DNA of 35,619 nt. Origin: Flavobacteriales bacterium BRH_c54 (GTDB lineage Bacteria > Bacteroidota > Bacteroidia > Flavobacteriales_E > Vicingaceae). The notes under the pieces are model-generated. The model was given only the letters and a program-made list of their open reading frames with translations, had not been told where the DNA came from and searched no databases. Positions within the stretch are counted from its first letter, which is position 1; every line of letters starts with the position of its first letter. The stretch covers positions 1 to 35,619 of the forward strand of contig LADZ01000003.1 of the NCBI GenBank assembly GCA_000961845.1, given 5' to 3'. The translations under genes and the position numbers were made by a program. Below are positions 1-35,619 of the stretch, one piece after another.

Positions 1-1509
1 ACTTAAATAATAATACTCGTTATTCTCGTTTCTTTTAATAAGATTATTGTGGAACCCATAGTAATGATCTTCTAAAAATAAAATATCTTTGATATATAAA
101 ACTTGATTTTCTTTCTCAGATATTACCTCATTCAACCTATTATTTAATAAAGCATCTGCAAATTTTTTATGATTAATATTTGCAGATTCTAAATATAATT
201 TTAAATATTTTTCTTTCAATTCTTTCTCATGCTCGTATAATGCAATGGTTAAATAACTTTCTATAATATTTTTATTTATTGCTATTTGTTTAAAATAATT
301 ATATGCTTCTATATAGGTGTTAAATTTAATATCTGTTGTGTCTAATAACTCAGTTGTCTTAACATTAGCAAGAGTAATACTGTCTCTAATTAAAAAATTT
401 ATATTGTTTAAAATACCTTCACCTTTATTAAAATTTGATAAAAAATCTTCCGTTAAAAACCCATCATTTTTCGTATTATTAAAAACATATACTTTTCTCC
501 TTATCGCTTCTAAAAGGTAGTAAATATTTGTATCTTCTTCAGGATTTAATAGATAATATTCAAAGGCTCTTCTAATACATTCATCAAAGTCATTATTTTC
601 TAATAATATCTTCAATACTTCTTTTCTAGCTATTGCCTGAAGCTTATAAAATGTATTTTCACTAACTATATACTCTCTTTTATTTGAAAAATTCTTATCC
701 GCTAAGGTTTTTTCTAAATACGAAATCCTTTCTTGTGCTTTTGGGTGTGAGCTTAATAATAGTGTTAACTCTTTATTTTTATTGTTTGATTTTGAATTTA
801 CTGTTTTTACAGAAACCTTTTCTGAATTAACTTCTTTTTCGTTTAATAGAAATTTATAAAAATTATTTAATCCAAATTTTATATCATAACCCGCTTTATT
901 AGCTAAAATAAACCCTAAACTATCTGCATAATGTTCTTTTACTTGATTACTATGTGCATTTTTAAATTGTAATTCAGTTTTATTTCTATTCTTTTTCGAA
1001 TAATCATGAAAATTTTCAAAAAATTGATTTTCAACATCTTTATGTAAAAAATGTGATATCTCATGTCCAATAATCACAGCTAAACTTGCTTCGTTATAAG
1101 TGTCAGCTAATAATCCTATATTCACAAAAAAACTTCCATCATGTATAGCAAAAGCATTATAAGATGGATCTCTAACCAAATAGACTTTACTAATTTGTTT
1201 AATTGAATCTGGTAGTAATTTTTGTAAAACTGTATTAAGATATTCCTCTATTTCACTCCAAGAAAAATAAACAACACCTGATTCTAATAAATTAGCTTTC
1301 CCATAAGAAACCATTTCTGCATACTTGGCAACATGAGTTGGAGTAAATCCTCTTTTCCTTATTCTTGAAAGTTTTTTAAACTCTTCTTGTGGATTTAATT
1401 TATATTCCTCTGGAATTTCATTAGGAAATTCATATTTTGTCTGTCCTGTAACACCCTCTATAAAAAATAAAAGACCAAAAATTAAGATAATTATATTAAC
1501 GACTTTCAT
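1..1509 (-). CDS. M48-family zinc metalloprotease, secreted, C-terminus cut by window edge
   Basis: The reading frame opens at the ATG at 1509 and stays open for 503 codons to base 1, so the C-terminus lies outside the window. Residues 1-22 form a signal peptide (hydrophobic stretch, then VTGQ). Residues 149-153 read HEISH, the HEXXH zinc motif, inside GHEISHFLHKD. A downstream EHYAD (residues 192-196) supplies the expected third zinc ligand, Glu192, in the ExxAD form typical of M48 peptidases. This suggests a periplasmic or outer-membrane-facing protease of the Oma1/BepA kind. The long C-terminal half (about residue 215 on) has helical, TPR-like character but no repeat I can assign. It starts 4 bases after the stop of the upstream gene (1514-3163), so the two are very likely cotranscribed. 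Family assignment is firm; substrate is unknown. Confidence 0.85.
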   Translation of the reverse strand, partial: MKVVNIIILIFGLLFFIEGVTGQTKYEFPNEIPEEYKLNPQEEFKKLSRIRKRGFTPTHVAKYAEMVSYGKANLLESGVVYFSWSEIEEYLNTVLQKLLPDSIKQISKVYLVRDPSYNAFAIHDGSFFVNIGLLADTYNEASLAVIIGHEISHFLHKDVENQFFENFHDYSKKNRNKTELQFKNAHSNQVKEHYADSLGFILANKAGYDIKFGLNNFYKFLLNEKEVNSEKVSVKTVNSKSNNKNKELTLLLSSHPKAQERISYLEKTLADKNFSNKREYIVSENTFYKLQAIARKEVLKILLENNDFDECIRRAFEYYLLNPEEDTNIYYLLEAIRRKVYVFNNTKNDGFLTEDFLSNFNKGEGILNNINFLIRDSITLANVKTTELLDTTDIKFNTYIEAYNYFKQIAINKNIIESYLTIALYEHEKELKEKYLKLYLESANINHKKFADALLNNRLNEVISEKENQVLYIKDILFLEDHYYGFHNNLIKRNENNEYYYLS

Positions 1510-1513
1510 AAAA

Positions 1514-3163
1514 TCAATCTACTTGTATTTTATTAAAATAAAAAACTTTACGTTTTTTCTTAATATCTTTATTTTTATTTTCTTTATCTTTCTTTATCTT
1601 CTGATAACCATATGCAATATAATAGTTGTCATACCAATACTCCATATCAGATTTATAATTTGATTTAACTTTATCTGAGCCAAAATTCGTTTCAATTTCT
1701 ACAGTGCTTTCATCAATAACTTCTTTATTAATAATTGCTTTAGTATAAATTGTCCCATCATAATTAAATGCTAAAACGGTTCTATTTTCTTGTGGCAACA
1801 CTCGAATTCTTCTTTTTAAATCAAAAGAAAGTGTACCTATCGCAAAAGTTGTGCTCCATAATAGTTCTCCTTCATAATCAAAAGAAGCAATTAACGCATG
1901 AGTAGTTCTCCAACCATCAAATACTGAAACGGTATAACTTTTTCCTTGCGAGTCACAACATCTAGTTTCTGTATGATATTCAGCATAATAGGCTTCAGAA
2001 ATAGTTAGTATTTCATTTTCTGTATAAATCGGTTTATGTACAAGTAAATTGTAACCTATTAAAATATTTTTCTTATTTCCATTGCCCTTCTTAGATTTTT
2101 TTATTTTTTTGTTTACTCCTTTATTCACAAACCCTTCAAACCCATCAAACTTTGTAAACTCATAAAACTTAATAAATTTTTGTTTTTCTTTTTCATCAAA
2201 CATAGTAAAATACACTCCATTATCTCCAACACCATAAGTTTTATATTTGTCTTTATTACTTTTATCTATTCTTTTTTTATATGTGCCCACAATATATTTT
2301 ATCCCATTATGTTCACTTACAAATCCTTTGCTTAATAAATTATTTAGTTTTGATTTAATTGTATATTCTCTAACAAATTTACCATTATCATCATAAACTC
2401 TAGAAACTATTCCGGTTTGTTTCTTTTTCTTATCTAACATTATAGATGTTAATACTTCTGTTTGGTTTGATGATTTCAATGCATTAATATCAGTTACAGC
2501 TAAACATCCTTTCTCTTTAGGATGTATATTTGTTACTTTACTTTTTGAAAAATCGATATGGTATAACAATGGATCTGAAGGGGGATTTAGGTAACCAAAA
2601 AAAACAGGTATAAAACATGTGCAATAAGACACCATAATTCTTGAAAAACGTTGCCCACCTGTTAGTGTCGTTGCTCCACCTAAGAATACTTTTCCATTAT
2701 TTACACTAAAAACATTTAGTACAGAATTTGGAGCTTCTCCCGTAACAATTTTCACATCTCCCTCTTTAACGCCAATTTTTACTGCTTGAAAAGTATTCTT
2801 TTTAGGACCTGTCTGATCAAAAGCAAGATATAAATAATCATCTTCTATTATCTTATCTACTAATTTCAAACCTTCTGCAATAGGCACTTCTCTTTGCCAT
2901 TTTTGGTTAAACTCCGTATCGTACAAAGTAACAATCCATAAATCACTCTTAACTTTGTTTTGTTTTACTGATTCATCACCCTCTGAAAAAATAATAACTC
3001 CCGTCTCCTTTACTGGTACTACATAAAACTCATCCGATTTTACATTTGCTTCAATTTCTTTCCTTAGCAAATCTTTAGTTTGGGAAAATGATTTTTCAAT
3101 AATTATTGTGAATATAATTAATAGAATTGATATTCTAATACTAACGATTAATAATTTTTTCAT
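1514..3163 (-). CDS. Secreted protein of unknown function
   Basis: I do not recognise a family. The 549-residue product begins with a signal peptide (hydrophobic segment about residues 10-23, then SFSQ). The rest is soluble, with alternating beta-type segments such as 'KVFLGGATTL' and 'GVYFTMFDEKEKQKF', which could be a propeller-like fold. Two lysine-rich patches stand out, around residues 340-355 and near the C-terminus. Two adjacent Cys (CC in ETRCCDSQG) occur in the second half. No transmembrane helix is seen after the signal peptide and no catalytic motif is visible. It has its own well-formed promoter (3243-3273) and lies 4 bases upstream of the M48 protease gene, so it may be a partner or substrate of that protease; this is inference from gene order only. 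Confidence 0.75.
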   Translation of the reverse strand: MKKLLIVSIRISILLIIFTIIIEKSFSQTKDLLRKEIEANVKSDEFYVVPVKETGVIIFSEGDESVKQNKVKSDLWIVTLYDTEFNQKWQREVPIAEGLKLVDKIIEDDYLYLAFDQTGPKKNTFQAVKIGVKEGDVKIVTGEAPNSVLNVFSVNNGKVFLGGATTLTGGQRFSRIMVSYCTCFIPVFFGYLNPPSDPLLYHIDFSKSKVTNIHPKEKGCLAVTDINALKSSNQTEVLTSIMLDKKKKQTGIVSRVYDDNGKFVREYTIKSKLNNLLSKGFVSEHNGIKYIVGTYKKRIDKSNKDKYKTYGVGDNGVYFTMFDEKEKQKFIKFYEFTKFDGFEGFVNKGVNKKIKKSKKGNGNKKNILIGYNLLVHKPIYTENEILTISEAYYAEYHTETRCCDSQGKSYTVSVFDGWRTTHALIASFDYEGELLWSTTFAIGTLSFDLKRRIRVLPQENRTVLAFNYDGTIYTKAIINKEVIDESTVEIETNFGSDKVKSNYKSDMEYWYDNYYIAYGYQKIKKDKENKNKDIKKKRKVFYFNKIQVD

Positions 3164-3242
3164 CTTATTTTATTTTCAGTTTATTTTGATAAATTAATTC
3201 GTGACAATTCTATTAAATTCTTATTATAATAGTTTAAGCCCG

Positions 3243-3273
3243 CGAAAGTATAATAAAATGAATAATAAACAAA
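3243..3273 (-). promoter_or_regulatory. Bacteroidota-type promoter for the 3163 gene
   Basis: On the minus strand TTTG (3273-3270) is followed by exactly 19 bases and then TACTTTCG (3250-3243), one base off the TAnnTTTG -7 consensus. Transcription would start near 3237, giving a leader of about 75 bases before the ATG at 3163. It sits just past the stop codon of the upstream gene (3277), so the 549-residue protein and the M48 protease form a separate transcription unit. Confidence 0.65.
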
Positions 3274-3276
3274 CTA

Positions 3277-4125
3277 TTACTTATCTAAAATAAAATTTAT
3301 TTCAATAATCTTTTCTTTTAGATATTGATTTAATTCTATTTTTCTTTTCATTTCTTTCTCTTTAATAATATTCTTTAAGTTTCTTATTCCTCCAAAATAA
3401 AAACGAAGAAAAAAAGGTATTCCTATAATTACTCCTGTTGCATAATAACCTCCAATAAAACTAGAAACAGTATAATAACCTGTCAAGGTGTTTAATAACA
3501 TACTTGTAAAAGCTTCTTTAGGCTTTCCTAATATAAAATAACCAAAACCAGGAACTACGTGAGAAAGAACTATTGCTACATTATATTTTTTTTCTTTCAT
3601 ATTTATATTAGAATATATTTCTTGATAAATTGAATCTAAATCATATTTTTTAATATGTTTCAAGAAAATTTGTTGAGCTTCATCCCATCTTTCTAGTTCA
3701 TTTAAAGTAAGAAGATATAAATAAATTGAATGGTTCATTTTATTTATATTTATTAATTCTAGATTATAAAATGCATTTTTAAAATCCCCCAATAAATAAT
3801 AAGATAAAGATCTTTCATACAAAACAGTATCTTGCATCTCTATATTCAATGCATTAAAATTAATTCTTGATAGAGTTTCTATTGAAGCTTGATAATTAGT
3901 ATCTAATTTATAACAATAACTTTTTTTTAATAATAATTGATTTTTAAATACCTCATTACTTGTTAAATATATTAAACGTTCATATTCTAAGGCTGCATAG
4001 GTGTAATTTTTTTTATTAAAATACTTTTCAGCCTTTTCATAAATAGAATCCGAATTATTTGCTTTTAAATAATTTATCGACAGGAACAGTAAGGGTAACA
4101 GAAATATTATTATAAACTTCTTCAT
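3277..4125 (-). CDS. TPR-type protein with C-terminal membrane segments
   Basis: 282 residues. The signal peptide (residues 1-22) is followed by a helical TPR-like region (about 27-170, units such as 'KAEKYFNKKNYTYAALEYERLI'). A glycine/proline-containing hydrophobic part follows (about 182-245), opening with SHVVPGFGYFILGKPKEAF. That motif closely parallels the VPGLGKIYVGKKKEG segment of the neighbouring 4055-4909 product, so the two are likely paralogs. Such P-G-x-G-x-x-Y/F-x-G-K segments resemble TM2-like or DUF5683-like membrane hairpins, but I cannot confirm a family. Its first 71 bases overlap the end of the upstream gene in another frame; the good signal peptide argues that this start is real. 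It is the last gene of the S46 peptidase/YidD operon. Confidence 0.75.
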   Translation of the reverse strand: MKKFIIIFLLPLLFLSINYLKANNSDSIYEKAEKYFNKKNYTYAALEYERLIYLTSNEVFKNQLLLKKSYCYKLDTNYQASIETLSRINFNALNIEMQDTVLYERSLSYYLLGDFKNAFYNLELININKMNHSIYLYLLTLNELERWDEAQQIFLKHIKKYDLDSIYQEIYSNINMKEKKYNVAIVLSHVVPGFGYFILGKPKEAFTSMLLNTLTGYYTVSSFIGGYYATGVIIGIPFFLRFYFGGIRNLKNIIKEKEMKRKIELNQYLKEKIIEINFILDK

Positions 4126-4909
4126 AAGTTTCTTGTTTTTTAATTTGAACTGATAAAGTAGATCCCCATATATTTCCTATATAAAAAACAGAAAATAGAG
4201 AACTAAAAGTGATAAATCTCAAATCTTTTTTGCCTCCAATTCTATATCCTTCATATGCTTGGTAACCTAATAAAGAAATAATAAGAAAGTTCGAAATTCC
4301 TTCTTTTTTTTTTCCTACATATATTTTACCTAGCCCAGGCACTAACCCAGACATGACTCCTGCTATAAGTGGTGATTTATTTTTAATGGATTTAAGCTTT
4401 TCTTGGTTTTCATTAATCACTCTTTCTTGATAAAACAAATCTGAGCATATTAATCTTACACTATCCTTGGTTTTATTCTCTATAGTTAAAATGGATTTAT
4501 TCAGCAAATCATAAATACAATTTTCTGAAGTATCCATGTTTTGAACCTTTAAAAGTTCAATAGTTGCTTTTTCATTTTCTTTATCTAATAAATATAGATA
4601 TGAAGACAACAATTTTGAATAATTATAATACTTATGTTCTATTTGTTTAATCATATCAAGATAATATAAAGCTGAATCTTTATCAATATGAAAATAGCTT
4701 TTTGCAATAAGAATATTTAATAATTCTTTTTGTTCTGAATCATTCTTAAATTGCTTTTTAATTAATTCTGATTCAAGAATGGCTTCATTATATAATTCTT
4801 TATTAATTAAATAATTCAAAAAATCGATACGCTTCTCAAAATCTTGTGCCAAAACGCACTTTACCAAACAAAAAAAGCAGAAAAATAAGAATATACGTAA
4901 AAATATCAT
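4055..4909 (-). CDS. TPR-type protein with C-terminal membrane hairpin
   Basis: 284 residues with a signal peptide (about 1-21, ending VLAQ), a helical repeat region (about 25-165), then hydrophobic segments beginning SGLVPGLGKIYVGKKKEG and continuing to about residue 255. The hairpin motif and overall design match the next gene (3277-4125), suggesting tandem duplication. The ATG at 4909 overlaps the TGA of the YidD-like gene as ATGA, a usual sign of translational coupling. It shares its last 71 bases with the next gene. Position between YidD and its paralog suggests a role at the membrane, possibly as a partner of the YidD-like protein; function is otherwise unknown. Confidence 0.75.
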   Translation of the reverse strand: MIFLRIFLFFCFFCLVKCVLAQDFEKRIDFLNYLINKELYNEAILESELIKKQFKNDSEQKELLNILIAKSYFHIDKDSALYYLDMIKQIEHKYYNYSKLLSSYLYLLDKENEKATIELLKVQNMDTSENCIYDLLNKSILTIENKTKDSVRLICSDLFYQERVINENQEKLKSIKNKSPLIAGVMSGLVPGLGKIYVGKKKEGISNFLIISLLGYQAYEGYRIGGKKDLRFITFSSLFSVFYIGNIWGSTLSVQIKKQETYEEVYNNISVTLTVPVDKLFKSK

Positions 4910-5340
4910 TTTATTTTATAATCGTCTATATCATCATATGCTTTTCCATGATCAGAGATTTTATAGCTTGGTAATTCTGATACCGAATATTCATTATCTT
5001 TCAAAAGTCTATCAGCTGTCAAAAATATCCCTTTAATAAAACCATATTTTTCTATTGATTTCTTACTAAAATTAGAACATGTTAATTCAAATTGACAATG
5101 GGAAACAAGTTGCGGTGAAATTTCATTTTGATAAATATATAATAACCCCTTAGCTACTATTTTTATCGGATTATAACCTATCCTATTCATTTTTTGATTA
5201 TTTCCTTCCGACTCATCATAATGGCTAAATACATATTCGATTTTATTGTTTAATAACAGCTGATTATCAATAATTAAATTTTGACTTTTTCCTTCTAAAA
5301 AAAATAAAGTCAAAAATATTAAACAAAATAATTTTACCAT
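4906..5340 (-). CDS. YidD-family protein with an N-terminal signal peptide
   Basis: 144 residues from the ATG at 5340; a TTG one codon upstream is less likely. The core at about residues 65-112 matches YidD (membrane protein insertion efficiency factor): 'LLYIYQNEISPQLVSHCQFELTCSNFS', then KYGFIKGIFLTADRLLK, corresponding to the usual 'YQ-x-x-ISP ... C-R/Q-F-x-x-T-C-S' pattern with both conserved Cys (82 and 88). Ordinary YidD is about 70-85 residues, is cytoplasmic-membrane associated, and helps YidC insert proteins. Here a signal peptide (residues 1-20, ending GKSQ) and a linker of about 40 residues precede the core, which would place the Cys-containing domain outside the cytoplasm. It overlaps the next gene by ATGA and begins 10 bases after the S46 peptidase stop. 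Family confident, role uncertain. Confidence 0.82.
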   Translation of the reverse strand: MVKLFCLIFLTLFFLEGKSQNLIIDNQLLLNNKIEYVFSHYDESEGNNQKMNRIGYNPIKIVAKGLLYIYQNEISPQLVSHCQFELTCSNFSKKSIEKYGFIKGIFLTADRLLKDNEYSVSELPSYKISDHGKAYDDIDDYKIK

Positions 5341-5350
5341 CAATATTATT

Positions 5351-7534
5351 TTATTTCACTAACGTCATTTCATCAATAAGATGCTTAGCTCCTGCATATT
5401 TATCAATAATAAATAAAGTATAACGAATATCTACAGAGATAGTACGTTGAATATTTGGTTCGAAATAAATGTCCCCACTCATAGCTTCCCAGTTACCATC
5501 AAATGCAGTTCCTATAAGATGCCCTTTACCATTAATTACCGGACTTCCTGAGTTTCCTCCTGTAATATCATTATTAGATAAAAAACCTACCGGTAATTCG
5601 CCATTTTCATTAGCGTATTGTCCGTAATCTTTTTTGTTATATAGTTCTTTTAATTTCTCAGGCACATAAAACTCATGATTTTTATTGTCTGTTATTACTT
5701 CTTTTTGCATTACTCCTTCTAAAGTTGTACTAAAATGGTAAGTAACCGCATCAGAAGGCTCATAAGACAATACATTTCCATAACTTACTCTCATAGTCGA
5801 GTTAGCATCAGGCGCATATTTTTTATCTTTATTCATTTGTCTAACACCATCAACAAATAATCTCATCCCTTTTGCTTTTTCTTGAGCAATTTGATTTTGA
5901 CCACCACTAATTTGTTGAATATAAATATTAATAAATTCGTTCATTAAGTTATAGATAGGGTCTTTTTGTAGTTTTTTAGCGTTGAATTTAGCTAAATAAT
6001 CTTTCACTCTTTGTTCTGATGTAAAAGGTGATTTTTTAAAATAATCTGCTGCAAACCTATTAAAGTCATTCTTATATTTTTTGGCTATTTCCGTTAATGT
6101 TTCAGGATGAAATTCCTTATCTACATTATTGTAAAACATGGTTAACATTTTAGCCAATAATTTTTGATCTATTTCGGCATTGTAATTTTTAAAATCTCCT
6201 TCTAAATCTTCTAAAATTTGCTTTTTAGCTTCTTCCATTTTTTCTGAACTATTTGCTGTTATGGCAGTCTGCATACTAGAACGGAATGCGAAATTTGACA
6301 TCACATATCCAAAAATATCCGGTCCTTGAAAAACTGCTTCTTGAAAATAAACTTTAGGTAAGGTATATTTTGCTCCTTGCTCGTAAGCATTTTTTACCAA
6401 CTCTAAGGCATTACCATACTTTGCTTTTCTTTCTGTATTTTCATTTGCCCAAGCAATATAGTTAGCTTCTAAAGCTTCTTTCTTTTGTTTTACTTTGTTT
6501 TTTACTAACTGCTGGCTTTGTCCTTTAAAATACTTCCAATAATTACTTGTACTAGCAAATTTAGAAGCGTATTGAATTCTTACCTTTTGATCTTTACTCA
6601 TTCCCTCTTCCATAATATCTAACTTAGCTCTTCTAATTTTAACTCTTTCTGGCTGCTCAACTTTTACAGCTTCATCAACACCATAAGAGGTTAAATACCT
6701 GTCAGTACTTCCAGGATACCCCATAACCATAGCGTAATCGCCATCTTTAATTCCTTCTAAAGAAACAGGTAGATGATGTTTTGGTTGGTATGGTTTGTTT
6801 GTTTCAGCATAGTCAGCAGGCTCATTATTTTCATTAGCATAAACTCTAAATAAGGTAAAATCACCTGTATGTCGAGGCCACATCCAGTTATCAGTATCTC
6901 CACCAAATTTACCAATAGAACTTGGAGGTGCTCCTACTAAACGAACATCATTAAAAATATTATATTTAAACATATAATACTCATTTCCGTGATAAAATGA
7001 TTTAACCTGAACTTTATAAGTTTCTTTATCTTTTCCCTCAGCTTCTTTATCAACCAACGCTTTTATTGCCGCAGAAATGGTTTTACTTCTTTCTGTTTCA
7101 TCCATCTCATCTGTCACATCTTTTAAAACAATAGCTGTTACATCATCCATTCTATCTAAAAACCAAACGCTAAATCCGGCAGGTAATTCTTGTTCTTTAG
7201 TCATAGCCCAAAAACCATCTGTTAAATAATCATGTTCTGTAGAACTTTTTTCTTGAATAACGCCATAACCACAGTGGTGATTTGTAAGCATTAATCCTTG
7301 ATTAGAAATCATTTCTCCTGTACAAAAACCACCTCCAAGAGCCACCACAGCATCTTTTAAAGAAGAATTATTTACCGAGTAGATTTCTTCAGCAGTAAGT
7401 TGTAATCCACAATTTTGCATATCCACATGGTTTAATCTTTCTATAAAAAGAGGTAACCACATTCCTTCATCAGCTTTAACTCTAATCTGAAATAAGGTGA
7501 TGAATGTTAAAAGTAATAAGACTATTTTTTTCAT
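5351..7534 (-). CDS. S46-family dipeptidyl-peptidase, DPP7-like
   Basis: 727 residues with a signal peptide (1-21, ending VKA). The chymotrypsin-like triad of family S46 is visible: His87 in TNHHCGYG, Asp225 in WPRHTGDF, and Ser662 in GGNSGSPV. These periplasmic exopeptidases release N-terminal dipeptides during protein and peptide feeding in Bacteroidota. Eighteen residues after the catalytic Ser lies Gly680 (AFDGNWEA). In DPP11 this position is, to my knowledge, Arg and gives Asp/Glu preference, so Gly favours the DPP7 type that accepts hydrophobic P1 residues. It is the first gene of the operon with yidD and the two TPR genes, separated from efp by a terminator. Confidence 0.93.
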   Translation of the reverse strand: MKKIVLLLLTFITLFQIRVKADEGMWLPLFIERLNHVDMQNCGLQLTAEEIYSVNNSSLKDAVVALGGGFCTGEMISNQGLMLTNHHCGYGVIQEKSSTEHDYLTDGFWAMTKEQELPAGFSVWFLDRMDDVTAIVLKDVTDEMDETERSKTISAAIKALVDKEAEGKDKETYKVQVKSFYHGNEYYMFKYNIFNDVRLVGAPPSSIGKFGGDTDNWMWPRHTGDFTLFRVYANENNEPADYAETNKPYQPKHHLPVSLEGIKDGDYAMVMGYPGSTDRYLTSYGVDEAVKVEQPERVKIRRAKLDIMEEGMSKDQKVRIQYASKFASTSNYWKYFKGQSQQLVKNKVKQKKEALEANYIAWANENTERKAKYGNALELVKNAYEQGAKYTLPKVYFQEAVFQGPDIFGYVMSNFAFRSSMQTAITANSSEKMEEAKKQILEDLEGDFKNYNAEIDQKLLAKMLTMFYNNVDKEFHPETLTEIAKKYKNDFNRFAADYFKKSPFTSEQRVKDYLAKFNAKKLQKDPIYNLMNEFINIYIQQISGGQNQIAQEKAKGMRLFVDGVRQMNKDKKYAPDANSTMRVSYGNVLSYEPSDAVTYHFSTTLEGVMQKEVITDNKNHEFYVPEKLKELYNKKDYGQYANENGELPVGFLSNNDITGGNSGSPVINGKGHLIGTAFDGNWEAMSGDIYFEPNIQRTISVDIRYTLFIIDKYAGAKHLIDEMTLVK

Positions 7535-7550
7535 GAGTTAATTTTTTAAT

Positions 7551-7577
7551 ACAAAAAGGAACAAAATTGTTCCTTTT
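7551..7577 (-). terminator. Terminator after efp
   Basis: Perfect 10-bp inverted repeat AAAAGGAACA (7554-7563) / TGTTCCTTTT (7568-7577) with a 4-base loop. Read on the minus strand, the stem runs into a short T tract (complement of 7553-7557). It lies between the efp stop and the S46 peptidase start, so it ends the lpxD-lpxC-lpxA-efp unit. Confidence 0.7.
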
Positions 7578-7620
7578 CGTTAATTATTAATTTTGATATA
7601 GTTATGATATAATTATTTTC

Positions 7621-8187
7621 TTAAACCTTCACTCTTTCTGAATAAGAGCCATCTGTTGTACTAATCTTTATATGGTCTCCGATATTGATAAATAATGGAA
7701 CTCTAACCTCAGCACCAGTCTCAACAGTTGCCGGCTTAAAAGCATTAGTAGCTGTATTTCCTTTTTCTCCCGGTTCTGTGTAAGTTACCTCTAAAACAAT
7801 AGATGCTGGTAATTCACATAATAAAGGCTTTTCTTCTTCTGCATGAAAAACGATTTCTGCAAAATCACCTTCTTTTAAAAACTGAGGAGCATTAATTAAT
7901 TCTTCAGGGATAAAAGTTTGCTCATATGTTTCATCATTCATAAAATGATACGCATCACCTTCTTTGTATAAGAATTGATATTTTCTTCTTTCAACTCTAA
8001 CTGGTTCAATTTTATGCCCGGCAGAAAAAGTATTATCAATTACTTTTCCTGATGTTAGGTTTTTCAACTTTGTTCTAACAAAAGCCGGTCCTTTACCTGG
8101 CTTTACATGCTGAAATTCAACAATAGTATATAAACTATCATTGTATTTTATGCATAATCCATTTTTAATATCTGCTGTAGTTGCCAT
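7621..8187 (-). CDS. efp: Elongation factor P
   Basis: 188 residues, the usual EF-P length. It begins [17 protein letters not shown], has the KPGKGPAF loop carrying Lys32 (the residue modified in many species), and ends with the OB-fold EF-P C-terminal signature [20 protein letters not shown] binds ribosomes stalled at proline-rich stretches and promotes peptide-bond formation. It follows lpxA by 30 bases on the same strand, an order common in Flavobacteriia, and is closed by a terminator at 7551-7577. The Lys-modifying enzymes are not in this window. Confidence 0.97.
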
Positions 8188-8217
8188 TTATTATTATTTA
8201 ATTATTCCTTATCAAAA

Positions 8218-9000
8218 TTATACAATAGGACCTCTAATAATTCCTTTTGTAGATTCTTCAATAAATTTTAAAATGATATCTTTTTCTTTTGATTTTGGTG
8301 CTTCTTGTTCTATCACTCTAACAGCGTTAGTAACATTTAAACCTCTCACATAAAGTGAACGATAAATATCTTCTATCTGAAGTATTACATCTGTAGAAAA
8401 TCCTCTTCTTCTTAACCCTACAGAATTTACTCCTGCATAAGTTAATGGATCTCTGGCTGCTTTTACATAAGGAGGTACATTTTTTCTAGCATTTGCTCCA
8501 GAGGCAATAAATGCATGCTCTCCAATATGAACAAATTGTTGAACCCCCGCAACTCCTTCAATAATTACAAAATCTCCTAAAACAACATGTCCGGCAAGGT
8601 TTACACAATTTGCCAATATACAATTATCTCCAACTATACAATCGTGAGCTACGTGTACATATGCCATCAATAAACAATTTTTACCTACTACTGTTTTATT
8701 TCTATCTTTTGTACCTCTGTTAATGGTTACACATTCTCTAATGATGGTTCCATCTCCAATCTCGGCAGTAGTATCTTCGTTGTCAAATTTTAAATCTTGA
8801 GGAATTGCTGAAATTACAGCTCCAGGAAAAATCTTACAATTTTTTCCAATTCTTGCTCCACTAAAAATAGTAACATTTGAACCTATCCATGTTCCTTCTC
8901 CTATTTCAACATTATCATATATGGTGGTAAATGGATCTATTTTTACATCATCAGCAATTTTTGCATTAGGATGAATATTTGTCATTGGATATTTTTCCAT
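8218..9000 (-). CDS. lpxA: UDP-N-acetylglucosamine acyltransferase
   Basis: 260 residues. The protein is a left-handed beta-helix built of hexapeptide repeats (IHPNAKIADDVKID, IGEGTWIGSN, IGKNCKIFPG), followed by a C-terminal helical domain. It contains the lpxA-type stretch 'TINRGTKDRNKTVVG' and the HVAHDC segment with the catalytic His. It performs the first step of lipid A synthesis, acyl transfer from acyl-ACP to O3 of UDP-GlcNAc in the cytoplasm. ATG codons occur at 9000 and 8985; the first fits the usual N-terminal length. It lies 44 bases after lpxC-fabZ in the same unit. Confidence 0.96.
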   Translation of the reverse strand: MEKYPMTNIHPNAKIADDVKIDPFTTIYDNVEIGEGTWIGSNVTIFSGARIGKNCKIFPGAVISAIPQDLKFDNEDTTAEIGDGTIIRECVTINRGTKDRNKTVVGKNCLLMAYVHVAHDCIVGDNCILANCVNLAGHVVLGDFVIIEGVAGVQQFVHIGEHAFIASGANARKNVPPYVKAARDPLTYAGVNSVGLRRRGFSTDVILQIEDIYRSLYVRGLNVTNAVRVIEQEAPKSKEKDIILKFIEESTKGIIRGPIV

Positions 9001-9044
9001 TCAATAAATAGTTTTTGTTTTTGCAACAGCGAAATTAGTATTTT

Positions 9045-10463
9045 TTATTGATGTGATGCTACTGTTGCCTTTTCTTCTGTTTTTTCTTTAACAATTTGAG
9101 CCATTAATTCTGCTTCTATTGCTAACTGACCATTAACATATCCTTTACCACTCATGTGAACTATTCCTCTTCTTATAGGGGATAATAATTCCAATTTAAA
9201 AACTAAAGTATCTCCTGGAATTACTTTTCTTTTAAATTTCACACCATCAATTTTCATAAAATAAGTCATGTAATTTTCCGGATCTGGAACTTGACTAAGT
9301 ACTAAAATCCCACCCGCTTGAGCCATCGCCTCAACCTGAAGTACTCCAGGCATTACCGGATTATTTGGGAAATGTCCTGTAAATTGTGGTTCATTCAACG
9401 TAATATTTTTCACCCCAACAATACTACTTTCATCCATTTCAATGATTTTATCAACCAATAAAAACGGGTATCTGTGAGGTAATAGTTTGGCAATTTGATT
9501 GATATCGTAAACAGGCTCTTTTGTTAAATCGAAAAATACATTTCCTTTCTGCTGTTTTTTAATTTCTTGTTTAATAATTTTAGCAAAATCTACATTGCCT
9601 TTATGTCCCGGACGAGCAGCTAAAATATGTCCTTTTATTGGTTTTCCAACTAAAGCTAAATCCCCTATAATATCTAGCAATTTATGTCTTGCAGGTTCAT
9701 TTTGAAAATGGAGTGTTAAGTTATTTAACACTCCTGCTTTATCAACTTTAATATGAGGCTTCCCCAGTAAATCAGCAATTTCATCCAATTTTTCTTGAGG
9801 CAATGGCTTATCTACTAAAACAATTGCATTATCTAAATCTCCACCTTTAATCAAGCCATTTTTTGCCAATACTTCTAATTCTCTTAAAAAAACAAAAGTT
9901 CTGCATTTAGAAATTTCTTCGACAAATTCACCTGCATGATACATATGAGCATGTTGTGTACCTAATATTACAGAATTGTAATCTACCATAACAGTTATCC
10001 TAAACTCATCTTGAGGAACAGCCAACATTTCTGTATGTCTTTCTATGTCTTCATAAGTTAAGTTATCCGTAACAACAAAATAGTCTTTTTCGGCTTCTTG
10101 CTCAACAATACCTACTTGGTTAATCATACTTACAAAAGGAAAAGCACTTCCATCCATAATTGGAACTTCAGGACCATCTAGTTCTATAAGTGCATTATCT
10201 ATTTCCAAACCAAACAAAGCAGCTAAAATATGCTCTGTTGTGTGTACTTTTACTCCATCCTTAGCTAATGTAGTACTTCTGGAAGTATCTACAACCAAAT
10301 TAGCATCGGCCGGAATTATTGGCTGACCTTCTACATCTGTTCTTTTAAATTTAAACCCGTGATTATCGGGTGCTGGATTTACTGTTAATGTTGCTTTTAC
10401 GCCTGTATGTAGTCCTACTCCGACTACTTTAAATGAATCTTTTATTGTTTTTTGTTTTGCCAT
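9045..10463 (-). CDS. lpxC/fabZ: Fused UDP-3-O-acyl-GlcNAc deacetylase / 3-hydroxyacyl-ACP dehydratase
   Basis: 472 residues in one uninterrupted frame. Residues 1-about 305 are LpxC: Glu77-His78 in TTEHILAAL, His260 and Asp264 in HKLLD (zinc ligands with His78), and His287 in ARPGHKGN. Residues about 318-460 are FabZ: LLPHRYPFLLVD, then GHFPNNPVMPGVLQVEAMAQ with catalytic His364 and Glu378. LpxC makes the committed step of lipid A synthesis; FabZ removes water from 3-hydroxyacyl-ACP in fatty acid elongation. Both act on the shared 3-hydroxyacyl-ACP pool, which explains a fusion. The fusion is normal for Bacteroidota, not an assembly artefact. Confidence 0.97.
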   Translation of the reverse strand: MAKQKTIKDSFKVVGVGLHTGVKATLTVNPAPDNHGFKFKRTDVEGQPIIPADANLVVDTSRSTTLAKDGVKVHTTEHILAALFGLEIDNALIELDGPEVPIMDGSAFPFVSMINQVGIVEQEAEKDYFVVTDNLTYEDIERHTEMLAVPQDEFRITVMVDYNSVILGTQHAHMYHAGEFVEEISKCRTFVFLRELEVLAKNGLIKGGDLDNAIVLVDKPLPQEKLDEIADLLGKPHIKVDKAGVLNNLTLHFQNEPARHKLLDIIGDLALVGKPIKGHILAARPGHKGNVDFAKIIKQEIKKQQKGNVFFDLTKEPVYDINQIAKLLPHRYPFLLVDKIIEMDESSIVGVKNITLNEPQFTGHFPNNPVMPGVLQVEAMAQAGGILVLSQVPDPENYMTYFMKIDGVKFKRKVIPGDTLVFKLELLSPIRRGIVHMSGKGYVNGQLAIEAELMAQIVKEKTEEKATVASHQ

Positions 10464-10530
10464 ACTAGTTAAGTTTAGCGTTTAGCGATTTATAGTTAGG
10501 TTATTTTGAAACTATTTATGCTAACCTTTA

Positions 10531-11559
10531 TTATTGGTTATTCTTTTCTAATTTATCTAATCTGTCTAAAATTTCAGGAAGTTTTTTAAACCCTACATAA
10601 GCACGTTTATAATCTCCAATATAAAAGGCCGGAGAACCTTGTACTACAGTCCCTTCAACTTTAATATTCGCTCCAATTCCTGATTGAGCTGCTATTTTAG
10701 TTCCGTCAGCAACAGTTAAATGACCGGCAACTCCTACCTGTCCTCCCATCATACAGTTTTTTCCAATTTTTGCTGAACCTGCAATTCCCACCTGTCCAGC
10801 AATTGCTGAGTTCTCCCCTATTACTACGTTATGTGCTATGTGTACTAAATTATCGAGTTTAACTCCTTTTTTAATAACCGTAGATCCCATTGTAGCTCTA
10901 TCAATTACTGTATTTCCTCCTATTTCTACATCATCTTCAACAACTACATTTCCTATTTGAGGAACTTTACTATATACATTACTTTCATCTGGTGTAAAAC
11001 CAAAGCCATCTGAACCTATTACCACTCCCGCATGAAAAATACAATTTTTTCCTACTACAGTTTCATCCATCAACTTAACTCCTGAAAATAAAATAGTATT
11101 ATCTCCTATTGTTGTATTATCTCCAACATAAGTGTTTGGATAAATCTTAACATTATTGCCTATGGTAACATTCTCTCCAATATAAGCAAAAGCTCCTACA
11201 TAACAGTTTTCTCCTAATTTAGCTGATTCAGAAATGAAAGATGGTTGTTCTATTCCTGTTTTACTTCCTTTCATTTGCTGATAAGTCTCCAATAACTTAG
11301 CAAAACACTCATAAGCATTATCCACTTTTATTAACGTACATGTATCTTTAACGGATTTTTGAAGTTTTAAATCTCTATTTATAATAACTATAGAGGCATC
11401 CGTAGTATATAAATAATGCTCATAAGCCATATTTGCCAAAAAAGAAATGGATTGAGGTTCTCCCTCTTCAATTTTAGACAATTTGTTTACCTTAACCTGA
11501 GAATTACCTATAACCTCTCCATTAAGTATGCCTGCTATTTGTTCTGCTGAAAATTCCAT
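10531..11559 (-). CDS. lpxD: UDP-3-O-acylglucosamine N-acyltransferase
   Basis: 342 residues from the ATG at 11559 ([14 protein letters not shown]). An upstream in-frame TTG (11568) lies inside a candidate -7 element, so it is not a plausible start. The N-terminal uridine-binding domain (about 1-100) is followed by many hexapeptide repeats of the left-handed beta-helix ([30 protein letters not shown]) and the segment DGFGFTPDE. The pattern [12 protein letters not shown] carries the conserved His of LpxD. It catalyses the third step of lipid A synthesis, N-acylation to the UDP-2,3-diacylglucosamine precursor. First gene of the lpx-efp unit, 67 bases ahead of lpxC-fabZ. Confidence 0.96.
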
Positions 11560-11565
11560 AAAAGC

Positions 11566-11597
11566 CAAAAGTACAAGTTTACTCAGAATTTAACTAA
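11566..11597 (-). promoter_or_regulatory. Candidate promoter of the lpxD operon, nearly leaderless
   Basis: Minus strand: TACTTTTG (11573-11566) matches TAnnTTTG fully; a weak -33 TTAG (11597-11594) lies 20 bases upstream. Only 6 bases separate it from the ATG at 11559, so the transcript would have almost no leader. It fixes the lpxD start downstream of the TTG at 11568. Confidence 0.5.
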
Positions 11598-11679
11598 TTT
11601 TTATTTATAAGATTTATCGGTTTTTTTTTCACATGAACTTCTATTTTTATCACAATCATTGAAAATACAACTATTTTAT

Positions 11680-11710
11680 TTAGCCTAATTCATTTAAGTA
11701 TGTATTTTTG
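11680..11710 (+). promoter_or_regulatory. Candidate promoter of the SLC13 transporter gene
   Basis: TATTTTTG (11703-11710) fully matches TAnnTTTG; TTAG (11680-11683), a 3-of-4 match to the -33 element, lies 19 bases upstream. The ATG at 11729 would have a leader of about 13 bases. It diverges from the lpxD promoter within a 169-base intergenic region. Confidence 0.5.
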
Positions 11711-11728
11711 TTTTCTATTTGCACAATT

Positions 11729-13522
11729 ATGGATTTCAATACCATTATAACAATTGTTCTACTTTTAGGAGCTTTTATACTCTTTATTACAGAAGTACTT
11801 TCGGTAGATTTAGTTGCTCTTCTTATTATGGCTGCTTTTGTGTTGTTTGGTGTTATAACTCCAGAAGAAGGTATTAGCGGATTTAGCAACAAAGCCACTA
11901 TTACTGTTGCTTTTATGTTTGTACTAAGTGCTGCACTATTAAAGACAGGAGCTTTGCAAGTATTGGCTTTAAGACTTTCTTCAATTTTTAGAAAAAACTT
12001 TTATATTGGTATGGGATTAATGATGTTGTTAATAGCATTTTTCTCTGCTTTTGTAAACAATACCCCTGTAGTAGCAATTTTCATCCCTATTATTATTCAA
12101 ATTGCTAGTGCTTCTAACCATAGCGTCACCAAAATGCTTATTCCACTTTCTTTTGCTTCTATTTTTGGCGGAACTTGTACACTTATTGGCACATCAACCA
12201 ATTTATTAGTAAACGGAATTGCAGAAAAAGAAGGAATTGCTCCTATAGAAATGTTCGACATGACGATTATGGGATTAATACTCCTTTTTGCTGGAGTTAT
12301 TTACATGCTTTTAGTGGGTATAAAACTGTTACCAACAAGAATCAACGAAAAAGATTTAGAGGCAAAATTTGGAATGAGAAACTACCTTACAGAAATTGAA
12401 TTGCTTCCTAACTCAGAATCGGCAGGAAAGTCTATTATGGAATCTTCTCTTTTAAAGGAAATTGATATTGATATTATTGAAGTACGAAGAGAAAAAGAAA
12501 GTTTTATGCTTCCTGCCGGAGATTTTATTTTACAAGCAAATGACATCCTAAAAATAAGATGCAATATTGAAAAGATTAAATCACTTAAAGACAAAGTAAG
12601 AATTATGAGCGAATCACCATTAATGATTGGTGATAATGACTTAAAAGAAAAAAATTCTACCTTAGTTGAATTAATTATTACTTCCAACTCTTATTTTGAT
12701 GGAAAAACCTTGAAAGATGTCGATTTCCGAAGAAGATTTAGAGGTATTCCTTTGGCTATCATGCACAGAGAAGATGTTGTACATGAAGATGTTTATCGAA
12801 CAAAATTAAAGTCGGGAGATGTTATTCTTGCTGAAATAAAAAATCACTACATTAAAGAGTTAAAAAAACAAGAAACCCAGCAAGACGCTCCATTCGTTTT
12901 ACTTTCGGAAAGCAATATTGTTGATTTTGATAAGAAAAACTTTAGCATCGTGCTAAGTGTTATTTTAATAGTGGTGGCTTTAGCTTCGTTTAATATTTTA
13001 GATATTATGACAGGCACCATTTCGGGAGTAATAACATTAATTCTACTAAAATGTCTTTCAATGAAAGAAATGTATGAAGCCATTAATTGGAAAATTATTT
13101 TTCTGCTTGCCGGATCAATAAGTTTCGGAGTTGCATTAAAAAATACCGGATTAGATTATAAAGTAGCTAATACTATAATTAATAACCTAGGTACTTGGGG
13201 ACCAATTGCCATTATTTCAGGATTGTACTTACTAACCACAATAACCACAGAATTTATTTCTAACAATGCTACTGCAGCATTATTAACACCCATAGCCATT
13301 GTTACCGCTTCAAACTTAGGGTTAAACCCTTTACCATTTTTAATGACCATTATGTTTGGTGCTTCAGCAAGTTTCATGACTCCAATAGGCTACCAAACCA
13401 ATACCATGGTATATAGTGCCGGAGGTTATAAGTTTAAAGATTTTATAAAAACAGGACTTCCTTTAAGTATTATCTATTGGATATTAGCTTCACTTTTAAT
13501 CCCATACTTTTTTCCATTTTAA
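11729..13522 (+). CDS. SLC13-family (DASS) permease with central TrkA-C/RCK_C domains
   Basis: 597 residues from the ATG at 11729; an upstream TTG at 11708 overlaps the -7 element. Several hydrophobic helices (about 1-205) contain [11 protein letters not shown] and [10 protein letters not shown], the helix-breaking SNT-type sodium site. Two cytoplasmic RCK_C-like domains follow (about 205-375; [21 protein letters not shown] is typical). A second membrane half then contains [13 protein letters not shown], the paired SNN motif. This arrangement is the common bacterial 'SLC13 family permease' with two RCK_C domains, which moves small anions such as sulfate or dicarboxylates with cations. Substrate cannot be read from sequence. 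The next gene starts 17 bases after its stop. Confidence 0.88.
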
Positions 13523-13539
13523 AATCCTTCAAATTAATT

Positions 13540-14139
13540 TTGATTAAAACGATATTAACCATATTAACCTTTTTCATTTTTGCTTTTTCAGAAGATATTG
13601 TTGCTCAAAATAATAAAGGCAAAATGCAAATGGAAATCAATCGGCTAAACATTGCTTTATATGGTTCAACCTACAGAGATAGAATTACTTTTGAAAATAA
13701 TTTTGGTGATGGTTTTGGTTTTTCATCTATTATTTATTTTCCATTTAGATGGAGTATAGATTACGCCAACAATTTTAATGACTCAACAGCTAATAAAGGA
13801 GAATTTAATAATAGACTTTTTCTGATAAGACCTGTAGCTCTTTTTAATTTAAGTGACCAGGGAAGTGCTACAACAGGAGCAGGGTTCCAATTTAGCTTTC
13901 TTATTATTGAGCAGTGGTATATTGAATTTTTGATAGGGACAGTTTGGGCTGAAAGTAAGAAAATTTCTACCGATGGAATTAACGAAGGGTTTAATCTTTC
14001 TCAAGGATTTTATTTAACAAAACCTATCCACCAACATTTTTCACTTTCTGCCGGATTTAACCACATTTCTTCAGCACATATTTTTAACAGCAAAACCAAT
14101 CACGATCAAATTATATTAGGAATAAAATATATTTTTTAA
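13540..14139 (+). CDS. Outer-membrane beta-barrel, possible PagL-like lipid A 3-O-deacylase
   Basis: No ATG precedes the conserved part, so the TTG at 13540 is proposed. It lies 17 bases after the transporter stop and gives a 199-residue protein with a credible signal peptide (MIKTILTILTFFIFAFSEDIVAQ). The body alternates beta strands and ends in LGIKYIF with a terminal Phe, typical of outer-membrane barrels. Near the end His175-x-Ser177 (FNHISSAH) is followed 14 residues later by Asp189. PagL uses His-x-Ser with a Glu at the same spacing, so this may be a PagL/acyloxyacyl-hydrolase relative with Asp in place of Glu. The family call rests on that motif only; a plain barrel of unknown function is the alternative. 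A longer open frame begins at a TTG at 13477 inside the transporter gene and seems unlikely. Confidence 0.5.
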   Translation: MIKTILTILTFFIFAFSEDIVAQNNKGKMQMEINRLNIALYGSTYRDRITFENNFGDGFGFSSIIYFPFRWSIDYANNFNDSTANKGEFNNRLFLIRPVALFNLSDQGSATTGAGFQFSFLIIEQWYIEFLIGTVWAESKKISTDGINEGFNLSQGFYLTKPIHQHFSLSAGFNHISSAHIFNSKTNHDQIILGIKYIF

Positions 14140-14143
14140 TCTA

Positions 14144-14174
14144 TTTTTTCAACTTAAAAAAATATGTAGTTTTG
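14144..14174 (+). promoter_or_regulatory. Candidate promoter upstream of the DUF4197 gene
   Basis: TAGTTTTG (14167-14174) matches TAnnTTTG; TTTT (14144-14147) is a 3-of-4 -33 match 19 bases upstream. It would give a leader of about 115 bases before the ATG at 14293. I see no strong structure or known riboswitch in that leader. Confidence 0.35.
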
Positions 14175-14292
14175 GATAGTATAAAATCTTTATTAAAAAC
14201 AATTTAAATAAAACGACCATAAGTAAAATTTTCTTACACAAGGGAATAATTATTTAGGGAGCTACATATGACCGAATTAATAAAATAAAAAT

Positions 14293-15006
14293 ATGAAAAA
14301 CAGAATATTAGTATTTGCAACAGCTTCATTCTTAGTGTTAGGCTGTGCTGAAATGACCAACGTTTTAGAAGAAGTAAACAAACAAACCACTGGTGAAGCT
14401 CCATTAACCAACGGAGAAGTTATTGGTGGTTTAAAAGAAGCATTAACCGTTGGTGCAAATAAATCTACGGACCTAACTTCTAAAATGGATGGCTTTTATA
14501 AAAATCCCGAAATTTTTATCCCTTTTCCTCCGGAAGCTATTAAAGTAAAAGAAAAAGTAATAGCATTGGGGATGGAAAACCAAGTAAACGACTTTGTATT
14601 AACACTTAACAGAGCCGCTGAAACTGCAAGTAAGGAAGCTGCTCCAATTTTTATTGATGCTATTAGAAACATGAGCATTTCTGATGGTTTTGCTATTTTA
14701 AAAGGAGAAGACAATGCTGCTACCAACTATTTAAGAGAGAAAACTTCTGCTCAGCTAAAAATAAAATTTAATCCAATAGTAAAAAATGCTATTGAACAAG
14801 TGGAAGTAACTAAATACTGGAATCCAATTATTACTACTTATAACAAAATTCCTTTTATTGAAAAACAAAATCCGGATTTAGAAGATTACGTTACTACCAG
14901 AGCAATGGAAGGTTTATTTTTAATGATACAAAAAGAAGAAGCGAATATCAGAAAAAATCCTGCAGCTAGAGTAACCGATTTGCTTAAAAAAGTTTTTGGA
15001 AGCTAA
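14293..15006 (+). CDS. DUF4197-family lipoprotein
   Basis: 237 residues. The N-terminus is a lipoprotein signal with lipobox LVLGC (Cys18), so the mature protein should be lipid-anchored in the envelope. The body is helical and matches the DUF4197 pattern: GGLKEALTVGANKSTDLTSK near the start, NPEIFIPFP, the central LNRAAETASKEAAPIF, LREKTSAQL, and DYVTTRAMEGLFLMIQKEEANIRKNPAARVTDLLKKVFG at the end. Function of the family is unknown. It is followed 29 bases later by the Nudix gene on the same strand. Confidence 0.85.
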   Translation: MKNRILVFATASFLVLGCAEMTNVLEEVNKQTTGEAPLTNGEVIGGLKEALTVGANKSTDLTSKMDGFYKNPEIFIPFPPEAIKVKEKVIALGMENQVNDFVLTLNRAAETASKEAAPIFIDAIRNMSISDGFAILKGEDNAATNYLREKTSAQLKIKFNPIVKNAIEQVEVTKYWNPIITTYNKIPFIEKQNPDLEDYVTTRAMEGLFLMIQKEEANIRKNPAARVTDLLKKVFGS

Positions 15007-15035
15007 TTTATCAAAAAACGCATCAAAACAAAAAA

Positions 15036-15584
15036 ATGAACAACCCTTGGGAGACACTAGAAAGTCGACTGAAATACGACAATAACTGGATTAGTGTTAC
15101 CGAACACCAGGTGATAAATGCAGGTGGGAATAAGGGAATCTATGGTACTGTTCATTTTAAAAATTTAGCTATTGGCATTATTCCTTTAGACGAAGAAAAT
15201 AATACTTGGTTGATTGGTCAGTATCGTTATCCATTAGACCAATACAGTTGGGAAATTTGTGAAGGTGGTGGAAAGCTAAATATTCCTCCTTTAGAAACTG
15301 CTAAAAGAGAGTTATTAGAAGAAACAGGCATCACCGCCAAACAATGGAATCCTTTGCTAGAAATGCACCTCAGCAACTCTGTTTCTGATGAATTAGGAAT
15401 CATCTATATTGCTAAAGAGTTAACTTTTTCTGCTCCACAACCAGACGAAGATGAAGTACTTCAACTTAAAAAAGTAAGTTTTGATGAAGCTTTTAATATG
15501 GTAATGAATGGCGATATTACTGACAGTCTTTCTGTCGCAGGAATTTTAAAAACCAAAATTTTATTAGATAAAGAAGTTATTTGA
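15036..15584 (+). CDS. Nudix hydrolase, ADP-ribose pyrophosphatase-like
   Basis: 182 residues. The Nudix helix REL-L-EETG is present (Arg91, Glu92, Glu95, Glu96, Gly98), preceded by EICEGGG as in ADP-sugar pyrophosphatases (IGQYRYPLDQYSWEI resembles the 'QYR' segment of that group). The loop between the conserved Gly and the first Glu is two residues longer than the G-x5-E consensus. It probably hydrolyses a nucleoside diphosphate sugar such as ADP-ribose, using magnesium bound by the Glu cluster. The exact substrate is not determined. It is the last gene of the plus-strand run and converges on the acyltransferase gene. Confidence 0.88.
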   Translation: MNNPWETLESRLKYDNNWISVTEHQVINAGGNKGIYGTVHFKNLAIGIIPLDEENNTWLIGQYRYPLDQYSWEICEGGGKLNIPPLETAKRELLEETGITAKQWNPLLEMHLSNSVSDELGIIYIAKELTFSAPQPDEDEVLQLKKVSFDEAFNMVMNGDITDSLSVAGILKTKILLDKEVI

Positions 15585-15620
15585 AGCTCTTTTCAACATT
15601 TTGTTAAACCCTATTATCTT

Positions 15621-17417
15621 TTAAAGCATTTCTTTTTCGATAAATAAGTCCATTATTTTTTCATCATTAAACTCCTTTGATAACTGTTTAATTGTTGTTT
15701 GTGGAACTTCCATTAAGTCTAAAAATACAAAACCATCAAGCGCATTATTAAACTTAGGATCAATATTAAAACCCACTATTTTTGCATTTTGTTTTATATA
15801 TTTTTTCAGTAAAATAGGAATTCTAATTTTATCTGGCTCAATGTTTTCAATCATTTTATCTAATTTAGAAAAATCATTTTTAGCTACACTAACTAATGAT
15901 TTTATATTTGTTTGTTTTAAATTTACCTTAAACTTTTTTCGGGGGACAACAAAAGAAGCAATTAAATCATCAAAATAATTTTGTTTTACAAATTCAACAA
16001 TTAATTCTTTAGAAATACTTGTAAAGTCATTACTAATACTTACAGGCCCAATTAAATAACGATAATTAGGATTTTTAATCAAAAAATAAAGTATTCCTTT
16101 CCATAGTAAAAATAATGGTTGTGGATTTTTTTGATACGATTTTACTATAAAAGACCTACCTAATTCTAATGACATTTTTAACCTAGGAACTAATGGTTTT
16201 TTAAGCTTAAACAAACTATTAATGTATAATCCTTTTTTTCCATAAAGTTTAAGTATAGACTCTCCTTTACCAATTCGATAAGCTCCTACCAATTGTTGTT
16301 TTATTTTATCCCACAAAAACAAATGATGATAATATAAATCATACTTATCAATATCCGTAGCTTTTCCTGTCCCTTCACCTATCTCCCTAAAAGTTATTTC
16401 TCTTAAAATTCCTATTTGTGTCAGTACTAAAGGAATTTCTTCGGCAGGAGTACAATAAATTTGAAAAGTACCATTATCTAATAATAAATAGTCGGATGAA
16501 AGTTGACTTACTTCTTCTGCTAATACAGTATTGGGCAATAAAGGATTTATAGGTTGACTGATTCTTTTATAATACAAGTTTTTTAAGTTATCATTATTGA
16601 ATTTATTGGTATATTTTAATGCATAAGTTCTATTTCTAATATAATCAGCCAATTCATTGGTATTGTCAAATTGATTTAAATCAGAAACGGCTATCGGATT
16701 ACCTATTGAAACGCTAATATTTTTATTTTTTTTATTGAATACTTCTGATGGTAATTTAGCTGTCCTCAGCTTAGGGTTAATCATTCCTAACACATGAAAC
16801 AAATGACTATTAGCTCCTTCAAAATAGATTGGAATAACAGGTACTTGAGCCTTTTTTATTAACTTAATAGAAGTAATGCTCCATGTTTTATCTACAATTC
16901 CTAATTTGGCTTTTACAGTAGATACTTCTCCAGCAGGAAAAATACCTATAGGACAATTATTTTTTATTGTTTCTAAAGCAGTTTTTAGCCCATTTATACT
17001 ACCTTCTTTTCCATATTCAAAAGAATTTACTGGTAAAATAACGTTACTTAAAGGAGTAATGTTTTTTAATAAATAATTAGCAATCACTTTAAAATCAGGA
17101 CGCTTTTTCAAAACAATATAAAGAAGAATTAAACCATCAATACCGCCAAAAGGATGATTAGATACTGTTATAAAACTTCCACTTTCCGGAATTCTATCTA
17201 ATTCACTATCCAACACTTTAATATTTATTTGAAGTCTTTTTAACACCAATGCAATAAACTCTTCTGTGTTAGTACTTTCATTAAGTACCTCGTTATAAAA
17301 GGTGTTTATCTTAGTTAATTGAAGTAATTCCATTAAAAACCCTGAGAATGGAGCCAAATGCTTATTTTCTTGTTTAATAAATTGATGAAATGTTTGTTTA
17401 TTAATAAGCTCTTGCAT
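15621..17417 (-). CDS. Bifunctional acyltransferase, OlsF-like (PlsC-type domain plus GNAT-type domain)
   Basis: 598 residues. The N-terminal part (about 60-280) is a lysophospholipid acyltransferase domain: SNHPFGGIDG (His88, Asp94) replaces the HX4D motif, and FPAGEVS (160-166) corresponds to the FPEGTRS block. The C-terminal part (about 310-500) resembles the OlsB/hemolysin-type GNAT acyltransferase, with ITFREIGEGTGKATDIDKYD, VGAYRIGKG and SLELGRSFI. This two-domain layout is known from OlsF-type enzymes that build N-acyl amino acid lipids (ornithine lipids; related enzymes make glycine lipids in Bacteroidota). Which amino acid is used cannot be read from sequence. It stands alone on the minus strand between convergent and divergent neighbours. 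Confidence 0.82.
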   Translation of the reverse strand: MQELINKQTFHQFIKQENKHLAPFSGFLMELLQLTKINTFYNEVLNESTNTEEFIALVLKRLQINIKVLDSELDRIPESGSFITVSNHPFGGIDGLILLYIVLKKRPDFKVIANYLLKNITPLSNVILPVNSFEYGKEGSINGLKTALETIKNNCPIGIFPAGEVSTVKAKLGIVDKTWSITSIKLIKKAQVPVIPIYFEGANSHLFHVLGMINPKLRTAKLPSEVFNKKNKNISVSIGNPIAVSDLNQFDNTNELADYIRNRTYALKYTNKFNNDNLKNLYYKRISQPINPLLPNTVLAEEVSQLSSDYLLLDNGTFQIYCTPAEEIPLVLTQIGILREITFREIGEGTGKATDIDKYDLYYHHLFLWDKIKQQLVGAYRIGKGESILKLYGKKGLYINSLFKLKKPLVPRLKMSLELGRSFIVKSYQKNPQPLFLLWKGILYFLIKNPNYRYLIGPVSISNDFTSISKELIVEFVKQNYFDDLIASFVVPRKKFKVNLKQTNIKSLVSVAKNDFSKLDKMIENIEPDKIRIPILLKKYIKQNAKIVGFNIDPKFNNALDGFVFLDLMEVPQTTIKQLSKEFNDEKIMDLFIEKEML

Positions 17418-17668
17418 ACAATATATAGATTTAAAATAACAAACAAAAATGTTCGTTTAATATGTATTATATGTATAAAAATCATTAATTTTTTATGATT
17501 CAATTGGTTACTTTATGTAATCACACTAATATATCTTGGAAATATCTACTACTATTCCCTTCTCGAACTAATAAGCAATAAAAAATACCATCTAAGAACT
17601 TACCTAATACCGATGACAAACAGTAAATAATATCTTTCAATAGAACTTAAAGAAGCTAAAAAAAATAA

Positions 17669-17700
17669 TTTGTATTAGAAGTTATTTAAAAATAAATTTG
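17669..17700 (+). promoter_or_regulatory. Promoter of the queuosine-precursor transporter gene
   Basis: TTTG (17669-17672), 20 bases, then TAAATTTG (17693-17700), a full match to TAnnTTTG. The ATG at 17707 lies 6 bases beyond the -7 element, so the transcript should be leaderless or nearly so. The rest of the 289-base gap back to 17418 holds nothing I recognise, and no preQ1 riboswitch can fit. Confidence 0.65.
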
Positions 17701-17706
17701 TCTTTA

Positions 17707-18396
17707 ATGTTTAAAACCAAAAGAGATATTGTTTTTACCATTTTAGCGGGTATTTTTATTACCAATGCTGTTGTGGCAGAACTTATTGGTGGAAAAATAA
17801 TTCAATTAGGCCCCTTTATTATGAGTATAGGTATTATTCCTTGGCCAGTGGTTTTTCTTACTACTGATTTAATCAATGAATATTATGGAAAAAATGGTGT
17901 TAAAAAACTGACTTTCATTACTGCTTCGCTTATTGCTTATGCTTTTATTGTATTATTTTTCTCTATGAACATTCCCGCTGCTAAAGGTGTTTCTGCTGTT
18001 ACTGATGAACAATTTCAAGCAGTTTTTGGGCAAAGCATGTGGATTATCTTTGCCAGCATTGTTGCTTTTTTAGTTTCGCAATTTGTGGATGTGTTCATTT
18101 TTTGGTTATTGAGAAATAAAACTGGTGGGAAAATGATTTGGTTGAGAAGTACAGGTTCTACTGTGATTTCTCAATTAATAGATACCTTTATTGTATTAGG
18201 CATTGCTTTTTGGCTAACCGGAAAAATGAGTACAAGTGAATATGTGAATGCAGCACTTACAGGTTACACCTTTAAATTAATTATTGCCATAATTTTAACT
18301 CCCCTCATTTATTTAGGACGTTACTTGGTAAACAATTATTTAGGTAAAGAGCTTTCCGAACAACTGATAGAACAAGCTGCCGAAAATTCATTGTAA
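17707..18396 (+). CDS. Queuosine precursor transporter (YhhQ/DUF165 family)
   Basis: 229 residues from the ATG at 17707; an in-frame TTG at 17698 lies inside the promoter's -7 box and is rejected. About six membrane helices. Family features are LTTDLINEYYGKNGVKKL after the second helix (the conserved 'D-x-x-N-E-x-Y/F-G' block), SQFVDVFIFWLLRNKTGGK and the later LRSTGSTVISQLIDTFIV. The family imports queuosine precursors (preQ0 or preQ1) for tRNA queuosine modification. No other queuosine genes are in the window, consistent with salvage, but that cannot be concluded from this segment. Confidence 0.93.
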   Translation: MFKTKRDIVFTILAGIFITNAVVAELIGGKIIQLGPFIMSIGIIPWPVVFLTTDLINEYYGKNGVKKLTFITASLIAYAFIVLFFSMNIPAAKGVSAVTDEQFQAVFGQSMWIIFASIVAFLVSQFVDVFIFWLLRNKTGGKMIWLRSTGSTVISQLIDTFIVLGIAFWLTGKMSTSEYVNAALTGYTFKLIIAIILTPLIYLGRYLVNNYLGKELSEQLIEQAAENSL

Positions 18397-18448
18397 GAGT
18401 AAAGTTTTTTTTATAAATCAAAAGACACTCAAGATTCAAACTTCTCCA

Positions 18449-19102
18449 CTACGGAGCTATCCTAGAAATTTCCCAATCGTTAGTTTCAGTGCGGGTATAA
18501 ACTAATCTATCGTGCAGACGATTAGGTCTGCCTTGCCAAAATTCTATTTTAAAAGGTTGTACAATATAACCTCCCCAATATTTTGGTCTTGGAATGTCTT
18601 GATTTTCAAACTTTTTAGTAAGTTCTGCTACTTTTTCTTCTAACACTTGTCGTGAAGTAAGCTCAGTACTTTGAGCTGAAGCCCATGCACCTATTTGACT
18701 TTCTCTTGGTCGGCTATTAAAATAAGTATCTGACATTTCTTCACTTACTTTAAACACTTTTCCTTGAATTCTTATTTGTCTTTCTAGCTCTACCCAATAA
18801 AAATTCAAGGCTACTTTGTTGTTTTCAGCTATATCTCCTGCCTTTTGACTTCCATAATTAGTATAAAAAACGAAACCATTTTCAGAGATATCTCTTAAAT
18901 ACACTAATCTTAATGAAGGTTGCATGTCTTTTCCAACTGTAGCAATAGACATGGCATAAGGATCTACCACTTGTGCACTTACCGCTTCTTCAAACCAAAT
19001 TTGATATTGTTTTAATGGATTAGTATCAACACTATCTTCATTTAATGGTTTTCCTGCAAAATCTCTCCTAATAGAGTTAACGAAATTCTTTAATTCTTCC
19101 AT
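18449..19102 (-). CDS. pdxH: Pyridoxamine 5'-phosphate oxidase
   Basis: 217 residues, normal length. Family features in order are 'NPLKQYQIWFEEAV', AMSIATVGKDMQPSLRLVYLRD, FYTNYGSQKAGDIAENN, the strong PNPOx signature 'YFNSRPRESQIGAWASAQST', and a C-terminal FWQGRPNRLHDRLVY with the PLP-binding Arg/His residues. It oxidises pyridoxamine or pyridoxine 5'-phosphate to PLP with FMN, in the cytoplasm. It diverges from yqgE across a 103-base gap. Confidence 0.96.
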   Translation of the reverse strand: MEELKNFVNSIRRDFAGKPLNEDSVDTNPLKQYQIWFEEAVSAQVVDPYAMSIATVGKDMQPSLRLVYLRDISENGFVFYTNYGSQKAGDIAENNKVALNFYWVELERQIRIQGKVFKVSEEMSDTYFNSRPRESQIGAWASAQSTELTSRQVLEEKVAELTKKFENQDIPRPKYWGGYIVQPFKIEFWQGRPNRLHDRLVYTRTETNDWEISRIAP

Positions 19103-19205
19103 AAATAACTACACCTTTATAAAGTGTTAAAACAAAATTAATCAATAAAATATAGGTTAGTACTAATTTTTTTCTTTAATTTAACCTCGCAAAATTATTA
19201 GAACC

Positions 19206-19793
19206 ATGATTTTAAACCCGTTAGATTATAAAATTGCAGATTTGAATAAAATTGAGCCTGAAAAGGGACGTTTACTCATTGCCGAACCATTTATGGCTGA
19301 CTCTTATTTTAAGCGTTCGGTAGTGCTTTTAGCTGCTTATTCAGACAATGATGTGGTGGGTTTTATTCTTAATAAACCTTTGCATACTACTCTTGATAAA
19401 GTTTTACCTTCAGAAATTAATAACGATAAATTTTCTGTTTATTTAGGAGGTCCGGTAGAAACCTCTTCACTGCATTTTATTCATACGTTGGGTACAGCTT
19501 TAGAAGAAAGTAAACATATTTCCGGAAATTTATTTTGGGGAGGTAATTTTGAACAACTTAAAAAAATGATTAACAACAATGAAGTTGCTCCTACAGAAAT
19601 TATGTTTTTTACAGGATATTCAGGATGGTCTAAAGAGCAACTAACTAACGAAATAAATGAAGATTCTTGGCTGATTTCTAATATCAATACCAAAATCTTT
19701 AATAAGAAAAATCTTTGGAAAGAAGTACTAAAGAAAAAAGGTGGTAAACACGCTATGTTCACTCAGTTTCCTGAAAATCCAAGCTTAAATTAA
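19206..19793 (+). CDS. YqgE/AlgH-family protein (DUF179)
   Basis: 195 residues. Typical of DUF179: 'KGRLLIAEPFMADSYFKRSV' near the N-terminus, GFILNKPLHTTL, YLGGPVETSSLHFIHT, and FTGYSGWSKEQLTNEI. Proteins of this family are cytoplasmic; AlgH of Pseudomonas is linked to transcriptional control of alginate genes, but the biochemical role is unsettled. The next gene starts 11 bases after its stop, so they are probably cotranscribed. Confidence 0.93.
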   Translation: MILNPLDYKIADLNKIEPEKGRLLIAEPFMADSYFKRSVVLLAAYSDNDVVGFILNKPLHTTLDKVLPSEINNDKFSVYLGGPVETSSLHFIHTLGTALEESKHISGNLFWGGNFEQLKKMINNNEVAPTEIMFFTGYSGWSKEQLTNEINEDSWLISNINTKIFNKKNLWKEVLKKKGGKHAMFTQFPENPSLN

Positions 19794-19804
19794 TTTTCTA
19801 AAAA

Positions 19805-20599
19805 ATGAAGAACATTTTCTTCATAATTCTTTCTCTTTCTTTTTCTGTTACTGCTTTTGCACAAACCGATGATGATTACGTGAATGAAGATAAAACAACT
19901 ACTCCAAAACAAAAACGTAGTATAGATAGTGATGCAACAATCATATATGGCATTAGCAATCCCGATTATACCAATCATTTTTTAACCCCCACTTCGTTAA
20001 CTTTAAAAAAAGGTGAAATCAGATTGGCTTCATCAGACATTATTTTTGCAAAAGCAAGTTATGGTCTAACAAACTCTACCACCATATCTGCTAACTCAGC
20101 ACTTTTTGGAATGTTTATTCCTTCCATTAAACAAAGTCTTGCTGTAAATAATGAAATGACTATAGCAGCAAGTCTTTCAGGTGGACAATTATTAGCTATA
20201 AATGAAGATTCTGTTATTGCTTTTGGTGGTGGTAGTATTATGGGAACACTAGGCAATATTCAAAATAATTTTACTGTTGGAGCAGCTTTTTATTATGCCA
20301 AAGGAACTTTCAGTTTTGCTAATAATAAAGACGAGTTACCTTTCTTCCACTTCTTTATTGGCGGACACAGACAAATTGGCCAACGGGTATTTATTAGTTT
20401 TGATGTAATGTATTTTCCTACTTATCAGGTTTATACCGGAAGTGCAGGAATAAAAATTACCATTGGAGAAAACATGTCTCTTGGTTTTGGTGTTATGCCT
20501 ATTGCTTGGAATGATGTCAGTACCAACAACGGTATAGAATTTCAACCTATTTTAATTCCTTTACTTTCTTTTAAAATATTACTGAATAAAGGTGGTTGA
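19805..20599 (+). CDS. Secreted, probable beta-barrel protein of unknown function
   Basis: I do not recognise a family. 264 residues with a signal peptide (1-19, ending AFAQ) and a polar, lysine-rich linker (about 20-40). The rest is a long run of alternating beta-type segments rich in Gly and aromatic residues (ASYGLTNSTTISANSALFG, NNFTVGAAFYYAKGTFSF, FHFFIGGHRQIGQRVFISFDVMYFP, GSAGIKITIGENMSLGFGVMPI), as in outer-membrane barrels. It follows yqgE by 11 bases and converges on the symporter gene. Confidence 0.75.
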   Translation: MKNIFFIILSLSFSVTAFAQTDDDYVNEDKTTTPKQKRSIDSDATIIYGISNPDYTNHFLTPTSLTLKKGEIRLASSDIIFAKASYGLTNSTTISANSALFGMFIPSIKQSLAVNNEMTIAASLSGGQLLAINEDSVIAFGGGSIMGTLGNIQNNFTVGAAFYYAKGTFSFANNKDELPFFHFFIGGHRQIGQRVFISFDVMYFPTYQVYTGSAGIKITIGENMSLGFGVMPIAWNDVSTNNGIEFQPILIPLLSFKILLNKGG

Positions 20600-20634
20600 T
20601 TATTACTCATTAATTAAAGTGGTAAACGAATCTT

Positions 20635-22071
20635 TTATGCTTTTCTCTGAATAATCAACAATCCTAAAAAAGTTAACAATCCGTTTACGAGCAAAATCTC
20701 AAAACCAAATTTGTAACCCCACAAAAATCGTTCAGAATTTAAATGAATGACATAACTCACTATTGGAGAAAGAATACAAACTATAGGCACTAATTTATCT
20801 TTCACCTGTGTTTTAAAAAACAATCCAAAAGCATATAATCCCAATAATGGTCCGTAGGTATAACCCGCTGCTGTAAATAAAGCACTAATTACACTCTCCT
20901 CATTAATAGCGTTGAAAATAAGAATTACAAGAAATAGCAAAAATGATATTAATACGTGTACTTTTTTTCTAATGCTATCGCCATTTACTTTGTTTTTTAT
21001 ATCTAAAAAATCTACACAAACCGAAGTAGTTAAAGAGGTTAATGCAGAGTCAGCACTGGAATATGCTGCGGCAATTAATCCTAAAATAAAAAAGATGCCT
21101 GCAACAACAGGTAAATGGTTGGTAGCTATTAATGGAAAAAGATGGTCTGTTCTTTCAGGTATTTCAATTTGATTGGCTGCTGCATAAATAAACAATAATG
21201 CTCCCAATGCTAAAAATAACAGGTTAACAAAGATTAATACAACACTGAATGAAAACATATTTTTTTGAGCTTCCTTAATGTTTTTACAACTCAAGTTTTT
21301 TTGCATCATGTCTTGGTCTAAGCCTGTCATAACAATAGTAATAAAGATTCCGCTAACAAATTGTTTTACAAAATGTTTTTTATCGGTAAAATCATCAAAA
21401 AAGAAGATTTGTCCATAATCACTGTTGCTTATTTCATCTATCATAGAAGAAAAAGTAAGGTTTAGTTCAGAACTAATAGTATAAACGGCAATACCGACAG
21501 AAACCAGCATAAATAAGGTTTGTAAAGAGTCTGTCCAAACAATGGTTTTAATACCTCCTTTATTAGTGTAAAGCCAAATAAAAATAATAGACAACGCTAC
21601 AGTTACAAAGAAAGGAACATTCCAAGTATCAAAAACTAAATATTGTAATACAGAAGCTACTAAAAATAACCTAAAAGAAGCTCCTATAACTCTCGATAGT
21701 AAAAAGAAAGAAGCTCCTGTTTTGTAAGCATAATACCCAAATCGGGTTTCTAAATAAGAATAAATAGAAGTTAAATTAAGTCGGTAATACAATGGCATCA
21801 GCACGGTAGCAATAACTATGTAACCGAAAAAATAGCCCATTACTACTTGCATGTAGGAAAAAGCACTATCGCCCACCCAACCGGGAATTGAAATAAAAGT
21901 TACTCCAGAAAGTGAAGCTCCAATCATACCGAAAGCTACCAAGTACCAAGGCGATTGTTTGGAACCTATAAAAAAAGCATCGTTATTGGCTCCTTTAGAA
22001 GTTACTCTTGCAATAATCATTAGCAACAAGAAATAACCTAAAACAAAGCCTATAACTAAAAATGGATTCAT
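20635..22071 (-). CDS. Sodium:solute symporter family protein
   Basis: 478 residues with about 13 hydrophobic helices. Family features: 'MIGASLSGVTFISIPGWVGD' early on, the SSS-type RVIGASFRLFLVASVLQYLVF, GGIKTIVWTDSLQTLFM, VMTGLDQDMMQKNLSCKN, and AAAYSSADSALTSLTTSVCVDF, which carries the paired Ser/Thr sodium site of the LeuT-like fold. It probably couples sodium entry to uptake of a sugar, amino acid or other small solute; substrate not inferable. It starts 22 bases after the CNT transporter stop and is probably in the same operon. Confidence 0.92.
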   Translation of the reverse strand: MNPFLVIGFVLGYFLLLMIIARVTSKGANNDAFFIGSKQSPWYLVAFGMIGASLSGVTFISIPGWVGDSAFSYMQVVMGYFFGYIVIATVLMPLYYRLNLTSIYSYLETRFGYYAYKTGASFFLLSRVIGASFRLFLVASVLQYLVFDTWNVPFFVTVALSIIFIWLYTNKGGIKTIVWTDSLQTLFMLVSVGIAVYTISSELNLTFSSMIDEISNSDYGQIFFFDDFTDKKHFVKQFVSGIFITIVMTGLDQDMMQKNLSCKNIKEAQKNMFSFSVVLIFVNLLFLALGALLFIYAAANQIEIPERTDHLFPLIATNHLPVVAGIFFILGLIAAAYSSADSALTSLTTSVCVDFLDIKNKVNGDSIRKKVHVLISFLLFLVILIFNAINEESVISALFTAAGYTYGPLLGLYAFGLFFKTQVKDKLVPIVCILSPIVSYVIHLNSERFLWGYKFGFEILLVNGLLTFLGLLIIQRKA

Positions 22072-22093
22072 AATTTTCTATTTTGCTAATAGT

Positions 22094-23395
22094 TTAGATA
22101 AGTATCCCAACTAAAACCGCTGTAAACAAAGAGGCAAGAGTTCCTCCTATAAGTGCTTTAAAGCCAAACTTTGCCAAAGTAGCTTTCTTTTGTGGTGCAA
22201 GTGCTCCAATTCCACCTATTTGAATACCTATAGAAGCGATATTAGCAAACCCACATAATATGTAGGTAGCCATTACAATAGATTTCTCTTCTACAAATTT
22301 TCCTTGCATTTTTAATTCCCCCAAGGAAACGTAAGCTACAAATTCATTTAAAATCGTTTTTTCTCCCAACAACTGACCAACCAATACCATATCTTCTTTA
22401 CAAACTCCCATTAACCATGTAAGTGGAGCAAAAAGATAACCCAAAATAAGTTGAAAACTTAATCCATCATAAGCGGTATTTGCAGCAATAATAGGATTTA
22501 AGCTTGTCCAATCTCCAATTTTAAATAAGATGTAGTTTCCTGTTGCCAAAAGAGCAATAAAAACCAATAACATTCCGGCAACATTAACTGCCAACCTTAT
22601 ACCATCGGTTGTTCCATTAGCAATAGCTTCTAAAGCATTTGCTCCAATTTTTTCTTTAGGCAGGCTTAAATCTTCATTTACTTTTTCTGTTTGAGGTACC
22701 AACATTTTTGCTGCCACCACTGCTGCGGGTGCCGACATTACCGATGCTGCTAATAAATGTTTAGCAAAATATACTTGCTGTACAGGATCTGAACCTCCTA
22801 AAAAACCTATATATGCAGCCAAAACGCCACCTGCAATAGTTGCCATTCCCCCACTCATTAAACACATTAGCTCAGAATCTGTCATTTTGTTAAGGTAGGG
22901 CTTTACCAATAATGGAGATTCTGTTTGTCCTAAAAAAATGTTTCCTGCTGCTGCCAAACTCTCTGCTCCGGAAAGCTTCATCACTTTTTTCATTACCCAA
23001 GCAAATGCATATACTACTTTCTGAAGAATTCCCCAATAATAAAAAAGGCTAGTTAATGCCGAAAAGAATATTACAGTTGGCAAGACCATCACTACAAAAT
23101 TAATAAGTGCTGATTCTATAATTCCAGACTCAAAATTCTTGAATAAGAACATGGTTCCTTCTTGCGTAAAGCCTATAATTTTTGTAAAAATTTTACTGAC
23201 TATTTCAAACCCGTAAGCAACAAAATCTACTTTTAAAACCAAAATGGCAAAAACCAACTGAATTAATAATCCTTTCCCTACTAATTTCCAATTTATGGCT
23301 TTTCTATTACTGCTAAATAACCACGCAATAGCTAACAACACTACCATCCCGATAATTCCTCTGTAAATTGATGTAAAGGTGATGGTTGTGAGCAT
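22094..23395 (-). CDS. CNT-family nucleoside transporter (NupC-like)
   Basis: 433 residues. It has a multi-helix scaffold and the concentrative nucleoside transporter signatures: GNIFLGQTESPLLVKPYL, the sequence MSGGMATIAGGVLAAYIGF, NGTTDGIRLAVNVAGMLLVFIAL and ILCGFANIASIGIQIGGIGALAP. It should import nucleosides with sodium or protons; the selectivity is not resolvable. It lies between the bifunctional-nuclease-family gene (24 bases upstream) and the symporter gene (22 bases downstream), all on the minus strand. Confidence 0.93.
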   Translation of the reverse strand: MLTTITFTSIYRGIIGMVVLLAIAWLFSSNRKAINWKLVGKGLLIQLVFAILVLKVDFVAYGFEIVSKIFTKIIGFTQEGTMFLFKNFESGIIESALINFVVMVLPTVIFFSALTSLFYYWGILQKVVYAFAWVMKKVMKLSGAESLAAAGNIFLGQTESPLLVKPYLNKMTDSELMCLMSGGMATIAGGVLAAYIGFLGGSDPVQQVYFAKHLLAASVMSAPAAVVAAKMLVPQTEKVNEDLSLPKEKIGANALEAIANGTTDGIRLAVNVAGMLLVFIALLATGNYILFKIGDWTSLNPIIAANTAYDGLSFQLILGYLFAPLTWLMGVCKEDMVLVGQLLGEKTILNEFVAYVSLGELKMQGKFVEEKSIVMATYILCGFANIASIGIQIGGIGALAPQKKATLAKFGFKALIGGTLASLFTAVLVGILI

Positions 23396-23419
23396 AATTT
23401 GATTTAAAACAAAAAAATA

Positions 23420-24046
23420 TTAGTTAGCATTCCTTCTATCTATTTCAGCTTTTATCTTCGAAGCTTCTTCATAGTTTTCGTGTTCAATAGCATTTTGCAG
23501 TACTTTATTCAACTCTGTAATTGACATTTTTGAATAATCGAGAGGTTTACTTGGATCTATATCTTCTAATTCCTTTTCTAAATCATCAAATTCATCACTA
23601 TCATCATCATCAATATCTTTATCTTTTTGAGATTCATCTAAAATAATTCCTGCACTGGAAAGAATAAACTCATAAGTAGAAATGGGACATTTAAATCTAA
23701 CTGCTAAAGCAATAGCATCTGAGGTTCTGGTATCTATTTCTATGGTTTCTGCACCTTGTTGAATAATTAATTTAGCATAAAAAATACCTTCTACTAAATT
23801 ATATATAATTACTTCTAACAGGTTAATATCAAAAGCATCTGCAAGGTTTTTAAACAAATCGTGTGTAAGTGGGCGACTAGGAGTCATAGATTCTAACTCA
23901 ATAGCAATAGCCTGAGCTTCAAATCCTCCAATAATAATTGGCAATCTTCTTTTGTTGCCAACTGTTTCTCCCAACACTAGTGCGTATGCTCCTGTTTGAG
24001 TTTGACTGTATGAAAGTCCAATAATTTCTAGTTCAATCTTATCCAT
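23420..24046 (-). CDS. Bifunctional nuclease-family protein (DUF151) with C-terminal UVR motif
   Basis: 208 residues. Residues 1-about 135 form the DUF151 domain (SQTQTGAYALVLGETVGNKRRLPIIIGGFEAQAIA, then IEIDTRTSDAIALAVRFKCPI). An acidic linker follows (about 138-165, many Asp/Glu), then a UVR-type motif (about 175-205, 'LNKVLQNAIEHENYEEAS') like that in UvrB/UvrC and McsA. DUF151 proteins have been described as bifunctional DNase/RNase in plants and some bacteria; the role in Bacteroidota is unclear. First gene of a three-gene run (this, CNT, SSS) after the etfA terminator. Confidence 0.9.
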   Translation of the reverse strand: MDKIELEIIGLSYSQTQTGAYALVLGETVGNKRRLPIIIGGFEAQAIAIELESMTPSRPLTHDLFKNLADAFDINLLEVIIYNLVEGIFYAKLIIQQGAETIEIDTRTSDAIALAVRFKCPISTYEFILSSAGIILDESQKDKDIDDDDSDEFDDLEKELEDIDPSKPLDYSKMSITELNKVLQNAIEHENYEEASKIKAEIDRRNAN

Positions 24047-24053
24047 CTGGTAA

Positions 24054-24090
24054 AATAAAAAAAGAGGATAATATAAAAAACTATCCTCTT
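24054..24090 (-). terminator. Terminator after etfA
   Basis: Perfect 9-bp inverted repeat AAGAGGATA (24062-24070) / TATCCTCTT (24082-24090). On the minus strand it is followed by a long T-rich tract (complement of 24054-24063). It separates etfBA from the downstream nuclease-family gene. Confidence 0.75.
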
Positions 24091-24105
24091 GTTAAAGTTC
24101 ACAAA
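24076..24105 (-). promoter_or_regulatory. Candidate promoter overlapping the etfA terminator
   Basis: Minus strand: TTTG (24105-24102), 18 bases, then TAGTTTTT (24083-24076), one base off TAnnTTTG. It would drive the DUF151 gene at 24046. It shares bases with the terminator stem and loop, so either call could be coincidental. Confidence 0.35.
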
Positions 24106-25053
24106 TTAGCCTTTAAGTTTTTTAACTGCTGCTATCATTTTAGGTACTACTTCAAAAGCATCTCCAACAATACCGTAATCCGCTGCCTTAAAGAAAGGAG
24201 CTTCCGGATCAGTATTAATAACTACTATAGTTTTACTTCCGTTTACTCCTGCTAAATGTTGTATAGCTCCTGAAATACCAACAGCTATATATAAATTTGG
24301 TCTGATAGCAATTCCTGTTTGTCCAACATGTTCATGGTGAGGTCTCCAACCGATATCAGCCACAGGTCTAGAACAAGCTGTAGCAGCTCCTAGTTCTTGA
24401 GCTAATTCTTCAATCATTCCCCAATTTTCAGGACCTTTTAGTCCTCTACCTGCTGAAACTACAATATCTGCTTCCGTTAGTGATAGTTCTGTCGAAGCTT
24501 TTTTCACTTCTTTTACTGTTAATCTCGTTGTTGGTATTTCACAAGAAAAATTTTCTACTGCAACACTTCCTTCACCTATTTGTTTATCTACTGCATTTGG
24601 TAATACAGAAATGATTTTTATTGCTGTTTTTATTTCTACATCTGCAAAAGCTTTTCCTGAAAAAACTGCTTTTCTTACTGTATTCCCTTCAGGAAGTGCT
24701 ACTGCACCTGTAACTAATCCTGCATCTAATTTTGCTACCAACATTGGAGCGGTTGCTTTCCCTGAATAATCATGAGGAAATATAATTGTTGTTGCATTTT
24801 CTTTAGTTACAGCTTGAGCAATAATTGCTGCATTTCTTTGTGGATCAAAATTATTTAATGCGGCATCATTTACATGTAATACTTTAGTAACACCATAAGC
24901 TCCCAACTTATCAATATCACTAGCTTCTCCAATAACAATTGCGGTAGCTGATTTACCTTCTTTTTTGGCTAATAAAGCACCGTAATTAGCTGCTTCAAAA
25001 GCATTTTTTGTAAGTGTTCCGTCCGCGGAATCTGTATATATTAAAACTGACAT
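24106..25053 (-). CDS. etfA: Electron transfer flavoprotein, alpha subunit
   Basis: 315 residues. The C-terminal FAD domain shows SAGRGLK (200-206), CSRPVADIGW, HVGQTG (242-247) and ISGAIQHLAGV (260-270), then INTDPEAPFFKAADYGIVGD. With EtfB it carries electrons from acyl-CoA and other flavin dehydrogenases to the membrane quinone pool. It starts 26 bases after the etfB stop, giving the usual etfB-etfA order, and ends at a terminator. Confidence 0.97.
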   Translation of the reverse strand: MSVLIYTDSADGTLTKNAFEAANYGALLAKKEGKSATAIVIGEASDIDKLGAYGVTKVLHVNDAALNNFDPQRNAAIIAQAVTKENATTIIFPHDYSGKATAPMLVAKLDAGLVTGAVALPEGNTVRKAVFSGKAFADVEIKTAIKIISVLPNAVDKQIGEGSVAVENFSCEIPTTRLTVKEVKKASTELSLTEADIVVSAGRGLKGPENWGMIEELAQELGAATACSRPVADIGWRPHHEHVGQTGIAIRPNLYIAVGISGAIQHLAGVNGSKTIVVINTDPEAPFFKAADYGIVGDAFEVVPKMIAAVKKLKG

Positions 25054-25079
25054 ATCTTTATTAAGGTTTAAATAATTTA

Positions 25080-25820
25080 TTAAATAGCTTTAGCTTCGTT
25101 GTGTAATAAGTCTATTAATTGTTCAACATTATCTGCATCAACATACTTACAGCCTGTTTTAGCCGGTGGCAACGAGAAACTTTTTATTTCTGTAGCATTA
25201 TCAGCAGCAATAGCAGCAACCACATTTAAAGGCTTTGTTCTGGCAGCCATAATTCCTCTCATATTTGGAATACGAGCCTCTGCCATCCCCTTAGCTGCAC
25301 TTAACACAAATGGTGTAGATGTTTCTATCACTTCTACTCCACCTTCAATTTCTCTTTCTATTGTAGCTGTTGTTCCATTCATATCTAATTTACTAGCTAA
25401 TGAAACATAAGGCATATCTAAAATTGCAGCAACCATTCCTCCCACTTGAGAACCATTATAGTCTATCGTTTCTTTTCCTAGCAATACCATATCCGGATTA
25501 TTTTCTTTTACATAATTGGCTATTTGTTTCGCAACAAAAAGCGCATCTTGCGTTGGAGTGTCAATTCTCACGGCATCATCAGCACCTATAGCTAACGCTT
25601 TTCTAATAATAGCATCATTTGACGTGTCGCCAACATTTAATACAGTAACACTACCTCCGTTTGCTTCTTTCAACTCTAACGCTCTCACTAAAGCATACCA
25701 TTCATCATAAGGATTAACAATAAATTGTACTCCATTCTCATCAAACTTTGAATTACCATCCGTAAAAGCAATTTTTGATGTGGTATCCGGAGCCTTACTA
25801 ATACACACAATTATTTTCAT
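25080..25820 (-). CDS. etfB: Electron transfer flavoprotein, beta subunit
   Basis: 246 residues. Family features are CISKAPDTTSKIAF at the start, FIVNPYDEWYALVRALELKE, IRKALAIGADDAVRID, and VLLGKETIDYNGSQVGGMVAAILDMPYVS, the AMP-site region. It pairs with EtfA. The 166-base upstream region holds a candidate promoter (25872-25902). Confidence 0.97.
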   Translation of the reverse strand: MKIIVCISKAPDTTSKIAFTDGNSKFDENGVQFIVNPYDEWYALVRALELKEANGGSVTVLNVGDTSNDAIIRKALAIGADDAVRIDTPTQDALFVAKQIANYVKENNPDMVLLGKETIDYNGSQVGGMVAAILDMPYVSLASKLDMNGTTATIEREIEGGVEVIETSTPFVLSAAKGMAEARIPNMRGIMAARTKPLNVVAAIAADNATEIKSFSLPPAKTGCKYVDADNVEQLIDLLHNEAKAI

Positions 25821-25871
25821 TATCTATTCTTTAAAAAATTTATATATTAATTATTTCTAAAATTCAAGTCA

Positions 25872-25902
25872 CGAAAGTAAGCATTATCAATTTAAAATAA
25901 AA
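25872..25902 (-). promoter_or_regulatory. Candidate promoter of etfBA
   Basis: Minus strand TACTTTCG (25879-25872) with TTTT (25902-25899) 19 bases upstream. The same -7 variant occurs in the stronger promoter at 3243-3273. Leader would be about 45 bases. Confidence 0.4.
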
Positions 25903-25986
25903 TGACTTTTAAACACAAAAAATAAGATTTTATTAAAAACTTATTAATGAATACATTTTTAAAATTAAGAAATAAAATCGTTTTAA

Positions 25987-26856
25987 TTACGATAATACTG
26001 CTTTAACAATTCTATTCTTACCATTAATGTCTTTACTAATTTCTACCTTTTTTAAACCTCTTTTATTAAAAAGTAAAGCGACTTCATCCCCAAATTGCTC
26101 ATTTATTTCCACGTATAAACTTCCATTTTTAGCAAGATGTTTAACAGCAATATCTGCAATTTTCTCATAAAAAAGCAACGGATTTTCATCAGAAACAAAT
26201 AACGCTAAATGAGGTTCATAATCAAGCACATTAAGGTGCATTTGTGCTTGTTCTTTATTGGTAATGTAAGGAGGATTACTCACCATTACATCATATTTTA
26301 CATTTACATCCGGATTAGATAACGCATCTATTTTATGTATTTCAATTTCTAACTGTAAGTTCTTCGCATTTTTATCAATAACTTTTAAAGCTTCATCAGA
26401 TATATCCCAGGCAGTTACCGTTGTATTTTTAAAATGATGTTTTAAGCTCAATGCAATACAACCACTTCCACTCCCGATGTCTAATATATTATTAAGAGGA
26501 TGATTATCATAATCATTTATTATTAATTGAACCAATTCTTCTGTTTCGGGTCGAGGAATAAGCACATGCTCATTAACAAAAAAAGATAATCCAAAAAATT
26601 CCCACTCGCCAATAATATAAGCTAAAGGTTTGTATTTTTTTAATGCCTTAACTGCGTAAATCACCAACAATAAATCCGATTCGGAAAGCTTTTTATCTTT
26701 ATTAAGAATAATAGCCGTTTTAGTTACTCCAAAATAATGCTGAAAAAGGATATAAAGCATACTTTCCAATTCACTTTTATCGTAAAAAGAAGCTAATTCA
26801 CTTTTAAAATAATCCACCGCACTACCTAATTCATTGGAGGAAATCTTCATTGTCAT
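25987..26856 (-). CDS. prmC: Peptide chain release factor N5-glutamine methyltransferase
   Basis: 289 residues (ATG codons at 26856 and 26850 are both possible starts). The order is an N-terminal helical domain, 'LIPRPETEELV' (99-109), the SAM-binding loop ILDIGSGSGCIAL (124-136), and NPPY (194-197), the Gln-binding motif, followed by DYEPHLALF. It methylates the Gln of the GGQ motif in RF1/RF2, improving termination. It is divergent from the TPR gene across a 74-base gap. Confidence 0.96.
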   Translation of the reverse strand: MTMKISSNELGSAVDYFKSELASFYDKSELESMLYILFQHYFGVTKTAIILNKDKKLSESDLLLVIYAVKALKKYKPLAYIIGEWEFFGLSFFVNEHVLIPRPETEELVQLIINDYDNHPLNNILDIGSGSGCIALSLKHHFKNTTVTAWDISDEALKVIDKNAKNLQLEIEIHKIDALSNPDVNVKYDVMVSNPPYITNKEQAQMHLNVLDYEPHLALFVSDENPLLFYEKIADIAVKHLAKNGSLYVEINEQFGDEVALLFNKRGLKKVEISKDINGKNRIVKAVLS

Positions 26857-26862
26857 TATTTT

Positions 26863-26894
26863 TTTGTAAAATTGGCATAAAAATTATAATTTTA
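26863..26894 (+). promoter_or_regulatory. Candidate promoter of the TPR / PorE-like genes
   Basis: TTTG (26863-26866), 20 bases, then TAATTTTA (26887-26894), one mismatch to TAnnTTTG. The ATG at 26931 would have a leader of about 30 bases. Confidence 0.4.
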
Positions 26895-26930
26895 GCTACT
26901 TATTTTTTACAAAACATTAAAAAAATATCT

Positions 26931-27989
26931 ATGAAAAAAATGAAACTATTTATTCCGTTTGCTTTCATACTCCTATCGGCAAACATAATTGCACAGGATG
27001 TAGTTGTTGGTGACACATCAGCACTTTCAGAAGGAAAAGCAATGGAACTTTACAACAGTGGAATTAACCAAGCCAACAGTCATAATTTAAATGGTGCGAT
27101 TGAAAGCTTTACTCAAGCTATAGAGCTTTTCCCTACCTTTGAAAAAGCTTATTTTAACAGAGGATCTGTAAAATTTCAACTGAAAGATTATAAAAATGCA
27201 ATCTTAGATTTCGATAAAGCAGTTGAAATAAATCCTGATTCTACTAATGCTCATTTTTTAAGAGGTCGTTCTTATTACGAATTAGGAGATTCTGAAGCAG
27301 CATTAAAAGATTTTAACCGAGCTACAGAAATTGACCCTACCAATGCAGATGCTTATTACTATAAAGGAACCATTTATTTTCTTGACAATAAATTTAAAGA
27401 GGCTATTGCTGAATACGATAATGCTATAAAAAACAAACCCGATTACGCTTATGCTTTTAACGATAGAGGAAGTGCTAAAAAGCAATTAAACGACATTAAA
27501 GGTGCTATAAAGGATTATGAAAAAGCATTGATGGTTGATGGAAAACTTAGCTTCGTTCATAACAATTTAGGTAGTGCTTACAGAGCCAATGGCGAATACG
27601 AATTGGCTATTAAAAGTTATTCAAAAGCATTGTTCTTAAAAGAAGATTATTTTATTGCATACAACAACAGAGGCTTAGCCAAATTAGAAAAAGGTGATTA
27701 TAAAGATGCTATTAAAGATTTTGACGAAACCATTATGCTGAATCCAAAATATGCTTATGCTTTTAATAATAGAGCTTCAGCTAAATATAAATTAAAAGAT
27801 TATCAAGGAGCTGTAGCAGATTGCGACAAAGCCATTTCATTAGATAAAAATTATGCAGCCGCCTATCTTAACAGAGGTATTGCATACGAAATGCTCAGAA
27901 AAGAAGATAAAGCTTGCGAAGATTGGAACAAAGCTGCTGAGTTAGGTTTAAAAAATGGCAAAGCCTTTTCTCAACAAATTTGTAACTAA
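26931..27989 (+). CDS. Secreted protein of nine TPR repeats
   Basis: 352 residues from the ATG at 26931; the frame is open further upstream but crosses the divergent promoter region, and this ATG starts a clear signal peptide (about 1-22, ending IIAQ). After it come nine consecutive 34-residue TPR units, recognisable by AYFNRG, AHFLRG, AYYYKG, AFNDRG, VHNNLG, AYNNRG, AFNNRA and AYLNRG at their starts. The domain is a protein-protein scaffold in the periplasm or at the cell surface. It lies 49 bases upstream of the PorE-like gene and is probably cotranscribed. Binding partner unknown. Confidence 0.88.
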   Translation: MKKMKLFIPFAFILLSANIIAQDVVVGDTSALSEGKAMELYNSGINQANSHNLNGAIESFTQAIELFPTFEKAYFNRGSVKFQLKDYKNAILDFDKAVEINPDSTNAHFLRGRSYYELGDSEAALKDFNRATEIDPTNADAYYYKGTIYFLDNKFKEAIAEYDNAIKNKPDYAYAFNDRGSAKKQLNDIKGAIKDYEKALMVDGKLSFVHNNLGSAYRANGEYELAIKSYSKALFLKEDYFIAYNNRGLAKLEKGDYKDAIKDFDETIMLNPKYAYAFNNRASAKYKLKDYQGAVADCDKAISLDKNYAAAYLNRGIAYEMLRKEDKACEDWNKAAELGLKNGKAFSQQICN

Positions 27990-28038
27990 TTCATCTTTAA
28001 AAAACATATTTTACATCTCTCAAATTAAAAACAATCTT

Positions 28039-30174
28039 ATGAAACATATATTTATCAGTTTATTAGTTGTTGTTTTCACTTTTGCAGTAAAAGCACAACA
28101 AGACACTCCTTTTGATAAAAAGTTATTTAAAGAACAAAAAGATGCTTTTAAAGAAGCTGAAGAAAACCTTAAAATAGGCGAAAAAACATTTACATTAATG
28201 TCTCCTGAATATTTAGATGACAACTCTAATGAATATAAAATTAGAGCTTCTTATTACAGAGAATCCTTACCTTTTTTGGTGAAAGCCAATACTTTTAATC
28301 CAAACAATTCTCAACTGAATTATAAAATTGGCAGATGTTATTTGGTTTCTTCTGTTTATAAAGAAGAAAGTGTTCCTCACCTAGAAAAAGCCTTAAAACT
28401 CAACCCAAATGTAGCTCCTGATATTCACTATCATTTAGGAAGAGCTTACCACATTACTATGAATTTTGATAAAGCCATTGCTGCTTTTGAAAAACACAAA
28501 GCAGTTGCTGCTAAAAACCCTGCTGAATTGGAAGATGTAGTAAGAAGAATAGATCAATGCAAAACAGCCAAAGAGTTAGTAGCTAACCCTGTAAGAGTGT
28601 TTATCGATAATTTTGGCGGTATTGTTAACTCAAAATATCCCGAATATGGAGCTATCATTAATGCCGATGAATCGGTAATGATGTTTACTTCCAGAAGAAA
28701 TACCACTACTGGAGGTAATATAGACTTGGGGTTAAATGAATATTTTGAAGATATTTATATTTCTAAAAAAACAAATGGACAATGGGCTGCTCCTCAAAAT
28801 TTAGGACCTCCCGTAAATACTGACCAGCATGATGCTACAGTTGCTGTTGCTCCTGATGCTCAGAGCATGATTATTTATATTGATGATAAAGGGGATGGAA
28901 ATCTTTATGAAACCAAGTTAATCGGAACTTCTTGGTCGAAACCAAAAAAGATGAATAAAAACATCAACACCAAATACCACGAATCTTCTGCCAGTTATTC
29001 TAGTGATGGAAAAACCTTGTATTTTGTAAGTAACAAACCTGATGGTAGTTTTGGCATGCGTGATATTTATGTTACCAATTGGGATGAAAAGCTACAAGAT
29101 TGGGGACCTGCTCAAAACTTAGGACCAGATATTAATACTAAATACAATGAAGAGTCTGTGTTGATTCACCCTGACGGTAAAACACTTTATTTCTCTTCTC
29201 AAGGACATAAAAGCATGGGAGGCTACGATATTTTTGTTTCAGAAAAACAAGCCAATGGAAGTTGGAGCGAACCAAAAAATTTAGGCTACCCTATTAATAC
29301 TGTTGATGATGATGTATTCTTCATTATTAACTCAAGTGGAAGAAGAGGTTATTATTCTTCATTCAAATCTGATGGATACGGTGAGAAAGATATCTATATG
29401 ATTACTTTCTTAGGTCCTGAAAAACCGATGCAAATTAGCTCTGAAGATAACTTATTAGCCTCTATTGCTAAACCTGTAAGTGAAAAAGTAATTGAAAAAG
29501 CAGTAAATACTGATGCTAAAAAAATTACTATCCTTAAAGGTATTATCAGCGATGAAAAAACCAAACTACCACTTGGTGCAAGCATTGAGTTAGTTGATGT
29601 AGAAGCAAACGTGACCTTAGCTACTTTTGAATCTAACGAAAGTACCGGTAAGTACTTGGTTTCTCTTCCTTCAGGGAAAAACTATGGTTTAATTATCAGA
29701 AAAGAAAGCTACTTGTTCCACTCGGAAAACTTTAATATTCCTGAATCTGCAGCTTACCAAGAAGTAGAAAGAAATATTGAGCTTAAGAAAATTGATATCG
29801 GAAGTATCATTGTCTTGAAAAACATTTTCTACGATTACAATAAAGCTACACTTAGAGACGCTTCTAAAAATGAGTTAGACCGATTGGTTAAATTGCTTAA
29901 CGAAAACCCAACCATTAAAATTGAGCTTTCTGCACACACCGATTCAAGAGGTGGAGATAAATACAACGAAGACTTATCTCAAAAAAGAGCTCAATCTTGT
30001 GTAGATTATTTGGTTAAAAACGGAATTGCTTCCGACAGATTAGTTTCTAAAGGCTACGGAGAATCTCGTTTGGTTATTACTGATGCAGAAATTGCTAAAC
30101 TTAAGTTTGAAGAAGACAAAGAAGCAGCTCACCAAGAAAACAGAAGAACAGAGTTTAAAATTTTGAGCAAGTAA
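28039..30174 (+). CDS. OmpA-family protein with TPR, five PD40 repeats and CRD, PorE-like
   Basis: 711 residues from the ATG at 28039; the open frame extends upstream over the previous stop, but this ATG gives a good signal peptide (1-20, ending VKAQ). Domain order: TPR-like helices (about 35-175); five PD40/WD40-like repeats (about 200-455, units such as SSDGKTLYFVSNKPDG, PDGKTLYFSSQG); a carboxypeptidase-regulatory-like domain (about 497-580); and a C-terminal OmpA domain (about 590-711) with Asp635 and Arg650, the peptidoglycan-binding pair. This exact order matches PorE of the type IX secretion system, thought to anchor it to peptidoglycan. Many Bacteroidota carry several proteins of this build, so the T9SS role is an inference. 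Confidence 0.85.
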   Translation: MKHIFISLLVVVFTFAVKAQQDTPFDKKLFKEQKDAFKEAEENLKIGEKTFTLMSPEYLDDNSNEYKIRASYYRESLPFLVKANTFNPNNSQLNYKIGRCYLVSSVYKEESVPHLEKALKLNPNVAPDIHYHLGRAYHITMNFDKAIAAFEKHKAVAAKNPAELEDVVRRIDQCKTAKELVANPVRVFIDNFGGIVNSKYPEYGAIINADESVMMFTSRRNTTTGGNIDLGLNEYFEDIYISKKTNGQWAAPQNLGPPVNTDQHDATVAVAPDAQSMIIYIDDKGDGNLYETKLIGTSWSKPKKMNKNINTKYHESSASYSSDGKTLYFVSNKPDGSFGMRDIYVTNWDEKLQDWGPAQNLGPDINTKYNEESVLIHPDGKTLYFSSQGHKSMGGYDIFVSEKQANGSWSEPKNLGYPINTVDDDVFFIINSSGRRGYYSSFKSDGYGEKDIYMITFLGPEKPMQISSEDNLLASIAKPVSEKVIEKAVNTDAKKITILKGIISDEKTKLPLGASIELVDVEANVTLATFESNESTGKYLVSLPSGKNYGLIIRKESYLFHSENFNIPESAAYQEVERNIELKKIDIGSIIVLKNIFYDYNKATLRDASKNELDRLVKLLNENPTIKIELSAHTDSRGGDKYNEDLSQKRAQSCVDYLVKNGIASDRLVSKGYGESRLVITDAEIAKLKFEEDKEAAHQENRRTEFKILSK

Positions 30175-30225
30175 GCTGGATTGGGTTAAAAGTTGCAAGT
30201 TTGATGTTTGAAGTTATGTGGTCAA

Positions 30226-30260
30226 CCTGAAACCTTGAACCTGAAACCTTGAACCTGAAC
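30226..30260. repeat. Tandem repeat, 14-bp unit, 2.5 copies
   Basis: CCTGAAACCTTGAA occurs at 30226-30239 and 30240-30253, with a partial copy CCTGAAC at 30254-30260. It lies in the gap between the PorE-like gene and dnaK. No function inferred. Confidence 0.7.
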
Positions 30261-30281
30261 TCTGTCTTATTGTCATAAAAT

Positions 30282-30320
30282 TGTCAGCCATTAATCGGTA
30301 ATTTCGGTTAATGGCTGACA
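30282..30320. repeat. Long inverted repeat upstream of dnaK (terminator or operator)
   Basis: A perfect 13-bp inverted repeat TGTCAGCCATTAA (30282-30294) / TTAATGGCTGACA (30308-30320). Allowing G-U pairs, the stem extends four more pairs around a 5-base loop. It is followed by TATTTT rather than a long T run. It could end the PorE-like transcript or act as a protein-binding site 41 bases above the dnaK -33 element. Confidence 0.7.
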
Positions 30321-30360
30321 TATTTTCAAGAAAACGCTGTTAAAAACCAATGGCATATCC

Positions 30361-30390
30361 TTTGACTATTCCTTCTCGAAAATAATTTTT
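30361..30390 (+). promoter_or_regulatory. Promoter of dnaK
   Basis: TTTG (30361-30364), 18 bases, TAATTTTT (30383-30390), one mismatch from TAnnTTTG. Leader about 15 bases before the ATG at 30412. No CIRCE inverted repeat is seen in this upstream region. Confidence 0.55.
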
Positions 30391-30411
30391 AAACTAATAA
30401 AAACTAATATC

Positions 30412-32325
30412 ATGAGTAAAATAATAGGAATAGACTTAGGAACAACCAATTCATGTGTTTCTGTAATGGAAGGTAACGAGCCGGTTGTTATCCCTAATGC
30501 TGAAGGAAAAAGAACCACCCCTTCTATCGTTGCTTTTTTAGAAGGCGGAGAAAGAACTGTTGGAGATCCTGCTAAAAGACAAGCTATTACCAACCCAACC
30601 AAAACCATATCTTCTATTAAAAGATTTATGGGAAATTCATTCGACCAAGTAGCTAGCGAAATTAAAAGAGCTTCTTACGAAGTAGTAAAAGGGGAAAATA
30701 ATACGCCAAGAGTAAAAATTGACGACAGATTATATACACCGCAAGAAATTTCAGCAATGGTATTGCAAAAAATGAAAAAAACCGCTGAAGATTACTTAGG
30801 ACAATCTGTTAGTGAGGCAGTAATTACTGTACCTGCATACTTTAACGATGCTCAACGTCAGGCTACCAAAGAAGCCGGAGAAATTGCCGGATTAAAAGTG
30901 AAAAGAATCATTAACGAGCCTACTGCTGCTGCTTTAGCTTACGGTTTAGATAAAAAATCTCAAGACATGAAAATTGTTGTGTTCGACTGTGGTGGTGGAA
31001 CACATGACGTTTCTATTCTTGAATTAGGTGACGGTGTTTTTGAAGTAAAATCTACTGATGGAGATACACACCTTGGTGGTGATGATTTTGACCAAGTAAT
31101 CATTGACTGGTTAGCTGACGAGTTTAATGCTGCTGAAGGAATTGATTTAAGAAATGACCCAATGGCATTACAACGTTTGAAAGAAGCTGCTGAGAAAGCT
31201 AAAGTAGAACTTTCCAGCACCAGCTCAACAGAAATTAACTTACCATACGTTACCGCAACTGCTTCAGGACCTAAACACTTGGTAAAAACTTTATCGAGAG
31301 CTAAGTTTGAGCAATTGGCAGACGAATTAATTAAAAGAACTATTGAGCCATGTAAAACTGCCCTAAAAAGTGCAGGATACAGTGCAAAAGACATCAACGA
31401 AGTAATTTTAGTTGGTGGTTCTACCAGAATCCCTGCTATACAAGAAGCAGTAAAATCATTCTTCGGAAAAGAGCCTTCTAAAGGAGTAAATCCTGATGAA
31501 GTGGTTGCTATTGGTGCAGCCATTCAAGGTGGTGTATTAACCGGAGAAGTTAAAGATGTATTGTTGTTGGATGTTACTCCCCTATCGTTGGGTATTGAAA
31601 CCATGGGTGGTGTAATGACTAAATTAATTGAAGCCAACACTACTATCCCAACTAAAAAATCGGAGACTTTCTCTACAGCATCTGACAACCAACCAGCGGT
31701 AGATATCCATGTATTACAAGGAGAAAGACCAATGGCTGCTGACAACAAATCGTTAGGAAGATTTCAATTGACTGACATTCCACCGGCACCAAGAGGCGTA
31801 CCTCAAATTGAAGTAACCTTTGATATTGATGCCAACGGAATTATGAATATTTCTGCTAAAGATAAAGCTACGGGTAAAGAGCAAAGCATTAGAATTGAAG
31901 CTTCTTCCGGATTAAGTGAAGAAGAAATTGCAAGAATGAAGCGTGAAGCAGAAGAAAATGCTGATGCAGATAAAAAAGCAAAAGAAACTGCTGAAACCAT
32001 GAACCAAGCAGATAGCTTAATCTTCCAAACAGAAAAACAATTGAAAGATTATGGCGACAAATTGCCGGCTGACAAAAAGCAACCTATTGAAGATGCTTTA
32101 GCTGAACTGAAAAAAGCACACGAAGCAAAAGATGTTGACGCTTGTAAAGCAGGAATTGAAAAACTAAACACTGTTTTCCAAGCTGCTTCTCAAGAGATGT
32201 ATAATGCTCAACAACAAGCAGGAGGTGCTGAAGGTGCTGGAAATACTTCTGGTGAAAATGGTAGCGATGAAGTTACCGATGTTGACTTTGAAGAAGTAAC
32301 TGACGCTGACGATAACAACAAGTAA
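30412..32325 (+). CDS. dnaK: Molecular chaperone DnaK (Hsp70)
   Basis: 637 residues, full length. The N-terminal ATPase has [18 protein letters not shown], '[16 protein letters not shown]', a phosphate-2 loop, and [14 protein letters not shown]. The interdomain linker reads [15 protein letters not shown], followed by the peptide-binding domain and a C-terminal acidic [11 protein letters not shown] tail. DnaK binds and refolds exposed hydrophobic segments with DnaJ and GrpE, neither of which is in this window. The phosphate-2 loop reads FDCGGGTHD (191-199) where E. coli has DLGGGTFD; Thr197 is kept. It has its own promoter and a strong terminator and appears monocistronic. Confidence 0.99.
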
Positions 32326-32350
32326 TTTTTTATAGTAAATAGTTAACCTA

Positions 32351-32384
32351 AAATCCCTGTTAAGCAATTAGCAGGGATTTTTTT
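32351..32384 (+). terminator. Rho-independent terminator of dnaK
   Basis: AAATCCCTGTTAA (32351-32363) pairs with TTAGCAGGGATTT (32368-32380) around a GCAA loop, with one G-U pair, and runs into a T7 tract (32378-32384). A textbook terminator that insulates the NACHT gene from dnaK transcription. Confidence 0.9.
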
Positions 32385-32410
32385 ATTTATTCAGTAGTTA
32401 TTAACATCTA

Positions 32411-32441
32411 TTTGATTAACAAGCTATTTTGAATATATTTG
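32411..32441 (+). promoter_or_regulatory. Consensus promoter of the NACHT gene
   Basis: TTTG (32411-32414), exactly 19 bases, TATATTTG (32434-32441): a full match to the Bacteroidota consensus. Transcription should begin about 32446-32448, leaving a leader of about 130 bases before the ATG at 32579. A GGAGGAG run follows the -7 box at 32441-32447. Confidence 0.75.
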
Positions 32442-32452
32442 GAGGAGAATAA

Positions 32453-32481
32453 GTATGATGTTTTTTTTAATTTCATCATAC
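32453..32481. repeat. Inverted repeat at the start of the NACHT leader
   Basis: GTATGATG (32453-32460) and CATCATAC (32474-32481) form a perfect 8-bp inverted repeat with a 13-base T-rich spacer. It begins about 6 bases after the expected transcription start, a place where a repressor or RNA hairpin could act. Confidence 0.6.
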
Positions 32482-32503
32482 ATGTCTACCCATATTTTAA
32501 TCT

Positions 32504-32528
32504 ATATGTATGATTAAATTATACATAT
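32504..32528. repeat. Second inverted repeat in the NACHT leader
   Basis: ATATGTAT (32504-32511) and ATACATAT (32521-32528), perfect 8-bp arms with a 9-base spacer. It shares the core GTATGAT with the first repeat (32453-32481). AT-rich sequence makes chance palindromes common, so the weight is modest. Confidence 0.5.
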
Positions 32529-32578
32529 GTACAGGTTAGCACTCATTTTGAAAAGACCAAACTAAATTATCAAACATT

Positions 32579-35557
32579 ATGAACTTAAAACCAAACGTCT
32601 ATAGCAGCTCTCAGTTCAACTTGAATGAATTACCATCAGATAGAAGATTTGAAGAACTAGTTTGTAGAATATTCGAAAACAGAATTATTGATGATTTAAC
32701 CGGACAATATGATCATGTGCACTTAATGCCGGGAGTGGCAGAAAAGGGAATTGATATTCATCTGAAAAAATCCGGTAAGAACGAAGCTGCAATTCAATGT
32801 AAAATGAAAACCTCTGGAAATATAAATAAACCAGAGGCTACAAAAGAGATTCTTAAGTTTGTACTTCATTATTATCAGGATAAAGATTTAATTCACAACT
32901 TGAATACCTTCAAATATTACTTTGTTACATCTGGTAAATTTGCTTCAACAACAATAAAACTCTTAGGGGATTTTAATTCCGAAATTTTTAAAGAAACAAA
33001 ACTCCAAGAATGGGTTGAAGAAGTAATAAAGAGTTATGTTGCTTTTAAAAATTTAAATTATGCGAAAATAAAAAAAGAGCTAGAACAAATTCTTGCAATT
33101 TTAAAAGTTGAACCAGTCAACTACAATAACATTAATGGATGGCTAAATAAATATGAAAATACTGGTATTGTTAATGAATTCTTTTCAATAAAAAAAGTTG
33201 TGGACAACTCTTCTATTGACAAACTTATTGATTCCATTAGTCCAGACATAGATAAGGATGCTGAGATACTAATCAAGTCTTACTATTTATCAGCTAAAAA
33301 TCATCTTGATGTTGTCAAGTTTATCGGACACGATATATCAGTAGGAAACCGCCCAAGAAATATAACAGTTTCCAAATTATACGTTGACCCATTTTTTACC
33401 GTAAACAAAAACATAAAAACTGATGATAAGTTACTTGAAGAATTTAAAAATAGAAAAAAGCGTGAATTAAGAATACATGATGTATTTAAACGTTCTAAAC
33501 ATTTTGTAATTTTAGGCGATCCTGGTTCAGGGAAATCCCTAATGGTAAAAAATCTCATTTTAAGATTCATCAAAAAAAGTGCAAATATTGGGGGATTAAA
33601 AAATTATAAAAATCATATCCCTTTTAGAATTGAACTAAGAAAATATAATGAGCAACGTCAGAAGGGGAATATAAATATTATTAACTACTTAGCATCGATA
33701 CTAAAAACTGAATATCAATTAAACAGTGTCGATGAAAAAATTTTACTACATATAATTCAAAATAAATCGACACTGTTTTTCTTTGATGGTTTAGACGAGA
33801 TATTTGATATTGCTCAGAAGAATGAAGTTAGAGATGACATTCTTAGTTTTCTCTCAGTTAACAAAAGTGTAAAATGTATTGTTACTTCTCGATTTATTGG
33901 ATATCATGATACACAGTTTCCAGAAAATAGTTTTTATGAATTTTCCATTCAGGATTTCAACAATAAACAGATAGACAAATTTATTGAGAAATTTTATACA
34001 TCACAGATTAGAAACAAGAACGAAAGAACAAAAGAAATTGAAAGTTGTAAACGTCAAATAGGTGAAATTGATAATGATTTAAAAAGCAATCCATTAATTT
34101 TATCACTAATGAGCCTATTGGCAATCAATAAAGTTGTAATACCTGATTCTAGATTAGATGTATATCGATCTTGTACAAATACACTTGTAGAAACAAGAGA
34201 CAAAGAAGAAAAACAACTTGACATAGAATTATTGGTTAAAAACAAGAGGGGAACCTTTGGGCGACTTGCATTCTGGCAATATAATCAAACAACGAACAAG
34301 AAACCTGTTAACCAACGACTTGTCATTAAAGACATTGCAAAATATCTCGTTGAACGAAAAGAATTTGATGACATCCTTGAGGCTGAAGATGCAAGCACTC
34401 ACTTTATGGCATATGCTGAAAGAAGGTCAATATATTTTGACAATAATTTCACTCATAAAACATTTTTAGAATATTATACTGCTAGTCATATTTTTACTCG
34501 ATACCATAACAATTATAAGAAACACACCGAAAGAGATGCAATAATAGAAAATAATATAAAAAATCCAGCATGGCATGTAGTCTTTGAGTTACTCATAGCA
34601 ATGATAGATGAGAATCTTGACGAATCTGAAATTATGGACGAGATAATAGAAAAACAGCTAATAAAAGATAGTATTGAAATAGTATATTTTTTTCTAAGTA
34701 TTCTCAAGCAAACAAAAAACATTAATGATAATACACGAGCTGAAATAATCGAAAATGCCATTATTTTAACATTGGATGGTAAGGATATCAAACAAAAGAA
34801 AAATAGAACTTATAATGGTTCTAATGGTTTTATTTCTCTTTTAAATAAATTATCTCTTTGTTCCAACCATAAAAACATAATTCAAACAGTCCTTAATAAA
34901 TTGGAAGATAAACTGGATAGCGATTCTAAAAAAGTAGATTTCTATGTGTTCTTATTTGAATTAAATCACATGATAGATAGAAGACAAAATAAAGGAAATA
35001 CATTTAAGGCAAAGAAAGAAGAAGAATTAATTCGAGTAAAAGATTTAAACCTTCTACTCTTTACTAACTACTATTTAAAATCCTTTGACCAAATAGATTT
35101 CCAAAAATTCATATCTGAACAAATCAGACTTTTTGGTTTAAAAAGTATTAATGAAGAAATACCTTTTAAATATCATCGAGGTACTAGCAGAGTTGCTACA
35201 TTCGAAATTTATATTAACCACAAAAGTACTTTAAACACATATGAAAGTATTAAAAAAGACCTCAAATTTTTAACGCCATTAGGTATTGACGTACCTTTTT
35301 TACAATCTGCCACCCCATCATTCTGGAGCTATGATTATGTTTCTGAACACGAGCCTAATAAGTTCAAAAACTTAATAGACATAATGATTTCTAATTCTAA
35401 TAAATTAGTTTCGGATTTCATTACTTATCTATTGTCTACAATTAGTATTAGTAAAATAAAACTTGTTGCAGCTGAACACAAGAATAATAAAAAATTTATT
35501 AAAATGATAGATACAATTACAGCGATAAAGAAAAAAACGAGTGCTAACAAAGTGTAA
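32579..35557 (+). CDS. Mrr-like nuclease / NACHT NTPase protein, candidate antiphage STAND (NLR-like) system
   Basis: 992 residues, no signal peptide. Residues about 20-155 form a PD-(D/E)XK domain of Mrr type: FEELVCRIF (Glu26), GIDIHL (Asp59), then AIQCK (Gln73, Lys75). A helical linker follows (155-300). The NACHT core has Walker A GDPGSGKS (313-320), Walker B LFFFDGLDEI (399-408), sensor-type IVTSRFIGY (434-442), the NPL segment (504-506) and FTHKTFLEYYTA (624-635) of the winged-helix region. The remaining residues to 992 are helical and match no repeat I can name; this should be the sensor part. In known bNACHT and Avs proteins a phage component triggers oligomerisation and nuclease activity, killing the infected cell. 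That role here is inferred from architecture. It stands alone behind the dnaK terminator with its own promoter. Confidence 0.9.
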   Translation: MNLKPNVYSSSQFNLNELPSDRRFEELVCRIFENRIIDDLTGQYDHVHLMPGVAEKGIDIHLKKSGKNEAAIQCKMKTSGNINKPEATKEILKFVLHYYQDKDLIHNLNTFKYYFVTSGKFASTTIKLLGDFNSEIFKETKLQEWVEEVIKSYVAFKNLNYAKIKKELEQILAILKVEPVNYNNINGWLNKYENTGIVNEFFSIKKVVDNSSIDKLIDSISPDIDKDAEILIKSYYLSAKNHLDVVKFIGHDISVGNRPRNITVSKLYVDPFFTVNKNIKTDDKLLEEFKNRKKRELRIHDVFKRSKHFVILGDPGSGKSLMVKNLILRFIKKSANIGGLKNYKNHIPFRIELRKYNEQRQKGNINIINYLASILKTEYQLNSVDEKILLHIIQNKSTLFFFDGLDEIFDIAQKNEVRDDILSFLSVNKSVKCIVTSRFIGYHDTQFPENSFYEFSIQDFNNKQIDKFIEKFYTSQIRNKNERTKEIESCKRQIGEIDNDLKSNPLILSLMSLLAINKVVIPDSRLDVYRSCTNTLVETRDKEEKQLDIELLVKNKRGTFGRLAFWQYNQTTNKKPVNQRLVIKDIAKYLVERKEFDDILEAEDASTHFMAYAERRSIYFDNNFTHKTFLEYYTASHIFTRYHNNYKKHTERDAIIENNIKNPAWHVVFELLIAMIDENLDESEIMDEIIEKQLIKDSIEIVYFFLSILKQTKNINDNTRAEIIENAIILTLDGKDIKQKKNRTYNGSNGFISLLNKLSLCSNHKNIIQTVLNKLEDKLDSDSKKVDFYVFLFELNHMIDRRQNKGNTFKAKKEEELIRVKDLNLLLFTNYYLKSFDQIDFQKFISEQIRLFGLKSINEEIPFKYHRGTSRVATFEIYINHKSTLNTYESIKKDLKFLTPLGIDVPFLQSATPSFWSYDYVSEHEPNKFKNLIDIMISNSNKLVSDFITYLLSTISISKIKLVAAEHKNNKKFIKMIDTITAIKKKTSANKV

Positions 35558-35580
35558 ATTTAATAGCTGCCCCCCCGCTG

Positions 35581-35602
35581 CCGCAAGCGTCCACGCTTGT
35601 GG
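35581..35602. repeat. GC-rich REP-like hairpin after the NACHT gene
   Basis: CCGCAAGCGT (35581-35590) pairs with ACGCTTGTGG (35593-35602) around a CC loop, with one G-U pair: a 10-bp stem. It sits in a GC-rich patch with a C7 run (35570-35576) and GCTGCC twice (35566, 35577), unlike the AT-rich surroundings. No T tract follows, so it is not a normal terminator. It may be a dispersed palindromic element; copy number cannot be seen here. Confidence 0.55.
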
Positions 35603-35619
35603 TAAAGTGATAAATAATA

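What the first reader, a model, noticed from the sequence alone, without database searches (positions are those of the whole stretch)
32579..35557. Candidate antiphage protein: Mrr-like nuclease fused to a NACHT NTPase with an unassigned C-terminal sensor
The order nuclease (Glu26, Asp59, Gln73-x-Lys75) - NACHT (Walker A 313-320, Walker B 399-408, FTHKTFLEYYTA 624-635) - long helical C-terminus is that of bacterial NLR-like defence proteins (bNACHT, Avs). It is one gene, without an obvious partner in the window, and sits in an accessory position between the dnaK terminator and a REP-like hairpin. The C-terminal 350 residues match no repeat I can name, so its trigger may be new.
Basis: partly seen in the sequence, partly recalled or inferred. 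Interest (0 to 1): 0.75.

Follow-up and report, generated by a model that had tools for sequence, protein, structure and literature searches.

The report
Nuclease–NACHT bacterial immune receptor gene
A single intact bacterial gene encodes a DNA-cutting domain joined to an ATP-driven switch like those of human inflammasome receptors and a fast-changing helical tail, most likely an anti-phage alarm that destroys DNA when triggered; it is a new member of a known kind.

Summary
Window 32579-35557 (+) is one intact 992-codon ORF. Pfam Mrr_cat (21-104) and NACHT (310-473) pass their cut-offs. A model of residues 1-241 (pLDDT 86) has the PD-(D/E)XK core and resembles LmuA, MspJI, Avs4 and Cap4 nucleases. 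The middle, from about 223 to 713-808, resembles NOD2, NLRP3 and NLRC4. Correction: the invariant acidic residue is Glu25, not Glu26. The unassigned tail (roughly 235 residues, not 350) diverges fastest: 25% identity to the closest relative against 60% elsewhere.

Both ends swap partners. Five relatives pair this NACHT, and a distantly similar tail, with another N-terminus. The nuclease module heads two other kinds of protein, some on viral contigs. In two congeners the slot behind dnaK holds other genes; one matches a candidate-defence profile. dnaK is absent from the flanks held of six relatives, so its adjacency is probably a site effect.

Best reading: a nuclease-effector bNACHT protein. 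The tail senses infection, NACHT oligomerises, the nuclease cuts DNA. Activity is untested. Similar architectures are in print: a new member of a known kind, with an unnamed sensor.

The parts
32579..35557 (+). 992-aa ORF: PD-(D/E)XK nuclease - NACHT - helical C-terminus
32636..33229 (+). nuclease module, residues 20-217 (PD-(D/E)XK core 21-117 plus a mostly helical part), shared with non-NACHT proteins
   Evidence: Pfam Mrr_cat above cut-off; model pLDDT 86, H21-38 E46-49 E60-64 E67-75 H84-100 E112-117; fold matches; relatives
32651..32653 (+).
   Evidence: alignments A7 and A8
32753..32803 (+). Asp59 ... Gln73-Cys74-Lys75 catalytic signature
   Evidence: invariant in A7 and A8; positions
33485..33997 (+). 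NACHT nucleotide-binding domain, residues 303-473; Walker A 313-320, FFFDGLDE 400-407
   Evidence: Pfam NACHT 310-473, 36.9 bits; positions
33998..34849 (+). NACHT-associated helical/winged-helix region, residues 474 to about 757 (end uncertain, 713-808), with FTHKTFLEYYTA 624-635
   Evidence: model aligned to NOD2, NLRP3 and NLRC4
34850..35554 (+). helical C-terminal region, residues about 758-992, presumed sensor; no named family found
   Evidence: helical, uneven confidence; fastest diverging; distant similarity to C-termini of five relatives
30412..32325 (+). dnaK, left neighbour (not part of the system)
   Evidence: Pfam HSP70 883.7 bits; in 6 of 6 genomes of the genus searched
32350..32381 (+). 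terminator-like hairpin after dnaK
   Evidence: 1 found; shuffles mean 0.8, so not significant by count
35580..35603 (.). REP-like hairpin at the contig end
   Evidence: the last 50 nt of this contig equal the reversed end of contig C62

Best explanation
This is a single-gene bacterial NLR-related (bNACHT/STAND) defence protein with a PD-(D/E)XK nuclease effector. Shown: the gene is intact and has three parts, the nuclease residues and Walker motifs are conserved in relatives, each end is found with other partners in related proteins, the tail diverges fastest, and the gene sits in a slot whose content differs between congeners. Inferred: at rest the C-terminal region and ADP-bound NACHT hold the protein inactive. 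Infection, sensed directly or through a host process, releases the NACHT module, which binds ATP and oligomerises. That brings N-terminal nucleases together, and they cut phage and host DNA, stopping the phage at the cost of the cell.
For: Both Pfam domains pass their cut-offs. The nuclease model has the expected core and resembles defence nucleases: LmuA Z 10.2 over 160 residues at 3.7 A, Avs4 Z 8.9 over 138 at 3.7 A, Cap4 Z 8.2 over 169 at 4.1 A. The NACHT region matches NOD2 at Z 20.0 over 406 residues at 7.1 A, with NLRP3 (19.8) and NLRC4 (18.5) close behind. The nearest relative (L009) keeps the whole architecture at 50% identity over 1-986. Five relatives keep NACHT and a distantly similar tail with another N-terminal domain. 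The nuclease module heads a 1517-aa ATPase protein that matches PADLOC PDC-M54A (45.7 bits) and a roughly 490-aa protein in a P2-like phage contig. Residues 741-992 are 59/234 identical to L009 against 436/732 for residues 1-740. PMC12169576 (abstract, introduction, discussion and passages read) reports that bNACHT25 and bNACHT32, also PD-(D/E)XK-NACHT proteins, need a nuclease active-site residue for defence and that infection of cells carrying them leads to DNA degradation.
Against: No activity data were found for this protein or its relatives. Mrr_cat is passed only narrowly (22.6 vs 21 bits); the closest relative L009 does not list it at E <= 0.1, and L064 and L065 do not reach its cut-off. 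Foldseek gave the nuclease model no PDB match at E <= 0.001. The full-length model is of moderate quality (mean pLDDT 62.5), so the tail's fold is uncertain. The gene is rare: 3 of 395 phylum genomes matched at E <= 1e-40, itself included. No dense defence island was seen; of the window's other ORFs only four were scanned with Pfam. Fast change of the tail could also mean loose constraint.
Confidence: 0.82

Rival explanations
1. A chaperone guard: like bNACHT25 it senses infection through DnaK/DnaJ, and its place beside dnaK reflects that function.
For: PMC12169576 reports that bNACHT25, a PD-(D/E)XK-NACHT protein, needs DnaJ, and that mutations disrupting the DnaJ-DnaK interaction disrupt its defence. 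This gene directly follows dnaK.
Against: dnaK is in 0 of 6 loci of relatives, in flanks of 7.7-17.8 kb (L011 is a short contig). The same slot behind dnaK in two congeners carries other genes. Adjacency therefore looks like a site effect. A DnaJ-dependent trigger without linkage is not excluded.
Confidence: 0.1
2. A restriction-type enzyme: the nuclease reads modified or foreign DNA itself and the NTPase drives it, as in modification-dependent restriction.
For: The nuclease model matches the modification-dependent enzymes MspJI (Z 10.1) and AspBHI (Z 8.7), and FokI (Z 8.5); Pfam names it Mrr_cat.
Against: The NTPase is NACHT with NLR-like flanking domains, a switch rather than a translocase. 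No DNA-reading domain passed its Pfam cut-off. The one methyltransferase among the four window ORFs scanned is PrmC-like and lies three ORFs left of dnaK.
Confidence: 0.06
3. A STAND regulator with a non-immune role, in which the nuclease domain is inactive or used for signalling.
For: STAND proteins also include transcriptional regulators (recalled).
Against: E25, D59, Q73 and K75 are invariant across seven distinct modules. The module also sits in a P2-like phage contig, and the gene was found in 0 of 5 congeners.
Confidence: 0.05

Closest known systems
bNACHT25 / bNACHT32 (bNACHT clade 6)
   Same: N-terminal PD-(D/E)XK nuclease, central NACHT, C-terminal helical region (PMC12169576, passages)
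   Different: Those two carry an NCH1 C-terminal domain; no C-terminal family was found in our protein by Pfam at E <= 1. Not compared by sequence: their sequences were not to hand.
Mrr_cat-STAND proteins of P4-like satellite hotspots (PMC9122126, passages)
   Same: Mrr_cat nuclease ahead of a STAND NTPase with a C-terminal region
   Different: Those are in E. coli P4-like satellites and are described with C-terminal repeats; not compared by sequence here
Avs3 / Avs4
   Same: PD-(D/E)XK nuclease ahead of a STAND ATPase (recalled); nuclease fold similarity Avs4 Z 8.9, Avs3 Z 7.4
   Different: Much larger (chain lengths 1534 and 2028); P0001 matched no Avs profile in PADLOC at E <= 1
Lamassu LmuA and CBASS Cap4 nucleases
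   Same: Effector fold: Z 10.2 and 8.2
   Different: Those work with other partners (SMC-type LmuB; SAVED domain and cyclic nucleotide; recalled); here the switch is a NACHT in the same chain
EruA (NCBIfam NF058535)
   Same: NACHT region similarity, 39.6 bits
   Different: Curated cut-off is 1000 bits; not a member
Mammalian NOD2, NLRP3, NLRC4
   Same: NACHT plus following helical/winged-helix domains, best Z 20.0, 19.8 and 18.5 at rmsd 7-8 A
   Different: Other effector domains; no leucine-rich repeat family was found here by Pfam

Membership tests
bNACHT (bacterial NACHT-module proteins) | NACHT domain above the curated cut-off | tested here: met
   36.9 bits vs 26.7
bNACHT (bacterial NACHT-module proteins) | Tripartite effector - NACHT - C-terminal region | tested here: met
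bNACHT (bacterial NACHT-module proteins) | Protection against phage | not testable with these tools
   needs plaque assays
bNACHT clade 6 (bNACHT25-like) | PD-(D/E)XK effector | tested here: met
bNACHT clade 6 (bNACHT25-like) | NCH1 C-terminal domain | tested here: inconclusive
   No NCH-named family at E <= 1; that this Pfam copy holds an NCH1 model was not confirmed (the one accession tried from recall was another family)
bNACHT clade 6 (bNACHT25-like) | Placement with bNACHT25 in a tree | not tested
PD-(D/E)XK nucleases (Mrr_cat) | Profile match above cut-off | tested here: met
   22.6 and 26.5 bits vs 21 for this protein; its closest relative L009 does not list the family at E <= 0.1
PD-(D/E)XK nucleases (Mrr_cat) | alpha-beta-beta-beta-alpha-beta core with conserved Glu, Asp, Q-x-K | tested here: met
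   model; invariant residues
PD-(D/E)XK nucleases (Mrr_cat) | DNA cleavage | not testable with these tools
   needs a nuclease assay
Avs (AVAST) | Match to Avs profiles | tested here: inconclusive
   Only mad8 at 20 bits in PADLOC; presence of Avs models in PADLOC recalled, not checked
Avs (AVAST) | Large C-terminal sensor for a phage protein such as terminase or portal | not tested
   the tail was not folded or searched alone
Lamassu (LmuA) | LmuB-type SMC partner next to the nuclease | tested here: inconclusive
   Left neighbour is dnaK, right neighbour across the inferred contig join a Y1_Tnp ORF; the rest of the genome was not searched
EruA | NCBIfam equivalog cut-off | tested here: not met
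   39.6 bits vs 1000

The most novel reading that the evidence does not exclude
Residues about 758-992 are a sensor family without a described counterpart, which tells this NACHT protein of a phage product or host disturbance not yet known as a trigger. The nuclease module (residues ~20-217) is an exchangeable effector cassette that bacteria and phages have fitted to at least three chassis: NACHT, an AAA-type STAND protein, and a ~490-aa protein without a recognised NTPase. The NACHT-sensor chassis in turn accepts a second, unassigned N-terminal effector.
Probability: 0.4. Interest if true: 0.6.

Novelty: new member of a known kind. Interest (0 to 1): 0.38.

Why it matters
PMC12169576 calls the stimuli of bNACHT proteins challenging to discover (introduction). 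This family offers a natural swap experiment: one NACHT-sensor chassis with two different N-termini, and one nuclease module on three chassis. That lets effector and sensor roles be separated at the bench. It also adds a nuclease-NACHT protein in a slot behind dnaK whose content differs between genomes of one genus.

Tried and rejected
dnaK adjacency as a functional link: lowered. dnaK is in 0 of 6 relative loci (L009, L010, L011, L012, L046, L002), and two congeners carry other genes in the slot.

The search for related loci with the single protein gave nothing confirmed from 36 stretches. In viral contigs the NACHT-tail alignment gave none of 600 stretches, while the nuclease alignment gave 4 of 87. 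In plasmids the whole protein matched 54 records, none over 80% of the query, and the nuclease module 2 records. The phage collection gave one weak NACHT match, and the E. coli 488-aa nuclease protein had no match there.

PDB sequence searches at E <= 1 or 0.01: 0 for the whole protein, 0 for the NACHT-tail profile, 5 rows for the nuclease profile (best E 0.024) and 3 for the tail profile (best E 0.062), none of them named as a nuclease or an immune receptor. The first structure model has a badly predicted N-terminus (block means 26-47 over residues 1-220); three of its five rows carry another N-terminal domain. It was not used for the nuclease.

PF22722 was tried from recall as a possible NCH1 accession and proved to be NA-iREase1, with no match in the own genome. 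PADLOC mad8 (20 bits) is taken as general NTPase similarity. GC content (0.284; 26 other window ORFs mean 0.318, sd 0.038) does not mark the gene as foreign. Paper searches for EruA (0 papers) and for REP transposases (nothing usable) did not help, nor did one on Cap4/Avs terms (0 papers). PMC7159879 (passages) mentions Mrr-like and NACHT domains as parts of other conflict systems. Kibby et al. 2023 is not held (DOI recalled) and is known here only through PMC12169576.

The 153-aa right-hand neighbour looked GreA-like by eye, but Pfam gives no family at E <= 0.001, so it is left unnamed.
Full report
OBSERVATION. The window is the whole of contig C58, one of 69 in its genome. The ORF at 32579-35557 (+) runs unbroken for 992 codons from an ATG. 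Pfam places Mrr_cat at 21-104 (22.6 bits, cut-off 21) and NACHT at 310-473 (36.9 bits, cut-off 26.7).

EFFECTOR. Scanned alone, residues 1-241 score 26.5 bits for Mrr_cat, and 3 of the 5 members of alignment A8 match that family at E <= 1. Against this, the whole L009 protein does not list Mrr_cat at E <= 0.1, and of L064 and L065 only the latter shows it, at 13.5 bits, below the cut-off. A model of residues 1-241 built on the five sequences of A8 has mean pLDDT 86 and the order helix 21-38, strand 46-49, strand 60-64, strand 67-75, helix 84-100, strand 112-117, the PD-(D/E)XK core. A second look at Foldseek's matches gives AF1548 (Z 10.6, 114 residues, 2.3 A), Lamassu LmuA (10.2, 160, 3.7 A), MspJI (10.1, 141, 3.5 A), Avs4 (8.9, 138, 3.7 A), FokI (8.5, 142, 4.3 A), Cap4 (8.2, 169, 4.1 A) and Avs3 (7.4, 158, 4.0 A). 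Foldseek itself gave no match at E <= 0.001; the best was MspJI at 7.5e-3. Several of these Z values lie near the level that the tool warns can be background, but the leading rows are mostly enzymes that I know as PD-(D/E)XK nucleases. In alignments A7 and A8, which overlap and hold seven distinct proteins, E25, D59, Q73, C74 and K75 are invariant and position 26 is not.

SWITCH. In the full-length model (mean pLDDT 62.5, pTM 0.45; better over much of 300-730) the region from about 223 aligns with NOD2 (Z 20.0, 406 residues, 7.1 A), NLRP3 (19.8, 410, 7.9 A) and NLRC4 (18.5, 437, 8.2 A), ending between about 713 and 808 by row. The rmsd values are large, as expected when whole multi-domain chains are laid over each other. 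Taking 757 as the border, about 235 residues remain unassigned. The model makes them mostly helical with uneven confidence.

RELATIVES OF THE WHOLE PROTEIN. One close relative was found: L009, a Saprospiraceae MAG, 50% identical over residues 1-986, with nuclease module, NACHT and tail. Five more (L010 Leeuwenhoekiella, L011 Chitinophagaceae, L012 Dyadobacter, L044/L046 from genome G326, L002 Ilyobacter plasmid) match by BLASTP only from residue 233 or later, up to between 742 and 902. Their N-termini are different; for the four of them scanned, Pfam names nothing there above its cut-off (L002; L010, L011 and L012). A tree of the NACHT region from 13 proteins groups these seven at 99/99 support, with P0001 and L009 together at 99/96 and the other five together at 92/93. 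The tool warns that long branches meet in that tree, this seven-member group with the Streptomyces-Gloeocapsa pair included. The simplest account is one exchange of the N-terminal effector. The tails of the two groups are distantly similar: profile comparison of residues 761-992 gives probability 55 and E 1.2e-4 over 142 columns.

WHERE IT CHANGES. Between P0001 and L009, identity is 64% over 1-135, 46% over 136-240, 63% over 241-302, 69% over 303-473, 65% over 474-640, then 39%, 24% and 26% over 641-760, 761-880 and 881-992. For 1-740 against 741-992 it is 436/732 against 59/234 (Fisher p 2e-20; neighbouring sites are not independent). Fast change at the sensing end is what an arms race predicts, though looser constraint would look the same.

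THE NUCLEASE MODULE TRAVELS. Residues ~20-217 are also found at the head of (i) a 1517-aa protein in G717 that matches PADLOC PDC-M54A at 45.7 bits and Pfam AAA, and a 1526-aa protein in viral contig L068, also with AAA, beside a recombinase-like ORF (the recombinase read by eye); (ii) proteins of about 490-500 aa in an E. coli plasmid record with phage baseplate genes (L064), in an Agrobacterium plasmid (L065), and in viral contigs L069, L070 and L071. For L064 and L065 Pfam finds no NTPase; the others of this kind were not scanned with Pfam. In L071 the ORF lies between a phage baseplate-V gene and a P2 GpR gene, with one 149-aa ORF before the latter. L064, L065 and another NACHT protein (L014) match PADLOC LmuA weakly over the N-terminal part (15.3, 16 and 18 bits). 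In the phylum sample the module was found in 2 of 395 genomes, the own one and G717.

GENOMIC PLACE. The last 50 nt of C58 equal the reversed end of contig C62, and C62 carries a 153-aa ORF near that end. Likely order in this genome: dnaK, this gene, hairpin, a 181-aa Y1_Tnp transposase ORF with further hairpins, ORFs of 171 and 165 aa, the 153-aa ORF. The join is inferred from the overlap and the congeners; a repeat lies at the break. In congener G002 the slot between dnaK and the 153-aa ORF holds a 335-aa ORF that matches PADLOC PDC-M14A (60.6 bits, over residues 14-166) and a hairpin 97.8% identical over 45 nt. In G004 it holds ORFs of 252 and 263 aa, with no Pfam family above its cut-off, and a DinB-like ORF, with two hairpins. 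G005 has a different ORF right of dnaK. G001's stretch was fetched but its ORFs were not listed, and for G003 only a short locus at a contig end was returned and not read. None of these five congeners has this gene at E <= 1e-5 (their completeness is 87-99%). Ilyobacter's NACHT gene is followed by an ORF matching PADLOC PDC-S49 at 88.1 bits. These are candidate-defence labels, not tested functions.

RARITY. Matches: 1 of 100 relatives (itself, E <= 1e-5); 2 of 395 in the class (itself and G326, E <= 1e-30); 3 of 395 in the phylum (itself, G326, and a partial, stop-containing match in G453, E <= 1e-40). The samples overlap, and a first-look filter limits what is scored.

MECHANISM. Shown: anatomy, conservation, exchange of partners at both ends and a variable location. 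Inferred from the bNACHT and STAND families: the tail senses, NACHT exchanges nucleotide and oligomerises, nucleases are brought together and DNA is cut. PMC12169576 (abstract, introduction, discussion and passages read) reports for bNACHT25 and bNACHT32 that a nuclease active-site residue is needed for defence and that infection leads to DNA degradation, and for bNACHT25 that DnaJ is needed. The dnaK neighbour invites that comparison, but dnaK is in none of six relative loci, so adjacency is no evidence for it.

NOVELTY. Mrr_cat-STAND proteins are already mentioned in PMC9122126 (passages read) and PD-(D/E)XK-NACHT proteins in PMC12169576. A full-text search for 'Mrr_cat' with 'NACHT' in the held library gave only PMC9122126. 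This is a new member of a known kind. What is unnamed, as far as Pfam, NCBIfam, PADLOC and PHROGs show, is the tail; the second N-terminal domain of its relatives has no Pfam name above cut-off.

Noticed in passing
L010:6980-10729: In Leeuwenhoekiella the related NACHT gene (7413-10244) sits alone between two copies (297 nt, 88% identical) of the 3' end of a host gene, as if the insertion carried a substitute gene end.
   Followed up: partly
L053:5089-6096 (congener G002, slot behind dnaK): A 335-aa ORF matching PADLOC candidate-defence family PDC-M14A occupies the slot that holds the NACHT gene here.
   Followed up: partly
window 35568-35619 and L045:6740-7607: REP-like hairpins surround a Y1_Tnp transposase ORF; contigs C58 and C62 both end in this repeat, which probably broke the assembly.
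   Followed up: yes
L071:5884-7398: A P2-like phage contig carries a nuclease-module protein on the opposite strand between its baseplate V gene and tail-completion genes, a possible phage-borne defence gene.
   Followed up: partly
L068:5956-10536: A viral contig carries a 1526-aa nuclease plus AAA-type protein next to a recombinase-like ORF.
   Followed up: partly
L002:8195-9970: The ORF after the Ilyobacter NACHT gene matches PADLOC PDC-S49 (88.1 bits).
   Followed up: no
L014:7251-10682 (Ktedonospora): A more distant NACHT protein also has an N-terminus with weak LmuA-nuclease similarity (18 bits), suggesting nuclease-NACHT fusions in another phylum.
   Followed up: no
window 32579-35557, residues 300-796: The NACHT region matches phrog_18297, a phage protein family of unknown function (34.5 bits).
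   Followed up: no
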